Shown here piece after piece: positions 1-64,000 of a stretch of 64,000 nucleotides of DNA. The stretch comes from Agriterribacter humi (GTDB taxonomy: Bacteria; Bacteroidota; Bacteroidia; Chitinophagales; Chitinophagaceae): contig NZ_VOHQ01000002.1 of the NCBI RefSeq assembly GCF_009192765.1, positions 682,001-746,000 of the forward strand, in the 5' to 3' direction. Position 1 is the first letter of the stretch. Each line of letters begins with the position of its first letter. Under the pieces are notes generated by a model that searched no databases, had not been told where the DNA came from, and was given only the letters and a program-made list of their open reading frames with translations. The position numbers were made by a program, and so were the translations under genes.

Positions 1-470
1 TTTGCAATGCTGTAGCTATTCCGGTAATAGCCGCAGGCGGCATTGCTACCGGGAGACAAATGCTGGCAGCAATGGTGCTGGGCGCTGAAGCTGTACAGAT
101 AGGCAGCCGGTTTGTGGCCAGCGTGGAAGCATCTTCGCACATTAATTTTAAAAATGCAATTGTACATGCAACAGAAGGAGATACCATGTTGTCATTAAAA
201 AAGGTAGTACCGGTAAGATTGCTGAAAAACAAATTTTTTGAGGAGGTTCAGGATGCGGAAAACCAAGGAGCAGAAAGCGACATATTAAGGGAAATATTGG
301 GTAAAGGCAGGGCAAAAAAGGGAATGTTTGAAGGCGATCTGGAAGAGGGGGAACTGGAGATTGGTCAGGCAAGTGCACTCATCAGTGATATTCTTCCCGC
401 CGCCAGCATTGTGAAGAATATTTACCGCGAATTTGGTTTGGCTATTGCAAATCCTGTAAAAAAAATATAA
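1..470 (+). CDS. Nitronate monooxygenase, C-terminal part (cut by window start)
   Basis: The open frame runs in from the window edge (codons in phase with position 3) and ends at TAA 468-470. The visible protein begins inside the FMN-binding TIM-barrel region of the 2-nitropropane dioxygenase/nitronate monooxygenase family. It has the glycine-rich AAGGIATG stretch and the following GAEAVQIGSRF phosphate-binding segment. Known members use FMN to oxidise alkyl nitronates to carbonyl compounds and nitrite, and several are of uncertain physiological role. The internal ATG at 60 lies in the middle of the conserved barrel and is not the start. Family is clear from the motif pair; substrate is not. 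Confidence 0.88.
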   Translation, partial: CNAVAIPVIAAGGIATGRQMLAAMVLGAEAVQIGSRFVASVEASSHINFKNAIVHATEGDTMLSLKKVVPVRLLKNKFFEEVQDAENQGAESDILREILGKGRAKKGMFEGDLEEGELEIGQASALISDILPAASIVKNIYREFGLAIANPVKKI

Positions 471-479
471 TTTAATGGT

Positions 480-881
480 ATGAAACCGAAATCCGTTTTT
501 CTTTCAACTTTGCTGGTCTTTTCTTTTTCGGCTGCAATAGCCGATCCGGGAGTTCCGGAGAAAGGAGTTGAAGAAGAGATGGTAAGCGGGATGGTGATGG
601 ACATGGATAGCAAGAAGCCTTTAAGGGATGTGAATATTACCGCTATTCTTAACTCCAAACGGGAGAAAATTGCTTTAACAGATATGAACGGGGGGTATAG
701 TTTTATTATGCTTAAGCCCGGAACGTATAAATTGGTTTTTGAAAAAGAAGGGTATAAAAAAGTAATCAAAGAAAGGGTACTGGTGAAAAATAAAACTTCA
801 TTGCAGCTTAATATAGAAATGCCCGAATTCGTTCCTTTTTCCGAACGTGGACCATCCGCCTGGCATTTTTTTGATTATTAA
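480..881 (+). CDS. Secreted protein with carboxypeptidase-regulatory-like domain
   Basis: This 133-aa protein has an N-terminal signal peptide (about residues 1-21, ending in AIA). A single transthyretin-like beta-sandwich of the carboxypeptidase D regulatory type follows, about residues 34-115. The diagnostic pattern is VSGMVMD, then PLRDVNI, then TDMNGGYSFIMLKPGTYKL. In Bacteroidota this fold is usually the N-terminal part of TonB-dependent receptors; here it stands alone. It begins 9 bp after the preceding stop, so the two may be co-transcribed. Likely periplasmic or surface-associated. No enzymatic residues are recognisable, and function is unknown. Confidence 0.8.
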   Translation: MKPKSVFLSTLLVFSFSAAIADPGVPEKGVEEEMVSGMVMDMDSKKPLRDVNITAILNSKREKIALTDMNGGYSFIMLKPGTYKLVFEKEGYKKVIKERVLVKNKTSLQLNIEMPEFVPFSERGPSAWHFFDY

Positions 882-938
882 TAATGCTTTCTTATCAGCA
901 TGCTTTTTGTGTTTCTTTCATTTTACTTTCGCATCAGT

Positions 939-1904
939 TTATGGCTTCATATCCCACACCAATGCACTGGCGCCTAAAATAGCGGCATCAGCTTCCTTGA
1001 GTTCACTGAAAATAAGTTTTACTTTATTTTGAAATATAGGAAGGAGGTTTTTCTCCATATGCTCTTTGGTGGGCTTAAGAATCAGATCGCCGGCTTTGGT
1101 CATTCCACCGAATAATATAATTGCTTCGGGCGAAGAAAACATTACGAAGTTAGCAAGCGCCATGCCTAATATCATGCCGGTATATTCATACACTTCCCTT
1201 GCTATAAGATCGCCCTGTATGGCACAATCATATACTATCCTTGAATCAATTTCATCGGTGGGATAATTTCTTAGCAAGCTATCCTGTCCATGTCGTTGTT
1301 CAAGGAATTCTCTTGCCGTATTGGCTACACCCGTGGCGGATGCATAACTTTCCAATGAACCATGCATGCCGGTACCCGGGTGCAGTCGTCCGTTAGGTAT
1401 GATCATGGTGTGCCCTAATTCTCCGGCAAAGCCATCATGCCCGTACATTAAATGCCCGTTTGCTACAATACCGCTTCCAACGCCGGTGCCTAATGTAATC
1501 ATAATAAAGTCTTTCATCCCCTTGGCGGCGCCATACATCATTTCTCCTACTGCTGCGGCATTGGCATCGTTGGTTAATGCAGCCGGTACTCCAAATGTTT
1601 CAGTCACCATACTGGCAAGCGGGATAATGCCTTTCCATATCAGGTTAGGAGCATACTCTATTGTACCACTGTAAAAATTTCCGTTGGGAGCGCCTATGCC
1701 TATGCCTTTAATACTATCTATGCCGCCTACCTGCTCTATTGCAGGTTGCAGCGCCTCGTGCAGTTCGATAATATAGTCTTCTATTCTCGTATGTTTCCTG
1801 CTCGAAATAGCGCCACGGTATAATGTATCTCCCCTGTGATCAACAATGCCAAAAACGGTATTCGTTCCACCTATATCAATGCCAATTGCGTATTCCTGTT
1901 TCAT
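939..1904 (-). CDS. ROK-family sugar kinase (glucokinase-like)
   Basis: This 321-aa cytoplasmic protein has the ROK ATPase fold. The N-terminal phosphate-1 loop is GIDIGGTNTVFGIVD (about residues 8-22), the catalytic Asp lies in the LTNDANAAAVGE segment (about 112-123), and the second phosphate loop is ITLGTGVGSG (about 136-145). The GELGH histidine is present. The cysteine cluster that binds zinc in most ROK kinases (CxCGxxGC just after GRP) is replaced by HPGTGMHGS. The likely reaction is ATP-dependent phosphorylation of glucose or a related hexose. It lies 51 bp downstream of a sugar/H+ symporter on the same strand, so uptake and phosphorylation are probably coupled. Exact hexose specificity cannot be read. 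Confidence 0.9.
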   Translation of the reverse strand: MKQEYAIGIDIGGTNTVFGIVDHRGDTLYRGAISSRKHTRIEDYIIELHEALQPAIEQVGGIDSIKGIGIGAPNGNFYSGTIEYAPNLIWKGIIPLASMVTETFGVPAALTNDANAAAVGEMMYGAAKGMKDFIMITLGTGVGSGIVANGHLMYGHDGFAGELGHTMIIPNGRLHPGTGMHGSLESYASATGVANTAREFLEQRHGQDSLLRNYPTDEIDSRIVYDCAIQGDLIAREVYEYTGMILGMALANFVMFSSPEAIILFGGMTKAGDLILKPTKEHMEKNLLPIFQNKVKLIFSELKEADAAILGASALVWDMKP

Positions 1905-1955
1905 GTGTAATAAAGTAATAAATATTTATTCCTGCTGTTAATACCGATGTGTTTA

Positions 1956-3611
1956 TTAATGTCCGCCACCGCTGTCAAGCGCACTGTAATCAATACCCTG
2001 CGATTTTAAAACGGATTTTACACGGAAAGCATAAAAAGTAAGATAAACAAAACATAAAACTGCTACCCAGTAAGACTGGTGAATACCAACCACCGGAATA
2101 TCAGCAAGTTTTCCCTGCAATGGCGGAATAATAGCGCCACCCAATATCATCATTATTAAAAAAGCAGAACCCTGTGCGGTGTATTTGCCCAGACCCGCAG
2201 TGGCCAAAGAAAAAATACTGGGCCACATAATAGAACAAAATAAACCGCCGCTTAAAAAAGCATAGGTTGCCGGTTTGCCTGTAGTAAATAAGCCTATAAG
2301 CATAGCAATTACGCCTAATCCTCCAAATATCATGAGGGTTTCGGTAGGTTTTTCCTTGCCCAGGAAAAAGCCCCCTATCTGGAAAACTATAATACCCGCG
2401 TATGCATACAGGGGAGTGAAATCATTACCTGCAATAAGGTTTGCCGCAATCACAACGCCAAAGGCTAAATAGGGAACAATAATCCATAAAATAGTACGTG
2501 TTGAGCGCGTGGGATTAAATACCGTAATAGCCCCCGTCCATCTTCCAATCATCAAGCTGCCCCAGTATAACGATATAAAAGGAGCAAGCTGTTTTTCATG
2601 GTATCCTCCAAAATCGGGATGTTTTAAAAGTTCGCCTAAATTGCTCTGAATGGTTACTTCAACGCCCACATATAAAAAAATAGCCAGCATGCCCAATACG
2701 AGCTGGGGATATTTCATAGCGCCCCAACCCGATGGTTTTTTTTGTGCACTGGCATTAGCAGTAAAAAAGCTAACCACCATAAAAATCAATCCAGCTACAA
2801 GCAGCCACATATTGCGGACACTTACTTCAGGGCTTAATTTTTCATTGACAGGCAAACCACGGTAACTGGCAAAAATAATTCCGAATATCACCATCATCAC
2901 CAGGGTAATAACAATTAAAAGCCACATGGCTTTTGGAGCGTGCTCAAAACTGTCTTCTTCTTTTACATTGGGCAGTTTTTTACTGGTTGCAAACAATAAT
3001 GCCGAAAGCAGAAATAGCGCCCCAACCGCTATGTATAACCAGTTCATAGAGCTGATAGATGCATTTTCAATATCCGTTTCACTTATGGAAGCATGTCCGA
3101 ATAAAGCCAGCGCTACAGCTATTGGGCCTATTGTTGTGCCAAAAGAATTAACGCCACCCGCAAGGTTCAAACGGTGCGATCCTGTTGTAGGGTCGCCTAA
3201 AGCAATGGCAAAAGGATTAGCGGAAGTTTGCTGAAGTGAAAATCCCAGGCCGATAATAAAAAGAGAGATCAGCACACCCGAAAAACCACCAAAGTTAAAA
3301 GATAGCAACATCAGCACAGCTCCTACAACACTGGTAAGCAAACCGTAGATTATACCGGTTTTCATGCCCCAGTGATTCATGATGTCTTTATTTTTTACTG
3401 CCGATGCTACAAACAAACCCAATGCCCCGATATAATAAGCGCCATAAAAAGCAAAGTCAATCAACTGGCTTTGAAACTGGTCGAGTTGAAAATAATGCTT
3501 GCAGAAAGGAATAAAAATACCATTACCGGCAGCAATAAATCCCCAAAAAAAGAATACGATCACCAGTATACTCAATGCGCTGGTATTGGTAGGTTGCTTG
3601 GTTTGAGCCAT
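1956..3611 (-). CDS. Sugar MFS transporter, FucP/glucose-galactose family
   Basis: This 551-aa integral membrane protein starts with a short cytoplasmic tail and then a first membrane helix ([20 protein letters not shown]). The family hallmark is [17 protein letters not shown], followed by [17 protein letters not shown], as in the L-fucose and glucose/galactose proton symporters. It is about 100 residues longer than a standard 12-helix FucP. The extra length falls in the middle, where additional hydrophobic segments suggest about 14 helices. It is transcribed with the ROK kinase downstream and divergently from a second FucP-type permease at 3746. Substrate is inferred to be a hexose. Confidence 0.9.
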
Positions 3612-3711
3612 TTTTTAGCGTTAAGGTGGTAAATATAAGAACAGGGAGTGAAATTAAATCATAACAACCGTTTGCAGCAAAAAAAATCGCAAATGGGGTT
3701 GCTATTCCCAA

Positions 3712-3719
3712 TATGTTTG
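3712..3719 (+). promoter_or_regulatory. Candidate -7 promoter box (TATGTTTG) for the permease at 3746
   Basis: TATGTTTG matches the Bacteroidota housekeeping -7 consensus TAnnTTTG and ends 26 bp before ATG 3746. It overlaps the more upstream ATG at 3713, which makes 3713 unlikely as the translation start. No convincing -33 TTTG was found, so this rests on the -7 box alone. Confidence 0.45.
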
Positions 3720-3745
3720 TTAAGTTCGGGAAATTTTATACAAAC

Positions 3746-5110
3746 ATGTCTACAGCCATTGGTCTTCAACCCGCCGCTGCCCGTAAAAGCTACATTTCAT
3801 CTATCATTATTATTGGGGCTTTATTCTTTATTTTTGGATTCGTTACCTGGATCAATGGAATATTAATTCCTTACCTCAAAATTGCCTGTGAACTGGAATC
3901 CACTACCCAGTCTTTCCTGGTTGCTACCGCTTTTTTTATCGCATACTTTGTAATGTCTATTCCTTCATCGTATGTACTAAGGAAAACCGGGTATAAAAAA
4001 GGGATGTCTCTGGGGCTTCTCATTATGGCTGTAGGGGCATTGGTTTTTATACCTGCAGCACAGTCGCGCAATTATAATCTTTTTTTATTCGGACTGTTTG
4101 TGATCGGAACAGGGCTTGCCTTATTGCAAACCGCGTCAAATCCCTATATATCCATTATTGGGCCTATCGAAAGCGCTGCTTCCCGGATAAGCATAATGGG
4201 GATATGTAATAAATTGGCCGGCATTATTGCAAGTTTAATATTCGGCTTTATTGCATTGAAGGATGCAGATGCACTTACCGAAAAATTAAAATCAATGGAT
4301 GTTGCTGCTAAGGCGGCGGAACTTGATCAACTGGCTGCCAGGGTTATCAATCCATACATCATTATAACCATTGTATTGGTAGTACTTGCAATCGCTGTGT
4401 ATTTTTCTTCGTTACCCGATATTAAGGATGACGGAGATGCAGATGAAAATACTGCTTCGGTTGCAAACGGAGGAAAAAAGAATATTTTCCAGTTCCCACA
4501 TTTATTTTTGGGCGCCTTAGCCATGTTTTTATATGTAGGAGTGGAAGTAATGTCAGGAGATACTATAATCAGCTACGGGCACGCTCTTGGAATTGAAATG
4601 GCAAAAGCGAAATTCTTTACATCGGCAACACTGGTTTGTATGCTGATCGGTTATATACTTGGAATTTTTGCTATTCCGAAGTTGCTATCCCAGCAAACCA
4701 GCCTGAAGATTTTTTCAGTTATAGGCGTAGTATTTACCGCTGTTGCCTTACTAACCACTGGTTTTACATCTGTATTGTTCATTGCTTTACTGGGCTTTGC
4801 CAATTCTTTATTATTCCCCGCAATATTTCCACTTGCCATAAGCGGACTGGGCAGATTTACCAAATTGGGTTCAGGCATTGTTGTAATGTCGTTTGTGGGA
4901 GGAGCCATTTTACCATTGGTATATGGCGCAATGGTAGATAGCGGCACGCAGCAGGCTGTGGCTAACGGTGTGGCTGAAGGAACCGCACATGCTTTTGCTG
5001 CCCGCAGCTCTTACTGGTTTATGATACCATGCTATCTTTATATATTGTATTATGGTATCAGTGGTCATAAAGTGGGCTTAAAAAAAGTTAGTAAAACGAC
5101 CATTGCGTAA
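3746..5110 (+). CDS. Glucose/galactose-type MFS sugar symporter
   Basis: The protein is 454 aa from ATG 3746. A longer reading from ATG 3713 adds 11 poorly hydrophobic residues and overlaps a promoter-like box. It has 12 predicted membrane helices. The family signature is LLQTASNPYISIIGPIESAA with the RISIMGICNKLAG segment just after it, typical of the GluP/FucP branch that imports glucose or galactose with protons. A hydrophilic loop between the two six-helix halves (around residues 225-260) is normal. The divergent arrangement with a second FucP-type permease and a ROK kinase suggests a glucose-use locus, just upstream of glycogen synthesis genes. Confidence 0.92.
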   Translation: MSTAIGLQPAAARKSYISSIIIIGALFFIFGFVTWINGILIPYLKIACELESTTQSFLVATAFFIAYFVMSIPSSYVLRKTGYKKGMSLGLLIMAVGALVFIPAAQSRNYNLFLFGLFVIGTGLALLQTASNPYISIIGPIESAASRISIMGICNKLAGIIASLIFGFIALKDADALTEKLKSMDVAAKAAELDQLAARVINPYIIITIVLVVLAIAVYFSSLPDIKDDGDADENTASVANGGKKNIFQFPHLFLGALAMFLYVGVEVMSGDTIISYGHALGIEMAKAKFFTSATLVCMLIGYILGIFAIPKLLSQQTSLKIFSVIGVVFTAVALLTTGFTSVLFIALLGFANSLLFPAIFPLAISGLGRFTKLGSGIVVMSFVGGAILPLVYGAMVDSGTQQAVANGVAEGTAHAFAARSSYWFMIPCYLYILYYGISGHKVGLKKVSKTTIA

Positions 5111-5183
5111 CCTGTTTTACCGTCAATTGTAACAAAACAGTAAGCAGCAAAGTTTGAAATGTATTTATCATAAATTATAGAAA

Positions 5184-5215
5184 GGACACGGATAAAATAT
5201 ATTTTATCCGCGTCC
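5184..5215. repeat. Long near-perfect palindrome upstream of glgA
   Basis: A 16-bp arm beginning GGACACGGATAAAATA is followed with no loop by its inverted copy TATTTTATCCGCGTCC, with a single A/C mismatch. A T-rich run (5231-5243) follows about 15 bp later. It may end transcription of the permease gene, or be a binding site for a dimeric regulator. The sequence alone does not decide. Confidence 0.6.
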
Positions 5216-5250
5216 CTGAATGTGGGAGCAATATTTTTTTCTTTTCCCGC

Positions 5251-5280
5251 TTGTATAAATCAAAAACCTTCCTATATTCA
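5251..5280 (+). promoter_or_regulatory. Candidate promoter of glgA-glgC
   Basis: TTG at 5251-5253 and TATATTCA at 5273-5280 are separated by 19 bp, which is the spacing of Bacteroidota -33 and -7 elements (TTTG, TAnnTTTG); the -7 box is imperfect at its last two positions. The expected start of transcription is about 25 bp upstream of the glgA ATG at 5313. Confidence 0.45.
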
Positions 5281-5312
5281 ATCAAAGAACCCGCTCACCG
5301 AATTTAAACAGG

Positions 5313-6773
5313 ATGGAAATAATACATGTTAGTGCCGAGTGTTACCCGGTTGCTAAGGCAGGTGGCTTAGGAGATGTTGTTGGGGCACTGCCTAAATACC
5401 AGAACGAACTGGGGCATATCGCCAAAGTGGTAATGCCCATGTACAAAACAAAGTTTTTAATAGATAATGTATGGGATGTTGTACATAAGGGAAGAACGAA
5501 TATCGGCGACTACTGGTTTGATTATACTGTTATTAAAGAACAAACCAACAAGCTGGGTTTTGATTTGTACCTGGTAGATATTAATGGTTTATTAGACAGG
5601 GAAAAAGTATATGGATATAATGATGATACCGAAAGATTCACTGCTTTCCAGGTAGCGGTTGTAGACTGGATTGCGGTATGGGCGCACCGTCCGGATGTAA
5701 TACATGTACATGATCATCACACCGGGTTAATTCCGTTTATCATTAAGCATTGTTATAAGTATCAGCATTTACACGAAATTCCTACAGTGCTTACCATACA
5801 CAATGCACAGTACCAGGGAACAATGGGCTGGGACAAAAGTTATTTGCTGCCGCCATGGGATAGCTGGAAGTGGGGAATGCTGGACTGGAAAAACAACATT
5901 AATCCGTTGGCATCAGGTATAAAATGTGCCTGGAAAGTAACTACAGTAAGTATGAGTTACTTGGATGAGCTGCGGCAATCTGCTAACGGGCTGGAAGCCC
6001 TTTTTGAATATGAAAGAGGAAAATGTACGGGTATTTTAAACGGTATTGATACAACGGTGTGGGACCCGCGAAATGATAGCTATCTTGAAGATCACTTTAG
6101 TATTGAGTCTGTAGCCGAAGGCAAAGCAAAAAGCAAACGCCGCCTTTGTGAAACCTTTGACCTGGATTTCGATAAGCCGCTGATCGTTTTTATTGGCAGG
6201 CTGGTAGGCGAAAAAGGAGCCGATATACTCCCTTCGGCTATTAGTGACAGTTATTATTATATCGGCCGGAAAATGAATTTCCTGATACTGGGCAGCGGTT
6301 TCCCGGAAGTGGAAGCGCAACTCAGCCTGTTACAGAAACTGGCGCAAAAGGATTATAACGTTTATATCGGGTATAATGAATCACTGAGTCATCTCATGTA
6401 TGCCGGAGCGGATTATTTACTGATGCCGTCAAGAGTGGAGCCCTGCGGGCTCAACCAGATGTATGCTATGCGTTATGGAACGATACCTATGGTACGCCGT
6501 ACAGGCGGATTAAAGGATACGGTAATAGATCATGGTGAAAAAGACGGCTATGGTATTGTATACAACTGGGCTTCTGTTGGAGATATTACACACAGCATCT
6601 GGCGGGCGATAGATTTGTTTGAGGACCAGGAAAAAATAAATGAAGTAAGAGAAAGGATGATGCGACTGGATTTTAGCTGGCAGCATAGCGTTCAGCAGTA
6701 TCTCAGCCTGTACGAAGAACTATTGCAGGAGGAAAATGAAGCGCCCGTAAAAGAGGATGCGGTTAAAGAATGA
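5313..6773 (+). CDS. glgA: Glycogen synthase (ADP-glucose type)
   Basis: The protein is 486 aa, the normal length for GT5 bacterial/plant starch and glycogen synthases. The N-terminal half begins MEIIHVSAECYPVAKAGGLG, with the KAGGLGD motif (residues 15-21) that binds ADP-glucose. The C-terminal GT-B half contains FIGRLVGEKGAD and the PSRVEPCGLNQMYAMRYG segment that carries the catalytic Glu and nucleotide-binding residues. It transfers glucose from ADP-glucose to the non-reducing end of alpha-1,4-glucan. glgC follows 37 bp later on the same strand, so substrate synthesis and polymerisation are encoded together. No branching enzyme gene lies in the window. Confidence 0.96.
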   Translation: MEIIHVSAECYPVAKAGGLGDVVGALPKYQNELGHIAKVVMPMYKTKFLIDNVWDVVHKGRTNIGDYWFDYTVIKEQTNKLGFDLYLVDINGLLDREKVYGYNDDTERFTAFQVAVVDWIAVWAHRPDVIHVHDHHTGLIPFIIKHCYKYQHLHEIPTVLTIHNAQYQGTMGWDKSYLLPPWDSWKWGMLDWKNNINPLASGIKCAWKVTTVSMSYLDELRQSANGLEALFEYERGKCTGILNGIDTTVWDPRNDSYLEDHFSIESVAEGKAKSKRRLCETFDLDFDKPLIVFIGRLVGEKGADILPSAISDSYYYIGRKMNFLILGSGFPEVEAQLSLLQKLAQKDYNVYIGYNESLSHLMYAGADYLLMPSRVEPCGLNQMYAMRYGTIPMVRRTGGLKDTVIDHGEKDGYGIVYNWASVGDITHSIWRAIDLFEDQEKINEVRERMMRLDFSWQHSVQQYLSLYEELLQEENEAPVKEDAVKE

Positions 6774-6810
6774 TTTTAAAATTTATTCTTCATAATTAAT
6801 TATTTGGGCT

Positions 6811-8085
6811 ATGAAAAAGAGTGTGATCGCTGTTATATTGGGAGGCGGTGCAGGTACCCGTCTTTCCCCGCTTACCGCTACCCGCAGCAAGCCTGCTGTG
6901 CCTATTGCCGGTAAATATCGACTGGTAGATATTCCCATCTCTAATTGTCTTAATTCTGATATCGGCAGAATGTATGTGCTTACCCAATTCAATTCCGCAT
7001 CTCTTAACAAGCACATCAAAAACACGTATCATTTCAGTATTTTCAGTAAAGCATTTGTAGACATATTGGCCGCTGAACAAACGCCCGACAACCCGGGCTG
7101 GTTCCAGGGAACGGCAGACGCAGTGCGCCAGTCCTTACGTCATTTGCAGCAACAGGAATTTGATCATGTGCTTATTCTGTCCGGCGATCAGTTGTACCAG
7201 ATGGATTTCAGTGAAATGCTGCAAAGCCATATAGACAAAGAAGCAGACATCTCCATAGCCACCATACCTGTTGCGGCAAGGGAGGCGCCGGAATTTGGTA
7301 TTCTTAAAGCAGATGAGGATCATTATATAACCTCATTTATAGAAAAGCCAAAGAAAGATTTATTGCCGGATTGGACGAGCGATACCGGTGATGAAATGCA
7401 AAAGTCCGGCAGAATATACCTGGCTTCTATGGGTATATATATATTCAACCGTAAACTGCTGTTTGATATGCTGCTGGATGTACATAAAGATGCCACAGAT
7501 TTCGGCAAAGAAATTATTCCGGATTCCATCAGTACCCATAAAGTAGTAAGCTACCAGTACGACGGGTATTGGACCGATATTGGAAATATCTATTCTTTTT
7601 TTGAAGCCAACCTGGCGCTTACGGACGATATACCTCCTTTCAACCTCTTTGACAATTCAAAATCGGTATACACACGGCCGCGGATGCTGCCGCCAGCCAA
7701 AATAAGTGGTACTACATTAGAGAGAACCATTATTGCCGAGGGTTGCATTATTAATGCTTCACGTATTGAAAACAGTGTAACGGGTATCCGTACCCGCATT
7801 GGATACGGATCAACCATTGTAAGCACTTATATTATGGGGAGCGATTATTATGAAACCTTAGAGGAAATGAAAAATGCTGCACTGCGCGGCCTGCCCAAAA
7901 TGGGTATTGGTGAAAGATGCTATATCCGGAACGCCATTATTGACAAGAACTGCAGAATTGGAAATGATGTGCGGATCAATGGAGGAACACACATGCCCGA
8001 TTCTGATCATCCTTTGTATACGGTAAAGGATGGCATTGTGGTCGTGAAGAAGGGTGCTATATTGCCTGACGGGTTTGTGATTTGA
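6811..8085 (+). CDS. glgC: Glucose-1-phosphate adenylyltransferase
   Basis: This 424-aa protein makes ADP-glucose from glucose-1-phosphate and ATP. The nucleotidyltransferase domain starts with the GGGAGTRLSPLT loop (about residues 10-21). The KPAVPIAGKYRLVDIPISN segment, with allosteric and substrate residues, follows. FIEKPK (about residues 176-181) matches the glucose-1-phosphate-binding site. The C-terminal part is a left-handed beta-helix with hexapeptide-like turns (RIGYGSTIV, RIGNDVRI). It is the second gene of a glgA-glgC operon. Length and motifs are all standard, so this assignment is firm. Confidence 0.96.
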   Translation: MKKSVIAVILGGGAGTRLSPLTATRSKPAVPIAGKYRLVDIPISNCLNSDIGRMYVLTQFNSASLNKHIKNTYHFSIFSKAFVDILAAEQTPDNPGWFQGTADAVRQSLRHLQQQEFDHVLILSGDQLYQMDFSEMLQSHIDKEADISIATIPVAAREAPEFGILKADEDHYITSFIEKPKKDLLPDWTSDTGDEMQKSGRIYLASMGIYIFNRKLLFDMLLDVHKDATDFGKEIIPDSISTHKVVSYQYDGYWTDIGNIYSFFEANLALTDDIPPFNLFDNSKSVYTRPRMLPPAKISGTTLERTIIAEGCIINASRIENSVTGIRTRIGYGSTIVSTYIMGSDYYETLEEMKNAALRGLPKMGIGERCYIRNAIIDKNCRIGNDVRINGGTHMPDSDHPLYTVKDGIVVVKKGAILPDGFVI

Positions 8086-8091
8086 TAGGTT

Positions 8092-8303
8092 TGTTACAGG
8101 TTACAGGTCTCAGGTTTCAGGGCAAGATACGTGTGCTTGACCTGCAACTTGCTACCCTGCGACTTGTAACCTGGAACCTGAAACTTGTAACCGTACTCTG
8201 CAACCTGCAACTTGCCACCCTGTAACCTGCACCCTGTAACTTGTAACCGTACTCTGCAACCTGCAACTTGCCACCCTGTAACCTGCACCCTGTAACTTGT
8301 AAC
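8092..8303. repeat. Repeat family A, locus 1, with a 2 x 56-bp tandem duplication
   Basis: This is a run of short variants of CAGGTTACAGG on the left and CCTGCAACTTG / CCTGTAACTTG on the right, giving inverted arms. Positions 8192-8247 and 8248-8303 are two identical tandem copies of a 56-bp unit. Three similar loci occur in the window (9720, 21511, 41391). Open frames across it encode only low-complexity LQVTGCR-like peptides and are not taken as genes. Confidence 0.9.
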
Positions 8304-8321
8304 ATCCATTAAACTACTGCT

Positions 8322-9704
8322 ATGCAAGCTGCTGCTTCGCAGGATTCTTTTGCCGGGCTTTTGCGTAAGCCGAAACTTAACTTTTGGCAGATATTCAATA
8401 TGAGCTTCGGCTTTTTTGGTATCCAGTTTGGATTTGCACTGCAAAACGGAAATGCTTCCCGAATCCTCCGCACTTTTGGCGCCGATGTTGAACACCTCTC
8501 CTGGTTCTGGCTGGCAGCTCCACTGGTGGGGATGATCGTACAACCTGTTGTTGGTCATTACAGCGACCGCACATGGAATCGTTTGGGACGCCGCAAGCCT
8601 TATTTTCTTTCGGGCGCCATTTTATCCGCCGCAGCATTGTGTTTAATGCCCAATGCTTCCCTCTTTACGGCCATAGCACCCGCTTTATTTGTGGGCGCCG
8701 GAATGTTAATGATCATGGATGCCTGCTTTAACCTGGCAATGGAACCCTTTCGGGCACTTGTTGCCGATAACCTTCCCGATTCCCAAAGAACAATGGGCTT
8801 TTCGATGCAAACTTTTTTAATAGGCGCGGGAGCCGTCATCGGGTCTGCCTTTCCTTTTATCCTTACCAATTGGTTTGGCGTTTCCAACAGTGCGGCAGAA
8901 GGCATTATAGCCGCTAATGTAAAATGGGCCTTTTATATTGGGGCCATCGTTTTCATTATCGCCATACTGGTTACGGTACTCAAAACAAAGGAATATCCGC
9001 CAAAAGAATACGAACAATATCATGGCAAAGCCGAAAACGAAAAACAGGGTTTAGGACAGATATTCAAAGATTTTGCACGCATGCCCAAAACCATGAAGCA
9101 GTTAGGGCTGGTTCAGTTCTTTAGCTGGTTTGCATTGTTCGGCATGTGGGTATTTACCAATGATGCGGTTGCCACGCATACCTATGGGCTATCTGTTGAA
9201 GATAAGAGTTCGGATGCCTACCGTACCGCAGGAGATTGGGTGGGAATATTGTTCAGTGTGTACAACGGCGTATCTGCAGTGTATGCATTACTGCTACCCT
9301 TTATCGCCTTTAAAATTGGCCGTAAAAAAACACATGCTTTTTCACTGGCATGCGGAGGGCTCGGACTTATATCCATTTACTTTATTCACAATCCCAACTG
9401 GCTTATTCTTTCCATGACAGGAGTCGGCATAGCATGGGCCAGTATACTGGCTATGCCTTACGTTATTTTATCCGGTTCTATTCCCGCCGGCAAAATGGGT
9501 ATCTACATGGGTATATTTAATTTCTTTATTACCCTGCCCCAACTGGTAAATGGCATAATAGGCGGACCCATTGTAAAATACATTTACAACAACCAGCCCA
9601 TATACGCAATTGTTATGGCCGGATTTTTTATGCTTTGCGCAGCTATAAGCGTAATATATGTTTACGATCCGGGGGAAAGGAATGTAAAAAATTTGAAAAT
9701 TTGA
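8322..9704 (+). CDS. Sugar MFS transporter, GPH/SLC45 (maltose or sucrose) type
   Basis: This 460-aa protein has 12 predicted membrane helices. Its first part, LNFWQIFNMSFGFFGIQFGFALQNGNASRI, and the loop GHYSDRTWNRLGRRKPYFLSG (conserved D, R, GRR) match plant-sucrose-transporter-like and bacterial maltose permeases. The second-half loop carries GRKK, as in other GPH members. It likely imports a glucoside by proton symport. It follows glgA-glgC on the same strand but is separated from them by 236 bp of repeat DNA. A link to glycogen or maltodextrin metabolism is plausible but inferred. Confidence 0.88.
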   Translation: MQAAASQDSFAGLLRKPKLNFWQIFNMSFGFFGIQFGFALQNGNASRILRTFGADVEHLSWFWLAAPLVGMIVQPVVGHYSDRTWNRLGRRKPYFLSGAILSAAALCLMPNASLFTAIAPALFVGAGMLMIMDACFNLAMEPFRALVADNLPDSQRTMGFSMQTFLIGAGAVIGSAFPFILTNWFGVSNSAAEGIIAANVKWAFYIGAIVFIIAILVTVLKTKEYPPKEYEQYHGKAENEKQGLGQIFKDFARMPKTMKQLGLVQFFSWFALFGMWVFTNDAVATHTYGLSVEDKSSDAYRTAGDWVGILFSVYNGVSAVYALLLPFIAFKIGRKKTHAFSLACGGLGLISIYFIHNPNWLILSMTGVGIAWASILAMPYVILSGSIPAGKMGIYMGIFNFFITLPQLVNGIIGGPIVKYIYNNQPIYAIVMAGFFMLCAAISVIYVYDPGERNVKNLKI

Positions 9705-9719
9705 AAATGGAAGCAGGGA

Positions 9720-9917
9720 TACAAGTTGCAGGTTTCAGGTTATAAGGCGCGTAAACCTGAGCCTCATCACTCACTATACGCCCTGAGCAGTCAGCCTTCA
9801 GCCAAAATATACTAACAGCGAGGTGATAATTCCTTCTTTTACTGTTCAAGGTGAAAAGTGAAAAGGTTAATGGGTGCAAGTTGCAGGAAACCTTGTAACC
9901 TGCAACTTGTAACCGTC
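9720..9917. repeat. Repeat family A, locus 2, with a perfect 11-bp-stem hairpin
   Basis: The left arm (9720-9745) reads TACAAGTTGCAGG then TTTCAGG. The right part contains CAAGTTGCAGG at 9877-9887 and its exact inverse CCTGCAACTTG at 9899-9909, an 11-bp stem with an 11-nt loop. It lies between two convergent genes (permease plus, proS minus), where it could serve as a bidirectional terminator. No gene is seen in 9705-9943. Confidence 0.8.
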
Positions 9918-9943
9918 ATTCAACGCTGACACCTGATACCTCC

Positions 9944-11422
9944 TCAATACGCCTGTGCAAATAAAACCCTTTTCTTACTCGGTTTGCCGGTTAGTATGCA
10001 CCTGCCATCTTCCTCCTCCGTGTTTAAAGGAATACAACGGATCGTTGCCTTGGTTTGTTCCTTAATTTTTTCTTCTGTTTCCGCGGTGCCATCCCAGTGC
10101 GCAGATATAAACCCTCCTTTTTCGTTTAGCAATTGTACAAATTCATCCCATGAATCGGCGGGAGTGATGTGTTCATCGCGATAGGCTTTGGCTTTATCAT
10201 ACATATCCTGTTGTATTTGCTGGAGTAAATTAATGATGCGTACCGACAAGCCGTCTATCGCTACACTAATTTTTTCTTTGGTATCCCTGCGGGCAATTTC
10301 AACCGTATTGTTTTCAATATCCCTGGCCCCGATGGCAATCCGAACAGGTACACCTTTTTTCTCGTATTCAGCAAATTTCCAGCCCGGGCGGGTATTATCA
10401 TTGTCGTCATACTTTACGCGGATGCCGGCTAACTTCAACTCCTGTAAAAGTGCTTTCACTTTTGCGTCAATCACAGCTTTCTGTTCTTCACCCTTGTGGA
10501 TAGGCACTATAACTACCTGGAAGGGTGCAATCCTGGGTGGTATAATCAAACCATCATCATCGCTGTGCGCCATTACCAGCGCTCCTATTAAACGGGTGGA
10601 AACGCCCCAGGATGTGGCCCACACATATTCCTGCTTATTTTCCTTATTTAAGAATTGTACATCAAAAGCTTTTGCAAAATTCTGTCCCAAAAAATGGGAT
10701 GTGCCCGCCTGCAATGCTTTACCATCCTGCATAAGCGCTTCAATGCAATAGGTATCCAAAGCTCCCGCGAACCTTTCATTAGGCGTTTTTACACCTTTTA
10801 TTACCGGCAAAGCCATCCAGTTTTCCACAAAATCTGCATACACATCCAGCATGCGTTCTGTTTCTTTAATTGCTTCCTGCGCTGTAGCATGGGCGGTATG
10901 ACCTTCCTGCCATAAAAATTCCGTAGTGCGCAAAAAAAGACGTGTGCGCATTTCCCAACGCACAACGTTTGCCCATTGGTTCACCAATATGGGCAGATCG
11001 CGGTAAGACTGGATCCAGGTTTTATAAGTGCTCCATATAATGGCTTCACTTGTTGGGCGTACCACCAGTTCTTCTTCTAATTTAGCTTCGGGGTCAACTA
11101 TTAATTTGCCTTTATTTTGGGGATCGGCCTTGAGCCGGTAATGCGTTACTATTGCACATTCTTTTGCAAAACCTTCAGCATTTTTTTCTTCTGCTTCAAA
11201 CAGGCTTTTAGGAACAAATAGCGGAAAGTAAGCATTCACATGCCCGGTGTCTTTAAACATTCTGTCTAACTGATCACGCATATTTTCCCATAATGCGAAA
11301 CCGTAAGGTTTAATTACCATACAGCCCCTAACTGCAGAATAATCTGCGAGCCCACCTTTAATAACAAGATCGTTATACCATTGTGCATAATCCTGCGACC
11401 GGGAAGTAATTTCTTTACTCAT
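9944..11422 (-). CDS. proS: Prolyl-tRNA synthetase, short (archaeal/eukaryote-like) type
   Basis: This 492-aa cytoplasmic class II aminoacyl-tRNA synthetase charges tRNA-Pro. Class II motif 1 begins [16 protein letters not shown]. Motif 2 lies in [21 protein letters not shown] and motif 3 in [20 protein letters not shown]. The anticodon-binding domain starts at [12 protein letters not shown], followed by the C-terminal domain ending near FAQAY. The protein goes from motif 2 to the anticodon domain without the editing insertion of the E. coli-type enzyme, as is usual for ProS type 3 in Bacteroidota. Monocistronic on the minus strand. Confidence 0.97.
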
Positions 11423-11524
11423 AATTTTTTTAAATATGCTTCTTTATAATGGACTGTATTACACATAGGATATCTTTTAATATATACCCAACTATTTTAA
11501 ATAGATTAACAGTGCGAATTGTCG

Positions 11525-11532
11525 CAAATGTA
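11525..11532 (-). promoter_or_regulatory. Candidate -7 promoter box (TACATTTG) for proS
   Basis: On the minus strand the bases read TACATTTG, a full match to TAnnTTTG, about 100 bp upstream of the proS ATG. The -33 region is weak, so this is a moderate candidate. The 145-bp interval also has to hold the promoter of the divergent lipoprotein gene at 11567. Confidence 0.45.
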
Positions 11533-11566
11533 GTAACTTCATAGTGTAAATTTAAAACCCTCTATT

Positions 11567-12451
11567 ATGAATACGAGAATTTTACTTTTGGCAGCAGTTG
11601 CGGTTGGATTAAGTAGCTGTTCGACAATGTATAAATCGGGACAAACACCCGATGATGTGTATTATTCTCCTGCACCACAGCAACGGGTGGCATCTTCCTA
11701 CAATAACAATAATAATGACGATGAGTATTATGAGGATAATGGCCGGGATGAATACGTAGATGTGCAAACTGAGCAGGATCGTTCCGCATATAGCAGTGAA
11801 GATAACTATTTACGTATGAAAGTAAGGAACCCTTCTTTGTGGTCTTCCTTAGATGATTATTCATATTATGGTGGTGGTATGTATTCACCTTTTTCTTATG
11901 GTAATGGATTCGGAATGGGTTTAGGTTATTATAATCCTTACTCATTTTATTCGCCTTATTCTAATTACGGTATTGGTATGGGTATGGGCTATGGCTGGGG
12001 TGGTTTATACAATGGTTTTTATAATCCATATTCATTTTATAATCCTTATTATTCTTACGGATATGGATCCGGACATTATTATCCCGGTTTAATTTCTACC
12101 AAGCCCGGTAATGTAAGACCTGCGGGAACCTACACACCCAGGAGAGCAAACCTTGGCAGTTATGGCAACCGGAACAGTAATCCGGAATTGAATAATAACA
12201 GAAATGCACCTGTAAGGGTATTCAAGAATAGTGACAATAATTATGTAAACCCGCGCAGATCTTCGGGCAATACCAGTCCGCGCCGTTCTGTAGAAAGAAG
12301 TAACGATAGCAGACCCACAAGAACTTTTGAACGCAGCAATAATAATACACCATCAGCCCCGAGAGTTAGCCCCAGTTCAAATTCGGGCAGCAGAAGCAGT
12401 GGAGGCGGCGGCAGTGCACCTTCCCGTTCACCCGGAAGAGGAGGCAGATAG
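11567..12451 (+). CDS. Tyr/Gly/Asn-rich lipoprotein of unknown function
   Basis: This 294-aa protein has a signal peptide with a lipobox (AVGLSSC, Cys 18). An acidic Asn-rich stretch follows, with a NNNNNDDEYYEDNGRDEY patch. Then comes a Tyr/Gly/Phe/Pro-rich middle (about residues 100-175) with repeated YNPYSFY and GMGMGYG patches. The tail (about 190-294) is rich in Ser, Arg, Asn and Gly and ends GRGGR. The charge moves from acidic to strongly basic along the chain. It is probably anchored to the outer membrane and largely disordered. No known domain is recognised. It is followed by a hairpin terminator and then a FadL-like gene. Confidence 0.85.
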   Translation: MNTRILLLAAVAVGLSSCSTMYKSGQTPDDVYYSPAPQQRVASSYNNNNNDDEYYEDNGRDEYVDVQTEQDRSAYSSEDNYLRMKVRNPSLWSSLDDYSYYGGGMYSPFSYGNGFGMGLGYYNPYSFYSPYSNYGIGMGMGYGWGGLYNGFYNPYSFYNPYYSYGYGSGHYYPGLISTKPGNVRPAGTYTPRRANLGSYGNRNSNPELNNNRNAPVRVFKNSDNNYVNPRRSSGNTSPRRSVERSNDSRPTRTFERSNNNTPSAPRVSPSSNSGSRSSGGGGSAPSRSPGRGGR

Positions 12452-12484
12452 TTAAAATAGAGGAGTACAATTTTAAATTTTTTA

Positions 12485-12510
12485 CCAAAGAGCGGAAGGC
12501 CGCTCTTTTT
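12485..12510 (+). terminator. Rho-independent terminator after the lipoprotein gene
   Basis: The stem AAAGAGCGG / CCGCTCTTT has a 4-nt loop (AAGG) and is followed by T residues. It starts 34 bp after the stop codon. Strong and compact. Confidence 0.85.
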
Positions 12511-12556
12511 GGTATAATTAACCTACCTATCCTTTTTGATTTTAAACCATTCAAAT

Positions 12557-14119
12557 ATGAGGAAAGCATTTATAACGACAGGATTAATTTTTTCAGTTTC
12601 AGTTTTATTTGCCCAGGAGCCTTTAGATGCAATAAGATACTCCTGGCTTACACCCCAGGGAACGGCCCGCGCCCAGGCAATAGGCGGGGCCGTTAGTGCA
12701 TTGGGGGGAGATATTACGGCATTGTATACCAATCCGGCAGGGCTTGGATTATACAAAACGAGTGAACTGGTATTAACGCCCGGCTTTACCTTCAGTAATG
12801 ATAAAGCATCATACAGGGGATCAACTGCAACGGATAATAAAAGTAGTTTCAACTATGGTCCAATGGGCGTGGTATGGGGCATTCCTTCTTATAAGGCGGG
12901 CAGCAAATGGAAGAATGTAAGCATTGGGCTGGCGATCAGCAAGACCGCTAATTTCAATAACAATACATATGTCAGTGGTGAAAATAATCAGAGTTCATAT
13001 TCCGAGAAATACCTCGACCAGCTCATTAGTGGGAATGCAACCAATCCGGATGATGCTGCACTGGATTATCCTTATGGCGCCAGTCTGGGTTTAAATACCT
13101 ACCTGCTTGATCCAACCTATGACAGCGATAACAATCTTACCGGGTATGCCAGCAATGCCAGTGTTGCTACTGGATTAAAGCAACAGCAGATCATCAACAC
13201 GAAAGGCGGAGTTTCAGAATTCAGCATAGGTGTTGGAGCAAACTATAATGATGTATTTTACTTTGGGGGTTCCATCAATATCAACACATTAAAGTACATA
13301 CGCAACAGCAGTTTCAGGGAAACGGATGCTACCAATAATGCCGATAATGACTTCAATTATTTTGTGGCAGACGATTATTTAAGAACGGATGGAACAGGGG
13401 CAAGCATTAATATCGGTATTATAATTAAGCCTGTGGACGCATTGCGCGTAGGGCTTAACTTTCATAGCCCTTCGTGGTATTCTTTTAAAGACACTTATTA
13501 TTCTTCACTTACTACCGATACCGAAAACTATGAAGGTGAAAAATCACAGAGTTCTCTGGATTTGAATGATGGTTATTCGGGTGAATACACCTACAGGTAT
13601 AAAACGCCCATGCGGCTGGGTGCGGGCCTGGCTTATGTTTTTGGAAGCCAGGCGGATGTAAGCTCACAAAAAGGGTTTATTACTGCCGATGTGGAATATG
13701 TAAGTTATAAGAACAACGCATTTAATACGCAGGATAATACCAACCAGGCAGATAAAGATTATTTTACCGATTTGAACAATACGATAGATGATGTATTCAA
13801 ATCTGCGGTCAATTTCCGTTTAGGCGGCGAGCTAAAATTCGAAACAGTAATGGTGAGAGCCGGGTTTGGATATTATGGCAATCCATACAGCAATAATTAT
13901 TTTGGTAATGAACCCGGAGATATAACCAATGCAAGCAGAATGAACATCAGCGGCGGACTTGGCTGGCGCAATAAAGGAATGTTTGTTGACCTGGCTTATA
14001 TTCACCAGATCATTAAAGATGCGTATTATCCCTACCGTTTGGATGAAGGTGTATTTAATGCCGCGAAGCTTAGCAATACCGTGGGCAATATATTGCTAAC
14101 GGTTGGGTTTAAGTTTTAA
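12557..14119 (+). CDS. Outer-membrane beta-barrel, OmpP1/FadL-like
   Basis: The protein is 520 aa from ATG 12557; an upstream in-frame TTG at 12536 would add seven residues before an otherwise well-placed signal peptide (MRKAFITTGLIFSVSVLFAQ). The mature N-terminus has the family pattern TPQGTARAQAIGGAVSALGGDITALYTNPAGL, where early glycines and an NPAGL motif mark FadL-type hydrophobic-compound channels (in Bacteroidota often called hemin receptor or OmpP1). The rest alternates polar and aromatic residues, and it ends in an aromatic GFKF, as expected for a barrel. It may pass hydrophobic molecules across the outer membrane. The substrate is unknown. Confidence 0.85.
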   Translation: MRKAFITTGLIFSVSVLFAQEPLDAIRYSWLTPQGTARAQAIGGAVSALGGDITALYTNPAGLGLYKTSELVLTPGFTFSNDKASYRGSTATDNKSSFNYGPMGVVWGIPSYKAGSKWKNVSIGLAISKTANFNNNTYVSGENNQSSYSEKYLDQLISGNATNPDDAALDYPYGASLGLNTYLLDPTYDSDNNLTGYASNASVATGLKQQQIINTKGGVSEFSIGVGANYNDVFYFGGSININTLKYIRNSSFRETDATNNADNDFNYFVADDYLRTDGTGASINIGIIIKPVDALRVGLNFHSPSWYSFKDTYYSSLTTDTENYEGEKSQSSLDLNDGYSGEYTYRYKTPMRLGAGLAYVFGSQADVSSQKGFITADVEYVSYKNNAFNTQDNTNQADKDYFTDLNNTIDDVFKSAVNFRLGGELKFETVMVRAGFGYYGNPYSNNYFGNEPGDITNASRMNISGGLGWRNKGMFVDLAYIHQIIKDAYYPYRLDEGVFNAAKLSNTVGNILLTVGFKF

Positions 14120-14169
14120 AAGTATATTTGATTCTGCTTTCTTTCTTTTTTGTTTATTTTATAAAAATT

Positions 14170-15687
14170 ATGGCAAAAAATTTATTCTTTGTCTTTATAC
14201 TCCTATGTTCATCTGTTGCTTATGCTCAGGAATTGCAATCGGAATTGCAGGACCAGGACTGGCGTATTATACCCGGTAGTTATGAAAAAAATAAACCTGG
14301 GTGGGATGTATATGTTTATCCTGTGTTTAAGCATTCAGACGGAGATTTTAATATGAGCCGGGTAATGCTTTCTCCCACAGAGGCTGTCGTTTTGGTTAGT
14401 TTTGATGGCAGGGACTACGGCGCATTGAAAATTAACGATAAGATGAAAGTGGGGTGGAAGCTTCCACTTAAAGGTGTTCCATATGCAATTTTTAAGTTTA
14501 GAAAAAACCTGCTGGTTTGTACTGAATCGGATATAAGCAAAATAGGAAGGAAAAGGGAATCGGGAATATATTTAATTGACCCTCAAACTGGCAAGATTGT
14601 TAAGCAACAGGACCATTTAGACCCTATGGTAAAAGACGGGGAATCCGATTTTGAAGTAAGGCTCCTGCAAAACGAAACACAGCATGAAGTGAAACTGGGA
14701 ATACGGTATTACGAAAAGAAGTTACCTGCTATTACCAGAGGTATGAATATTGTTGCCCTGGATGATGATCTGAAAGCTGTTTCAAACGAAAAGATTCCAC
14801 TTAGCAATAATGGCATATATCTGAACAGCGCATTAAACAGCCGGGGCGATTTTGTTTTTCTCTCTGCAGAAGAAAATAATCAATTGAAGGTGCAGACTTT
14901 TGAAGCAAAGACCTGGATCCCGCAAAAAAGAATATTGATCCCCTTTCACCCACGGAAGAAATCTAAATTCTTCGGTGAACTGTATCTGAGTTCCTTTAAC
15001 CCGGATTATGCTTTTGTATATGTTGACTATTTGAATGATGAAAAAGAAGAGATTCGGGCAATTCATAAGATAGATTTCAGTACCGAAACCTTTTTTTCAT
15101 ATGAAAGAGTACTGGGTAAAGATTTCATCAGGAATATTAAGTCTGGATATGAAACCGTTAATAAGAAGCTTGATAAACCTGATTTCGATGATTGGGATAA
15201 AATGAAAGTGATTCGTATTATTGATAATGAAGAAAGAGTGATTGTATTCGAAGAAGTAAGATATAGCTATCAGTCGCCGCAAGTTAATTCTGATAGAATT
15301 TACTGGACTACAGGAGACGGGTTGATCAATTTTTTGAATAGTAGCATGAAGCCCTTAATCTATGCTGTTATTCCCAAAAGATTTCGTTTGAACGGGCCTG
15401 TGGGACTTTCCTCTTCCCTGCATGTAAAAGACAATAAAATTGTGATGGTCAGCGGTTATGATAAAGGGAAAGGCAGAACAGCCATATATGCACAAATTGA
15501 TGCAAGTTCAGGAAACGTTGAGAAGATAGAAGAGCTAAAAAAGGATGAGATTAAAGATAATTATCCGGTAGATCCCCAGGCAACATTATGGTTTGATGAC
15601 AGCTTTGTTTTAAGCTATCTTGATGCTGATGGGGCAATGCTCCGGATAAAAAAAATTCAGGCAAATTTGCAAAAATTCAGCTATTAG
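14170..15687 (+). CDS. Secreted protein of unknown function, possible beta-propeller
   Basis: The protein is 505 aa from ATG 14170. The frame is also open from TTG 14128, but the signal peptide MAKNLFFVFILLCSSVAYAQ fits only the later start. No catalytic motif is recognised. The body has repeated strands of the type ALKINDKMKVGWKLPL, GIYLIDPQTGKIV and IDASSGNVEKIEEL, which resemble PQQ/WD-type propeller blades, though I cannot count blades confidently. It begins 50 bp after the FadL-like gene and may share its operon. Likely periplasmic or outer-membrane associated. Confidence 0.75.
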   Translation: MAKNLFFVFILLCSSVAYAQELQSELQDQDWRIIPGSYEKNKPGWDVYVYPVFKHSDGDFNMSRVMLSPTEAVVLVSFDGRDYGALKINDKMKVGWKLPLKGVPYAIFKFRKNLLVCTESDISKIGRKRESGIYLIDPQTGKIVKQQDHLDPMVKDGESDFEVRLLQNETQHEVKLGIRYYEKKLPAITRGMNIVALDDDLKAVSNEKIPLSNNGIYLNSALNSRGDFVFLSAEENNQLKVQTFEAKTWIPQKRILIPFHPRKKSKFFGELYLSSFNPDYAFVYVDYLNDEKEEIRAIHKIDFSTETFFSYERVLGKDFIRNIKSGYETVNKKLDKPDFDDWDKMKVIRIIDNEERVIVFEEVRYSYQSPQVNSDRIYWTTGDGLINFLNSSMKPLIYAVIPKRFRLNGPVGLSSSLHVKDNKIVMVSGYDKGKGRTAIYAQIDASSGNVEKIEELKKDEIKDNYPVDPQATLWFDDSFVLSYLDADGAMLRIKKIQANLQKFSY

Positions 15688-15712
15688 AAAACCCTTAATA
15701 GCTGAATTTTAT
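15672..15712. terminator. Bidirectional hairpin terminator between convergent genes
   Basis: TTCAGCTATTA (15676-15686) pairs with TAATAGCTGAA (15697-15707), with AAAA before and TTTT after, so it can end transcription from both sides. The stem overlaps the TAG stop of the plus-strand gene. Confidence 0.8.
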
Positions 15713-15752
15713 TATGTCAGTAATATATTGTTTGGTGCCATTTGCAGGGCAC

Positions 15753-16340
15753 TTACTTCTTAATAAACTTCCCCAGCGATTTGCCTGCAGTAGCGTAGGT
15801 TTCTGAAAGTCTTTCGCCTGTATCATAATCATTTCCCCAGAAAGAATTACCGGGCGCTTTGTCAAGAGACAGTTTAGCAATAACATTATTTTTATTGGCA
15901 GTTTCCACGATCAGCACTTCCCCGTTGATGAAAGCGTTTTTACGGGTTATGCCTATATTAAAACCGGGCTCCATAAAAGTAGTATGAAAAATGATCGTGT
16001 ATTTAGCATTATTGTCTATGGTCAGATCGCTGTATTTGGTAAACAGCTCATCAAATTTGGGTTCATACCTTAACTCCCGGTCTTCAACCCATTTTTTTGC
16101 CCAACTGTCTCCTCTTCCTGCTTCTTTTTTATTGTATTCTTCTGTTTTGTTTTTAATATAGTCGGCTTCTTTATCAAATTTACCTACACTTATATTATCA
16201 TAAGTAAATTCTGTATTCACAGATTTTTCATTTTTAAGGTCGGGAACTTTACCTTCCACTACACGGATGCGCTGGGCATACATTTGCAGAGAAATAAAGG
16301 TTACGGCGAAAAGGAGGATGGCTTTTTTCAGAGACTTCAT
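15753..16340 (-). CDS. Secreted protein of unknown function
   Basis: This 195-aa protein has a signal peptide (MKSLKKAILLFAVTFISLQMYAQ). The mature part is charged, with a Lys/Glu-rich helical stretch (about residues 50-80) followed by a beta-rich half (YTIIFHTTFMEPGFNIGI, EVLIVETANKNNVIAKLSL). It ends in basic residues, GKFIKK. No domain recognised. It lies 150 bp upstream (by coordinate) of the pigment locus and has its own space for a promoter, so membership of that operon is not implied. Confidence 0.78.
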   Translation of the reverse strand: MKSLKKAILLFAVTFISLQMYAQRIRVVEGKVPDLKNEKSVNTEFTYDNISVGKFDKEADYIKNKTEEYNKKEAGRGDSWAKKWVEDRELRYEPKFDELFTKYSDLTIDNNAKYTIIFHTTFMEPGFNIGITRKNAFINGEVLIVETANKNNVIAKLSLDKAPGNSFWGNDYDTGERLSETYATAGKSLGKFIKK

Positions 16341-16491
16341 ATAAATGGCTATTTATTGGTTAGAGATGCAATTGCGATAATAAACGAAAGTACAAGGTTT
16401 TTATTTTTTCTTCATTTTCAACCTTAAAGGACCTAAATATCTTTATAGACTTTCCCATGCTTAAATGTACGATTTTTTGATTGTTGACGCA

Positions 16492-17529
16492 TTAGCATTT
16501 ATATTTTACAATATGCATAAATGCATGCTGTAACCCCCTGTAATTATTATAGATAATGATATTTCGCACAGTGGAGTTTTTACATTGTTTTTTGATCATA
16601 TGCGCAGGCCATTGATGTCTGTTACAAACCAGCCAAAGGGCTACCGATGAGGCGGTGGGGTATTCGCCGCACATATGTTTGAATCGGGCAATTGTGGTGT
16701 ATTCATCAAACAAAGATTCAACTTCCGTATAATATTTCAATAAACGGGCATCACCATTTTCGCCGGTTAGCAGCATATCTACTTTTTCGTTATCAGGAAG
16801 GGTTTGCTGTATGAATTGCTGCAGTACCCTGCTGACTTCCATTTCATCTTTTGTATGAATGGTTTGTATTGCTTTAATTGTTGCCACGGCATTTTCAGCA
16901 TTATCGTTCACTACAAACATGGCTGCACCTTCGCCGGCGATGGTGCCTGCAGATACTGTATCGTACAGGTTTTTATTAACGATGATCTCTTTTTTAAAGC
17001 ATCCGTCTAAAAGATCAATATTGTAGTTATAAGCAGAGATCTCATCTACTGCTCCCAGTAAATAATTATTGCCGGGGTTTTCCTTAATCATCATCATGGC
17101 ATCGAGCAAAGCATTTTCAAATGCCAGCCCCCTGTGCACATGTGTAATATTGTAGCCCTTGTTTTTATTCAGTAAGCCCATTTGCGCGGCAATGGCATTG
17201 GGCGTACTTTGTACGAAATTGCCCGGGGTAAGCATGCCTTCTTCATAATCTATGATCTGGTTGAGGAATTTAATGCAATCTTCCATGCCCCCGTTAGCGG
17301 TTCCTATAATTATTCCATCTATTAAAGACTGTTGTTTTATTACAGGCAGCGCAGCACCGATCCCCATTCTTACAGCTTTACCCATTCGCCGTAAAATACC
17401 GGGTGGGATGCCTTTATATACCGGTTCTTTCGCCTTTAATTTATTATCAGCGCTTTCATGCAATGTTTCCACATCAGCATGTTCAAATGTTTGTTGCGGC
17501 GATATGCAGGTATGATGGTGGATATACAT
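16492..17529 (-). CDS. Ketosynthase-like protein without active-site Cys (chain-length-factor-like)
   Basis: The protein is 345 aa from ATG 17529; the frame is open further but the extra eight residues are not convincing. The thiolase-like fold is visible in IKQQSLIDGIIIGTANGGMEDCIKFLNQI and in the NAIAAQMGLLNKNKG segment. At the place where ketosynthases have the catalytic Cys, this protein reads THVHRGLAFENALLDA, with no Cys. The C-terminal third is short and degenerate. Aryl-polyene and flexirubin clusters pair an active ketosynthase with such an inactive partner, which here is the upstream gene at 17660-18847. I infer a heterodimer that sets polyene chain length. Last gene of the pigment locus. 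Confidence 0.75.
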   Translation of the reverse strand: MYIHHHTCISPQQTFEHADVETLHESADNKLKAKEPVYKGIPPGILRRMGKAVRMGIGAALPVIKQQSLIDGIIIGTANGGMEDCIKFLNQIIDYEEGMLTPGNFVQSTPNAIAAQMGLLNKNKGYNITHVHRGLAFENALLDAMMMIKENPGNNYLLGAVDEISAYNYNIDLLDGCFKKEIIVNKNLYDTVSAGTIAGEGAAMFVVNDNAENAVATIKAIQTIHTKDEMEVSRVLQQFIQQTLPDNEKVDMLLTGENGDARLLKYYTEVESLFDEYTTIARFKHMCGEYPTASSVALWLVCNRHQWPAHMIKKQCKNSTVRNIIIYNNYRGLQHAFMHIVKYKC

Positions 17530-17530
17530 G

Positions 17531-17656
17531 GAATACAAAGAACCAAAAAACAAATCACAAAAAACAAATAAATTTCAAATCCGAAACCGGAAAATCCGAA
17601 ATCCAAACGAATTCAACCATAAACGACAAATAATAAACTATAAATCACAAATCCGT
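17531..17656. repeat. Repeat family B, locus 1, inside the pigment operon
   Basis: This is A-rich DNA with AATACAAAGAACCAAA, AAATCACAA, TTTCAAATCCG and AATCCGAAATCC. The same elements appear in reverse at 28458-28606 (CAAAGAACCAAATCACAAG on that minus strand) and less regularly at 20418-20668. It fills nearly the whole gap between two pigment genes. No coding potential seen. Confidence 0.8.
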
Positions 17657-17659
17657 CTT

Positions 17660-18847
17660 CTATATTTTCGAAAAGATCAACGAGGTACAATTACCTCCGA
17701 AACCAAATGAATTAGACATCACATGTTGTAATGATCCTTGCCTGTAAATGGTTTCAGGTTTTAAGCCGGTGGCTTCTATTGCATTGCTGAAATGCAGCCC
17801 CGGATATATTTCCTGATAATAAAGATTTAGAACACCAAATACTGCTTCTACAGCACCTGCGGCTCCAAGTGTATGGCCGGTATTGGCTTTGGTGGAAGCA
17901 AAAGGCGGCGGTGTTCCAAATAGCCGGATCATAGCCTGGCTTTCTACAGCGTCATTATTTTCTGTAGCTGTGCCATGCGCATTGATAAAACTGATTGCTG
18001 AAGCCGGAAGTTGTGCTTTTTGTAAAGCTTTTTGCATACACAAAAAAGGACCGTCTCCTTTATCTGATAAAGAGGAAGGATGAAATGCATCGTTGCTGTT
18101 GCCATAACCCGTTAACTCAGCGTATATTTTTTTGCCGGCGATATCTTCTTCCTTCTCCAATACCAGAAATGCAGCGGCTTCACCCAGGTTCAATCCCTTT
18201 CTGTCTCTGTCGAATGGCGTACATTTTTCAGGAGAAAGGATATGCAGCGCATTAAATCCATTGATCGTAAATTTCGCGAGGCTGTCGGTTCCCCCGGCAA
18301 TTACACGTTTAGCCAAACCATTTTTTAATAATCTTGCACCATACATAATGGCATTTGAAGAAGAGGAACAGGCCGTATTAATGGTATTGATAACCCCACT
18401 CATGCTATATCTCGACTGGAGGTACAGGTCAACAGAAGCGCAATCGTAGGAAGAAAGGTATTCGGATCCGTTTTCGCTTTTGTTGGCATCGTTATATAAT
18501 TCATCAGTAAGACACATGCCGCCAACCGTGGAAGCCCCGATAAGGGCGGTATGGCGCGATGATAACTGGTTAGCTGAAAGTGTTGCATCAGCTATAGCTT
18601 CTTTAAATGCATGTAATGCCAGCAGGGAACTTCGGGTAATGCCCTTTTCATGGGCACGCAGTTTATTTTTCAGTTCATGCGTTTCCACTTTTATTTCGCC
18701 GCATGGCCGCAGCCCGGTATATTTTGTGTGAAAGAGTGTTAAGCCTGCAATGCCACACTGCTTATTGATCAGCGCTTCACGGTTTTTTGCAACAGTATCA
18801 CCAATAGCACTGATTATCCCCATTCCTGTAACAAAAACCCGGCTCAA
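17660..18847 (-). CDS. Beta-ketoacyl-ACP synthase (KAS II-type) of aryl-polyene/flexirubin synthesis
   Basis: The protein is 395 aa from TTG 18847, giving an N-terminus (L/M)SRVFVTGMGIISAIG typical of the family; another in-frame TTG at 18880 overlaps the ACP gene and is less likely. The Cys-His-His triad is complete: INTACSSSSNAIM holds the Cys, INAHGTATENND the first His, and KANTGHTLGAAGAVE the second. It extends ACP-bound acyl chains by condensation with malonyl-ACP. It starts 10 bp after the ACP stop codon. Pairing with the Cys-less protein downstream suggests the heterodimeric polyene type rather than housekeeping FabF. Confidence 0.88.
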   Translation of the reverse strand: MSRVFVTGMGIISAIGDTVAKNREALINKQCGIAGLTLFHTKYTGLRPCGEIKVETHELKNKLRAHEKGITRSSLLALHAFKEAIADATLSANQLSSRHTALIGASTVGGMCLTDELYNDANKSENGSEYLSSYDCASVDLYLQSRYSMSGVINTINTACSSSSNAIMYGARLLKNGLAKRVIAGGTDSLAKFTINGFNALHILSPEKCTPFDRDRKGLNLGEAAAFLVLEKEEDIAGKKIYAELTGYGNSNDAFHPSSLSDKGDGPFLCMQKALQKAQLPASAISFINAHGTATENNDAVESQAMIRLFGTPPPFASTKANTGHTLGAAGAVEAVFGVLNLYYQEIYPGLHFSNAIEATGLKPETIYRQGSLQHVMSNSFGFGGNCTSLIFSKI

Positions 18848-18857
18848 TAGAAAAAAT

Positions 18858-19121
18858 TTATTTGGTTTTGTGTTCTGCAATATAATCTGCCATGGTATTA
18901 ATATCCACCAGTATTTTTCGGCCTTCTTTGGGATCCTGTATGGTAATGCCGTATTCGCGTGAAAGCAATACGATCAGCTCAATAGAATCAATGGAGTCAA
19001 GCCCAAGTCCTTCACCAAATAAAGGTTCATCATCTTTGATGTCCTCTGGTTTTACGCTTGTAAGATTTAGAAACTGAACTATTTGTTGTTTAAGTTGTTG
19101 CTTTAATTGTTCTTTTTCCAT
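18858..19121 (-). CDS. Acyl carrier protein of the pigment locus
   Basis: The protein is 87 aa from ATG 19121; the longer reading to 19274 overlaps the permease gene by 140 bp and is rejected. The phosphopantetheine attachment Ser is in LGLDSIDSIELIVLL, a DSI variant of the usual DSL. It has a Lys/Gln-rich first helix (MEKEQLKQQLKQQI). It carries growing acyl chains for the ketosynthase encoded just downstream. It sits between the ABC permease and the ketosynthase on the minus strand with short spacings (11 and 10 bp), implying one transcript. Confidence 0.92.
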   Translation of the reverse strand: MEKEQLKQQLKQQIVQFLNLTSVKPEDIKDDEPLFGEGLGLDSIDSIELIVLLSREYGITIQDPKEGRKILVDINTMADYIAEHKTK

Positions 19122-19132
19122 TTGTGAAATTT

Positions 19133-20413
19133 TCAGATCAAACTTTTGCGGCGTAAGCCATAAAACGCAATTATTTGCAATAATAATGTAATAACCAATA
19201 AAGGTATAATATTCATCCAAATATCCTGTAGGTTCCCGCCTTCCAGGAACAGTCCATAATAGGCTTCCAGGCACCAGTGCAATGGAGACAGCCGCATGAT
19301 GAACTGAAAAGATGCGGGCATTACAAAGGAAGGCACCAGCAATCCTCCAACGGCTGCCAGCAACACAACAGACACGGCGCCAAAACCGTTAGCCTGCTCC
19401 TGGGTGTTGGAAAACACACCTACACAAATAGCGAAGCTGGCGGCACACAGTCCGCAAATAAAGGTTACCAAAAATAAAGCGGCTTTATCGGATGGCAGGT
19501 TTAACGCGGGCAGGCCCATTTGAGGGAACAGCCACATGCCGATAGAAAAAATTACTGCCGCCTGCAGCATGGTTACCAGCACGTAAGTAATTTGTTTTGA
19601 AACAATGGCTAATCCAAAATGCGTAGGTAAGGTGCGAAGCCGGATGATACTTCCATTTAATTTCTCTCTTACTACACTGCTGCCCAGCGATATTACTATA
19701 AAAAACATGGCAAAGATAGTCCAGGCCGGAATATTGTGCTGTGTGGCATTGGGTATTTGCCGGCTATCGCTTTTGGAAACAGGGATTTCTGTTACGGGGG
19801 TTTGATTGGTAACGATCTGCTTTTCTAACGCATCCGGTATATTTTCTTCATTTACGGCATAGTATACATTTTTTACAATGTATTTGCTTTGTATAAATTG
19901 CAATGCACTTTGCAGCATACCATCAATGCTTTTACGAAAAGATTGCTGCAATACCGGATGGTAATACAGCTTAACAGGAATGATGGTATCAGCGGTATGC
20001 TGAATGCTATCTTCCTGTATGGCTATATTTTTCAATGCCTCGCCTGCTACGCTTTTTGCCTTTTTTAGTACCTCCTCCGAATAATTATCCGGGATAACGA
20101 TAGCCACCAATGCATCTTTGGTATTGATACGGCTTTTAAGGTCTGCTTCATTTTGAATATCGTGTATCTTTTTAATATCAAACATACCCACTTTGCCTAA
20201 TGCCATCTCCAGTTCCATAGCGGGTTCGCTGGTATCCTTGTTTAAAAGCAGAACGGGTATTTTGTTTTCGTTTACCAGCTCAAAAGTGCTGTTTTGTACA
20301 GATGCAATTACAATAGCCAGTATAATGGGCATTACAAACATAAGTGTAAGCCCCATTTTATCGCGGGTTAAAATTCTATAATCCTTTATTATGGTTGACC
20401 AGAGCTTAAACAA
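19133..20413 (-). CDS. ABC-2 type transporter permease
   Basis: The 426-aa membrane protein has one N-terminal helix (LTLMFVMPIILAIVIASVQ), a large extracytoplasmic domain of about 200 residues, and then five or six C-terminal helices starting at PAWTIFAMFFIVISLGSSVV. This is the architecture of YhgE/DrrB-like ABC-2 permeases that export lipids or lipophilic natural products. The ATPase is encoded upstream at 20671-21417, with 257 bp of repeat-rich DNA between them. It likely moves a pigment or precursor out of the cytoplasm. A similar ABC pair is a regular part of flexirubin-type clusters. Confidence 0.9.
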   Translation of the reverse strand: MFKLWSTIIKDYRILTRDKMGLTLMFVMPIILAIVIASVQNSTFELVNENKIPVLLLNKDTSEPAMELEMALGKVGMFDIKKIHDIQNEADLKSRINTKDALVAIVIPDNYSEEVLKKAKSVAGEALKNIAIQEDSIQHTADTIIPVKLYYHPVLQQSFRKSIDGMLQSALQFIQSKYIVKNVYYAVNEENIPDALEKQIVTNQTPVTEIPVSKSDSRQIPNATQHNIPAWTIFAMFFIVISLGSSVVREKLNGSIIRLRTLPTHFGLAIVSKQITYVLVTMLQAAVIFSIGMWLFPQMGLPALNLPSDKAALFLVTFICGLCAASFAICVGVFSNTQEQANGFGAVSVVLLAAVGGLLVPSFVMPASFQFIMRLSPLHWCLEAYYGLFLEGGNLQDIWMNIIPLLVITLLLQIIAFYGLRRKSLI

Positions 20414-20417
20414 AAGA

Positions 20418-20668
20418 ATTTGAAATTTAAATCACAAAGTACGAAGTCCGAATTTCGAAATCCGAATAAAAGCACCAAATCACAAAAAACAAGTAACAAA
20501 TAAAATTAAAAATTCTAATATCAAATCCGAAGCCTGAAATCAGGACTCCGAATGGAGTACAACGATAAAACACATACTACAAACGACAGGGATTGCAATT
20601 CGAACGCCATAAACTAAAAACTATAAACAACAAACTGTATTTCCATCTCAAATCAAAAATCAGAAATT
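20418..20668. repeat. Repeat family B, locus 2, between ABC permease and ATPase genes
   Basis: This is A-rich DNA with AAATCACAAAG, TCCGAATTTCGAAATCCGAA, CCAAATCACAAAAAACAAG and ATAAACTAAAAACTATAAAC. It is more diverged than locus 1 but shares the same word set. No gene or clear promoter seen in these 250 bp. Confidence 0.65.
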
Positions 20669-20670
20669 CT

Positions 20671-21417
20671 CTAATCCCTGTATTCCCTGCCTGTAAGGTT
20701 CAGGAATAGTCCTTCCAGCCCGTCCTGTTTATGTTCTTTCAATAATTCGCTTAATGTATTATTGGCAATTATTCTTCCTTCATCTATCATGGCTATTTTA
20801 TTACAAAGGTCTTCTGCCTCTTTTAACTGGTGCGATGTATATACGAGTGTGGTGCCTTTCGCATTCAATGCTTTCAGGTAACCTATGATGGCATAGCGTG
20901 TTTGTACATCCACACCCACTGTAGGCTCATCCAAAAATAAGATCTGAGGCTCATGCATTACGGCAATAGCAAGATTTACTCTGCGTTTCATGCCACCCGA
21001 AAATGTGTTTACCGGCTTATTGCGCACACCCTGTAACGACATGATGTTCAGTAAATCATCTGTTTTATGCTGTATCTCCATCTTATGAAGCCCCGCCCAT
21101 GCACCAAAAAATTCCATATTTTCCACAGGACTCAGCTCATGGTAAAAAGAAAAATCCTGTGGCACAAAACCAAATAAGGTATTAATGAATCTTCTATTGT
21201 TTTTTACTTCATGTCCTATCAGTTGAACAGATCCTGTTGTATATGGCAGCAGGCCCGTCATCAGGTTCATTAAAGTGGTTTTGCCTGCACCGTTGGGTCC
21301 AAAAATACCAAAGCGGTCGCCTTGTTCCACCTGCAAATTGAATTGCTTTACGGCTTTCCGGGTATTGCCCTTGTATTCAAAGTTCAGGTTTTCTATATGG
21401 ATAGCGGGGGGAGTCAT
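20671..21417 (-). CDS. ABC transporter ATP-binding protein
   Basis: This 248-aa cytoplasmic protein is a single nucleotide-binding domain. Walker A is GPNGAGKTTLM (about residues 39-49), the signature is FSGGMKRRV (about 137-145), and Walker B is ILFLDEPTVGVD. The switch His lies in TSHQLKEAEDLC. It belongs to the CcmA/DrrA class that pairs with ABC-2 permeases. It powers export by the product of the downstream permease gene. Part of the pigment locus. Confidence 0.93.
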   Translation of the reverse strand: MTPPAIHIENLNFEYKGNTRKAVKQFNLQVEQGDRFGIFGPNGAGKTTLMNLMTGLLPYTTGSVQLIGHEVKNNRRFINTLFGFVPQDFSFYHELSPVENMEFFGAWAGLHKMEIQHKTDDLLNIMSLQGVRNKPVNTFSGGMKRRVNLAIAVMHEPQILFLDEPTVGVDVQTRYAIIGYLKALNAKGTTLVYTSHQLKEAEDLCNKIAMIDEGRIIANNTLSELLKEHKQDGLEGLFLNLTGREYRD

Positions 21418-21510
21418 GGGGTTAGGTATGGGGTATGGGGTGTAAGGTGTGAGGTGAAAGGTGAGAAGTGAGAGGAAGTTGTTGCTGAGTTATAGTAGTA
21501 TGGGATATGA

Positions 21511-21623
21511 GGCAACCTGCAACTTTTACCCTGCAACTTGCAACCTGTAACCTGCACCCTGAAACTTGTAACTTGTAACTTGTAACTTGCAACCTGCACC
21601 CTGCACCCTGTAACTTGTAACTT
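21511..21623. repeat. Repeat family A, locus 3, inside the pigment operon
   Basis: Runs of CAACCTGCAACTT, CCTGCAACTTG, CCTGTAACCTG and AACTTGTAACTTGTAACTTG fill most of the 228 bp between the BtrH-like and ABC ATPase genes. Unlike the other family A loci, only one arm orientation is seen, and the flanking genes point the same way. Frames across it are spurious. Confidence 0.8.
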
Positions 21624-21645
21624 CCTGTATTCTTCATCAACTCCA

Positions 21646-22665
21646 TTAACGTAATTTTTTAACCGTTTCTGCCAGTTGTTTGAACGCTTTCTTTTCAAGT
21701 TCTGCAATATCCAAAAGATAATCACCCATTACATTATAATCCTGCTGTTCGGTAAGGCGGCCCTTATAAATGCCTGATGCCTGTATGGCAGCATCTCTCC
21801 AAAGATCACCGGCTTTGGTAAACTGGTTTGATATATCCATCAGTTCATCAACAGGATGATAGGTATAAGCCTGCTGTAAAAACGCTGCATAAATAAAACG
21901 AAATCCGCCGCCGCCGGTACCAATTTCTTCCTGCATGCGCACCAATTGCGCCAGGTAGCTGCGTGATCTTTCCAGCCCCAGTGTATCGCGCCATTTTTTT
22001 ATTTTTTTTGCGGTATACCGTATCCCGCTTATGCCGGCAATATTACCCGGTGCATATAACATATGGCGCACATTTCTTTTAATGCCTGTAATGATCGCCT
22101 GTTTCATTTGTTCATTGGTCACTACTCTTTCTTCTTTAGGGAAATACAATTGTCCGCGTGGAGCAAGCGGTCCCCTGGCAAACCTAACCCGATCCAGTTC
22201 ATAACTGGTCATGGTGGTTATGGTTTCCATAATGGGATCGCTAATGAGATAGTTGTCTGCTTCTTTACCCACCACAATTAAATTATGTGCGTTAAAATGG
22301 AAGCGATATTCTTTTGGAAAATAAGGAAGATAGAAAACACCCACCTGGCAGGCAGCGGGGTGCCCAGACTCCAACCTGTTGTCCAAAGCCTGTCGTGCAT
22401 TTTCTTTGGATGAGAATTTTTTGCGTAGTATGGGAATAGCAAGCGACCTGCAGGTACGTTTAAAGATCATACCGGGCATGGTGCGAAAGGAAATGGCTGG
22501 TCCGTCATTTACTTTCATAAAAGGAATGTAAATGAAAAACAGCCCCGAACCGATACCAAAAGCCAATGGCTCCGTTATTTGATGTACTCCGTAATGCTGC
22601 AGCAGGCTCGTTGTTACCCCATTTTCGCAATGCGCTGCCTGCAGATGCTTATACTCCGGTTTCAT
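21646..22665 (-). CDS. BtrH-like acyltransferase/peptidase-fold protein of the pigment locus
   Basis: This 339-aa protein begins KPEYKHLQAAHCENGVTTS; the HCENG motif (Cys about residue 13) matches the N-terminal domain of BtrH, which transfers an acyl chain from ACP to an aminoglycoside in butirosin synthesis. A His/Asn pair appears in FHFNAHNLIVVG, and a following Asp in YLISDPI, so a papain-like Cys-His-Asp arrangement is possible. The C-terminal half (about residues 190-339) is helical and matches no domain I know. It overlaps the upstream 137-aa gene by 17 bp. In this context it could transfer the polyene acyl chain to the dialkylresorcinol, but that is inference. Confidence 0.8.
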   Translation of the reverse strand: MKPEYKHLQAAHCENGVTTSLLQHYGVHQITEPLAFGIGSGLFFIYIPFMKVNDGPAISFRTMPGMIFKRTCRSLAIPILRKKFSSKENARQALDNRLESGHPAACQVGVFYLPYFPKEYRFHFNAHNLIVVGKEADNYLISDPIMETITTMTSYELDRVRFARGPLAPRGQLYFPKEERVVTNEQMKQAIITGIKRNVRHMLYAPGNIAGISGIRYTAKKIKKWRDTLGLERSRSYLAQLVRMQEEIGTGGGGFRFIYAAFLQQAYTYHPVDELMDISNQFTKAGDLWRDAAIQASGIYKGRLTEQQDYNVMGDYLLDIAELEKKAFKQLAETVKKLR

Positions 22666-23062
22666 TCAGATTCACATTTTTTAATGCTTCAACAGTTACA
22701 TCAAAAGCAGTTGCGTATCTCTGTAATTTTTTAGCTGATAATTTTTCAAAAACGCGGGGTTTTAAATGACGCTTTACCTGCCATTTCCAGAAACGGGTAT
22801 AGGCCGATAAGATTTGTATATCCATCAGCTTTAGTTCCATGAAATACAACAACGGGCTCGCTTCATTATTTAAAACCTTTTGTTTGGCATCGGCTAGTTT
22901 TTTTTCAATATCACTCCAGGCAACATCTAATGCTTTTATTTTTACATCCCAGCCGGTACTCAGTTCCGTTACATAATTCCCATTCTCATCTACCGCATAA
23001 GAAACCTCTTTTGTTACATTGTGCAAAGCGCTGGGGTCCTGAGGTATGTCTTCTTTTTTCAT
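22649..23062 (-). CDS. Small conserved protein of the pigment locus, function unknown
   Basis: The protein is 137 aa from ATG 23062, which shares its A with the TGA of the darB-like gene (TGATG), a classic translational coupling site. A GTG six bases upstream is also possible. No signal peptide or membrane helix. The first half has EVSYAVDENGNYVTELSTGW, the middle is an amphipathic helix (DIEKKLADAKQKVLN), and the end is basic. It overlaps the start of the BtrH-like gene by 17 bp. This tight packing suggests that DarB, this protein and the BtrH-like protein act together. I do not recognise a domain. Confidence 0.8.
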   Translation of the reverse strand: MKKEDIPQDPSALHNVTKEVSYAVDENGNYVTELSTGWDVKIKALDVAWSDIEKKLADAKQKVLNNEASPLLYFMELKLMDIQILSAYTRFWKWQVKRHLKPRVFEKLSAKKLQRYATAFDVTVEALKNVNLNETGV

Positions 23063-24219
23063 CAGCACACGGTTAATAGTCCATACATGTATGAAAAGCG
23101 GGAACTCTCCGGAACCAGTAAAAGGATCTTATTGCCCCTTTGAAGTTTACCGCTATGGAATAATTCATCAATCATCATATAAACAGAAGCGGCGCCTACA
23201 TTGCCTACGGTACTAAGGTTAACAAACCATTTTTCATAGGGGATGGCAATACCATTGTATTCTAATCTTTCATATATTTTGCTCTTGAAAAAATTACTGG
23301 ACATGTGTGGCAAAAAATAATCTATATCGACGGGTGTCAATCCTTTTTTCTCAAATAACTCTTTGAGCTTAATTCCACCTAAGGGAACAATGTGCTCGCT
23401 CAGCAGTTTTACATCCTGCTTAATGCTCATTACCGATTGTTCATTTATTTCTTCGGGCGTATATTCAAGAAAGCTTTTCAGGGTACCATCTTCCAGCTTT
23501 TCGCTGCCCATATACATGCAGGCTTCCATTTCCTGGGCATAGGATACGCCTTCCAGCCATTCTATTCGAAGATTTAACCCGGTTTCATTTTTTTTGCCGG
23601 ATAATAAAAATGCCGATGCGCCATCCGATAGCATCCATCTTAAAAACTCTTTCTCAAAACTGATGTAAGGATTTTCTTCCAGTTCGATCAGCTTCTGTAC
23701 CTCATCTTCAAATTTAGATGCACGCAGGGAAGCAGACATCCTTTCCGATCCCGTGGCAACGGCTGTTGACACATCACCTGTTTTTATAGCCATGTACGCA
23801 TATTTGAGTGCATGCATACCGGCACAGCAAACGCCTGAAGGCGAAACCACTTCTATAGCGCCGCTTTCGGGAAGCCACCCATGCACCATCACGCCATGAG
23901 ACGGCATCATTTGGTCGGGCGAGGAAGTGCCGCAGGACAACAGTTCAACGGATTTTAAATCACCAGGGCTACCATTAAATAGGGCTTTTACAGCAAGTGC
24001 CGTCATTTCGGCGTTGGTATGGGTTACTTTTCCTCCTTTTTCCAATGCATAGTATCTGTTTACAATACCATTGTTGCGCAGCACAATGCGTTTGGACTTG
24101 GAAGGTTTATTATTGATATAACCCAGGTACTCCTCCATCTCATCGTTCGACACGGGGTTATTGGGAAAAAAACTGGCTGTTTTTGTAATATAAACTTCGT
24201 TCAATGCCATTTGCTTCAT
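23062..24219 (-). CDS. darB: DarB-like ketosynthase III for dialkylresorcinol formation
   Basis: This 385-aa protein has the KAS III (FabH) fold with its own longer N-terminus. The triad is present: Cys in SPSGVCCAGMHALKY, His in FLPHMSSNFF, and Asn in STVGNVGAASVYMMI. It begins VYITKTASFFPNNPVSNDEMEEYLG, characteristic of the DarB/StlD group. Known DarB condenses two beta-oxoacyl chains to a cyclohexanedione, which DarA aromatises to a 2,5-dialkylresorcinol. The darA-like gene lies directly upstream (60 bp). This identifies the resorcinol half of a flexirubin-type pigment. Confidence 0.9.
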   Translation of the reverse strand: MKQMALNEVYITKTASFFPNNPVSNDEMEEYLGYINNKPSKSKRIVLRNNGIVNRYYALEKGGKVTHTNAEMTALAVKALFNGSPGDLKSVELLSCGTSSPDQMMPSHGVMVHGWLPESGAIEVVSPSGVCCAGMHALKYAYMAIKTGDVSTAVATGSERMSASLRASKFEDEVQKLIELEENPYISFEKEFLRWMLSDGASAFLLSGKKNETGLNLRIEWLEGVSYAQEMEACMYMGSEKLEDGTLKSFLEYTPEEINEQSVMSIKQDVKLLSEHIVPLGGIKLKELFEKKGLTPVDIDYFLPHMSSNFFKSKIYERLEYNGIAIPYEKWFVNLSTVGNVGAASVYMMIDELFHSGKLQRGNKILLLVPESSRFSYMYGLLTVC

Positions 24220-24279
24220 GTATAGAATTCAAAAATAGAATATTATCAAATACAATTGGCTGCTACCGTTGCCGGCCAA

Positions 24280-25188
24280 TTACTTCAGCGTAACACCTGC
24301 ATAATATTCTTTTTGTTTTTTTATGCGTTTACCCAGAAAGGGCTTAAAAAATATAGCATCAACCAGTAAAATGATTGGCGCTGCAATACAAAGAGCAATT
24401 AAAAGATAATATTTGAATGCAACAAGCAGGGCGCTCCTTTTTTTACTTTTATTGATAATTTTCGACCAGATAGTAAATATGCGTCCTGCCTTTCGCTCAA
24501 TAAACATCAGGCTGTATCTTACGTTTACCGCATGCTGTTCCTGCAGGCGGGTTTGCAATCCGCTCCATTCGTTTTTTTGCAGATGCATCTTCACCGTTTC
24601 ACCAAATATAGCGGAATTCACAATATCCTCATCCGACACGCCCGGTTTGGGAAATAGTCCCCATTTCCTGTCTTTTTTTCCCGTAAGCATCCAGTAAAGT
24701 ATCGTTACCAGGCTGGTATAATTATTATGACGGTCTACCAGTGCGATGTTACCTACCAGGTTTGCACCGGCTTCTTTAAGCAGGTTTTTTACTTTCTCCT
24801 GGGCATTGATCCACATATTCCTGCATCCGCTGATTGTAACCACCGGCGTATTGTTCAGTACTGCTTTAAATGACAGATGCCGTAGTAATGAGCCGGCAGG
24901 GATGCTGGGTGATAAAAACCAGGGCTGATAACCTAATATGATTAAATCGTATTGTGCTTCTTTAAAAGTAAAAGGTTCCAGTGCTGTGGGAACGCCATCT
25001 ACACTCTCCGGCATAGCGTTAAAAAAAAGCGGGGAGGTCCACGGAAAAGGAAATGGTTTGGCAGGGTAAATGCGCACTTTCTCAACAACGGTATCCGGAA
25101 AAGATTCTAAGGGTTTTGTAAAATGATCAATGATGTCTCCCAATTGTCCGGACTGCGTAAAATAAACAGCTAAAATTTTCTTGCTCAT
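24280..25188 (-). CDS. darA: DarA-like dialkylresorcinol-condensing/aromatising enzyme
   Basis: The N-terminal 170 residues of this 302-aa protein form a flavodoxin-like fold. The phosphate loop is YFTQSGQLGDI (about residues 9-19), then come LIILGYQPWFLSPSIP and TISGCRNMWINAQEKVK. Two hydrophobic segments lie in the C-terminal part (around YLLIALCIAAPIILLVDAIFF), so the protein is likely membrane-bound. Length and sequence match the DarA proteins of Bacteroidota pigment clusters, which complete resorcinol formation together with DarB. It follows a small secreted-protein gene by 14 bp. Confidence 0.9.
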   Translation of the reverse strand: MSKKILAVYFTQSGQLGDIIDHFTKPLESFPDTVVEKVRIYPAKPFPFPWTSPLFFNAMPESVDGVPTALEPFTFKEAQYDLIILGYQPWFLSPSIPAGSLLRHLSFKAVLNNTPVVTISGCRNMWINAQEKVKNLLKEAGANLVGNIALVDRHNNYTSLVTILYWMLTGKKDRKWGLFPKPGVSDEDIVNSAIFGETVKMHLQKNEWSGLQTRLQEQHAVNVRYSLMFIERKAGRIFTIWSKIINKSKKRSALLVAFKYYLLIALCIAAPIILLVDAIFFKPFLGKRIKKQKEYYAGVTLK

Positions 25189-25202
25189 GCTTTCCCAGGG
25201 GG

Positions 25203-25712
25203 TTAGAAGTCTGCGGGTGATAAAACTTTGGATGATTTACTATAATTAAGAATGGCTTTTTGAGCGGCTTCAGGAATGGTTTTAAAATGTTCAATAACAT
25301 ATTTATGATCCTCCTCTATTTGTTTGTCGTACCCCAGTATCCTGGGAGCTTTTTCCTGTATCATCAGGCGAAGGAACCTATACTCTGCATTATCAGCATA
25401 TTTATTAAGCATGTTTTCCAATTTTTCTCTTCCGGCCTTAAACATTGTAAGCTTATGTGATGCGCCTTTGATCAGTCCTGCTTTTTTCATCATTAATGCA
25501 CCTTCAAAGGCCTCTTTCTCATCCTGCAAACTTTTACTAATGATATCCAGTTGCTTCTGAATGGTACTGATGTTATCGCTGGCAAATGCGGTATAAAAAG
25601 CAGCACGGTTAAACGCAGTTGTACCCGTTTGAGCATACAGTAATCGTGCTGTGCATAACAACAATACCGTAAATATTAGTGAAATAAATGCTGACTTTTT
25701 TAAACTGAACAT
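25203..25712 (-). CDS. Small secreted protein at the head of the pigment operon
   Basis: This 169-aa protein has a signal peptide (about residues 1-27, ending YAQ). The mature part is almost entirely alpha-helical: DNISTIQKQLDIISKSLQ, EAFEGALMMKKAG, KAGREKLENMLNKYAD, EYRFLRLMIQEKAP. This resembles helical-repeat or four-helix bundles, but no family is certain. It is the first gene of the minus-strand run and lies 14 bp before darA. Conserved periplasmic helpers are found in related pigment clusters, so a role in pigment transport or assembly is possible. Confidence 0.75.
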   Translation of the reverse strand: MFSLKKSAFISLIFTVLLLCTARLLYAQTGTTAFNRAAFYTAFASDNISTIQKQLDIISKSLQDEKEAFEGALMMKKAGLIKGASHKLTMFKAGREKLENMLNKYADNAEYRFLRLMIQEKAPRILGYDKQIEEDHKYVIEHFKTIPEAAQKAILNYSKSSKVLSPADF

Positions 25713-25720
25713 ACAGGGGT

Positions 25721-25728
25721 CAAATATA
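25721..25728 (-). promoter_or_regulatory. Candidate -7 box (TATATTTG) of the pigment operon
   Basis: The minus strand reads TATATTTG, a full consensus match, only 8 bp before the ATG at 25712. If used, the transcript would have almost no leader. No good -33 box at the right spacing was found. Confidence 0.4.
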
Positions 25729-25868
25729 GTAAGAATAATATTTTAGCTAAATGCAATTTTGGTGCGGTTTTAGATTTACCCGGTATATAAGTTAAAATAA
25801 TTATGTTAAGAACTGTTTAAAAACGATGCTACAGGTATGGTTGCGATATGATATCCTCGTTTCGGTCT

Positions 25869-25876
25869 TATCTTTG
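25869..25876 (+). promoter_or_regulatory. Candidate -7 box (TATCTTTG) for the beta-barrel gene at 25899
   Basis: TATCTTTG matches TAnnTTTG and ends 22 bp before the first ATG of the 25899 gene. It lies downstream of the more distal in-frame start at 25848, which supports the shorter protein. No good -33 box. Confidence 0.4.
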
Positions 25877-25898
25877 GCGCATCAAATTAAAAATTGTT

Positions 25899-26438
25899 AT
25901 GATGAAAAAATTATTATGCATGACCTTGATTGCAACGGGCATTTGTTTGGCTGGTTATTCACAGTCTGGCTATAAAAATGCCATTGGTATTCGTTTGGCG
26001 CCAGGATCCTATTATGACGCTTTCGCCTTTTCATTTAAAACATTTGTAAGCAATTCAGGAGCTATTGAATTAAATGCTGGTGGCGGATCGAGAGGACGTA
26101 GCTATTATTTGAATAATAGTTACTACAATAGTCGCCCCTTTAGCTTTTCTGTATCCGGCACATATCAGCATCATTTTAAAATCCCTGTTGAAGGGTTAAG
26201 GTGGTTTGTAGGCGGCGGTCTAATCGCATATAATGTATTTTCAAAAGATAATAAGTTTGAAGGCTTCGGCTCTGGCTTTTATCCAACAGGGGGGATTGAT
26301 TATAAATTTCCAGCAATTCCTTTAAATTTAACAGCGGATTTTCGCCCCACTATATTTTTTTCAAAGCCTGATTATTATGATTCTTTTAATGGGGCTAATT
26401 TTGGAATATCAGCGAGATACGTCATTGGTGGCAGATAG
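25899..26438 (+). CDS. Small outer-membrane beta-barrel-like protein
   Basis: The protein is 179 aa from ATG 25899 (or the next codon, also ATG). It has a signal peptide MMKKLLCMTLIATGICLAGYSQ. The mature chain alternates strands with glycine/aromatic turns (IGIRLAPGSYYDAFAFSF, FVGGGLIAYNV, FYPTGGIDYKF) and ends FGISARYVIGG. This fits a small 8-stranded porin-like barrel common in Bacteroidota. Upstream in-frame starts (25848) lie before a promoter-like box. Function unknown; divergent from the pigment operon, with no reason to link it. Confidence 0.8.
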   Translation: MMKKLLCMTLIATGICLAGYSQSGYKNAIGIRLAPGSYYDAFAFSFKTFVSNSGAIELNAGGGSRGRSYYLNNSYYNSRPFSFSVSGTYQHHFKIPVEGLRWFVGGGLIAYNVFSKDNKFEGFGSGFYPTGGIDYKFPAIPLNLTADFRPTIFFSKPDYYDSFNGANFGISARYVIGGR

Positions 26439-26457
26439 TATTGCATCATAAAATATA

Positions 26458-26495
26458 AAACGCTCCGGATAAGTCATTATCGGGGGCGTTTATTT
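26458..26495 (+). terminator. Hairpin terminator after the 25899 gene
   Basis: A 15-bp stem starting AAACGCTCCGGATAA pairs with TTATCGGGGGCGTTT (two mismatches) around a GTCA loop and is followed by ATTTTG. It lies 20 bp after the stop codon. Confidence 0.8.
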
Positions 26496-26547
26496 TGAGA
26501 TTATAGCGTTATGCTTTCTATTGTGTTGCTGTCTTGTTTCTACTGTG

Positions 26548-26598
26548 TCTATGTGTTTAATGTATTTTTTCAACACATAGCCACATAGGTACACATAG
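26548..26598. repeat. CTATGTGT/ACACATAG inverted and direct repeat
   Basis: TCTATGTGTT is followed by AACACATAG and two further CACATAG words, so the DNA can fold and also contains direct repeats of 9-11 bp. It lies between convergent genes, 60 bp before the stop of the GDPD gene. Confidence 0.65.
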
Positions 26599-26659
26599 TT
26601 TTAATCTTCTTCCACTCATACTGTCTCCAAGCAATGCTCCCGAAAAAATGTTTAAGCTG

Positions 26660-27469
26660 TCATCTTCCTTTTTTATGAATAATGTCAAATAATAACTCCG
26701 GCTCATTGGTGGTAATATAATCAAATTTATTATTGATAAACCACTGCATGTCTTCCGCATTGTTTACCGTCCAGGCATTCAGACTCACCCCAATTTTTTT
26801 AGCATCTGCGATCCAAGTGCTGTTCTTTTTAAATACGGCGAGGTGATAATCTGCACCCGAAATCTTATCTGCGGCTAATTGCCCGGGTGTTTTCTCGCCG
26901 TTGAGATAGGCGGTTTCCGCACCGGGCTGCAATTCGAGTACCTTTTTAAGGATATCATAGTCGAAACTGATATACATAACCCAGGGTTCGGCTTTTAGTT
27001 GCTTTACCAGGGCTACTACTTTTTCAGCCAAATATTGGCCCCGTTCCTTGCTTATAGTGGAAGGCTTGATCTCCAGTACGAGCCTGGTTTTTGTTTGCTG
27101 CATACCTGCCTGCAGGTAATTGTACACCGTAGGCAACATTTCACCATTAGACAGCTTTGTCGCCGACAGTTCGGCATAAGTGCTTTTTTCAATGGTTAAC
27201 CCGGCATAATGCGGGTCGTGGTTAACCACCAGGCTGTCATCTGCGGTAAGATGTACATCAAACTCAGATCCCGTACAACCTATCCGCACCGCTTCTTTTA
27301 ATGAGGCAATAGAATTTTCGGGCAGCTTGTTTTTCTTCCAGGCGCCACGATGGGCAACAACTATATTGGGGGCAAACGACAGAGCAGAAGCCTTTGTTTT
27401 TTTAGTGGACATACAACCGTTTGATAATAACAAAAAAAACACAGCAGGGAGTAAAAAAATCTTTTTCAT
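26660..27469 (-). CDS. Glycerophosphodiester phosphodiesterase lipoprotein
   Basis: This 269-aa protein has a lipoprotein signal peptide (LLLSNGC, Cys 19). The TIM-barrel GDPD domain covers almost all the rest. Active-site elements are visible: VVAHRGAWKKN with the first catalytic His and Arg, ENSIASL with the metal-binding Glu, GSEFDVHLT with Glu and Asp, and NHDP with the second His. The C-terminal barrel strand reads VSLNAWTVN, as usual. It splits glycerophosphodiesters to glycerol-3-phosphate and an alcohol in the periplasm or at the surface. A second, different GDPD is encoded at 60514. Confidence 0.93.
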   Translation of the reverse strand: MKKIFLLPAVFFLLLSNGCMSTKKTKASALSFAPNIVVAHRGAWKKNKLPENSIASLKEAVRIGCTGSEFDVHLTADDSLVVNHDPHYAGLTIEKSTYAELSATKLSNGEMLPTVYNYLQAGMQQTKTRLVLEIKPSTISKERGQYLAEKVVALVKQLKAEPWVMYISFDYDILKKVLELQPGAETAYLNGEKTPGQLAADKISGADYHLAVFKKNSTWIADAKKIGVSLNAWTVNNAEDMQWFINNKFDYITTNEPELLFDIIHKKGR

Positions 27470-27635
27470 TTTACGAACGTTTCAGTGATAATAGTAAAAG
27501 TTGATGCTGATCCTTAATTTTCAGCAGTTGTAAAGATCAATGAATATTTCACTAAATATCCACAATTCCGGCTTTTATTCTTTATCCTGTTCTTTTCAAA
27601 TTATCTCCTTGCAGCTTTTGTCTTAACTTGCACAC

Positions 27636-28457
27636 ATGCAACAATACCTGCAATTGCTTCAGCATATTATGGACAACGGCGTGCAAAAACACGACCGTAC
27701 GGGCACGGGTACCATTAGCTGCTTCGGCTACCAGGCGCGGTTCGATTTGAGCAAAGGCTTTCCTCTGGTTACTACCAAAAAATTACACCTGAAAAGTATA
27801 ATATACGAATTGCTATGGTTTTTGAAAGGAGATACCAATATTAAATACCTTAATGATCATAATGTAAATATCTGGAATGAATGGGCGGATAGTAATGGTG
27901 AATTAGGACCTGTATATGGAAAACAATGGCGCAGTTGGGAAGGCGCCGGGGGACAAACCATTGACCAGGTCACGGGGGTAATTGACCAGATCAAAAAAAA
28001 TCCCGACAGCCGCAGGTTAATTGTAAGTGCATGGAATGTGGCCGATCTTTCCAAAATGGCTTTGATGCCCTGTCATAACATGTTCCAGTTTTATGTGGCG
28101 CCCCCTAACGCCCTAAAGGGAGAATTAAGAAGCCGTCTTTCCTGCCAGTTGTACCAGCGGTCTGCTGATGTTTTCCTGGGTGTTCCTTTTAATATTGCTT
28201 CCTATGCTTTGCTTACGCTGATGATAGCACAGGTTTGCGGGCTGGAGCCTGGTGAATTTATACATACCTTCGGCGATGTGCATTTGTATAACAATCATAT
28301 AGAACAGGCGAAGCTGCAATTGTCGCGTACACCTTATGCGTTGCCGGTAATCCGGCTGAACCCGGAAGTGAACAATATTTTTGATTTTACATTCGAAGAC
28401 TTTACATTCGAAAATTACCAGCATCATCCGGCTATAAAAGCGCCTGTGGCGGTGTAG
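27636..28457 (+). CDS. thyA: Thymidylate synthase
   Basis: The protein is 273 aa, slightly longer than the 264 of E. coli ThyA. The catalytic Cys lies in [12 protein letters not shown]. The folate- and dUMP-binding motifs [47 protein letters not shown] and [12 protein letters not shown] are all present. It methylates dUMP to dTMP using methylene-tetrahydrofolate. The dihydrofolate reductase gene follows on the same strand, so the folate cycle for thymidylate is encoded together. Clear assignment. Confidence 0.98.
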
Positions 28458-28606
28458 GGGAATTTGTGGTTTGAGATTTGTAGTTTATGATTTGAATTTT
28501 CAAGTATTGCTCATGGCCGACTGCTGACCGCTGACAGCCATTCCTGTCTTTTTGCTCCGGATTTTGAATTTTGGTTCTTGTGATTTGGTTCTTTGTATTG
28601 AATCTT
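28458..28606. repeat. Repeat family B, locus 3, between thyA and folA
   Basis: The region is T-rich on the plus strand (TTGTAGTTTATGATTTGAATTTT at one end, TTGGTTCTTGTGATTTGG at the other). Its minus strand repeats the words of locus 1 at 17531 (CAATACAAAGAACCAAA, AAATCACAAG, TTCAAAATCCGG). It fills almost the whole thyA-folA gap. Confidence 0.8.
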
Positions 28607-28612
28607 TCAGAT

Positions 28613-29116
28613 ATGATTATATCCCTTATCGTTGCCGCTTCCGAAAACAATGCCATTGGTTATAATAACCAACTGTTATGGCATTTACCAAACGATCTTA
28701 AGTTTTTTAAAAACACCACATGGGGTATGCCGGTTATTATGGGGCGTAAAACATATTTGTCTATGGCAGGCGAACCTTTGCCGGGGAGGTATAATATTGT
28801 TATTACCCGCCAGAAAGATCATGGTATTTACCGTGATGATGTTTGGGTAGTGGGTTCAGTGGAAGAAGCACTGGCAAAAGCGGAGGAAACAGATTGCAAA
28901 GAAGTTTTTGTAGCCGGTGGCGGACAGATATACAATGTTTTTTTACCGCTTGCCGATAAAATTTATATCACCCGCGTGCATGCCGTATTGGAGGGCGATG
29001 TTTTTTTTCCTGCTATACAGGAGCAAAACTGGTACAAAGTGTATGAACTGGATTTTCCTTCGGATGCCAAACATGCATTCGCATATTCCTTCCAGACCTG
29101 GGTAAGAAAAAGATAA
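28613..29116 (+). CDS. folA: Dihydrofolate reductase
   Basis: The protein is 167 aa from ATG 28613; the frame is open to 28571 but those codons lie in repeat DNA. The family motifs are IVAASENNAIGYNNQLLWHLPNDL (residues 5-28), with the catalytic acidic residue Asp in PNDL. VIMGRKTYLS and VAGGGQIYNVFLP provide the NADPH-binding loops. It regenerates tetrahydrofolate after thymidylate synthase. It sits downstream of thyA, separated by repeat DNA. Confidence 0.97.
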   Translation: MIISLIVAASENNAIGYNNQLLWHLPNDLKFFKNTTWGMPVIMGRKTYLSMAGEPLPGRYNIVITRQKDHGIYRDDVWVVGSVEEALAKAEETDCKEVFVAGGGQIYNVFLPLADKIYITRVHAVLEGDVFFPAIQEQNWYKVYELDFPSDAKHAFAYSFQTWVRKR

Positions 29117-29155
29117 GATTTCGCTATTCCTGACCGTGTCCATAGCTTTGGCCCG

Positions 29156-29953
29156 ATGTACGGTACATTTCAGTTGGCTTTAAAATACATGCATTACTAT
29201 CTCACTGCCGCTAATGGTAATGGGCATGGAGTACATTCGCCCCTGGTTTTTAATTTTATTACGCATGTACTAAACGATAAGCGTTTTTTTTACGCGTATG
29301 ACCAGGTAGAGCGTTTGCGTGAGCATTTGCTCATCAACAATACGCAAATTGAAGTGCAGGATTATGGAGCAGGATCTTCGGTTATGACATCCCGTAAAAG
29401 GACTATAAAAGATATTGCAAGGTGGTCATTAAAATCATCCAAATATGCCCGGTTGCTGTTCAGGATGGTTCATTATTATCAGCCCCATACTATCGTAGAA
29501 TTAGGAACCTCATTTGGCATCACTACAGCTTATCTTGCTGCAGCAAATCCGGCATCGGAAGTGCTTACATTTGAAGGCGCCGAAACCATTGCAGCGTTAG
29601 CAAAACAACAATTCGCACATCTTAATCTTCGCAATATTCACCTGGTAACAGGAAATTTTGACAACACACTGCAACCGGCTTTACAAAAAATGCAGCAGGT
29701 TGATTTTGCTTTTGTGGATGGCAATCACCGGAAAGAACCCACACTCAATTATTTTAGCTGGCTATTGCCTTATGTGCAACCAGCTTCCATATTTGTTTTT
29801 GATGATATACACTGGAGCGCAGAAATGGAAGAAGCATGGCGGGTCATACAATCGCATCCTTCTGTTACCTGCAGTATTGACCTGTTTTTTATTGGTATTG
29901 TTTTTTTTACACCAGATATTAAGATAAAGCAAAATTTTAGCATCCGGTTTTAG
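29156..29953 (+). CDS. SAM-dependent methyltransferase, O-methyltransferase-like
   Basis: This 265-aa cytoplasmic protein has an N-terminal helical part, then a Rossmann domain. The SAM-binding motif I is IVELGTSFGITTAYLAAA (about residues 115-132). Acidic motif II is VLTFEGAE and motif IV is VDFAFVDGNHRKEPT. VFDDIHWSAEMEEAW is typical of family 24-like O-methyltransferases. The substrate is not evident. It starts 39 bp after folA and might be co-transcribed. Confidence 0.85.
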   Translation: MYGTFQLALKYMHYYLTAANGNGHGVHSPLVFNFITHVLNDKRFFYAYDQVERLREHLLINNTQIEVQDYGAGSSVMTSRKRTIKDIARWSLKSSKYARLLFRMVHYYQPHTIVELGTSFGITTAYLAAANPASEVLTFEGAETIAALAKQQFAHLNLRNIHLVTGNFDNTLQPALQKMQQVDFAFVDGNHRKEPTLNYFSWLLPYVQPASIFVFDDIHWSAEMEEAWRVIQSHPSVTCSIDLFFIGIVFFTPDIKIKQNFSIRF

Positions 29954-29995
29954 ATTATAAGTTCTTTATTCCCTGAAAATCTTTAAATTCATTTC

Positions 29996-31117
29996 ATGAT
30001 CGCAGGCATATTAAAAGAACCTATCGGAGAAAACAGGGTTTCCCTTTTGCCCGAGCAGGCCGAGGCTTTGATAAAAAAGAAAGTGGAGGTGTGGGTGGAG
30101 AATGAAGCAGGTGCAGCGGCTTTTGCCGATACTACTGCTTACCATGCCAAAGGAGCTTCATCGTTTTCAAGAGAGGAACTGCTTTCTCAATGCGATATTC
30201 TTCTTTCCATGCATGGTATTGAAATGCAGGAAATAAATAAGTTAAAAAAAGGAACCGTAGTATTGGGTGTTTTGCAACCCCTGTATAACCGTGCGTTAAT
30301 GCAGCAGTATGCAAATGCAGGTGTTACTGTTTTTAGTATGGATATGCTGCCACGCACCTCCCGTGCGCAAAGCATGGATGTATTAAGCAGCCAGGCCAAT
30401 ATTGCAGGATACAAAGCGGTATTAAGCGCCGCTAACCATTATGGAAGATACTTCCCCATGTTTATGACGGCTGCCGGAAGCATTCCGCCCGCAAAGGTAT
30501 TAATATTAGGTGCAGGCGTGGCGGGTTTGCAGGCCATTGCTACGGCAAAAAGACTGGGCGCTGTTGTAGAAGTATTCGATACCCGTGCGGCTGTAAAGGA
30601 AGAAGTGATGAGTCTTGGCGCTAAATTTATTGAAGTGGAAGGCGTTGCCGATGCCAGTAAAGCCGGGGGATACGCGGTAGATCAGTCGGATGAATACAAG
30701 CTAAAGCAGCAGCAAAAAATTGCTGAGCATATTGCCAAAGCGGATATTGTGATCACTACGGCCCAGATACCGGGCAAACAGGCGCCACTGCTCATTACGG
30801 AGGATATGCTGAAAGCGATGCGCACCGGTTCGGTGATTATTGATATAGCTGCAGCAACCGGCGGCAATACACCCTTTACAAAAAACATGGAAAAGATCAG
30901 ATACAATGGGGTAAGCATTATTGGTGATTCGGGGTTGCCCTCATCCATGCCTTTTGACGCCAGTAAAATGTACGGTAAAAATATCCTGAACTTTCTTTCT
31001 CTTCTTATTGATACAGAAGGGAAATTAACATTTAATTTCGATGATGATCTTGTGAAAGGAACCTGCATTGTATACAATGGGGAAATTGTGAATGAAAGGA
31101 TCAAAAACCTAACTTAA
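29996..31117 (+). CDS. pntA: NAD(P) transhydrogenase alpha subunit, part 1 (NAD-binding)
   Basis: The protein is 373 aa, corresponding to domain I of PntA (alanine dehydrogenase/PNT family). The N-terminal part starts GILKEPIGENRVSLLPEQ. The NAD-binding Rossmann loop is LILGAGVAGLQAIATAKRLGA (about residues 170-190), and the RQD-loop equivalent and VITTAQIPGKQAP follow. The separate small membrane subunit and PntB come next in the operon. The complex uses the proton gradient to reduce NADP+ with NADH. Confidence 0.95.
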   Translation: MIAGILKEPIGENRVSLLPEQAEALIKKKVEVWVENEAGAAAFADTTAYHAKGASSFSREELLSQCDILLSMHGIEMQEINKLKKGTVVLGVLQPLYNRALMQQYANAGVTVFSMDMLPRTSRAQSMDVLSSQANIAGYKAVLSAANHYGRYFPMFMTAAGSIPPAKVLILGAGVAGLQAIATAKRLGAVVEVFDTRAAVKEEVMSLGAKFIEVEGVADASKAGGYAVDQSDEYKLKQQQKIAEHIAKADIVITTAQIPGKQAPLLITEDMLKAMRTGSVIIDIAAATGGNTPFTKNMEKIRYNGVSIIGDSGLPSSMPFDASKMYGKNILNFLSLLIDTEGKLTFNFDDDLVKGTCIVYNGEIVNERIKNLT

Positions 31118-31121
31118 AACC

Positions 31122-31463
31122 ATGGAAGCCATACTCTCTTTTATCTCACAGCATCAGCAAATGATCTATATCGTTACCCTGATGGTATTTGTAGGTATTG
31201 AAGTTATCGGTCATGTGCCTGCCGTATTGCATACACCGCTGATGAGTGGCGCCAATGCCATTCATGGTGTGGTGATCATTGGAGCCATTATTGTAATGGG
31301 CCAGGCGGCGAAAGATAATTATCCCGCACTGGCGCTGGGTTTTCTTGCAGTAATATTGGGCACATTGAATGTGGTAGGCGGGTTTGTGGTAACAGACCGG
31401 ATGCTGGAAATGTTTGGTGGAAAGAGAAAAAGCCCGAAAAAAGAAATTCGAAATCCGAAATAA
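31122..31463 (+). CDS. pntAB: NAD(P) transhydrogenase alpha subunit, part 2 (membrane)
   Basis: This 113-aa protein has three or four membrane helices (MIYIVTLMVFVGIEVIGHVP, HGVVIIGAIIVMGQAA, LALGFLAVILGTLNVVGGF). It corresponds to the membrane part of PntA, which forms the proton channel with PntB. It starts 4 bp after part 1. The last residues, KKEIRNPK, are coded by DNA of repeat family B (GAAATTCGAAATCCGAAA), so the C-terminal tail is probably repeat-derived. Its stop codon is in the same frame as the following four-helix ORF. Confidence 0.93.
   Translation: MEAILSFISQHQQMIYIVTLMVFVGIEVIGHVPAVLHTPLMSGANAIHGVVIIGAIIVMGQAAKDNYPALALGFLAVILGTLNVVGGFVVTDRMLEMFGGKRKSPKKEIRNPK
31444..31461. repeat. 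Repeat family B-like arm at the end of pntAB
   Basis: The stretch AAATTCGAAATCCGAAAT matches family B words. A complementary arm occurs at 31872-31910, on the other side of the four-helix ORF. Confidence 0.6.
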
Positions 31464-31475
31464 AGAAAACATATT

Positions 31476-31847
31476 TTGCCTGGGACCAGAAAATATGACC
31501 TATTGGAACGCACCGAAAGCTTCTCATTAAATATCCGGGATTTTTGTTTAAAACAGAAGCTGGATATTATTAACAGGGAGTATATCGTTCAATTAATTCG
31601 TTCGGGCGGTTCTGTTGCCGCCAATTATATTGAGGCAAATGAGAACCTGGGAGAAAAGGATTTAAAATTCAGAATTAAAGTCTGCAGGAAGGAATCAAAA
31701 GAATCGCAGCTTTGGTTGAAGCATATCTTAACCTATGGGAATAACGAATACGAAAGTATAAGGGTATCATTGTTGCAGGAATCATTTGAATTGGAAAAAA
31801 TTTTTTGGCGCGATATTAAAAAAGTTAGCGGCGAAAACCGAGAGTAA
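31476..31847 (+). CDS. Four-helix-bundle (S23/IVP-like) protein inside the pnt operon
   Basis: The protein is 123 aa and starts at TTG 31476; no ATG is available after the upstream stop at 31461. It has the family pattern KYDLLERTESFSLNIRDFC, then REYIVQLIRSGGSVAANYIEAN, then KDLKFRIKVCRKESKES, and a C-terminal helix. This matches four-helix proteins first found in 23S rRNA intervening sequences; relatives act as accessory proteins of diversity-generating retroelements. It separates pntAB from pntB and is flanked by family B-like arms. No reverse transcriptase is nearby. Function here is unknown. Confidence 0.78.
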   Translation: MPGTRKYDLLERTESFSLNIRDFCLKQKLDIINREYIVQLIRSGGSVAANYIEANENLGEKDLKFRIKVCRKESKESQLWLKHILTYGNNEYESIRVSLLQESFELEKIFWRDIKKVSGENRE

Positions 31848-31871
31848 CACAACTTGAAATAGCTGGGCTGT

Positions 31872-31910
31872 ATTTTTCGATTTTCGGATTTAACAATTTC
31901 GGATTTAAAC
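31872..31910. repeat. Repeat family B-like arm just before pntB
   Basis: TTTTTCGATTTTCGGATTT and AATTTCGGATTTAAAC are inverted relative to the arm at 31444-31461 (shared core ATCCGAAA / TTTCGGAT). It ends 4 bp before the pntB start codon, so it also forms the translation initiation region of pntB. Confidence 0.6.
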
Positions 31911-31913
31911 ATT

Positions 31914-33359
31914 ATGGGATCAAACTTGCTTATACTGATCTATCTCCTCGCCTCCATAACCTTCATTATTGGTTTAAAGATGCTGTCTCATCCTGCAAGG
32001 GCGCGGCGGGGGAACCTGATCGCTGCTGCCGGGATGGCTGCCGCTATTGCCGGAACCGTTTTTTTGTATAAAGATGAAGATGGAAATGCGCTGCATAATT
32101 ATGCCTGGATATTTGGAGGGTTGTTAATTGGAGCCATAGCAGGCACGGTTGCCGCAAGGAAAGTAAAAATGACTGCCATGCCTGAAATGGTCAGTCTTTT
32201 TAATGGCATGGGAGGCGCCTGCGCAGCTTTAATAGCTATCGTTGAATTTGGTCACCTTGTTCATAACCTGCAGTCTGTTTCGGGATTAACAGCTATTGAT
32301 ACTACTTTCCGGGATGGGCTAAAACAGCACCTGCTCATCATTGTGGCAGGACTTGTTATTGGCAGCATATCCTTTGCCGGTAGTATGGTAGCATGGGCCA
32401 AGCTCAACGGAAAAATCAGGGATTTTGTTTTTAAAGGACAGCACCTTTTTAATATCGCTTTGCTCTTAATCATTTTTTTGCTGGCGGTATATCTTACCGG
32501 CTGGCTTCCTGCGGGCGGGGTGTCGTTGTTTTATATCATACTTGGGCTATCCCTGCTGTACGGCGTTTTTTTTGTGATGCCTATTGGCGGGGCGGATATG
32601 CCTGTTGTTATTTCTTTGCTCAATTCTTTTACCGGGGTGGCCGCTGCCTGCGGGGGCTTTTTATACAACAATAAAGCAATGCTTACGGGTGGAATATTAG
32701 TTGGCGCAGCAGGTACATTGCTTACCATTTTAATGTGCAAAGCCATGAATCGTTCCCTCATGAATGTGCTGATCGGTTCGTTTGGGGCCACTGATAAAAG
32801 CACAGGAGGAGGAAAAAAAGAACAGGGAAACTACAAAGAGATCTCACTAAGTGATGCGGCAATGATAATGAATTATGCCCATAAAATAATTATTGTTCCC
32901 GGGTATGGACTGGCTGTAGCCCAGGCACAGCACACCTGTCATGAGCTGGAAAAGATACTCGAAGCGAAAGGCGTGGAAGTTACCTATGCCATACATCCTG
33001 TTGCGGGTCGTATGCCCGGGCATATGAATGTGCTGCTGGCAGAAGCAGATGTGAGTTATGATAAGCTGCAGGAAATGGAACAGGCGAATGAAGCATTTCC
33101 TGCTACTGATGTAGTATTGGTGTTGGGCGCCAATGATGTGGTAAACCCGGCTGCTAAAACAGATCCCACTTCTCCCATCTATGGTATGCCTATATTGGAC
33201 GTAGAATTAGCCAAAGCTGTTATCGTAAACAAGCGAAGCATGAAACCCGGGTATGCAGGTATTGAGAATAATCTTTTCTTTCGGCCAAAAACTTCCATGT
33301 TATTTGGTGATGCAAAGAAAGTATTACAGGATTTAATCGGGGAGTTAAAAGCATTATAA
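31914..33359 (+). CDS. pntB: NAD(P) transhydrogenase beta subunit
   Basis: The protein is 481 aa. The N-terminal two-thirds hold about nine membrane helices of the proton channel (first helix LLILIYLLASITFIIGLKML). The C-terminal NADP(H)-binding domain (about residues 300-481) has IIVPGYGLAVAQAQHTC, VTYAIHPVAGRMPGHMNVLLAEA, VVLVLGANDVVNPAA and KRSMKPGYAGIENNLFF, the expected dIII motifs. It completes the three-gene operon but is separated from pntAB by the four-helix ORF. Confidence 0.96.
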   Translation: MGSNLLILIYLLASITFIIGLKMLSHPARARRGNLIAAAGMAAAIAGTVFLYKDEDGNALHNYAWIFGGLLIGAIAGTVAARKVKMTAMPEMVSLFNGMGGACAALIAIVEFGHLVHNLQSVSGLTAIDTTFRDGLKQHLLIIVAGLVIGSISFAGSMVAWAKLNGKIRDFVFKGQHLFNIALLLIIFLLAVYLTGWLPAGGVSLFYIILGLSLLYGVFFVMPIGGADMPVVISLLNSFTGVAAACGGFLYNNKAMLTGGILVGAAGTLLTILMCKAMNRSLMNVLIGSFGATDKSTGGGKKEQGNYKEISLSDAAMIMNYAHKIIIVPGYGLAVAQAQHTCHELEKILEAKGVEVTYAIHPVAGRMPGHMNVLLAEADVSYDKLQEMEQANEAFPATDVVLVLGANDVVNPAAKTDPTSPIYGMPILDVELAKAVIVNKRSMKPGYAGIENNLFFRPKTSMLFGDAKKVLQDLIGELKAL

Positions 33360-33405
33360 CAGTGTTAAACATTTTCGGCAAAGAAATCCAATACCTGAAC
33401 CGCAA

Positions 33406-33413
33406 TATATTTG
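33406..33413 (+). promoter_or_regulatory. Candidate -7 box (TATATTTG) upstream of the rRNA methyltransferase gene
   Basis: TATATTTG fully matches TAnnTTTG. It overlaps the most upstream in-frame start (TTG 33411), which argues that translation begins downstream, at TTG 33435. Confidence 0.45.
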
Positions 33414-33434
33414 CAACCTAAACTCAATTATTAT

Positions 33435-34814
33435 TTGTCTCTTCCTGCAGCATTGATACACAGTTTGCAAAATGTTAAGGGCTTTTCGCAGGAAGCTTTT
33501 GAACAGGTGCATGCATTAACCGGGCAGCTTACTTCTGTGCGCCTTAACCCGTATAAATGGGGGCAAGCATCCTCACCACTTACTACTTACCACTTACCAC
33601 TGTCTTCTCCCGTTCCCTGGTGTTCTACTGGTTTTTACCTTTCAGAGCGACCTTCCTTTACCCTTGATCCTCTCTTTCATGCAGGGTGTTATTATGTGCA
33701 GGAAGCTTCCTCCATGTTCCTTGAGCAAATGATTAAAACGGTATATCCCGGCCATGCTGCAGCCCATTACAAAGTGCTTGATTTGTGCGCCGCCCCCGGG
33801 GGTAAAACAACGCATCTTTCGGCATTATTTCCAGAAGGTTTAATAGTATCCAATGAAGTGATCAAAACACGATCGGGTATTTTAACAGAAAATGCTGTTA
33901 AATGGGGTAAAGAAAATATAGTGGTAACGAGCAATGATGCAGCGGATTTTAAACCTTTGCAGGGGTGTTTCGATATGATTGTAATTGATGCACCTTGCAG
34001 TGGAAGTGGTATGTTCAGAAAAGATCCCGATGCAATAAGAGAGTGGTCCTTACAAAATGTAAACCATTGCAGCAAACGGCAGCAACGTATTATTGAAGAT
34101 GTATGGCCGGCATTAAAAGAAGATGGCATTCTCATATACGCTACCTGTTCGTACTCTGTTGAAGAAAACGAAAATATTTTAGACTGGATAGGCGAAAAGT
34201 ACAATGTAGGATCTATACGCGTGAAACCGGAAGACAGTTTTGGTATTGTAGAAACCGAATCAGCGGCGCGGGGTATGTATGGGTATCGTTTTTATCCTGA
34301 TAAAATAAAAGGAGAAGGTTTTTTTATCGCTGGTATCCGGAAGAAAGAGATTGCTGATGCAGGTATGCCGAAGCCTAAAAAATTTGCAATGGCCTCAGAC
34401 CAGGAACGGAAGACAATCGTTCCCTTTTTAACTGAGCCGGAGCAATTTGAATATGTGCATGCTAACGAAGAAGTCACTATTCTGAAAAAGAATGATATGG
34501 AAGGTCTTGCTATGCTTTTTGCAGTATTATATGTAAAAAAAATGGGTATTAAAGCAGGTAAGGTAATAAGAGGTGAACTGATTCCCGCCCATGATCTGGC
34601 GCTCAGCACCATTATTACTTCGAACCTGGAAGCAATAGACGTACAGAAAGAAATAGCGTTGGATTATTTGCGGAAAAAAGATATTCCGGCTGACAACGCT
34701 GAGAGGGGCTGGAACATCGTAAGATTTATGAATTATAATCTGGGCTGGGCTAAAGTATTGGTTAACCGGGTGAATAATTATTATCCTCAGCATTTTCGCA
34801 TATTAAAGCATTGA
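33435..34814 (+). CDS. RNA cytosine-C5 methyltransferase, RsmF/Nop2-Sun family
   Basis: The protein is about 459 aa from TTG 33435, giving (M)SLPAALIHSLQ at the N-terminus. The methyltransferase core has VLDLCAAPGGKTTHL (SAM-binding). IDAPCSGSGMFRK and TCSYSVEENE each hold one of the two catalytic cysteines, typical of Nol1/Nop2/Sun proteins that methylate C5 of cytosine in rRNA or tRNA. The C-terminal 140 residues form the RsmF-type accessory region. An unusual Thr/Ser/Pro-rich insertion (SSPLTTYHLPLSSPVP, about 40-55 residues from the start) breaks the N-terminal domain. Confidence 0.9.
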   Translation: MSLPAALIHSLQNVKGFSQEAFEQVHALTGQLTSVRLNPYKWGQASSPLTTYHLPLSSPVPWCSTGFYLSERPSFTLDPLFHAGCYYVQEASSMFLEQMIKTVYPGHAAAHYKVLDLCAAPGGKTTHLSALFPEGLIVSNEVIKTRSGILTENAVKWGKENIVVTSNDAADFKPLQGCFDMIVIDAPCSGSGMFRKDPDAIREWSLQNVNHCSKRQQRIIEDVWPALKEDGILIYATCSYSVEENENILDWIGEKYNVGSIRVKPEDSFGIVETESAARGMYGYRFYPDKIKGEGFFIAGIRKKEIADAGMPKPKKFAMASDQERKTIVPFLTEPEQFEYVHANEEVTILKKNDMEGLAMLFAVLYVKKMGIKAGKVIRGELIPAHDLALSTIITSNLEAIDVQKEIALDYLRKKDIPADNAERGWNIVRFMNYNLGWAKVLVNRVNNYYPQHFRILKH

Positions 34815-34884
34815 TTTTCACGTTATATTATACAGTATGCATTTTTTACTTATTTTCGTATGTGCTGAAAATAAATAATATCTG

Positions 34885-35868
34885 ATGAAAAAACTGGTTA
34901 TCATATTGTTCTCATTTGGTATTACACTTGCTCTTGCTGCGCAGTCCTCTGATCTTATTATCCAATCAGAAGGCGGTAAATTATTCCTCAGCCACACCGT
35001 TGCGCCTAAAGAAAATCTTTATAGCATTGGTCGCTTATATAATATCAGCCCAAAGGAAATTGCCCCATTTAATAATATGTCCCTGAACAGTGGACTGGAG
35101 ATTAACCAGGAGCTTAAAATACCATTAGAGACCAGCAATTTTGCACAGCATGGCACTGCGGCAGGTGATGAGGTCTTTGTTCCTTTATACCACCTGGTTT
35201 CGCAGAAGGAAGGACTATACCGCATAGGACAGAATTTTAATAAGGCCAGTGTAAGCGATCTCAAAACATGGAATAATCTTACCTCCGAAACCATCAGCAA
35301 CGGACAAAAATTAGTTGTTGGTTTTCTCAGGGTTAAAACCAGTCAATCGGCCCTGGCAGCGAATGGCATGAAAAAAATTGGGAGCATAGCGCATGCGCCT
35401 GCTTCAACTGCGCCAGTGGTTACTAAAACAGAAAACAATCCTGTGGTTACCACAAAGCCGGTTGAAGAACCAGCAGTAAAAACGGTTGAAACAGCTCAAA
35501 ATACAGTACTTGACAGCAATGCAGAAGGAACGGGTTTTTTTAAAGGCAGTTATCGTGAGCAGGCGGGAAGTTTTAATGCTTTTAAAAGTGAGATGGGTGT
35601 AGCGGCCGTTTTTAAGAGTACGAGCGGCTGGCAGGACGCCAAATATTATGCTTTAATGAATAACATTACGCCGGGCACCATTGTGCGTATCACCAATACC
35701 AACAACAGCCGTATCATATTTGCTAAGGTGTTGGGAGAGCTTCCTCCGGGCCGTGAAAACGAAGGGTTGCTTGTACGTATCAGCAATGCCGCGGCTGCAG
35801 AGCTTAAGCTCAGCGATAAAGAGCCCAAATTTGCTGCTGAAGTAGCTTATGCAAAAGGAGGACGTTGA
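34885..35868 (+). CDS. Secreted LysM protein with C-terminal RlpA-like barrel
   Basis: The protein is 327 aa. A signal peptide (about 1-19, ending LAAQ) is followed by two LysM domains (HTVAPKENLYSIGRLYNIS, about 37-80; YHLVSQKEGLYRIGQNFN, about 101-146). A linker rich in Ala, Pro, Thr and Val (165-210) leads to a domain with GVAAVF near its start, then YYALMNNITPGTIVRITN and VRISNAAAAELKL, like a double-psi beta-barrel. LysM binds peptidoglycan, so the protein is likely periplasmic and cell-wall associated. No catalytic Asp of RlpA lytic transglycosylases could be placed with certainty. Confidence 0.82.
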   Translation: MKKLVIILFSFGITLALAAQSSDLIIQSEGGKLFLSHTVAPKENLYSIGRLYNISPKEIAPFNNMSLNSGLEINQELKIPLETSNFAQHGTAAGDEVFVPLYHLVSQKEGLYRIGQNFNKASVSDLKTWNNLTSETISNGQKLVVGFLRVKTSQSALAANGMKKIGSIAHAPASTAPVVTKTENNPVVTTKPVEEPAVKTVETAQNTVLDSNAEGTGFFKGSYREQAGSFNAFKSEMGVAAVFKSTSGWQDAKYYALMNNITPGTIVRITNTNNSRIIFAKVLGELPPGRENEGLLVRISNAAAAELKLSDKEPKFAAEVAYAKGGR

Positions 35869-36381
35869 TGCAACCTTAATGGTCCATGACCATATTTACA
35901 GCAAAAAATATTTGAACTTAATTGTGGAATTTTCCGGAACGGTAATGCCGGCAGCAGTAGTAACCGTATTCGTTTTAGCAGGGACCTTTCTGTATTCTTC
36001 AAAAAAAACCAGCATGTTCAGGTATGCGGGTAACCATTATCTCTCTCTTCACGTATTCAGTGACCGGTACGGCAACTTAACGCCGCTTCAAAGCAGGCTA
36101 AAGTAAGAAACCGGGCTGTTCAGAAAAACATGGCAGTGATATTTATTGAAAAACCTTGATGGCTGAAGAAACTGTATAGGGTATTTCTGAAAATCTGGCT
36201 TAAGAAAGAACATCTCACCTTATACACGATATTAAGCAACAATGCCAAAAAATATAAAAAGGGAAGCTTTCATAAAATGGCGAACAAATGTAATTATGGA
36301 AGTTAAGCAGACCATCACCTGGAAAATTTATTGAAATATATAAGGATAATATAATAATTTGATTGCTTAAAAATCGTATGT
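35869..36381. other. 513-bp stretch without a supported gene
   Basis: The longest frame (35849-36106, 85 codons) overlaps the LysM gene, lacks a recognisable domain and has no start context. The right half is AT-rich with several stops in all frames. No hairpin with a T-run, tRNA-like clover or family A-C repeat is evident. It may hold the promoter of the 36382 gene or a decayed gene. Confidence 0.5.
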
Positions 36382-37827
36382 ATGACAGAAAAGAAAAACA
36401 GATCCCGCCGGAGCTTTATTAAAAATACAGCTTTGGGCGCTGCAGGTTTTATGATCGTCCCACGCAATGTTCTGGGTAAAGGTGTTACGGCGCCGAGTGA
36501 TAAATTAATTGTTGCCGGCGTGGGAGCAGGAGGCAAGGGCCGCTCCGATCTCGCTAATTTTTATAAAAGCGGGAAAGCTGAAATAGGTTTTTTATGCGAT
36601 GTGGATGATCGTATGGCTGAAGAATCAAGGAAAAGGTTTCCTAAGGCTAAGTATTATAAAGACTGGAGGGAAATGCTTGATAAAGAAGCCAAATCATTTG
36701 ATGCCGTTTCGGTGTCTACACCCGATCACACCCACGCTGTAGTAGCAATGGCCGCCATGCGCAGAAAAAAGCACGTGTATGTGCAAAAGCCACTCACACA
36801 TGATATTTATGAGGCGCGAATGCTTACTGAAGCTGCCGATAAATTTAAAGTGGTAACCCAGATGGGTAACCAGGGATCTTCGGGTGATGGTGTACGTCAG
36901 ATGCAGGAATGGTTTGATGCGGGAATAATCGGCGATGTGCATACTGTATACATATTCACTAACAGGCCAATATGGCCGCAAGGTATTCCCTGGCCTTCGG
37001 AAAAACCGCCCGTTCCTAAGGAACTGGACTGGAATTTGTGGCTGGGTACCGCACCGCAAAAGGATTATGTAGACGGACTGATACCGGGCAGTTGGCGTGG
37101 CTGGTGGGATTATGGCACCGGCGCGCTGGGAGATCTTGGCTGCCACCTGATGGAAGCGCCGTTCAGGATACTTGGCCTGCAATATGCGCTGGATGTTCAG
37201 GCATCCGTAACCAGTGTATTTACCGCTTTTGGCAAACGTGGTTATTTCCCCGACAGTTTTCCGCCATCAAGCCATGCAACACTCACCTTCCCCAAAACAA
37301 ATAAAACAAAAGGAGAGGTGATAATGCACTGGATGGATGGAGGCATAAAGCCTGAACGTCCGGAAGAGCTGGGCGCCAATGAAGTGTTTGGTGATGGCAA
37401 CAGCGGTATTCTGTTTATAGGCACCAAAGGTAAAATGATGGCGAGCGAGTATGCAGCCAATCCGCGATTGTTACCCCTTACAAGGAATAACGAAGTAAAA
37501 GTACCGCAAACAATAAAACGTGTTCCGGGGAGCGCAGACGGGCATTATGCGCAATGGGTAGAAGGTTGTATAGCCGGCTATGGCAATATGGAGCTAAGCT
37601 CTCCATTTAAAAAGGCAGGACCGCTTACAGAAGCTATATTAATGGCAAATCTCGGTATAAGGGCGGCTGATGCTCCCAAGCCAAGAGCTAATGGAAGAGG
37701 CAATGATTATCCCGGTGCCAGTATGAAATTGCTGTGGGATTATAAAAACATGCGTGTCACCAATCTGGAAGAAGTGAACCGTTTCGTGAAACGCGAATAC
37801 CGCCAGGGATGGACACTGGATTTTTAA
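36382..37827 (+). CDS. Gfo/Idh/MocA oxidoreductase with Tat-type signal
   Basis: This 481-aa protein begins with a twin-arginine-like signal (NRSRRSFIKNTALGAAGF, residues 5-22). The NAD(P)-binding domain has VAGVGAGGKGRSDL, then FLCDVDDRMAEE, VSVSTPDHTHAVVAM and the EKP-like VQKPLTHD. The C-terminal substrate domain contains WDYGTGALGDLGCHLMEAP, the family His motif. Secreted members are common in Bacteroidota and oxidise or reduce sugars, in some systems at C3. A 3-keto-glycoside hydrolase-like lipoprotein is encoded next, which supports a glycoside C3-oxidation role. Confidence 0.88.
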   Translation: MTEKKNRSRRSFIKNTALGAAGFMIVPRNVLGKGVTAPSDKLIVAGVGAGGKGRSDLANFYKSGKAEIGFLCDVDDRMAEESRKRFPKAKYYKDWREMLDKEAKSFDAVSVSTPDHTHAVVAMAAMRRKKHVYVQKPLTHDIYEARMLTEAADKFKVVTQMGNQGSSGDGVRQMQEWFDAGIIGDVHTVYIFTNRPIWPQGIPWPSEKPPVPKELDWNLWLGTAPQKDYVDGLIPGSWRGWWDYGTGALGDLGCHLMEAPFRILGLQYALDVQASVTSVFTAFGKRGYFPDSFPPSSHATLTFPKTNKTKGEVIMHWMDGGIKPERPEELGANEVFGDGNSGILFIGTKGKMMASEYAANPRLLPLTRNNEVKVPQTIKRVPGSADGHYAQWVEGCIAGYGNMELSSPFKKAGPLTEAILMANLGIRAADAPKPRANGRGNDYPGASMKLLWDYKNMRVTNLEEVNRFVKREYRQGWTLDF

Positions 37828-37835
37828 TATGTGAG

Positions 37836-37865
37836 AGACCGCAAAAACCTTTTTTGCGGTCTTTT
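37836..37865 (+). terminator. Rho-independent terminator between the 36382 and 37892 genes
   Basis: GACCGCAAAAA pairs with TTTTTGCGGTC around a very short loop and is followed by TTTT. It lies 9 bp after the stop codon and 27 bp before the next start, so the two genes are at least partly transcriptionally separate. Confidence 0.85.
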
Positions 37866-37891
37866 CATTACCATTCATTTAAAGTTAGATC

Positions 37892-38548
37892 GTGAAAAAA
37901 AATATTTTCTTTCTTGCGGCAGTGCTGATGCTTGCCGCCTGCAGCAGCCAGAATAAAATAAAAGACAGTAGCAAGGGTAGCCATAGCGGGCAATGGATCA
38001 GTCTCTTTGATGGTAAATCAATGGACGGCTGGAAAGAAAGCGAAGGACCTTCGTTCAGTATTGAAAATGGAGCTATAAAGGTTGCAGGAAAACGTTCGCA
38101 TCTGTATTACGACGGACCGGTGAACAATCATGACTTCAAAAATTTTGAGATCAGAATGCAGGTAATGACGACTCCCAATTCGAATTCGGGTGTTTATTTT
38201 CATACCAGATTCCAGCAGAAAGGCTTCCCTGATGATGGTTTTGAAGTACAGGTAAACAATTCGCACAGAGACTGGAAAAGAACTGCGGGACTGTACGATA
38301 TTAAAGATACGGCGGCAACATTTGTGAAAGACAATGAATGGTTTGAACTGTCCATTACGGTAGAAGGCAAGCATGTAATTACTCAAATCAATGGGCAAAC
38401 TGTTATTGACTGGACAGAACCCGAAAATGCTGTTGCTCCCGAAGGACATCCCGGCCGTCTTATATCAAATGGTACATTTGCATTTCAGGCGCATGACCCT
38501 AACAGTGTGGTATATTATAAAGATATAATGGTGAAGCCGTTGCCTTAG
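37892..38548 (+). CDS. DUF1080/3-keto-disaccharide hydrolase-like lipoprotein
   Basis: This 218-aa protein starts at GTG 37892. The lipoprotein signal ends LMLAACSS. The domain covers nearly all the rest: WISLFDGKSMDGWKE, NFEIRMQVMTTPNSNSGVYF, DDGFEVQVNNSH, NEWFELSITVEG, TVIDWTEPE and FAFQAHDPNSVVYYKDIMVKPL. This is a concanavalin-type jelly roll. Members of this family (PF06439) cleave 3-keto-glycosides made by a Gfo/Idh oxidase. Just upstream lies a Tat-type Gfo/Idh gene, with a hairpin terminator between. Substrate unknown. Confidence 0.9.
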   Translation: MKKNIFFLAAVLMLAACSSQNKIKDSSKGSHSGQWISLFDGKSMDGWKESEGPSFSIENGAIKVAGKRSHLYYDGPVNNHDFKNFEIRMQVMTTPNSNSGVYFHTRFQQKGFPDDGFEVQVNNSHRDWKRTAGLYDIKDTAATFVKDNEWFELSITVEGKHVITQINGQTVIDWTEPENAVAPEGHPGRLISNGTFAFQAHDPNSVVYYKDIMVKPLP

Positions 38549-38610
38549 TTGAGGCACTATAGAAAGATGCCTCCCTTTACTGCAGGATTGCAAAGGTTGG
38601 AAACCCTGCG

Positions 38611-39609
38611 CTAGATCTCATCAGCCGGGTACCTGATTCCCGCTTTTTCCCTTATCTCATCCATGGTTTCCATCAGCAGCAGGGTATCGGCGTGCGTCAT
38701 TACCGGGCTTTCGGTTAGGCCTTTGCGTAAGCATTCACCCACATGCCTTGCTTCATAATGATAGCCAAATCCTTCTGTCGGCTGCACGGGAACAACGGTT
38801 TTGGCATCCGCTCTTCCGGGGTAAAATTCAATAGTAGTATCCGGCGTATAAAAGCGATGCGTAAGCCTTACCCGGCCTTTACTGCCGCTAATATCGGCTT
38901 CTGTGGCCAGGTGCGTGGAATAAGAAGAAAAAAGCTGCGCCATAGCGCCGTTGTTATAACGAAATAAAATAGCGCACTGCTCATCCACGCCCGTATAAGC
39001 AGGCGTCATACGCGCTTCAATATGATCGGGTTTGCCCAAAACTGATAATGCATAGAAAACGTTGTATATGCCAATATCCAGCAGGGTGCCACCACCCAGC
39101 GCAGGGTTAAATAGCCGGTCTGCAACAGGCTCCAGGGGAATAAAACCAAAGTTAATGAGCACGTTTTTTATTTCTCCCAATTTCCCCGCCCCGGTCATCT
39201 CCATCATTTTTTGCCACGAAGGAATAAATTTCGACCATAATGCTTCCATTAAAAATACTTGTTGTGTTTGGGCCGCAGCTATCATTTCTTTTGCCTGGCG
39301 CGCATTTAAAGCAAATGCTTTTTCGCACAGCACTGCTTTGCCATGCTGCACACACAGCATTGTATGTTCATAATGCAGCCCGTGTGGTGTGGCTATATAT
39401 ATTACATCTACCTCAGGATTTTGTACCAAAGCCTTATAATTATCATATTGCAGCGCTGCAGGATATAAGCCGGCAAATATTTCAGTGCTGGCTTTGCCAC
39501 GGGAGGCAATGGCAAAAAGTTCAGCGTCTTCAACAAGCTTCAGATCGGATGCAAATTTTTGCGCTATACGTCCGGCGCCTAATATGCCCCATCGGATTTT
39601 TTTATTCAT
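38611..39609 (-). CDS. Gfo/Idh/MocA oxidoreductase, cytoplasmic
   Basis: The protein is 332 aa with no signal peptide. The Rossmann loop is WGILGAGRIAQKFASDL (about residues 7-23), the conserved Lys/Glu region is VLCEKAFALNARQAKEM and GGGTLLDIGIYNVFYAL holds the family motif. It resembles the dihydrodiol dehydrogenase and glucose-fructose oxidoreductase branch. It is convergent with the DUF1080 gene. Whether it works with the secreted Gfo/Idh (36382) is open. Confidence 0.9.
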   Translation of the reverse strand: MNKKIRWGILGAGRIAQKFASDLKLVEDAELFAIASRGKASTEIFAGLYPAALQYDNYKALVQNPEVDVIYIATPHGLHYEHTMLCVQHGKAVLCEKAFALNARQAKEMIAAAQTQQVFLMEALWSKFIPSWQKMMEMTGAGKLGEIKNVLINFGFIPLEPVADRLFNPALGGGTLLDIGIYNVFYALSVLGKPDHIEARMTPAYTGVDEQCAILFRYNNGAMAQLFSSYSTHLATEADISGSKGRVRLTHRFYTPDTTIEFYPGRADAKTVVPVQPTEGFGYHYEARHVGECLRKGLTESPVMTHADTLLLMETMDEIREKAGIRYPADEI

Positions 39610-39645
39610 ACCAATACAATATTTTTAAAGATTTTGCAGGCATTG

Positions 39646-40317
39646 TTACTGCGCAGAAAGCATTTTAATTTGTGTATACTCGTATATATTAACTCCTGCT
39701 TTGCCCGATTGAGCGGCGGCAAGCATGGCTTTGGCTACTTCAGCGGCATCAATGGCCCTGTATTTTTTAAGAGATCCTGCAAGTAAAAAGGATAAGGCAG
39801 GCATTACAGACTGTGTTATTCTTTCTCCTTTTCTCACTTCTTCCCTGTTTCCCAGCAAAAGAGAAGGCCGGAAAATGTGTATAGCGGGATAGGGAAGTGC
39901 ATGAATGGAATCTTCCATGTTCCCTTTTAGCCGGAGATAGAAATTAGAAGCTTTCGCATTTGCCCCGATAGCAGATACCACAAGGTATTGCGAAAAACCT
40001 TTGTCAATTCCAAACTGCGCTGCATGCACGGGTATATCCACATCTATCTGATGGTATAATGCTTTATCTCCGTTTACCTTTTTTATGGTAGTGCCTATAC
40101 AACAAAAAATATCATCTCCTGAGCCCATAGCTGCGTTAAAATCATGCAGATCGTTAAAGTCAGTAAGCTGCACTTCAAGCTTTGGGTGTATAACAGGCAA
40201 AGGCTTTCTAACCAGTGTTCTTATTATACTGTAATGATCATCCTGCAACAGCAATTGCAACAAATGATTGCCAATTAAACCTGTTGCGCCAAGAAGTACT
40301 GCTGTTTTTGCTTGCAT
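39646..40317 (-). CDS. NAD(P)-binding oxidoreductase (short-chain/HTATIP2-like)
   Basis: The protein is 223 aa from ATG 40317; the longer frame to 40473 overlaps the divergent murB gene. It begins TAVLLGATGLIGNHLLQLLL, an extended Rossmann loop, then VQLTDFNDLHDFN, and FCCIGTTIKKVNG. YLVVSAIGANAKASNFYLRLKG keeps the Ser and Tyr region of the atypical SDR family. The reaction is unknown; related proteins bind NADPH. The start lies 33 bp from the divergent murB start. Confidence 0.85.
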   Translation of the reverse strand: MQAKTAVLLGATGLIGNHLLQLLLQDDHYSIIRTLVRKPLPVIHPKLEVQLTDFNDLHDFNAAMGSGDDIFCCIGTTIKKVNGDKALYHQIDVDIPVHAAQFGIDKGFSQYLVVSAIGANAKASNFYLRLKGNMEDSIHALPYPAIHIFRPSLLLGNREEVRKGERITQSVMPALSFLLAGSLKKYRAIDAAEVAKAMLAAAQSGKAGVNIYEYTQIKMLSAQ

Positions 40318-40350
40318 GTTTTTTGTTATTTTGCAGTGAACAGATATTGT

Positions 40351-41388
40351 ATGCAAATTCAGGAAAACATTTCGCTCAGGCAATATAACACTTTTGGAAT
40401 AGATGTGCGGGCACGTTATTTCTCCCGGTTTACAAATGTTGATGAGCTGGCGGCATTGATTGAAGAAAACCACAAATTGAAAAAATACATTCTCGGGGGA
40501 GGCAGTAATATTCTTTTTACAAAGGATGTAAAAGGATTGGTATTAAAGAACGATATCGTGGGCGTTGAGGAAATTAAGGAAGATGATAATTATGTGTATG
40601 TACGCGCAGGCGCGGGAGAAAACTGGCACAGGTTTGTACAGTACTGTATACAGCGCCAATGGGCAGGGCTGGAGAATTTATCTTTAATCCCCGGCAATGC
40701 AGGTGCCGCTCCTATGCAAAATATAGGAGCATACGGGGTGGAATTGCAGGAAGTGTTTAATAGTCTTACTGCGTTTCACATTCACGAAAGAAAAGTGTAC
40801 AATTTTACGGCCGGCGATTGTGCATTTGGCTACAGGGAAAGCATATTCAAGAGGAAATATAAAGACCAGTTTGTTATTCTAAACGTTTCTTTCCGTTTAC
40901 GCAAACATCCTGTATTTCATACTTCGTACGGCGCAATTCAGCAGGAACTGGAAAAGATGGGTGTAAAGAAACTAAGCATACAATCTATCTCGCAGGCGGT
41001 GATCAATATCCGCTCTTCCAAATTGCCCGATCCTTCGGTAATTGGTAATGCAGGTAGCTTTTTTAAAAATCCCGAAATACCCAAAAAGCAATTGGATGCT
41101 TTACTGAAAACATATCCCGGTATTCCGCATTATCCTGCCAAACAATATGTCACATCGGCCGTTCCGGGTAAGGATTTGGTAAAACTGGCGGCAGGCTGGC
41201 TGATAGAACAATGTGGCTGGAAAGGCTTTCGCCGGGGAGATGCAGGCGTGCACGCCAACCAGGCGCTGGTATTGGTGAATTACGGCAGCGCTACAGGTAA
41301 AGAAATATATGATCTGAGTGAAGATATTTTGCACAGCGTTCACAAAAAATTTGGGGTGTTGCTGGAAAGGGAAGTGAATATAGTGTGA
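40351..41388 (+). CDS. murB: UDP-N-acetylenolpyruvoylglucosamine reductase
   Basis: The protein is 345 aa from ATG 40351. FAD-binding motifs are LGGGSNILFT (residues 49-58) and IPGNAGAAPMQNIGAYGVEL. The catalytic Tyr/Arg lie in FGYRESIFKRKY, and the Ser in GNAGSFFKNP (proton donor). The C-terminal VHANQALVLVN with a Glu further on fits type I MurB. It reduces the enolpyruvyl group to lactate to make UDP-MurNAc. It is convergent with the AAA+ gene across a family A repeat. Confidence 0.96.
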   Translation: MQIQENISLRQYNTFGIDVRARYFSRFTNVDELAALIEENHKLKKYILGGGSNILFTKDVKGLVLKNDIVGVEEIKEDDNYVYVRAGAGENWHRFVQYCIQRQWAGLENLSLIPGNAGAAPMQNIGAYGVELQEVFNSLTAFHIHERKVYNFTAGDCAFGYRESIFKRKYKDQFVILNVSFRLRKHPVFHTSYGAIQQELEKMGVKKLSIQSISQAVINIRSSKLPDPSVIGNAGSFFKNPEIPKKQLDALLKTYPGIPHYPAKQYVTSAVPGKDLVKLAAGWLIEQCGWKGFRRGDAGVHANQALVLVNYGSATGKEIYDLSEDILHSVHKKFGVLLEREVNIV

Positions 41389-41390
41389 AG

Positions 41391-41620
41391 GTATCAGGTA
41401 TGAGGTTTCAGGTCTCAGGTTGCAAGTTTCAGGTTACAGGTTTCAGGTTGCAGGTTTCAGGTTGCAGGTTTCAGGTTGCAGGTTTCAGGTTGCAAGTTTT
41501 AGGTTATAGGGAAGAGATTGCAGCGGCACACCTTGTAACTTGTACCTTGCAACTCGTACTGCGCGCTTTACCCTATAGCTTATGCCCTTCACCTTGAAAC
41601 TTGTACCCTGCAACTTGTAT
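41391..41620. repeat. Repeat family A, locus 4, with a 4 x 14-bp tandem
   Basis: The left half repeats CAGGTTTCAGGTTG; positions 41437-41492 are four exact 14-bp copies. The right half has the inverse words (CTTGTAACTTGTACCTTGCAAC, CCCTGCAACTTG). The locus lies between convergent genes (murB and the AAA+ gene) and can fold as a large hairpin. Confidence 0.9.
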
Positions 41621-41621
41621 C

Positions 41622-43154
41622 TCAATACCCTTCCTGCTCAAACCCGTCTTCATCTTCAAAAGACGAAGCTTCCTTGCCCATATTGAGCATGGAACCCATC
41701 AGGTCTTTAAATTCAATTTTACCATCTAATACTTTTTTACTGATCAGCGAGTACGATGATAAGCCATGCAGGATCAGCTCCATAAGCAGCGCCGTTTCTT
41801 TTTCATTGGCATGCGGAAAAGTTTTTTTCACTAATCCATACAATCCATCTACTTTATATAAAAGTTGAATTTTTTCTTTATCCTTCACATTGAATAATAT
41901 ATCCAATGTATTCCCCTTGTCGAACCAGTTGATAATGGGACGGTAAGGATTGTCCGTTTCCTTTTGCTGCCCCTTTCTTTTCTTTAATGCATCAGGATTA
42001 GGAAAATACTGTACAAATTGTGTGCGGATGGCTTTGCCCAATAAATTAAATGCTACCTGGTAAGGACCTTCCTGTTCTCCTTCATACACCAGTTCTACTT
42101 TTCCTGTAACAGAAGGTATAATGCCTGTTAGATCGGAAATCCATACCTGTGTTTCTTTTTCTTTGTTAATGATCGCTCTTCTTTCGGCTGCACTTACCGC
42201 GTTTTCGTAAGCGGCAATGGGCAAACGTGCAGATACGCCACTTTTCTGGTCTACCATTTCACTTGCCCTTGCTTCAAAGGCTACCTGTTCAATAAGCCGC
42301 TTTACCAGGTCGCTGATCTTTACTTTTTCTGTTTGGGCTTCTAATATATCCGCTTCCTGCTCGGTAATGGTAAGCGAGTCTTCGATATTTTTTGGATAAT
42401 GCGTTAATATCTGACTTTCAATACGGTCTTTTAATGGTGTAACAATTGAGCCACGGTTCGTGTAGTCCTCGGGGTTAGCTGTAAATACAAATAGTATATC
42501 GAGGGGAAGCCGCAGTTTAAATCCGCGTATCTGGATATCGCCTTCCTGCAGGATATTAAATAAAGCAACCTGTATTCTTGCCTGCAGATCGGGCAGTTCA
42601 TTAATAACAAAAATACCCCTGTTGCTTCTTGGAATAATGCCGTAATGAATCACTCTTTCATCGGCGAAAGCCAGTTTCAGGTTGGCGGCTTTTATCGGGT
42701 CTATATCGCCTATCAGGTCGGCAACGCTTACATCAGGGGTGGCCAGTTTTTCACCATAACGCTCGCTACGATGTAACCATGCAACAGGGGTAGCATCTCC
42801 TTTTTCGGCGATCAGTTCCTGTGCATGCCGCGAAAGCGGATGCAGCGGGTCATCATTGGTTTCACTGCCTGCAATAACCGGAATGTATTCATCTAACAGT
42901 TCAATCATCTGGCGTGCCATGCGTGTTTTTGCCTGCCCGCGAAGGCCGAGGAATAAAATATTGTGGCGCGACAAGATGGCTCTTTCTGTATCGGGTATTA
43001 CACTTTCTTCATATCCAACAATACCAGGGAAGGTGGGATCTCCCTGCTGTAATTTCAGGATAAGATTATTTCTCATCTCATCTTTGATTCCTTTGCTTTT
43101 ATACCCCGATTTTCTTAATTCGCCTACTGTTGCCGGTAATATGGTTTTACTCAT
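41622..43154 (-). CDS. AAA+ ATPase (Mg-chelatase-I/MoxR-like), atypical Walker motifs
   Basis: This 510-aa cytoplasmic protein has an AAA+ core at about residues 45-300. Walker A reads GLRGQAKTR, with Ala where the last Gly of GxxGxGK[ST] is expected. Walker B reads GIFVINELPDL, with Asn-Glu in place of Asp-Glu. Sensor 1 is FTANPEDYTNRG and the arginine-finger region is TPLKDRIES. The C-terminal 200 residues are helical, with an acidic tail (FEDEDGFEQEG). Its gene follows that of a VWA protein by 66 bp, as in chelatase and MoxR systems that remodel a target protein. Target unknown. The motif changes may be normal for this Bacteroidota subfamily. Confidence 0.85.
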   Translation of the reverse strand: MSKTILPATVGELRKSGYKSKGIKDEMRNNLILKLQQGDPTFPGIVGYEESVIPDTERAILSRHNILFLGLRGQAKTRMARQMIELLDEYIPVIAGSETNDDPLHPLSRHAQELIAEKGDATPVAWLHRSERYGEKLATPDVSVADLIGDIDPIKAANLKLAFADERVIHYGIIPRSNRGIFVINELPDLQARIQVALFNILQEGDIQIRGFKLRLPLDILFVFTANPEDYTNRGSIVTPLKDRIESQILTHYPKNIEDSLTITEQEADILEAQTEKVKISDLVKRLIEQVAFEARASEMVDQKSGVSARLPIAAYENAVSAAERRAIINKEKETQVWISDLTGIIPSVTGKVELVYEGEQEGPYQVAFNLLGKAIRTQFVQYFPNPDALKKRKGQQKETDNPYRPIINWFDKGNTLDILFNVKDKEKIQLLYKVDGLYGLVKKTFPHANEKETALLMELILHGLSSYSLISKKVLDGKIEFKDLMGSMLNMGKEASSFEDEDGFEQEGY

Positions 43155-43220
43155 CTTTTTAATACTGTTTAAATAGAACTGGTTGAATTGTCTGCTGGGA
43201 GCAATGGCCGTTCCACTGGT

Positions 43221-44318
43221 TTAATACACGGTTTTTTGTTTCCCGTTTTCAAAATCCCTGAATACAAATGCGCCCAGGTTATCCAATGCCGCAAAAAATG
43301 CTTTGCCATTATTGGTTTCTGTGAATTCCGTTACAAAGCGCTGCAGGTGTGGATCGGTGGCGATCATAAAAGTAGTAATGGGTATTTTTATTTTTTTGCA
43401 TTGCGCTGCAAGATTAATACAGCGGTTAATGATTTTGCGGTCTAATCCGAAACTGTTTTTATAATACCGTTTGCCCGATTTAAGACAGGTTGGTTTCCCG
43501 TCGGTGATCATGAATATCTGCTTATTGGGATTTTTCCGCCGCCGTAAAATATCCATTGCCAGTTCCAGTCCTGCTACCGTATTGGTATGATACGGCCCTA
43601 CCTGCAGGTAAGGAATATCCTTAATTTCAATGGGCCAGGCATCATTGCCAAATACTACAATATCCAATGTGTCTTTCGGATATTTGGTAGTGATGAGCTC
43701 GCTGAGCGCCATGGCCACTTTTTTGGCAGGCGTAATGCGGTCCTCCCCGTACAGGATCATGGAATGCGAAATATCTATCATCAGTACCGTGGAGGTCTGC
43801 GATTTAAAATCCGTTTCCCTGATCTCCAGGTCGTCTTCCCCCAGTTGCAACTGGTCTATGCCGTGATTGATCTGCGCATTGCGGATAGAGCTCACAAAAT
43901 CAATCTGCTCCAGCATATCGCCAAACTGGAAGGGCCGGGTTTCGGGATTGATCTCATCGCCCTGGCCGGGTTTAAAGGTTTGATGATTGCCTTTTTTTGT
44001 TTTTTTGAGCTTGCCAAAAATCTCTTCTAAGCTTTTTTTGCGTATGCCTTTTTCGGTTTTGGGTGTAATGCTGAAAGACCCGTTCTCCCTGTTCTCGTCA
44101 ATATACCCTTTATCTCTTAAGTCGTCAATAAAATCACCCATACCGTATTCGTCATCGGTCAACTGGTATTGCTTGTCCAATTGCGTAAGCCAGTTCAGCG
44201 CTTCGCCCGCGTCGCCGCTGGTATAGGTAAGCAACTGCATGAACAGGTCGAGCAATTGCTCAAACCGGCTTTTGCCGTTTTGCCGCGGATCATATAATGA
44301 AAAATGAAACCCTAACAT
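43221..44318 (-). CDS. VWA-domain protein, partner of the AAA+ ATPase
   Basis: The protein is 365 aa from ATG 44318, preceded by a clear AAGGAG ribosome site 7 bp upstream; the longer frame to 44354 lacks one. The N-terminal half is helical (RFEQLLDLFMQLLTYTSGDAGEALNWL). The C-terminal VWA domain (about 175-360) has the MIDAS motif MIDISHSMI (DxSxS), a second loop TNTVAGLELA and ITDGKPT. There is no signal peptide, so it is cytoplasmic. In related systems the VWA protein links the AAA+ ring to its substrate. First gene of the pair. Confidence 0.9.
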   Translation of the reverse strand: MLGFHFSLYDPRQNGKSRFEQLLDLFMQLLTYTSGDAGEALNWLTQLDKQYQLTDDEYGMGDFIDDLRDKGYIDENRENGSFSITPKTEKGIRKKSLEEIFGKLKKTKKGNHQTFKPGQGDEINPETRPFQFGDMLEQIDFVSSIRNAQINHGIDQLQLGEDDLEIRETDFKSQTSTVLMIDISHSMILYGEDRITPAKKVAMALSELITTKYPKDTLDIVVFGNDAWPIEIKDIPYLQVGPYHTNTVAGLELAMDILRRRKNPNKQIFMITDGKPTCLKSGKRYYKNSFGLDRKIINRCINLAAQCKKIKIPITTFMIATDPHLQRFVTEFTETNNGKAFFAALDNLGAFVFRDFENGKQKTVY

Positions 44319-44739
44319 ATCAACTCCTTCTTTTTTTAAACAAGCGCATTGCATGAGGTAAAACCGGAAGCAGGAAGCGGGTTGCGTAGTAACATTGTTT
44401 TGAAGCGGTACAAACTTATTTCACCCCATGCATTTGCCTGCAATTTAAGACATTCGCGGGACAAAAGTATTTCCGGCTATATGAAGGCTGGCGTTGGCGG
44501 AACGGGTTGCATTCATTATTTCAAAATATGAATATGCGCCGTGAATGAAGTCTTGTTGATATATATGTATATTTATTATGAACGATGATGGGTTTATCAT
44601 CCCAACTTACCGGCTGTAATAATTACCCCTGTGCAGATGATGGGCAACAGAATTTTTTCCGGCAATGTCCTGTTTACTGCAGTTCATTTGTTATTGAATT
44701 GTAGTGCAAATATTCAGTAACAATTAAAACACAAACAAA
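44319..44739. other. 421-bp divergent spacer with a minus-strand -7 box
   Basis: No gene is seen. The minus strand reads TACTTTTG at 44462-44469 (a TAnnTTTG match), about 140 bp upstream of the VWA start, so its transcript would have a long leader. The right part (44520-44735) is AT-rich and should hold the promoter of the YciI-like gene. A small GATGAT/ATCATC hairpin lies near 44585. Confidence 0.45.
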
Positions 44740-45096
44740 ATGGAAGAATTCATTTTAATTTTCAGACACGAAGACGGTAAAAAGCTCGCTTCACCCGAAC
44801 AAATACAGGTTTGGATGAAACAAACGATGGATTGGATGGGCGGCATTGCGGCTCAAAACAAATTGGTGAGCCAGGGAAATGGTTTGTCTTTTGAAGACAG
44901 CCGGGTGGTACGGCACAATAATATCGTTACCAACGGTCCATTTGGCGATATCAAGGAAACGATTGGAGGATATATTATTGTAAAGGCCGATTCTGTTGAA
45001 GAAGCTGTGGAATTTGCAAAGGGAAGCCCGGTACTGCAGGGGGAAGGAAATACGGTAGAAGTACGCAAAATTGCAAAAGCCGATGGTATTCATTAG
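44740..45096 (+). CDS. YciI/DGPF-family protein linked to an ECF42 sigma factor
   Basis: This 118-aa protein has a ferredoxin-like fold of the YCII-related family: EFILIFRHEDG, then EQIQVWMKQTMDWMGGIAAQNKL, then the signature NGPFGDIKETIGGYIIV (NGPF in place of DGPF). There is no signal peptide or metal site. Such genes are conserved neighbours of ECF42 sigma factors, and the next gene is one. It may act as sensor or target of the sigma factor; its chemistry is unknown. Confidence 0.9.
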   Translation: MEEFILIFRHEDGKKLASPEQIQVWMKQTMDWMGGIAAQNKLVSQGNGLSFEDSRVVRHNNIVTNGPFGDIKETIGGYIIVKADSVEEAVEFAKGSPVLQGEGNTVEVRKIAKADGIH

Positions 45097-45138
45097 TACC
45101 CTCGTAAAACTATTTTTCAAATACTGTATTTGATTTTT

Positions 45139-45177
45139 TGCCGCAGATTCGAAGGTTTCATCTGCGAATCTGCGGCA
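45139..45177. repeat. TGCCGCAGATTCG inverted repeat after the DGPF gene
   Basis: TGCCGCAGATTCG (45139-45151) and CGAATCTGCGGCA (45165-45177) form a perfect 13-bp stem with a 13-nt loop, preceded by a T-run (TTTTTT). It may end the minus strand or form a hairpin in the plus transcript between the DGPF and sigma-factor genes. Confidence 0.75.
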
Positions 45178-45233
45178 TCGTTTATTTGAAAATAAGTGAT
45201 AGCAATCGTTTTTAAACAGCTTTTAGGCTTGTA

Positions 45234-45264
45234 AAGCCCGTGTAATATAACCGGGCTATTTTTA
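45234..45264 (+). terminator. Terminator-like hairpin immediately before the sigma-factor start
   Basis: AGCCCG pairs with CGGGCT around a short AT loop and is followed by ATTTTT, just before ATG 45268. It could be a terminator/attenuator of the DGPF transcript, or hide the ribosome site of the sigma gene. Both readings are inference. Confidence 0.5.
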
Positions 45265-45267
45265 TGT

Positions 45268-46494
45268 ATGAATCATGGCGCATTGATACCGCATTTATTC
45301 AGAACGGAGTTTAGCAAAATAACGGCTGTACTCACCAAAGTGTTTGGCTTTGAGCACATAGCGGTTGCGGAAGACATTGCAGGCGATACGTTTATAGCCG
45401 CGCTGAAAACCTGGCCTTATAAAGGTGTACCCAAAAACCCCCAGGCATGGCTGTATAATGTAGCCAAAAATAAAGCTAAGAATTACATGAAGCGCAACCA
45501 TATTTTTTCAGAAAAGGTTCTTCCGGAAGTAAGCAATGCTACAGCAGGGTTTGAAGAAATGAAAATTGATCTGTCGGATCAGAATATTAAAGACAGCCTG
45601 CTGCAAATGTTATTCGCTGTTTGCCACCCATCCATTGCTGCCGAAGCGCAAATTGGTTTATCACTGCGCATTCTTTGCGGTTTTGGCATTGAGGAAATTG
45701 CCAATGCATTCCTGGTAAATAAAGAAACGATCAGCAAGCGTTTATTCAGGGCTAAAGAAAAACTGCGTTTGGAAAATGTGCAGATTGAATACCCCGGGGA
45801 GCCGGAAATTGGCAAAAGGCTGGAAACGGTGCTAACTACCCTGTACCTGTTGTTTAATGAAGGATATTATTCAGAAAGTCATGACAGTGTTTTGCGGGAA
45901 GATCTGTGTTTGGAAGCCATGCGGTTAATGTACCTGCTTGTTGAAAATGAATCCACCGATCTGCCACATGTAAATGCATTGCTTTCCTTAATGTGCTTTC
46001 ATGCTTCGCGGTTTGCCGCAAGAAAAAATAACAATGGTGAGATCGTTTTATATCACGACCAGGATGAAACGCTCTGGAATAATGAATTGATAGCAAAAGG
46101 CGCATATTATCTTCACCGGGCTTCCACCGGAAATACCGTTTCGAAATATCATATGGAAGCAGGCATTGCGTGGTGGCAGACCCGCAAAGCAGACACAAAG
46201 GAAAAATGGGAAAATATTTTGCAATTATACAACCGGTTATTGCAAATGGAATATTCGCCTGTTGCAGCGCTTAACAGGACTTTCGCATTTTCAAAAGTCT
46301 ATGGAAAGCAGGAAGCCATTGCGGAAGCTGAAAAACTGCAATTGACAAACAACCATTTTTACTATACATTGCTGGGTGAATTGTATAAGGATACGGATAA
46401 GGGCAAAGCAAAAATAAATTTTCAAAAAGCTTGTGCATTAGCCCGAACGGAAACGGACAGGCAAACTATTGAAAAGAAAATGAATGATCTTTGA
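45268..46494 (+). CDS. RNA polymerase sigma factor, ECF42 type with C-terminal extension
   Basis: The protein is 408 aa, far longer than ordinary ECF factors (about 180). Sigma region 2 has VAEDIAGDTFIAALKTWPYKG, and region 4 has LCGFGIEEIANAFLVNKETISKRLFRAKEKL (helix-turn-helix). The C-terminal 200 residues are helical, TPR-like, with the conserved LYLLFNEGYY and RLMYLLVENE stretches of ECF42. ECF42 proteins are linked to DGPF genes and are thought to be controlled by this extension in place of an anti-sigma factor. The DGPF gene is directly upstream. No anti-sigma gene is present. Confidence 0.93.
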   Translation: MNHGALIPHLFRTEFSKITAVLTKVFGFEHIAVAEDIAGDTFIAALKTWPYKGVPKNPQAWLYNVAKNKAKNYMKRNHIFSEKVLPEVSNATAGFEEMKIDLSDQNIKDSLLQMLFAVCHPSIAAEAQIGLSLRILCGFGIEEIANAFLVNKETISKRLFRAKEKLRLENVQIEYPGEPEIGKRLETVLTTLYLLFNEGYYSESHDSVLREDLCLEAMRLMYLLVENESTDLPHVNALLSLMCFHASRFAARKNNNGEIVLYHDQDETLWNNELIAKGAYYLHRASTGNTVSKYHMEAGIAWWQTRKADTKEKWENILQLYNRLLQMEYSPVAALNRTFAFSKVYGKQEAIAEAEKLQLTNNHFYYTLLGELYKDTDKGKAKINFQKACALARTETDRQTIEKKMNDL

Positions 46495-46499
46495 CGTTT

Positions 46500-46725
46500 A
46501 AAAAGTTTGTCCCGGCAGGAGGCTTCGCGCAGCAGAGAACTTCACACAGCAGCACAGGGTACAGCGGAGCGCGATTTCCGGATGCGGTCGGTACGCGACA
46601 AGGGAGCGCGAGACCGCATGTTCAATATTTTGCGGGACAGAGTCCCGGGAGAACATAGTGCATACAAAGTCCGGAGACCTTGTATAGCGGGCGGGGTCTG
46701 AGACATCGTATAGCAGCGTTTGCAC
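46500..46725. repeat. GC-rich REP-like element, repeat family C copy 1 at 46634-46690
   Basis: The stretch has nested hairpins: ATGCGGTC (46581-46588) with GACCGCAT (46611-46618), and within family C a TACAAAGTC-CGGA-GACCTTGTA stem. Positions 46634-46690 match 48508-48564 in all but about five of 57 bases and in the same orientation. The element lies between the convergent sigma-factor and hemerythrin genes. Confidence 0.8.
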
Positions 46726-46734
46726 AGCTTTAAT

Positions 46735-47241
46735 TTATTGAGCTACGGTGTCAAAATCGTAGCCGGCCCGTGTAAGCGCCCGTTTGGCTGCTTCCAGCGC
46801 AAAAGCTGCCGGATGATGAGGGTGCACAGGCACTTCTGAAACATGGGCAAGCTGTTCTAGAAGTTCCGTGGTTTGATTTTGGGTGAGTGCTGAACATACA
46901 TCGTACATGCCGCCAGGCTCTTCTTCTGCAATATCATGCTTGTCTAAAACATGCCGCAGCACTTTGATCAGCGACGGAGTGGGCGGAGGTACCATTAAAG
47001 CGGTTAATGCGCCATGCTCCAGACGCAGTTTCGCAGCAATGGGTAACGGAACGCCTCCATTTGCTTTCTGCGCCGCCGGAAAAAGAATTTTCTCTTCCAT
47101 TTTGATATGTGTGAGCAACCCCGCGCGGAACCCCTGATAATATTCCATTTGAATTTCATCGGGGTTTTTGGTTGCCAGTTCTAATAATTCCTCGATCCGG
47201 CGATGGTCTTTTGTGAAAAAACGATATAGCTGCCTGTTCAT
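46735..47241 (-). CDS. Hemerythrin HHE-domain protein
   Basis: This 168-aa cytoplasmic protein is an up-down four-helix bundle with the di-iron ligand pattern: FTKDHRRIEELLE (His, Glu), LLTHIKMEEKILFP (HxxxE), LRLEHGALT (His), LDKHDIAEEEPGG (His, Glu). Such proteins bind oxygen, nitric oxide or iron and often act in stress defence. It sits alone on the minus strand between two family C repeats and beside a plus-strand lipoprotein pair. Role unknown. Confidence 0.9.
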   Translation of the reverse strand: MNRQLYRFFTKDHRRIEELLELATKNPDEIQMEYYQGFRAGLLTHIKMEEKILFPAAQKANGGVPLPIAAKLRLEHGALTALMVPPPTPSLIKVLRHVLDKHDIAEEEPGGMYDVCSALTQNQTTELLEQLAHVSEVPVHPHHPAAFALEAAKRALTRAGYDFDTVAQ

Positions 47242-47406
47242 GGATTTTCAATAATACGATATTTTTAAAGGTACAAAAAACCATTTTCATTAGGGGCTGT
47301 CTATGCATCAGTTCGGCGATACAAGCAATCTGGTTTAAGAAAAAATAAATTATCCCAATCCTTTTCCGTTTATATGACTTTGAGTTTATTTGTAAAATTC
47401 TTTATC

Positions 47407-47868
47407 ATGAGTAATAAATATTTCATTGATAAAATACTTATCTTCTTCTTTTTTATTATTTCTATCCAGGGTTGTACGATTTATTCTATCCAAAATGATG
47501 GTTCTAAATTGCAACAAGTGAGAATTATTTATAACCAGAACAATGATCACACGAAAAAAAATGAATCAAGATTAATAGCAGCGGAAAACGCGGGAAGAAT
47601 TGTAGAACTTCATAAATATAATAAAGGAATGGACCAGGTGTATTTTGATTTCAAGTTACCTCCAAAAAATAAACTACCGCTAAATAGATTATTATCTTCC
47701 ACTTATTTCGATACATCATCGTATGCATCAATATGTTATCCTTCAAAAAGTAGATATGGACCTGATACGATATCTTGTCTCAGATTTGATCAATTAGCAT
47801 CAAATACCAATTTCGATCGGGCTCCGTTTTCGTTAGTACGTGGTGAAAAAAAAATATTTATCAGGTAA
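47407..47868 (+). CDS. Small lipoprotein, twin 1
   Basis: The protein is 153 aa from ATG 47407. The signal ends IISIQGCTIYS (lipobox Cys). It shares its layout with the next gene: N-terminal lipoprotein signal, a VYFDFKLPP strand, LNRLL, ICYP with Ser/Pro-rich turns, DTISCLRFDQL and a terminal KIFIR. Two cysteines in the C-terminal half could pair. Codon use is more AT-rich than in neighbouring genes. I recognise no domain; likely recently duplicated and outer-membrane anchored. Confidence 0.75.
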   Translation: MSNKYFIDKILIFFFFIISIQGCTIYSIQNDGSKLQQVRIIYNQNNDHTKKNESRLIAAENAGRIVELHKYNKGMDQVYFDFKLPPKNKLPLNRLLSSTYFDTSSYASICYPSKSRYGPDTISCLRFDQLASNTNFDRAPFSLVRGEKKIFIR

Positions 47869-47939
47869 TTGTATGACCATGGTGTAACACCTGGCTTTTT
47901 CCTGCAAAACGGTTTTAAATTTTTATTTTGAACTTTTCT

Positions 47940-48407
47940 ATGAATAGAAATAATTTTTACTTCTTGCTTTGGCTTATTCTTCCGGAATTGGTTTTAACTG
48001 GCTGTGGGCGCTACTTTATTCAAAATAGTACTTTAAGACCCCAACGCGTAAACCTGACATGCAATTCTGAAGACAAACGAATAAAAAAATTTGAGAATAG
48101 ATTGATACGACTTGAAAAGAAGGAAACAATTGCTTCACTCAACAAACATATCACTCAAAAGAAGGAAGTTGTTTTTGATTTTGAAATAGTTTCCGGCAAG
48201 AAGATACAACTAAATCAGTTGTTGGTTCCCGCTACTCCTGATACCCCTGCACATCCGGTTATTTGTTATCCTCAAAACAGAGAAAGCAATATAGGAGTTG
48301 ATACGATATATTGTCTCAGGTACGATCAATTACGATCCAATTCAAAACTGGTGTATGATATCCCAACATTTCTTTTTCTCCCGACCATGAAAATTTTTAT
48401 TAGGTGA
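47940..48407 (+). CDS. Small lipoprotein, twin 2 (paralogue of 47407)
   Basis: The protein is 155 aa from ATG 47940. The lipobox is LVLTGCGRY. Matching blocks with twin 1 are VVFDFEIVSG, LNQLL, ICYPQN, DTIYCLRYDQL and the last five residues KIFIR. Identity is moderate (the two have drifted), so the duplication is not fresh. The pair lies just upstream of family C copy 2. Function unknown. Confidence 0.75.
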   Translation: MNRNNFYFLLWLILPELVLTGCGRYFIQNSTLRPQRVNLTCNSEDKRIKKFENRLIRLEKKETIASLNKHITQKKEVVFDFEIVSGKKIQLNQLLVPATPDTPAHPVICYPQNRESNIGVDTIYCLRYDQLRSNSKLVYDIPTFLFLPTMKIFIR

Positions 48408-48507
48408 CTTTCTATGACCGCAGAGCAACGACAAATGTTTTGCGTTATTAATCAATCTCGTTTTCTGACCCCCTGGCAGTTATGGTTTATTATTGTTTAT
48501 GTTTTGA

Positions 48508-48564
48508 GGGACGGAGTCCGCGGAGAACATAGGGCATACAAAGTCCGGAGACTTTGTATAGCGG
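48508..48564. repeat. Repeat family C, copy 2
   Basis: This copy has GGACGGAGTCC and the perfect 9-bp stem TACAAAGTC-CGGA-GACTTTGTA. It is the same strand and nearly the same sequence as copy 1 at 46634-46690, 1.87 kb away. It lies between the lipoprotein pair (plus) and the GH78 gene (minus). Confidence 0.85.
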
Positions 48565-48591
48565 TATACAAAAAAGCATTTTCGCTCAGTC

Positions 48592-51375
48592 TTAATTCTC
48601 AAACCGGTAAGTTCCTGCCGGCGCTTCAAATACAACATACCCGTCGCTGATCCCTGTTTTTTTTGCGTAAGATGAATTTACCTGAACCGTTTTTCCATCC
48701 TCATCAGGAAAATAAATGGTTGCCGAACAATTCGGGGGGATCGTAACCTCGTATACCAGCTTATTGTTTTCGCGCTTCCAGTGGGCTTTGATATTCCCGG
48801 AAGGGGAATCAAACTCCGCTTTTGCCCATGTTAACTGCTCCCCGGTGAGCTGAGGAACACGCAGGCTGAATTTCCTGAAGCCCGGGAAAGCATCATCCTT
48901 CCTGATCCCGGCTACTCCGTCAATATACCATGCTCCGGGATAAAGATAAGAGCTATGCAGCAGGGAGTGGCCGGGAAGATCTTTTTCCCACATCTCCCAC
49001 ATGGTAGTAGCGCCATTTTCACGCATAAAGCCCCAACCGGGGTACGTTGTTTGGGAAGTCATGGAATAGAGGAGATCATCGCGTCCTTCTTCCCGAAGCA
49101 CTTTAAACAACATAGTTCCCCCGGTTATTCCTGCGTCAATGTGCCCTTTCTGGTTGACCAGGATTTCTTTTTCTAATCGTTTCATGACCAAAGGACGCAA
49201 TCCGGCAGGCATAATATCTCCATACAATGCGGCAGCAAGGCTTCTCATGCTATTGTCAGCATAGTTGTGATCGTTAGCATGGTACCAGGTATGGTGGACA
49301 GCTTCGCTTGCCAGTTTTGCCTGTTTCTCCCATTGTGCAGCCTCTTCATTCCTGCCTATGACCCGGGCAAGCTTTGCGCCTGTTTTCAGGTTGTAAATCC
49401 AATAACAGTTATTGAAAAAAAGGTTTTCATCAGAATAATTGTTCATACCCTGTGTGGTAGCGTGCGGCCAAAGCCAGTCACCTAAAAAATCCCATCTTCC
49501 TCCGTAACGCTTTAGCATATTGTTTTTTACATGGGTATCTAAGAAACCCAGCCAGCCTTTGATCATATCAAAGTTTTCTTCTACGGCCCGTTTGTCGCCA
49601 AGGTATTCATAAAGGAACCAGGGCAGTGTAACCACAATTCCACCCCATGCCGGGCCGCCTCCGCCATGATAGGTGGGTGCGGTTTGGGGTAAGATCCCGC
49701 CGCCCAGGCGCCGTCCGCTTCCAGCCTGTTTATGTGCCCATGTTGTATCGTTCATGTTTCCAACCATTGGTTCTGTGCCCTGCACATCCCGCCAGTCCTG
49801 TAACCATTTGGTATAAAATGCACCCAGCCTGTAATTGAGCAATCCTGTTTCAGAAGTAGCATGTGCATCACCCCCGTAGCCAAATCGTTCACGTTGCGGA
49901 CAATCCACTATATAACCGCCGAGAGATAAATTTTCGAATGTCCATTTTACCGTATTGTAAATCCAGTTTTGCAAAGGATCTGAGCATTCAAAAGAGGTTG
50001 TGGATTTGAAATCCGTGCGCACCATCCATCCTTTAATATCGGCTTTCTGCGGAGCCTGCTTTACACCCTGTATCGTCATCCATCTTCCGGAGTTATAGTT
50101 AAACCTGTTTTTAAAAGTGCCCTCACCGGTTGGTCCGATAATATACAGGTTATGCAGTCCGTAGGTCATATCATCCTGTTGCCGTTCGGAAAAAAGCAGC
50201 CGGACAGTATCTCCCGGATTGCCTTTCACATGAACCTGTATCCATCCGGCAAAGTTTACACCCATATCTGCCCGGTACGTTCCGTTGCTACGGTGTTCAA
50301 TAGAAACCGGCTGTATCTCATCAAACAATGCATTGGTTTCAACCTGCTGGGCCGAAAGTTCCAGCTTCGGAGCATATACATTCACATTTTTCCATGCCTC
50401 GTCATTATAGTCTGTCGTATTCCAGCCAGGGATATCTTTATTGGCGTCCCAGATCTCACCTCCATATCCGCCCACACCAAAGCCCCAGTTCCCGATGAGC
50501 TGGCCTGGGCTTGAATGTGTTTTCCATGTTTCGTTGGTAATAATTCTGGCTATTCGCTGATTATGCTTTCCAATAATATCAGTCTGGGCTATAACTATAG
50601 GGGTCCTGGGCTTATCGGGTGTAGCATAAGGTGCATATATAGACCAGGAAGTGCCCAGCCATAAGCCAATAACATTTTTTCCAGGTTGCAGGGCACCGGT
50701 TATATCATAAGCGATATACCGGGCGCGTTGGGTGTGGTCTGTTACGGCAGGCGCCAAAACATGGGCGTCTATTTTTTTACCGTTGATGTACACTTCATGG
50801 TATCCTACGGATGCCACATACAGCACGGCTCTTTCGGGCTTTGTTTTCAAATCAAATGATTTCCTCATCCACGGATCGGGTATTTTATTGCTGCCCTTAT
50901 ATGGATCATACACTTCATTTGTGCCGATCCATTTTGCTGTCCATTCTTTTTGATCAAACAAACCGGTGCTGAAATGCGCGGTTTCGCCCAATGACGATAC
51001 CATTCCCTTTTCGTCTTTTACGCTTACTGTCCAGTAATAATCTTTATCAGACAGAAGTGTTTTGCCTTTGTAAGGAATAAGTTGTGATTCGCCGGACAGT
51101 ACCCAGCCGCTATTCCATATAACTGCTTTGTTTTTGTTAAGCTGATCTTTTGCGGACCTGACCAGTATACGATAAGCCGTTTGTTTTTGAGCAAAAGCCG
51201 AAGCGTCTGCCGGAGCGAGCTTCCAACTGAAACGGGGTTGTTTTATATCCAGTCCGCCGGGATGATCAAGATATTCACAGGTAAGCGCTACAGGATAAAT
51301 GCTGGATTTGTTTTGTGCGGAAACAGCAGAAAAAGCGCTGAAAAGAAAAGACAGGAGAATAAGTTTTATAGACAT
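48592..51375 (-). CDS. Alpha-L-rhamnosidase, GH78
   Basis: The protein is 927 aa from ATG 51375; TTG 51381 gives two extra residues. A signal peptide (about 1-21, ending VSAQ) leads to an N-terminal Ig-like domain (YPVALTCEYLDHPGGLDIKQPRFSW). Two beta-sandwich accessory domains follow, with the concanavalin-like RADMGVNFAGWIQVHV, and then the (alpha/alpha)6 barrel (about residues 440-800). The catalytic segment DCPQRERFGYGGDAHAT holds Asp and Glu expected for GH78; ETGLLNYRLGAFYTKWLQDW follows. A final beta-domain ends near PAGTYRFEN. It removes terminal rhamnose from plant or bacterial glycans outside the cell. No TonB-dependent pair is adjacent. Confidence 0.94.
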   Translation of the reverse strand: MSIKLILLSFLFSAFSAVSAQNKSSIYPVALTCEYLDHPGGLDIKQPRFSWKLAPADASAFAQKQTAYRILVRSAKDQLNKNKAVIWNSGWVLSGESQLIPYKGKTLLSDKDYYWTVSVKDEKGMVSSLGETAHFSTGLFDQKEWTAKWIGTNEVYDPYKGSNKIPDPWMRKSFDLKTKPERAVLYVASVGYHEVYINGKKIDAHVLAPAVTDHTQRARYIAYDITGALQPGKNVIGLWLGTSWSIYAPYATPDKPRTPIVIAQTDIIGKHNQRIARIITNETWKTHSSPGQLIGNWGFGVGGYGGEIWDANKDIPGWNTTDYNDEAWKNVNVYAPKLELSAQQVETNALFDEIQPVSIEHRSNGTYRADMGVNFAGWIQVHVKGNPGDTVRLLFSERQQDDMTYGLHNLYIIGPTGEGTFKNRFNYNSGRWMTIQGVKQAPQKADIKGWMVRTDFKSTTSFECSDPLQNWIYNTVKWTFENLSLGGYIVDCPQRERFGYGGDAHATSETGLLNYRLGAFYTKWLQDWRDVQGTEPMVGNMNDTTWAHKQAGSGRRLGGGILPQTAPTYHGGGGPAWGGIVVTLPWFLYEYLGDKRAVEENFDMIKGWLGFLDTHVKNNMLKRYGGRWDFLGDWLWPHATTQGMNNYSDENLFFNNCYWIYNLKTGAKLARVIGRNEEAAQWEKQAKLASEAVHHTWYHANDHNYADNSMRSLAAALYGDIMPAGLRPLVMKRLEKEILVNQKGHIDAGITGGTMLFKVLREEGRDDLLYSMTSQTTYPGWGFMRENGATTMWEMWEKDLPGHSLLHSSYLYPGAWYIDGVAGIRKDDAFPGFRKFSLRVPQLTGEQLTWAKAEFDSPSGNIKAHWKRENNKLVYEVTIPPNCSATIYFPDEDGKTVQVNSSYAKKTGISDGYVVFEAPAGTYRFEN

Positions 51376-51641
51376 ATCCAATACGATGGTTGAGGCTAAG
51401 GTAATACTTATACCGTTGTACTTTACCTACGATATCATTTGGGGTGCATTCCAAATTGTCGCACTGCTTTGCTTCATGCGGGCAGTGGGAACACCGCCCA
51501 CTACGGACGCCCCGGTTGGTGTCTCCACCAACCGGTGACAGTTTGGAATACACCCTGTAATTTTGTTGCCCTATGCATTTCCATCAAAAGGGCGCCTTCC
51601 GTGCAGGAACGGTCACCCTTTGCATAAGTATAGTGCGTCTT
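51376..51641. repeat. Spacer with two hairpins, including a perfect 10-bp stem at 51512-51535
   Basis: CCGGTTGGTG-TCTC-CACCAACCGG is a perfect inverted repeat. A weaker GTGGG/CCCAC pair lies just left of it (51486-51502). Both lie between two minus-strand genes (fasciclin-like upstream, GH78 downstream), where they could end one transcript. No gene is seen. Confidence 0.7.
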
Positions 51642-52214
51642 TTATTTCGCCGGCGGAAGCAATACCGCGTCTATAACATGTATAATGCCGTTCGACGCGG
51701 GAATGGAGGTTATGATATTTGCTCCGTTCACCATGGTTTTTCCGTCTTTCACCGTAATGCTGATATTATTTCCGTTGGCTTGCCCAAAACTTTGCGCGTC
51801 GGTAAGCATTTCGGGTCTCAGCACGCCGATATATACATGATATTCCAGGATGTTGCGGAGATCATCTTTTTTTTCAGGTTTCAGTAAATCGGTTAAAGTG
51901 CCCGCAGGTAATTTGTCGAAAGCAGCATTGGTTGGGGCAAACACGGTAAAAGGTCCTGCATTGGAAAGCGCATCTACGTATTCCGCCGTTTGCAGCGCTT
52001 TTACAAGAGTGGTGTGATCGGCACTGCCTGCCGCTATTTTTACCACGTCTTTTTGGGATTCATCGTCCTGTACGCCGGACTGACCACTTAGCGGGGCGGC
52101 AGAACCTGTAGTTGCACTGGTAGCTTCAGTTGTACTGTTAGCCGTTTCGTTGCATGCCAGCCATAAAATTGCACCCAGAAGCAAGATTGACAGAGACAAG
52201 TAATTTCTTTTCAT
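51642..52214 (-). CDS. Fasciclin-domain lipoprotein
   Basis: The protein is 190 aa from ATG 52214; the frame extends to 52319 but the lipoprotein signal (LLLGAILWLACNE) fits only this start. After a Thr/Ser/Ala-rich linker, one fasciclin domain (about residues 55-190) shows HTTLVKALQTAEYVDALS, GPFTVFAPTNAAFDKLP, LRNILEYHVYIG and NGIIHVIDAVLLPP. Fasciclin proteins act in adhesion or periplasmic binding. Single gene, no operon partner visible. Confidence 0.92.
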   Translation of the reverse strand: MKRNYLSLSILLLGAILWLACNETANSTTEATSATTGSAAPLSGQSGVQDDESQKDVVKIAAGSADHTTLVKALQTAEYVDALSNAGPFTVFAPTNAAFDKLPAGTLTDLLKPEKKDDLRNILEYHVYIGVLRPEMLTDAQSFGQANGNNISITVKDGKTMVNGANIITSIPASNGIIHVIDAVLLPPAK

Positions 52215-52375
52215 AATCGTTTTATTGTTGTGTAGGTGAGGGGGTTCGCATATCTGATGCTTACTAAAACCTGTTGCAAAATAAAACAGGAAAACGGCGG
52301 CTGTTATGACGTTTGTCATACTTCTGCAAGATATCGGTCATTTGCAGCCGATCAGTGGGATTAATGGATATGCTT

Positions 52376-52406
52376 TTGAATTTAATATACAAACACCTTA
52401 TCTTTC
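52376..52406 (+). promoter_or_regulatory. Candidate promoter of the 52410 gene (near-leaderless)
   Basis: TTG at 52376-52378 and TATCTTTC at 52399-52406 are 20 bp apart, close to the Bacteroidota -33/-7 spacing. The -7 box ends 3 bp before ATG 52410, so the transcript would start at or near the start codon. Confidence 0.45.
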
Positions 52407-52409
52407 GGT

Positions 52410-53585
52410 ATGCAACCAAACCGTTACCGAATTGCATCGGTAGACATCCTTCGCGGTATCATTATGATCATCATGGCATTGGATCATACGCGGGAATTTT
52501 TTCATATTACCGCTATAACTGCCGATCCGCTCGATCCCGCAACTACTACCATTCCATTGTATTTTACCCGGTGGATCACCCATTATTGTGCGCCGGTATT
52601 TGTGCTGTTATCCGGCTTATCCGCTTACCTTTCCTCCCGTAATAAAACCCGCAGTGAGGCAAGTGTATTTCTGATCAAAAGAGGGATATGGCTCGTTTTT
52701 GTTGAAATTGTTGTTGTAACATTCGGAATTACATTCAACCCGTTTTACAACTTTATTATTTTACAGGTTATCTGGGCCATCGGTTGTAGTATGATATTAC
52801 TCGGACTGCTGTCAGCCTTTTCTTATAAAGCCGTGCTGGTAGCAGGCGTTGCCATAGTGGGCGGGCATAATATACTGGATTATGCTACGCTTCCTGACGG
52901 AGGTGTTGCCGGTAATTTATGGACTATATTATTTACTTCCCCCGGAGCGGTTATTCCGCTGAGCAGTACACATTTTATAGGCGCTTTCTATACTATCCTT
53001 CCCTGGACGGGTGTAATGTGCCTGGGCTTTAGTATGGGAAAATGGTTTCAAAAAGATTTTACTGCAGCAAGGAGAAAACGCCTGCTCATTATTACCGGTA
53101 TATCATTGACCGGACTGTTTATTATACTGCGATTGGTAAATGGGTATGGCGATCCCCGTTCATGGAGTGCTGCGGAAAATGGCTGGCTTTCTTTTTTGAA
53201 TACTACCAAATATCCGCCTTCCTTACAGTTTATTGCCATGACGATCGGCCCTTCAATATTGCTATTGGCGCTATTGGAAAATGTAAAAAGGCAGTGGGTT
53301 CATTCACTTTCTGCTTATGGCAGGGTGCCTTTCTTTTATTATGTACTGCATTTTTATATGCTGCATATTTTATTGGTGATTGCTTTTTTTATTTCAGGAC
53401 ATACTACAGCAGAAATTATTGATGTGCAGGGATCTCCTTTTTGGTTCCGGCCTTCAAATTTCGGCTATGGTTTACCGGTAGTATACCTGGTGTGGATAGC
53501 TGTGGTGGTGGCTTTATACCTGCCCTGCCGGTGGTTTAGCAATTATAAAATGGCGCACAGGCAATGGTGGTTGAGTTATATATAA
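52410..53585 (+). CDS. Integral membrane acyltransferase-like protein (HGSNAT/DUF1624 family)
   Basis: The protein is 391 aa with about ten membrane helices. The N-terminus reads RIASVDILRGIIMIIMALDHTREFF, with the DILRG and DHTR motifs typical of the heparan-alpha-glucosaminide N-acetyltransferase/DUF1624 group. A further conserved His/Tyr region is LHFYMLHILLV. Relatives are thought to acetylate sugars across the membrane with acetyl-CoA; the substrate here is unknown. No sugar-modifying partner lies next to it. Confidence 0.88.
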   Translation: MQPNRYRIASVDILRGIIMIIMALDHTREFFHITAITADPLDPATTTIPLYFTRWITHYCAPVFVLLSGLSAYLSSRNKTRSEASVFLIKRGIWLVFVEIVVVTFGITFNPFYNFIILQVIWAIGCSMILLGLLSAFSYKAVLVAGVAIVGGHNILDYATLPDGGVAGNLWTILFTSPGAVIPLSSTHFIGAFYTILPWTGVMCLGFSMGKWFQKDFTAARRKRLLIITGISLTGLFIILRLVNGYGDPRSWSAAENGWLSFLNTTKYPPSLQFIAMTIGPSILLLALLENVKRQWVHSLSAYGRVPFFYYVLHFYMLHILLVIAFFISGHTTAEIIDVQGSPFWFRPSNFGYGLPVVYLVWIAVVVALYLPCRWFSNYKMAHRQWWLSYI

Positions 53586-53642
53586 AGTAAATGAAGCGTG
53601 GCCGGCTATTGTTCGTTGCCCGGCGGAAGCAATAACAGAAGG

Positions 53643-54410
53643 TTATGCTGCAATAATAACATGTACTCCTGCTTTTTCTATTTTGGAAACCATTTCAGGG
53701 CTTACTTCTTTATCTGTGATAATATAGTCCACCTGGTCGAGATTGCAGATCTTACCCAATCCCCTGCGGTTAAATTTAGTACTGTCGGCCAGCACTGCAA
53801 CGGTGTGTGCAAGTCCTATCATTTTCTGGTTCAGGCTGGCTTCCGTTAAATTGGTAATGGAGAGTCCATGTTCAAGATGAATACCATCCACGCCAAGAAA
53901 TAAAACGCCACAGGATAGTTCTTCCAGAATTTTTTCGGCGAATGAACCGGCACTGGAAGAGGAGCTCTGGTGGATGATTCCGCCGAGCTGCAGTATTTCC
54001 ACATTGGGGCGGTTGCACAATTCCAGCGATACTTTTAATGCGGGTGTAATAACGGTAATTCTTTTTTCGGGATGCAGGCAACGGGCCACTTCAAATACAG
54101 TAGTGCCGGAACCAATGATGATGGAATCATTATGGCCAATCAACGACAAAGCAGTACGTGCGATTTTTTTCTTTTCTTCCGACCTGATAAATTCTTTTTC
54201 GTTAATGGGCCGTTCAATGGCATAAGGATTGTTCATTGATCCTCCTCCGCGGGTGCGGAATAAAAGGTTTTTTTCTTCCAGCAGCTTAAGGTCTTTTCGC
54301 ACGGTAACGCCGCTCACCTTCATCTGGGCAATAAGCTGGGGGATACTCACTTTTCCTTTTTCCTGCAATTTTTTCAGGATGAACTGGTGCCTGTCGGTCA
54401 TCGTCTTCAT
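53643..54410 (-). CDS. DeoR/GlpR-family transcriptional regulator
   Basis: The protein is 255 aa. The N-terminal winged helix is RHQFILKKLQEKGKVSIPQLIAQMKVSGVTVRKDLKLLEEK (residues 7-47). The C-terminal sugar-phosphate-sensing domain has IIIGSGTTVFEVAR, NRPNVEILQLGG, FLGVDGIHLEHG and ADSTKFNRRG, as in DeoR repressors that respond to phosphorylated sugars. It is divergent from the 54658 permease operon, with TTTCA repeats in the shared spacer. Likely local repressor, relieved by a phosphorylated product of the FGGY kinases. Confidence 0.93.
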   Translation of the reverse strand: MKTMTDRHQFILKKLQEKGKVSIPQLIAQMKVSGVTVRKDLKLLEEKNLLFRTRGGGSMNNPYAIERPINEKEFIRSEEKKKIARTALSLIGHNDSIIIGSGTTVFEVARCLHPEKRITVITPALKVSLELCNRPNVEILQLGGIIHQSSSSSAGSFAEKILEELSCGVLFLGVDGIHLEHGLSITNLTEASLNQKMIGLAHTVAVLADSTKFNRRGLGKICNLDQVDYIITDKEVSPEMVSKIEKAGVHVIIAA

Positions 54411-54479
54411 GTAAACAATTTTTTAAAAATATGTAGTGTCCTTTCTGTCAGCCAAAATTCATGATAATTTTTTGTAATT

Positions 54480-54504
54480 TCAAAAACTTTCAAATGGTTT
54501 CATG
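54480..54504. promoter_or_regulatory. Phased TTTCA repeats, candidate DeoR operator 1
   Basis: TTTCA occurs at 54480, 54490 and 54500, exactly 10 bp apart, so all copies face the same side of the helix. This is the form of operator known for DeoR/GlpR regulators. It lies 70 bp upstream of the regulator start, in the shared spacer. Confidence 0.6.
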
Positions 54505-54560
54505 TTGTTCTCACGGCATAAGAATAACATCCACGTAAGATAGGTTGTTTTAGAATTGTA

Positions 54561-54583
54561 AACTTTCAAATACTTTTATTTTG
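54561..54583. promoter_or_regulatory. Candidate DeoR operator 2 (AACTTTCAAAT copy)
   Basis: AACTTTCAAAT at 54561-54571 repeats exactly the sequence at 54487-54497, 74 bp away, and is followed by TTTTA 10 bp later. Two sites at this distance suit looping repression. It lies about 40 bp upstream of the operon -7 box. Confidence 0.55.
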
Positions 54584-54608
54584 TTTTAAATTGTTTAATT
54601 TACTTACT

Positions 54609-54616
54609 TATATTTG
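54609..54616 (+). promoter_or_regulatory. Candidate -7 box (TATATTTG) of the putative polyol operon
   Basis: TATATTTG fully matches TAnnTTTG and ends 41 bp before ATG 54658. No TTG at the best -33 spacing; the upstream DNA is AT-rich. Confidence 0.5.
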
Positions 54617-54657
54617 GATTGGATAAGATAACGATTGTTTTACATTAACCTGTTTTT

Positions 54658-55947
54658 ATGCAGCCAAATGACCATTCGCTTTTTGCCAAAGCCGGTATAC
54701 CCCGCCAGTTAACATGGGGTTACCTCGGTATCCTGATATTTATGATGGGTGATGGAATGGAACAGGGCTGGCTGAGTCCATACCTTATTGAACAGGGAAT
54801 GAATATTACCCAAACCGCTTCTTTATTTACCGCCTACGGTGTTACGATTGCGATTTCTTCCTGGTTTTCGGGAGTGCTGGCAGAAAGTTATGGGCCTAAA
54901 AAAACGATGGCAATGGGTTTGCTGCTGTACCTTGCCGGAACCATTGGTTTCGTAGGATATGGAATGGCAAATCTCGATTTTCCCGTGATGCTGCTTACCT
55001 ACGCTCTCCGCGGATTTGGTTATCCTTTATTCGCCTATTCTTTTTTAGTATGGATATCGTACGCTACACCCAAAGAAATGCTGGGACGTGCAGTGGGTTG
55101 GTTTTGGTTTGTATTTACCGGCGGGCTGAATGTGTTAGGCGCTTTTTATTCCAGTTGGGCCATTAAAGAGCTGGGGCATATTAACGCATTATGGAGTTCC
55201 GTATTCTGGGTGCTTATCGGCGCTTTATTTGCCCTGGTGTTCAATAAAACAAAATTTGAATCCGGATACACTACTCCCGAAAGTAAGATGAAGGAATTGC
55301 TGAAGGGCTTTACCATTATGAAAGAAGAGCCAAAAGTGTTGCTTGGCGGCATCGTTCGTATTATCAATACAACCGCTCAATTTGCATTCCCGGTTTTTTT
55401 GCCCACTTATATGGCATTGCATGGCTTTTCCACTACGGAATGGTTATATATATGGGGAACGATCTTTACCAGTAATATTATTTTCAACCTCATTTTTGGT
55501 TTTGTGGGCGACAGGCTGGGCTGGCGCAAAACAATCATGTGGTTTGGCGGTGTAGGCTGTGCGCTAACAACCTTGTTCTTGTATTATATACCGCAGTTTT
55601 CGGCAGGCAATTACTGGCTGATCATGTTTGCCGGGATTTTATGGGGCGCCTGCCTGGCAGGGTATGTTCCCTTATCGGCTCTTGTACCTTCCTTGGTGAA
55701 TAAAGACAAAGGCGCGGCAATGGCTGTGCTGAACCTCGGGGCAGGACTTGCAGTTTTTGTTGGTCCCGCTATTGTGGGCTTATTCATAGGCATAGCCGGT
55801 AATGAGGGCGTAATCTGGATTCTGGCAAGCCTTTACCTGCTCAGTGCTGTATTAACCAAATTCATAACGCTTCCGGATAACCGTAAATCTGCCCGGCACG
55901 CTGCCTATGAAGGTTTGCCTGTTGTATCAGAAAAGCCTGTTCTCTGA
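54658..55947 (+). CDS. Polyol MFS transporter, RbtT/DalT/CsbX type
   Basis: This 429-aa protein has 12 predicted membrane helices. The N-terminus has WGYLGILIFMMGDGMEQGWLSPYL, matching ribitol/arabinitol permeases. The loop AESYGPKKTMAMGL replaces the more usual GxxxDRxGRR, and GFVGDRLGWRKTIMWFGG in the second half matches the MFS D-R-GRR pattern. It imports a pentitol or similar polyol with protons. It is first in a plus-strand operon and divergent from a DeoR regulator. Substrate inferred only from family. Confidence 0.88.
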   Translation: MQPNDHSLFAKAGIPRQLTWGYLGILIFMMGDGMEQGWLSPYLIEQGMNITQTASLFTAYGVTIAISSWFSGVLAESYGPKKTMAMGLLLYLAGTIGFVGYGMANLDFPVMLLTYALRGFGYPLFAYSFLVWISYATPKEMLGRAVGWFWFVFTGGLNVLGAFYSSWAIKELGHINALWSSVFWVLIGALFALVFNKTKFESGYTTPESKMKELLKGFTIMKEEPKVLLGGIVRIINTTAQFAFPVFLPTYMALHGFSTTEWLYIWGTIFTSNIIFNLIFGFVGDRLGWRKTIMWFGGVGCALTTLFLYYIPQFSAGNYWLIMFAGILWGACLAGYVPLSALVPSLVNKDKGAAMAVLNLGAGLAVFVGPAIVGLFIGIAGNEGVIWILASLYLLSAVLTKFITLPDNRKSARHAAYEGLPVVSEKPVL

Positions 55948-55972
55948 TTATTGAGCCAAATGTAATAACCAT

Positions 55973-56983
55973 ATGAAAATATTAGTAACTGCACCTTATC
56001 ATGAGGAAGGATTATTTGAACTGAAAAAGAATTTCGGCGAAGTAATTTATAAGCCCTGGAAAGGGAATAACCGGGCTTATAATGAAACGGAATTGCTGGG
56101 TTTGCTGGATGAAACAAAAGCAGATGCGCTGATCACGGAACACGACCACGTAACAGAGAAAGTTATTAACGCCAATGCACACCTGCAGTTTATTGGTGTT
56201 TGCCGTGGTACCCCTTCCAATGTAGCTGTGCATGTGGCTACGGGTTATGGTATTCCTGTATTTTATACGCCTGCACGCAACGCCCAGGCAGTGGCGGAAA
56301 TGTTTATCGCCAACACAATTACCTTTATGCGGCATACGCTTCCGGCTATGGATTGGCTTCTGAAAAGAAAATGGGATGCGGGGGCGCATACTTCTTATCT
56401 TCAGTTTAAAGGAAATGAGCTGGCGGGTAAAACAGTGGGTATGGTGGGTTTCGGCGCTATTGGCCAACTGATAGCCCGGATGATTGAAAATTATCCCTGT
56501 TCCGTGCAATTCTATGATCCCTATGTAATGGAAGCTGCTTTTCCTTCCTTTAAAAAAACATCGCTTGAGGATGTTTTTGCTTCAAGTGATATTGTTTCTG
56601 TTCATTTGCCGGTAACCGAAGATACCAGGGGAATGATCAATAAAAACCTTTTCGGGCTGATGAAAAAAGACGCCATCTTCGTTAACACAGCCCGGGCAGC
56701 AGTAGTAAATCGTAACGACTTGTATGAAGTTTTGCAGCAAAAAAAAATCAAAGGCGCCATACTGGATGTGTTTGATCATGAACCTCCGGATGAATTGGAT
56801 TATAAGATCATTGACATGCCCAATGTAATGGCTACGCCACATATTGCCGGCGCCAGCTTTGAAGTTGAGGATCATCATGTGCGCATTATGAATGAAGCCC
56901 TGATGGCGTGGTTTATACAGGGCAACAAATCAACCGGAAGGCTTTATAATAAACAGGTATTATCAGCAAATATTCAACGATAA
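55973..56983 (+). CDS. D-2-hydroxyacid dehydrogenase family protein
   Basis: The protein is 336 aa. The NAD-binding loop is VGMVGFGAIGQLIARMIE (about residues 153-170). The catalytic Arg lies in VNTARAAVVNRNDL, Glu in AILDVFDHEPPDE and His in ATPHIAGAS, so the three key residues are complete. The substrate-binding N-terminal part (ALITEHDHVTEKVI, FIGVCRGTPSNV) differs from phosphoglycerate dehydrogenase. It likely oxidises or reduces a sugar acid or a related hydroxy-compound in the polyol pathway. It starts 25 bp after the permease stop. Confidence 0.9.
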   Translation: MKILVTAPYHEEGLFELKKNFGEVIYKPWKGNNRAYNETELLGLLDETKADALITEHDHVTEKVINANAHLQFIGVCRGTPSNVAVHVATGYGIPVFYTPARNAQAVAEMFIANTITFMRHTLPAMDWLLKRKWDAGAHTSYLQFKGNELAGKTVGMVGFGAIGQLIARMIENYPCSVQFYDPYVMEAAFPSFKKTSLEDVFASSDIVSVHLPVTEDTRGMINKNLFGLMKKDAIFVNTARAAVVNRNDLYEVLQQKKIKGAILDVFDHEPPDELDYKIIDMPNVMATPHIAGASFEVEDHHVRIMNEALMAWFIQGNKSTGRLYNKQVLSANIQR

Positions 56984-56993
56984 ATTTGTACAG

Positions 56994-58448
56994 ATGCAAT
57001 CCAAAGATGCTTACCTGGTTATTGATATTGGAACAGGAAATGTGAGGGTAGTGGTTGTGCAACCGGATGGAGAAGTATTGGGAGCGGCCCGTGATGATAT
57101 TCATTATTTCAGGGATACACTTTATCCTGATGCCATTTTTTTTGAACCCAACCAGTTGTGGCAACAGTTGGTGTTACTGGGCAAAACGGCGCTGGAACAG
57201 GCTGGTGATATTGTAATAAAGGCAGCAACGGCAACCAGCCAGCGCGAAGGGATTGTAATGGTAAGCAAGGAAGGGGAGTCGTTGATCGGGTTACCCAATA
57301 TTGATCATCGTGGCAGGGAATGGGAAGCAATAATAAAAGATAAAAGCAGGGTATATCAATTAACCGGTCGCTACCCCACTTCATTGTTTTCGGCATTAAA
57401 ACTGGTAGCCATTAAGGAGCGGCGGAAAGATATATGGGATAAGTGCTCCTTTTTTCTGAGTATCAGCGATTGGGTGGAATACAAGCTGAGCGGCGTTGCC
57501 ACCTGTGAACATTCACATGCGTCTGAAACATTACTTTACGATATAGCCGGGCAACAATGGAATGATGAACTGTCGGGCATTTTTTCGATTCAGAAAAAAT
57601 ATTTACCGCCATTGCAATCTTCTGCTACAGTAATTGGTCAGGTATTGCAGCACAGGGCAGATGAGTTTTGTATTTCCGGCACTGCTTTAATCGTAAAGGG
57701 TGGGGGAGATACCCAGCTTGCTATCAAAAGCACACAACCTTCTGTAGAAGATATTGTGATTGTTTCGGGCACTACCACTCCGGTTGTAAAGTTGACAGAC
57801 AGGTATATAACGGATACGGAGGAACGAACCTGGACAAGCCGCGACATAGAGAAAGGAAGATTTGTGCTTGAGGCGAATGCGGGAGTTACCGGGCTCAATT
57901 ACCAGCGGTTAAAGGAAGTTTTTTATCCCAATGAAGGATATGATGTAATTGAAAAAGAATTAAACGCCAGTGTTCAAAATCATTGCACAGCATCTTTGGG
58001 TTCACTGATCGCTACTGAAAAATCGCCGGTTACAACTGGCGGATTTATTTTCTCCGTACCGGTGTCGCATGAGCTCACACGCAGTAGTTTTGTTTGGGCT
58101 ACCTTACTGGATATCGCATTTTCTATTGCAGAAAATCATAAGGTGCTGCGGGATGTAGCAGGACATGCCCCGGATTATGTATGGGCATGTGGCGGTGGCT
58201 TACAAAGTAAAGCATTGCGCCAGCTAATAGCGGATATTACAGGAAAGAAAGTGCAGGTGAGGCATGGCTTTGAACAATCATCAGCAGTAGGCGGAGCGCT
58301 CATTTGCAACGAAGCTTTGCATACAGCAGATGTTTTATTGCATGCAGGTATTGAAATCATATCTCCCCGGCAGAACGAACAGGAAGCGTTTGCAGCTTTG
58401 TATAAAAAATGGAGTGATACCAGAAAATATTTCAGGCAAATTTGCTGA
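56994..58448 (+). CDS. FGGY carbohydrate kinase, LsrK-like
   Basis: The protein is 484 aa. The first phosphate loop is IDIGTGNVRVVVVQPDGEV (about residues 10-28). SQREGIVMVSKEG and LPNIDHRGREWE match the autoinducer-2 kinase branch of the FGGY family. ISDWVEYKLSG and VKGGGDTQLAI follow in the same order as in LsrK. The C-terminal ATP site is WACGGGLQSKALRQLIADITG. It phosphorylates a small polyol or keto-sugar. It is the third gene of the operon, 10 bp after the dehydrogenase. Substrate unknown; AI-2 processing genes (lsrF, lsrG, luxS) are not adjacent. Confidence 0.88.
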   Translation: MQSKDAYLVIDIGTGNVRVVVVQPDGEVLGAARDDIHYFRDTLYPDAIFFEPNQLWQQLVLLGKTALEQAGDIVIKAATATSQREGIVMVSKEGESLIGLPNIDHRGREWEAIIKDKSRVYQLTGRYPTSLFSALKLVAIKERRKDIWDKCSFFLSISDWVEYKLSGVATCEHSHASETLLYDIAGQQWNDELSGIFSIQKKYLPPLQSSATVIGQVLQHRADEFCISGTALIVKGGGDTQLAIKSTQPSVEDIVIVSGTTTPVVKLTDRYITDTEERTWTSRDIEKGRFVLEANAGVTGLNYQRLKEVFYPNEGYDVIEKELNASVQNHCTASLGSLIATEKSPVTTGGFIFSVPVSHELTRSSFVWATLLDIAFSIAENHKVLRDVAGHAPDYVWACGGGLQSKALRQLIADITGKKVQVRHGFEQSSAVGGALICNEALHTADVLLHAGIEIISPRQNEQEAFAALYKKWSDTRKYFRQIC

Positions 58449-58453
58449 GCAAA

Positions 58454-59914
58454 ATGATGGAATCATATTTTATAGGTATTGATATTGGAACGCAGGGCGC
58501 AAGAGTAGTATTGCTGGATCAAAAAGGCAAACAGCTTGCTGCAAAAGAGGAAGTGTTTACATTAACCGCCCGGCAGGCTCAGGCGCAATCGCCGCAACAA
58601 TGGTGGCAATCCTGCTATAGCTTACTGCAATCGGTATGCATGGCGTTAGTAACCGAAATTGATCTTTCCTGCGTTAAAGCCATCACGGTTACTTCTACAT
58701 CGGGTACCATCATTCCGCTCAATAAAAACAATGAACCCCTGCACGAAGCCATTATGTATAGCGATACCCGGTCGGCAGAGCAGGCTTTACGATGCAGGGA
58801 AGCGGCTTTAGCTTCGGGGTATGGAGGGTATACCGGTTTTAACAGTTCCGCGGGACTGCCAAAGATGCTGTGGTTTATGGAAAGATATCCCGAAAAAATG
58901 GGGGAGCTGAGCAGGTTCATTCACGCGGCAGATTTTATCACTGGAAAATTATCCGGCAACTTTTCAGTTACCGATTATACCAATGCATTAAAATCGGGCT
59001 TTGATGCCAGGGCTCTGGAATGGCCCGCTTATCTCTTTGATACGTTGCCCCTGCAGCGTAAATGGTTACAGGACGTAGTGCCCTCGGGCAAGCCGGTTGG
59101 TGTCATCAAAAAAGAACTCTCAGGGGAACTCAACTTATCTCCACAGGTAATTGTTACAGCAGGTATAACCGATGGTTGCGCTTCGCAGGTAGCTTCGGGA
59201 GCGGTAAATGCAGGCGACTGGAATACAACGATCGGAACCACACTGGTAATAAAGGGCGTAACAAAAAAGGAGATCATTGATCCTTCCGGAGCATTATATT
59301 GCCACCGGCATCCCCAAGGATACTGGATGCCGGGTGGCGCCAGCAATACAGGGGCCGGCTGGGTGAACCGGTTGTTTGATCCTGCACGCACAGAGGAGCT
59401 TAATGTTGCTGCCGCTCAACTGATACCTACAGGAAAACTGGCATGGCCGCTGATGCAGGACGGCGAACGTTTTCCTTTTGTAGCGCCACAGGCAAGAGGT
59501 TTTGCCCCGGGGGAGATAAAGGAAACTGAACTGTTTGCTGCTTATCTTGAAGCTGTGGCATATATAGAAAGATATGCTTATGAAAAAATAATGGGATTAT
59601 CCGGCGAAAAAATAGAACAAGTATTTGCAGCGGGAGGAGGAAGCCATAGTGATACCTGGCTCATTATCCGCAGCAGTGTATTGGGTTTGCCCATCCGCAA
59701 AATGAAAAATGTTTCCGGTGCTGCCGGGGCTGCGATTGTTGCGGCATCTCAAACGCATTATAATTCCTTAACAGAGGCAGCGCAGACAATGACAGGGCCT
59801 GAAAAATTAATACAACCGCACAGCACCCTGGTGGTTGCTTATGAAAAACATTACCATCGTTTTATAAATACCTTAAAAGAAAAGGGATATATTTCCCAAC
59901 AGCAATATGTATAA
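58454..59914 (+). CDS. FGGY carbohydrate kinase, xylulokinase/gluconokinase-like
   Basis: The protein is 486 aa from ATG 58454, 5 bp after the previous stop; a TTG 12 bp upstream would overlap it. The first loop is IGIDIGTQGARVVLLDQKGK, then VTSTSGTIIPLNKNNEPL, MYSDTRS, and TAGITDGCASQVASGAV with the catalytic Asp. The C-terminal ATP motif is FAAGGGSHSDTWLIIRSSVLG. It differs clearly from the preceding kinase, so the operon has two different sugar kinases rather than a simple duplication. Likely cytoplasmic phosphorylation of a ketose, polyol or sugar acid. Confidence 0.88.
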   Translation: MMESYFIGIDIGTQGARVVLLDQKGKQLAAKEEVFTLTARQAQAQSPQQWWQSCYSLLQSVCMALVTEIDLSCVKAITVTSTSGTIIPLNKNNEPLHEAIMYSDTRSAEQALRCREAALASGYGGYTGFNSSAGLPKMLWFMERYPEKMGELSRFIHAADFITGKLSGNFSVTDYTNALKSGFDARALEWPAYLFDTLPLQRKWLQDVVPSGKPVGVIKKELSGELNLSPQVIVTAGITDGCASQVASGAVNAGDWNTTIGTTLVIKGVTKKEIIDPSGALYCHRHPQGYWMPGGASNTGAGWVNRLFDPARTEELNVAAAQLIPTGKLAWPLMQDGERFPFVAPQARGFAPGEIKETELFAAYLEAVAYIERYAYEKIMGLSGEKIEQVFAAGGGSHSDTWLIIRSSVLGLPIRKMKNVSGAAGAAIVAASQTHYNSLTEAAQTMTGPEKLIQPHSTLVVAYEKHYHRFINTLKEKGYISQQQYV

Positions 59915-60503
59915 TATTTTTTTACTGCGGCATGGAGAAACAGCCCGGAATGCGGATAATAACCGTTATTGCGGCCGAACGGATGTGCCGCTTACAGCAA
60001 AAGGTATACAACAGGCCGAAGCAGTAAGGGATCAATTGAAGCATATCCACTTTGATGAGATCTGTTCATCGCCACTCGAAAGAGCTTATACCACTGCGGA
60101 AATCGCTTCCCGCAGACCTGTAAAAAAAGATGAGCGATTGATTGAAGCCGATTTCGGCAAATGGGAAAACAAAACAAAGGAAGAATTTATTGCAGAGAAT
60201 GAAAAGTTGTGGACGAACTGGATGACCGATCCTGCCACAAACAGGGCCGGTGGAACCGGGGAAACGGGGATGGAAGTAGTGCGCAGGGTAGATAACTTTT
60301 TTACAGAACTATGCAACAATCATGAGCCGGGTAATTTTTTGGTAGTGGCCCATAATGGCGTAAACAGGTTGTATATGGCATATAAGCTGGGCATGCCTTT
60401 AAAGAACTACCGGCAACTGGTGCAGCTCAATTCCGCCGTTACCCTGTTCACCCTTGATGCGCAGGGCATTTTTACGCTTCAATATCTCAATTCAAAATTA
60501 TAA
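59907..60503 (+). CDS. Histidine phosphatase (phosphoglycerate-mutase-like)
   Basis: The protein is 198 aa and starts 8 bp inside the end of the second kinase gene, so it is probably translationally coupled. The catalytic motif is FLLRHGETARN (His about residue 9). SSPLERAYTTAEIA, ERLIEADFGKWENKT and VVAHNGVNRLYMAY hold the other Arg, Glu and second His. The family includes alpha-ribazole phosphatases and sugar-phosphate phosphatases. Placed with two kinases, it may remove dead-end phosphates or act on a phosphorylated intermediate. Confidence 0.9.
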   Translation: MYNIFLLRHGETARNADNNRYCGRTDVPLTAKGIQQAEAVRDQLKHIHFDEICSSPLERAYTTAEIASRRPVKKDERLIEADFGKWENKTKEEFIAENEKLWTNWMTDPATNRAGGTGETGMEVVRRVDNFFTELCNNHEPGNFLVVAHNGVNRLYMAYKLGMPLKNYRQLVQLNSAVTLFTLDAQGIFTLQYLNSKL

Positions 60504-60513
60504 ATCCATTTTT

Positions 60514-61455
60514 ATGAACAGGGGGGAACTATTTTTTTTCTTATGCATCGCTGTTTCTTGTTCGGTTCATGCCAGTGCACAACAATTGCACGTGCTGAAT
60601 ATTAACAGTGAAAAACAACTGCAACAATTTTTTAAATATACCGCCAGGGATATGCCGCTTATCAGTGGTCACAGGGGATGCCATATTAAAGATTATCCTG
60701 AAAACTCCATCGAGGCTTTTGAATACACACTAAAACATACGCCGGCATTTTTTGAAATAGATCCACGGCTTACAAAAGACAGTGTAATTGTGCTGCTGCA
60801 CGATGCTACATTAGACCGTACTACTACCGGTAAAGGCAAGCTCTCTGATTACACCTGGGAGGAAGTAAAGCAACTGAAGCTGAAAGACAGTGAAGGGAAG
60901 GTGACCGATTTTCACATACCTACGCTGGCAGCGGGTATTGAATGGGCAAGAGGAAAAACCATTCTGAATTTAGATAAAAAAGATGTTCCCCTTGCCCTAA
61001 CGGCAAAGGTTATCCGCGAACACAATGCTGGTTCTTTTGTAATGGTAACCGTGCACGATGCGCAGCAGGCTAAGTTCTACTACGATGATGATCACAACAG
61101 GATGATGTCAGCTTTTGTTAAAACAGAAGCCGACATGAAAGCCTATGAAGCCGCTGGTGTGCCCTGGTCGAATATGATCGCGTATATAGGCCCCGAAAAC
61201 AAACCGGAGAACAAAAAGATGTACGATTTGCTGCATAAACGTGGGGTTATGTGTATGATATCTGCCGCGCCTGTATACGACAAGTTGCCCGCTGCTGTGG
61301 CAAGGGCGGAGGCTTATAGAGAAACATTCCGCCAGGGAGCCGATATCCTGGAATCGGATCTCCCCGTGGAGGTTGCTGACGCAATTAAAAGCAGGCTACC
61401 CAAAAAAAGTAAGAAACAACAGTTTTTCCGGTTGGCTTCACCAATGTCACTATAA
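60514..61455 (+). CDS. Secreted glycerophosphodiester phosphodiesterase-like protein
   Basis: The protein is 313 aa from ATG 60514, 10 bp after the phosphatase stop. A signal peptide (about 1-22, ending ASAQ) leads to the GDPD TIM barrel: PLISGHRGCHIKDYPENSIEAF (first His, Arg, Glu), FFEIDPRLTKDS (Glu, Asp), and LHDATLDRTTTGKG (second His, Asp). It differs from the lipoprotein GDPD at 26660. Last gene of the operon. It may release glycerol-3-phosphate or a polyol from cell-wall or lipid phosphodiesters in the periplasm, feeding the permease. That link is inference. Confidence 0.9.
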   Translation: MNRGELFFFLCIAVSCSVHASAQQLHVLNINSEKQLQQFFKYTARDMPLISGHRGCHIKDYPENSIEAFEYTLKHTPAFFEIDPRLTKDSVIVLLHDATLDRTTTGKGKLSDYTWEEVKQLKLKDSEGKVTDFHIPTLAAGIEWARGKTILNLDKKDVPLALTAKVIREHNAGSFVMVTVHDAQQAKFYYDDDHNRMMSAFVKTEADMKAYEAAGVPWSNMIAYIGPENKPENKKMYDLLHKRGVMCMISAAPVYDKLPAAVARAEAYRETFRQGADILESDLPVEVADAIKSRLPKKSKKQQFFRLASPMSL

Positions 61456-61488
61456 TTTGCCGCGCTGCGCATTACCATTAGCCATCGG

Positions 61489-61560
61489 AATACAACCTAC
61501 GGGTTGTAATTTCCTGTTGCCGATCTGTTTCCTGCGGAAACGCGCTCAGGCGATTGATAT
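61489..61560. repeat. TACAACCTACGGGTTGTA hairpin with GC-rich flanks
   Basis: TACAACC-TACG-GGTTGTA (61491-61508) is a perfect 7-bp stem with a 4-nt loop. Partial outer pairing (ATCGG... with ...CCGAT) extends it, and a CCTG...CAGG pair follows. It lies 35 bp after the GDPD stop and may end the operon. No gene seen in 61456-61678. Confidence 0.6.
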
Positions 61561-61678
61561 AGCTTTCAGTTGATAGCTATATTATCATTCCTGCAACTTT
61601 ACAGAATTATATTCAAGCTGAAAGTTTTTAAATATTTTTACGTATTTTAAGAATTCATAAGCTTGTAAATAATTACTG

Positions 61679-63952
61679 ATGGGGCATTTACCAAAATTAA
61701 TTGAGGATTTAGCGCTAATACTAATGGCCGGGGCCATTATTACTTTACTATTCAAAAGAATTAAACAGCCATTGGTGCTGGGCTATATCATAGCCGGATT
61801 CCTGGTAGGTCCCCACTTTCATCTTATACCAACCGTTGTAGACATTGAAAACGTAAAAACACTTGCGGATATCGGCGTTATCTTCCTGCTGTTCAGCCTG
61901 GGTTTGGAATTTAGTTTTAAAAAATTAATGCGGGTAGGCGGGTCTGCTTCCATAACTGCTTTCGTTGAAATTATTTTTATTACCATAGCGGGTTATTTTT
62001 TGGGTAAAATATTGGGTTGGTCTACTATGGACAGTCTTTTCCTGGGGGGCATGCTGGCCAGTTCTTCCACCACCATTATAATTAAGGCATTTGATGAGCT
62101 GGGTATAAAAACAAAACAGTTTGCCCGTATTGTTTTTGGAGTGCTGGTGGTAGAAGACATTGTTGTTATATTACTAATGGTATTGCTTTCAACGGTGGCC
62201 GTTACCCAGCAGTTTGAAGGAACGGAGATATTGTTAACTGTTCTAAAGCTGTTATTCTTCCTGGCGTTGTGGTTTATTACCGGGATTTTTCTTTTGCCAA
62301 CCTTTTTAAAAAGAGCAAAAAAATTAATGGATGAAGAAACCCTGCTCATTCTTTCTATTGGTTTGTGCCTGGGGATGGTGGTTTTGGCTACGCAGGTTGG
62401 TTTTTCGGCAGAATTGGGCGCTTTTGTTATGGGGTCTATCATAGCGGAAACCACTTTCGCGGAAAGAGTAGAGCATCTTACCAAGCCGGTAAAAGATCTG
62501 TTTGGCTCCGTATTTTTTGTATCGGTGGGCATGATGATTGACCCGGCAGCTATGGTAGAGTATGCATGGCCCATTTTATGCGTAACCCTGCTCACACTGT
62601 TCGGGAAGCTGTTTAGTACTACACTGGGCGCTCTCCTTTCCGGGCAACCGCTAAAGCAATCGGTGCAGGTGGGCATGAGCATGGCGCAAATAGGAGAATT
62701 TGCATTCATTGTGGCTACGCTGGGGCTTTCATTGGGTGTTATCTCCGATTTCCTTTTCCCTGTAGCAGTTGGGGCTTCTGCCATCACTACCTTTACAACA
62801 CCTTATCTTATTAAATATTCGGAGCCCTTTTATACTTTTATTGCAAAGCTGCTACCGGATAAATGGGTGAACAGGCTAAACAGGTATTCTTCCAGTACAC
62901 AAAATATCCAGGCCGAAAGTGACTGGAAGATCGTATTGAAAAGTTATGGGAGGATCGCGCTTATCAATGGTATCGTTTTGCTGGCACTTATATTGGTTTC
63001 ATCCAATTTTCTTCTTCCCTTTGTTCATGAAAAAGTGGAAGATGAAACCTTAAGAATAATAATTGTACTGGTTATATCGCTCGGGGCTGCTGCGCCTTTT
63101 ATGTGGGCGCTTATGGCAAAAAGGCCCAATAACCAGGCCTACAAGGAACTTTGGATAGACAAGAAGTACAACCGCGGTCCATTGTTAATTGTTGAAATAG
63201 CCAGGAATATTTTGGGTGTTCTGGTTATCGCGTTTTGGGTTGACAGGCTGGCTTCTACACAGGTAGCACTTTTGGTGGCCATACCCATAACCATACTGGT
63301 ATTAATTATCTTCTCTAAAAGAATCCAGAAGTTTTATCAGCGTATTGAGAGTCGGTTTATCACTAACCTCAATGCCAGGGAGACTGCTGCTGCAAATGGC
63401 GGTTCTGCTGAAGCCAATATTTTACGAAAAAATGTTGACTTTCAGTCGGACCTTGTACCCTGGGATGCGCACATAATAGAAATGGAAGTAAATCCGCATG
63501 CCGAATATGTGGGAAAAACATTGCTGGAACTGGCCTGGCGCGAACAATACGGGATCAATATTGTTTACATTAAGCGGGGTGATAAGTTAATGCATGTTCC
63601 GGGACGCCACAACAGGCTTTTGCCTTTTGACCAGGTGGGCGTTATTGCTACCGATGATCAAATTCAGGTTTTTAAACCTGTTTTTGATACAACAGAGAGC
63701 ATAATACCTGATGAGGCGGACGTAAACGATATCTCCCTTCAAAAAATACTGGTTGACGAGCACACGAAACTGAAGGGTTCAGATATCCGCAACTCCGGGT
63801 TACGGGAACGTACAAACGGGCTTGTTGTAGGCATACAGCGTGAGAAAGAAAGAATATTAAATCCTGATTCTTCCACCGTTTTTGAATGGGGTGATATTGT
63901 ATGGATAGTGGGCGACAGGAAAAAAATATTACAATTTAACCAGGAGAAATAA
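61679..63952 (+). CDS. CPA2-type cation:proton antiporter with C-terminal regulatory domains
   Basis: The protein is 757 aa. The N-terminal 390 residues hold about 12 membrane helices of the Na+/H+ exchanger domain (LILMAGAIITLLFKRIKQPLVLGYIIAGFLVGPH; FLLFSLGLEFSFKKLM; FGVLVVEDIVVILLMV with the ion-coupling acidic residues). A second hydrophobic block (about 420-560) follows. The C-terminal part carries two TrkA-C/RCK-C-like domains (HIIEMEVNPHAEYVGKTLLELA and KLKGSDIRNSGLRERTNGLVVGI). A Rossmann TrkA-N domain is not seen. It likely exports K+ or Na+ against protons. Single gene. Confidence 0.92.
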   Translation: MGHLPKLIEDLALILMAGAIITLLFKRIKQPLVLGYIIAGFLVGPHFHLIPTVVDIENVKTLADIGVIFLLFSLGLEFSFKKLMRVGGSASITAFVEIIFITIAGYFLGKILGWSTMDSLFLGGMLASSSTTIIIKAFDELGIKTKQFARIVFGVLVVEDIVVILLMVLLSTVAVTQQFEGTEILLTVLKLLFFLALWFITGIFLLPTFLKRAKKLMDEETLLILSIGLCLGMVVLATQVGFSAELGAFVMGSIIAETTFAERVEHLTKPVKDLFGSVFFVSVGMMIDPAAMVEYAWPILCVTLLTLFGKLFSTTLGALLSGQPLKQSVQVGMSMAQIGEFAFIVATLGLSLGVISDFLFPVAVGASAITTFTTPYLIKYSEPFYTFIAKLLPDKWVNRLNRYSSSTQNIQAESDWKIVLKSYGRIALINGIVLLALILVSSNFLLPFVHEKVEDETLRIIIVLVISLGAAAPFMWALMAKRPNNQAYKELWIDKKYNRGPLLIVEIARNILGVLVIAFWVDRLASTQVALLVAIPITILVLIIFSKRIQKFYQRIESRFITNLNARETAAANGGSAEANILRKNVDFQSDLVPWDAHIIEMEVNPHAEYVGKTLLELAWREQYGINIVYIKRGDKLMHVPGRHNRLLPFDQVGVIATDDQIQVFKPVFDTTESIIPDEADVNDISLQKILVDEHTKLKGSDIRNSGLRERTNGLVVGIQREKERILNPDSSTVFEWGDIVWIVGDRKKILQFNQEK

Positions 63953-63961
63953 CAAAGTTGC

Positions 63962-64000
63962 TTATTCTTTTTCCAGGGTAATTTTAAATGAAAGGAAATA
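63962..64000 (-). CDS. Possible 3' end of a minus-strand gene (cut by window end)
   Basis: Reading in from the window end on the minus strand, thirteen codons (YFLSFKITLEKE then TAA) give a plausible protein end. Only 39 bases are visible, so it could be chance. Convergent to the antiporter gene. Confidence 0.3.
   Translation of the reverse strand, partial: YFLSFKITLEKE

Follow-up and report, generated by a model that had tools for sequence, protein, structure and literature searches.

The Agriterribacter humi window (the whole 64,000-nucleotide stretch analyzed) carries a compact set of seven genes that is real and conserved in Bacteroidota (Table 1). It is best explained, tentatively and at somewhat less than an even chance, as an operon under DeoR control that breaks down a small polyol derived from phosphodiester-linked material. 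All seven genes are present as described in an earlier sequence-only reading (DeoR, permease, 2-hydroxyacid dehydrogenase, two FGGY kinases, phosphatase and GDPD), the ORF list agreeing on coordinates and Pfam and NCBIfam on families. The tight plus-strand run that it described, mostly with 5-25 bp gaps or overlap, corresponds to spacings of 25, 10, 5, -8, and 10 bases from permease to GDPD (starts taken at 58454 for FGGY2 and 60514 for the GDPD). For FGGY2 and the GDPD, the downstream in-frame ATGs are the better placed starts. The terminator-like stem is weak evidence by itself, as scanning 8.4 kb gave 12 sites of this kind versus a mean of 9.2 in shuffles. The window also encodes a GH78-type rhamnosidase (Pfam).

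Table 1. Features of the A. humi operon, with positions in the window
Feature	Position	Strand	Basis and remarks
DeoR repressor	53643-54410	-	HTH_DeoR and DeoRC; best NCBIfam model AgaR, below cut-off
Divergent intergenic region, DeoR/permease	54411-54657		T-rich repeats and TATATTTG
RbtT/DalT/CsbX-family MFS permease	54658-55947	+	TIGR00897 score, tree
2-hydroxyacid dehydrogenase (2HADH)	55973-56983	+	Pfam, tree, active-site alignment
FGGY1 (LsrK-like, motif QREG)	56994-58448	+	Pfam, PDB match, tree
FGGY2 (pentulose-kinase-like, motif TSTSGT)	58454-59914	+	TTG ORF from 58442; in-frame ATG 58454
Histidine phosphatase, branch 1	59907-60503	+	alpha-ribazole-phosphatase-like, below NCBIfam cut-off
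Exported-type GDPD-family protein	60514-61455	+	TTG ORF from 60454; in-frame ATG 60514
Terminator-like stem 3' of GDPD	61491-61508	+	weak

Searches with FGGY1 gave matches in 13 of 195 same-family genomes and 3 of 395 genomes of a phylum sample, each count including the window's genome. They also gave 18 named loci, from Flavisolibacter, Paraflavitalea, Niabella, Terrimonas, Pseudoflavitalea, Pedobacter, Dyadobacter, Mucilaginibacter, Leadbetterella, and one MAG labelled Chitinophagaceae. Two other genomes of the window's genus, both searched, contain no FGGY1 match, so the operon looks like an accessory trait. Counts below refer to 28 Bacteroidota loci readable past the phosphatase (the window, L019-L036, L076-L079, and L081-L085). 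Frames are broken in L021, L026, and L036, which were counted from pieces, the L026 phosphatase being likewise detected in pieces (tblastn). Among the short stretches L007-L018 and L037, ten (L008-L012, L015-L018, and L037) are shorter versions of counted loci or come from the genomes of such loci, L007 and L014 match L020 and L024, and L013, with core genes present, was left out of the counts. The order permease-2HADH-FGGY1-FGGY2-phosphatase is kept in 26 of 27 loci (tblastn; window included, L031 dropped as cut by a contig end), the exception being L079, which lacks the permease. As several loci come from one genus, these counts are not independent events. Conservation of the set in relatives speaks for more than chance and for the single operon originally proposed, and gene order is retained well beyond this genome. 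Of the six-gene order that the sequence-only reading suggested looking for, the five core genes hold together; the sixth gene, the GDPD, directly follows the phosphatase in 22 of 28 loci, from several families (tblastn), and does not follow the core in L030, L034, L079, L082, L083, and L084.

In Chitinophagaceae relatives the core forms the downstream end of a larger locus. In L080/L024 and L075/L022 a divergent DeoR is followed by SusC and SusD, then by an MFS permease similar to D-galactonate transporters, a PF12831 FAD oxidoreductase, an enzyme of the EEP family and a calcineurin-type phosphoesterase, and last by the core and the GDPD. Counted as matches to L024 proteins, and as lower bounds since flank lengths differ, the EEP phosphoesterase lies on the same strand as the core in at least 17 of the 28 loci, the calcineurin-type enzyme in at least 11, and SusC/SusD upstream of the core on that strand in at least 10. 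Six Pedobacter loci place the MFS permease and FAD enzyme downstream of the core, with the EEP enzyme downstream in L027, L028, and L032 and upstream in L030 and L033 (L031 is cut); in L030 and L033 an upstream GDPD, in L033 the second one of the locus, lies beside a PafA-type phosphatase. Judged by eye, N-termini are twin-arginine-like in the EEP enzymes and Sec-like in the GDPDs and calcineurin-type enzymes. PDB relatives of the EEP enzyme include a mannosyl-6-phosphatase. A likeness to a GlcNAc-phosphodiesterase was discarded, as the authors' account of that enzyme places it in another EEP subfamily (PMC10704324). Neither the SusC fragment nor the SusD of L024 has a match in the window, which thus lacks these marks of a polysaccharide utilization locus; for the FAD oxidoreductase and the EEP enzyme, its genome offers only distant relatives (29-35% identical). 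With their SusC/SusD and extra phosphoesterases, the larger loci make a stronger case for a phosphodiester-linked substrate than the window could by itself.

A DeoR gene is found inside the stretch in 15 of the 28 loci, and two others have one upstream of SusC, giving 17 with DeoR in or beside the locus (54-82% identical, window counted in). This supports the DeoR assignment of the sequence-only reading, and DeoR presumably regulates the operon. In the divergent region, TATATTTG at 54609-54616 fits TAnnTTTG, which we take to be the Bacteroidota -7 promoter element, and several relatives have similar T-rich stretches before the RbtT, SusC, or other MFS gene (by eye, with no statistic attached).

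The window GDPD scores 77.1 bits against a PF03009 cut-off of 23.6, with only 103 of 244 profile positions aligned, and is homologous to PDB entry 3mz2 (E 1.4e-103). A signal-peptide-like stretch after its ATG, recognized by eye, is consistent with the secreted enzyme first supposed. The GDPDs that follow the core elsewhere are 49-76% identical to it. The 5.7 Mb window genome contains five GDPD matches in total; three of the other four are 30-42% identical to the operon's GDPD over short stretches, and the fourth has no match to it at E 1e-3. Outside Bacteroidota, an FGGY kinase, FGGY2, histidine phosphatase, and 2HADH occur together in four actinobacterial loci (Streptomyces sp. KN37, BHT-5-2, and NBC_01727, and Nonomuraea). 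DeoR is present in all three Streptomyces loci and an RbtT-family permease in KN37 and BHT-5-2, while the NBC_01727 plasmid has no RbtT match at E 1e-30. None of the four has an adjacent GDPD; the examined stretches of KN37, BHT-5-2, and Nonomuraea contain no GDPD match, and in NBC_01727 a GDPD accompanied by sugar ABC genes lies about 6 kb from the core genes. As no GDPD follows the core in six of 28 Bacteroidota loci (L030 has one about 12 kb upstream) or in these four, the enzyme seems to be an add-on that feeds the core and not a component of its chemistry. The same ten loci would fit a core whose substrate is a polyol or ketose in free form, with the GDPD and the further phosphoesterases merely co-located and scavenging phosphate or glycerol-3-phosphate. 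We find this doubtful: 22 of 28 loci have a GDPD immediately behind the phosphatase, although the whole window genome has five GDPD matches, the run also takes in EEP and calcineurin-type phosphoesterases, and the NBC_01727 GDPD, with its sugar ABC genes, is still near.

The window permease scores 559 bits against the RbtT/DalT/CsbX cut-off of 375 (TIGR00897), upholding its placement in the polyol permease family. In the permease tree it groups with its orthologues and the Pseudalkalibacillus and Peribacillus permeases (100/100), within a wider, partly unresolved clade (99/99) to which plasmid permeases of Klebsiella, Salmonella, Priestia, and Pantoea also belong. The Pseudalkalibacillus permease (73% by tblastn) neighbors genes for alcohol dehydrogenase, RpiB, DhaK, DhaL, GlpX, and DeoR; those on Klebsiella (L044) and Salmonella plasmids (54% and 53% by tblastn) neighbor alcohol dehydrogenase, DhaK, DhaL, RpiB, and transaldolase. 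GlpX, transaldolase or transketolase accompany DhaK/DhaL/RpiB across these three loci, which by gene content look like tetritol routes, resembling those outlined in passages of PMC12780249. The Peribacillus permease (62%) lies near xylulokinase and PTS genes, the Priestia permease (56%) has genes for sugar-binding regulators and alpha-keto acid dehydrogenase in its vicinity, and the neighbors of the other Klebsiella (L055) and Pantoea permeases differ from the tetritol-type set. Kinship of the permease therefore gives a hint and proves nothing. As far as sequence kinship can indicate, it points to a C4 polyol (tetritol) over ribitol or arabinitol.

The Klebsiella rbt/dal operons share an RbtT/DalT-family permease and an FGGY pentulose kinase with the window, but the ribitol-type and dalT permeases are 34% and 36% identical to the window permease and distant in the tree. 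Unlike in the window, the kinase gene of the ribitol-type locus is next to one for an SDR dehydrogenase; 2HADH, histidine phosphatase, and GDPD are not annotated there, in a gene table that is incomplete. No SDR, MDR, or mannitol-type dehydrogenase was detected among the scanned window proteins (Pfam). A ribitol or D-arabinitol operon is rejected on permease distance and the missing pentitol dehydrogenase, in accord with the earlier view that this is no standard pathway for either. RbtT-family loci of Acetobacter, S. angustmyceticus, Klebsiella, and Pantoea contain no other core genes (tblastn).

LsrK is the best PDB match of FGGY1 and its neighbor in the FGGY tree, which justifies the label LsrK-like. 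FGGY2 is, as also supposed, a different kinase, with a separate tree placement, the motif TSTSGT in place of the QREG of Bacteroidota FGGY1, and best PDB matches to the kinases 5htr and 5htn, presumably D-ribulose kinases. Neither passes any NCBIfam cut-off. Utilization of AI-2 (by LsrK) or of plain xylulose/ribulose, which the LsrK match and the top score of FGGY2 with XylB among NCBIfam models might suggest, is very improbable and was rejected on two grounds. FGGY1 reaches 144 bits against 528 for the AI-2 kinase (NF008187), and both kinases fail the xylulokinase test (TIGR01312; FGGY1 147 and FGGY2 200 versus 380 bits). By protein family, the expected partners are LsrA, B, C, D, F, and G and xylose isomerase; all are absent from the nine proteins encoded at 51642-61455.

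The same 2HADH family and an FGGY partner also occur in clusters with a class II aldolase in Enterococcus raffinosus, Sinorhizobium, Shinella, Gemmobacter, Paracoccus, Klebsiella, and Streptomyces sp. NBC_01592, Pfam confirming class II aldolase-family proteins in the Enterococcus, Klebsiella, and Streptomyces clusters. Unlike the window, these clusters lack the FGGY2-plus-phosphatase pair and mostly have other transporters, the Sinorhizobium cluster having an FGGY2-like kinase besides. This association suggests that FGGY2 and the phosphatase may replace the aldolase on a like ketose phosphate. In S. meliloti, genes for DeoR, triose-phosphate isomerase, and RpiB, which we take to be the set of rhizobial erythritol loci, share a strand with a 2HADH of this family at a distance of 6-8 kb. 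The corresponding motifs of the partner kinases are ARES in Enterococcus, QGDG in Streptomyces and rhizobia, and QGEG in Klebsiella. In the tree, the first kinase is on the LsrK side in Bacteroidota and Enterococcus and on another FGGY branch elsewhere, Actinobacteria and rhizobia included; the FGGY2 clade is common to Bacteroidota and Actinobacteria (100/99) and also holds the second S. meliloti kinase and a rhizobial kinase. Several long branches in the kinase and 2HADH trees make the deep joins uncertain. The rhizobial kinase adjoins a rhamnose isomerase gene. Listeria and Staphylococcus FGGY matches have neighbors unrelated to the core set.

The 2HADH belongs to the D-2-hydroxyacid dehydrogenase superfamily by Pfam match and R/E/H triad. 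The triad (R241/E270/H290) and Asp182 are kept in all 18 system 2HADHs aligned, as is a motif R78-x-x-P81-x-N83 that is absent from three of three E. coli comparators. Asp at position 182 is typical of NAD use, and the window enzyme is predicted from it to be NAD-type. The 2HADHs of the Bacteroidota, actinobacterial, and class II aldolase clusters group apart from E. coli SerA, GhrB, and PdxB (93/87). They probably constitute one functional family, the extra Arg being a candidate for charged-substrate binding. Two other readings were set aside: a VanH-type D-lactate dehydrogenase, for which NCBIfam models score far under cut-off, and, more tentatively, a phosphite dehydrogenase.

The hardest feature to explain is that an ordinary polyol dehydrogenase is missing and the sole dehydrogenase looks acid-built. 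In known 2HADHs the R/E/H triad handles a carboxylate beside the oxidized carbon, and we know of no 2HADH that oxidizes a polyol phosphate. Either the 2HADH family has taken on polyol phosphates as substrates, or what is imported may be, or become, a sugar acid. The acid-type triad and the R-x-x-P-x-N motif make the second case a live rival, though an unlikely one: a small aldonate or 2-ketoaldonate would be imported and phosphorylated by FGGY1, 2HADH would reduce or oxidize the phosphorylated acid, and FGGY2 and the phosphatase would handle a later or second branch. Pseudomonas KguK and KguD, acting on 2-ketogluconate, provide a model. In favor of this rival, the 2HADH family is constant although its FGGY partner changes, the MFS permease in the larger loci has its galactonate-transporter likeness, and the class II aldolase family, partner to 2HADH elsewhere, includes decarboxylases of keto-acid phosphates. 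Yet the operon's own permease is firmly of the polyol family, with some nearest relatives in polyol-type loci, and a phosphodiesterase is less expected as feeder for a sugar acid.

For the polyol operon that we favor, the outline of a phosphodiester cut outside the cell and a small molecule imported, phosphorylated, and oxidized is supported by gene content and matches the GDPD-fed import, phosphorylation, and oxidation envisaged in the sequence-only reading; it has, in our estimate, just under an even chance. A teichoic-acid-like source, as proposed in that reading, is one candidate for the phosphodiester. The exported GDPD would cut the phosphodiester and free the polyol, helped in relatives by SusC/SusD capture and by exported EEP and calcineurin-type phosphoesterases. 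The RbtT-clade permease would import the polyol, and FGGY1, whose acceptor loop has an R-E pair as in LsrK, would phosphorylate it; this pair also occurs in glycerol kinase. The NAD-type 2HADH would oxidize the phosphorylated product. The histidine phosphatase and FGGY2, a ketose-kinase type, would then dephosphorylate and rephosphorylate, bringing the phosphate to the other end, and a housekeeping isomerase such as RpiB, of which the window genome has one, could pass the product into the pentose phosphate pathway. We infer every substrate, and the order of the steps after import. Several observations weigh against the polyol operon: apart from the missing usual polyol dehydrogenase and the acid-type triad, the partner kinase is of a different FGGY branch in Actinobacteria and rhizobia, two close permeases (Peribacillus and Priestia) have neighbors of another kind, the GDPD is not next in six of 28 loci, L079 has no permease, and the window genome has only distant relatives of the FAD oxidoreductase and EEP enzyme. 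The phosphate-moving role of FGGY2 and phosphatase is itself rather improbable. So is the complete scheme, a phosphoesterase-based utilization locus feeding a new polyol pathway in which kinases and phosphatase shift a ketose phosphate and 2HADH is a polyol-phosphate dehydrogenase.

Among known systems, the tetritol/erythrulose-type loci of Pseudalkalibacillus and of Klebsiella and Salmonella plasmids have permeases among the closest (73% to 53%, tblastn), and that of Pseudalkalibacillus shares DeoR with the window. They use alcohol dehydrogenase, DhaKL, and RpiB, where the window instead has FGGY kinases, 2HADH, and phosphatase. The threitol pathway of M. smegmatis is a further tetritol-type system. 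The Brucella/rhizobial erythritol pathway uses a GlpD-like FAD dehydrogenase and isomerases, unlike the window operon, which has neither. This pathway, and that of M. smegmatis, are treated in parts of PMC12780249, where the former proceeds through phosphorylated erythrulose intermediates and the phosphate shifts before D-erythrose 4-phosphate. It thus resembles our proposal in its phosphorylated erythrulose and changed phosphate position. The loci of relatives resemble Bacteroidota polysaccharide utilization loci in their SusC/SusD pair, exported hydrolases, permease, and regulator; unlike in the usual loci of that kind, the hydrolases of the full locus are phosphoesterases, and the window lacks the L024-type SusC/SusD pair. 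B. subtilis GlpQ, described in PMC7086022, is a glycerophosphodiesterase that degrades wall teichoic acid, a phosphodiester polymer; by family, the window GDPD is likewise of glycerophosphodiesterase type. Full-text searches of open-access literature, a scope that leaves out most subscription papers, gave no description of the gene set among the papers listed, in keeping with the sequence-only reading, which knew of no described pathway with this exact set.

If correct, the favored polyol reading would explain how Bacteroidota of soil type obtain nutrients from polyols linked through phosphate, such as those of wall polymers and glycerophospho-polyols. Several families whose annotation stops at "kinase," "2-hydroxyacid dehydrogenase," or "histidine phosphatase" would be united by it in a single pathway occurring in two phyla, and it would provide a testable function for the 2HADH subfamily with the R-x-x-P-x-N motif.

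The Enterococcus raffinosus plasmid locus (L038) holds a DeoR regulator, a 2-hydroxyacid dehydrogenase, a homologue of the first FGGY kinase and a class II aldolase in a single cluster. The cluster also encodes an NhaC-like antiporter-family protein and an iron alcohol dehydrogenase, together with an APH-fold kinase that is read as MtnK-like and a member of the IF-2B/MtnA family that is read as MtnA-like. In three Niabella loci (L021, L026, and L036), the reading frames of the operon are interrupted in places; these breaks are perhaps assembly errors.

Within the window genome (G000), a weak FGGY match lies approximately 2 kb from a relative of the FAD oxidoreductase, away from the operon. The window contains another GDPD-family gene, to which the operon GDPD showed no match when the GDPDs of this genome were compared (limit E 1e-3).

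Coordinates of the features described
Feature	Location	Strand
Weak FGGY match and FAD oxidoreductase relative	G000 C30:183268-186386	
Second GDPD-family gene	window 26660-27469	(-)
GH78-type alpha-L-rhamnosidase	window 48592-51381	(-)
Enterococcus raffinosus cluster	L038 8655-17687	

Several lineages carry rhamnose genes close to the operon. In the window this is a GH78-type alpha-L-rhamnosidase, its family confirmed by Pfam. GH106 enzymes adjoin the operon in the Bacteroidota loci L034, L076, and L078 (the last identified by BLAST), and a GH141/RhaM-domain protein lies near it in L083. In the Pedobacter loci L027, L028, and L032, a rhamnose isomerase-kinase-aldolase set precedes the operon (identified by BLAST in the latter two). 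This proximity could hint at a phosphodiester polymer bearing rhamnose.
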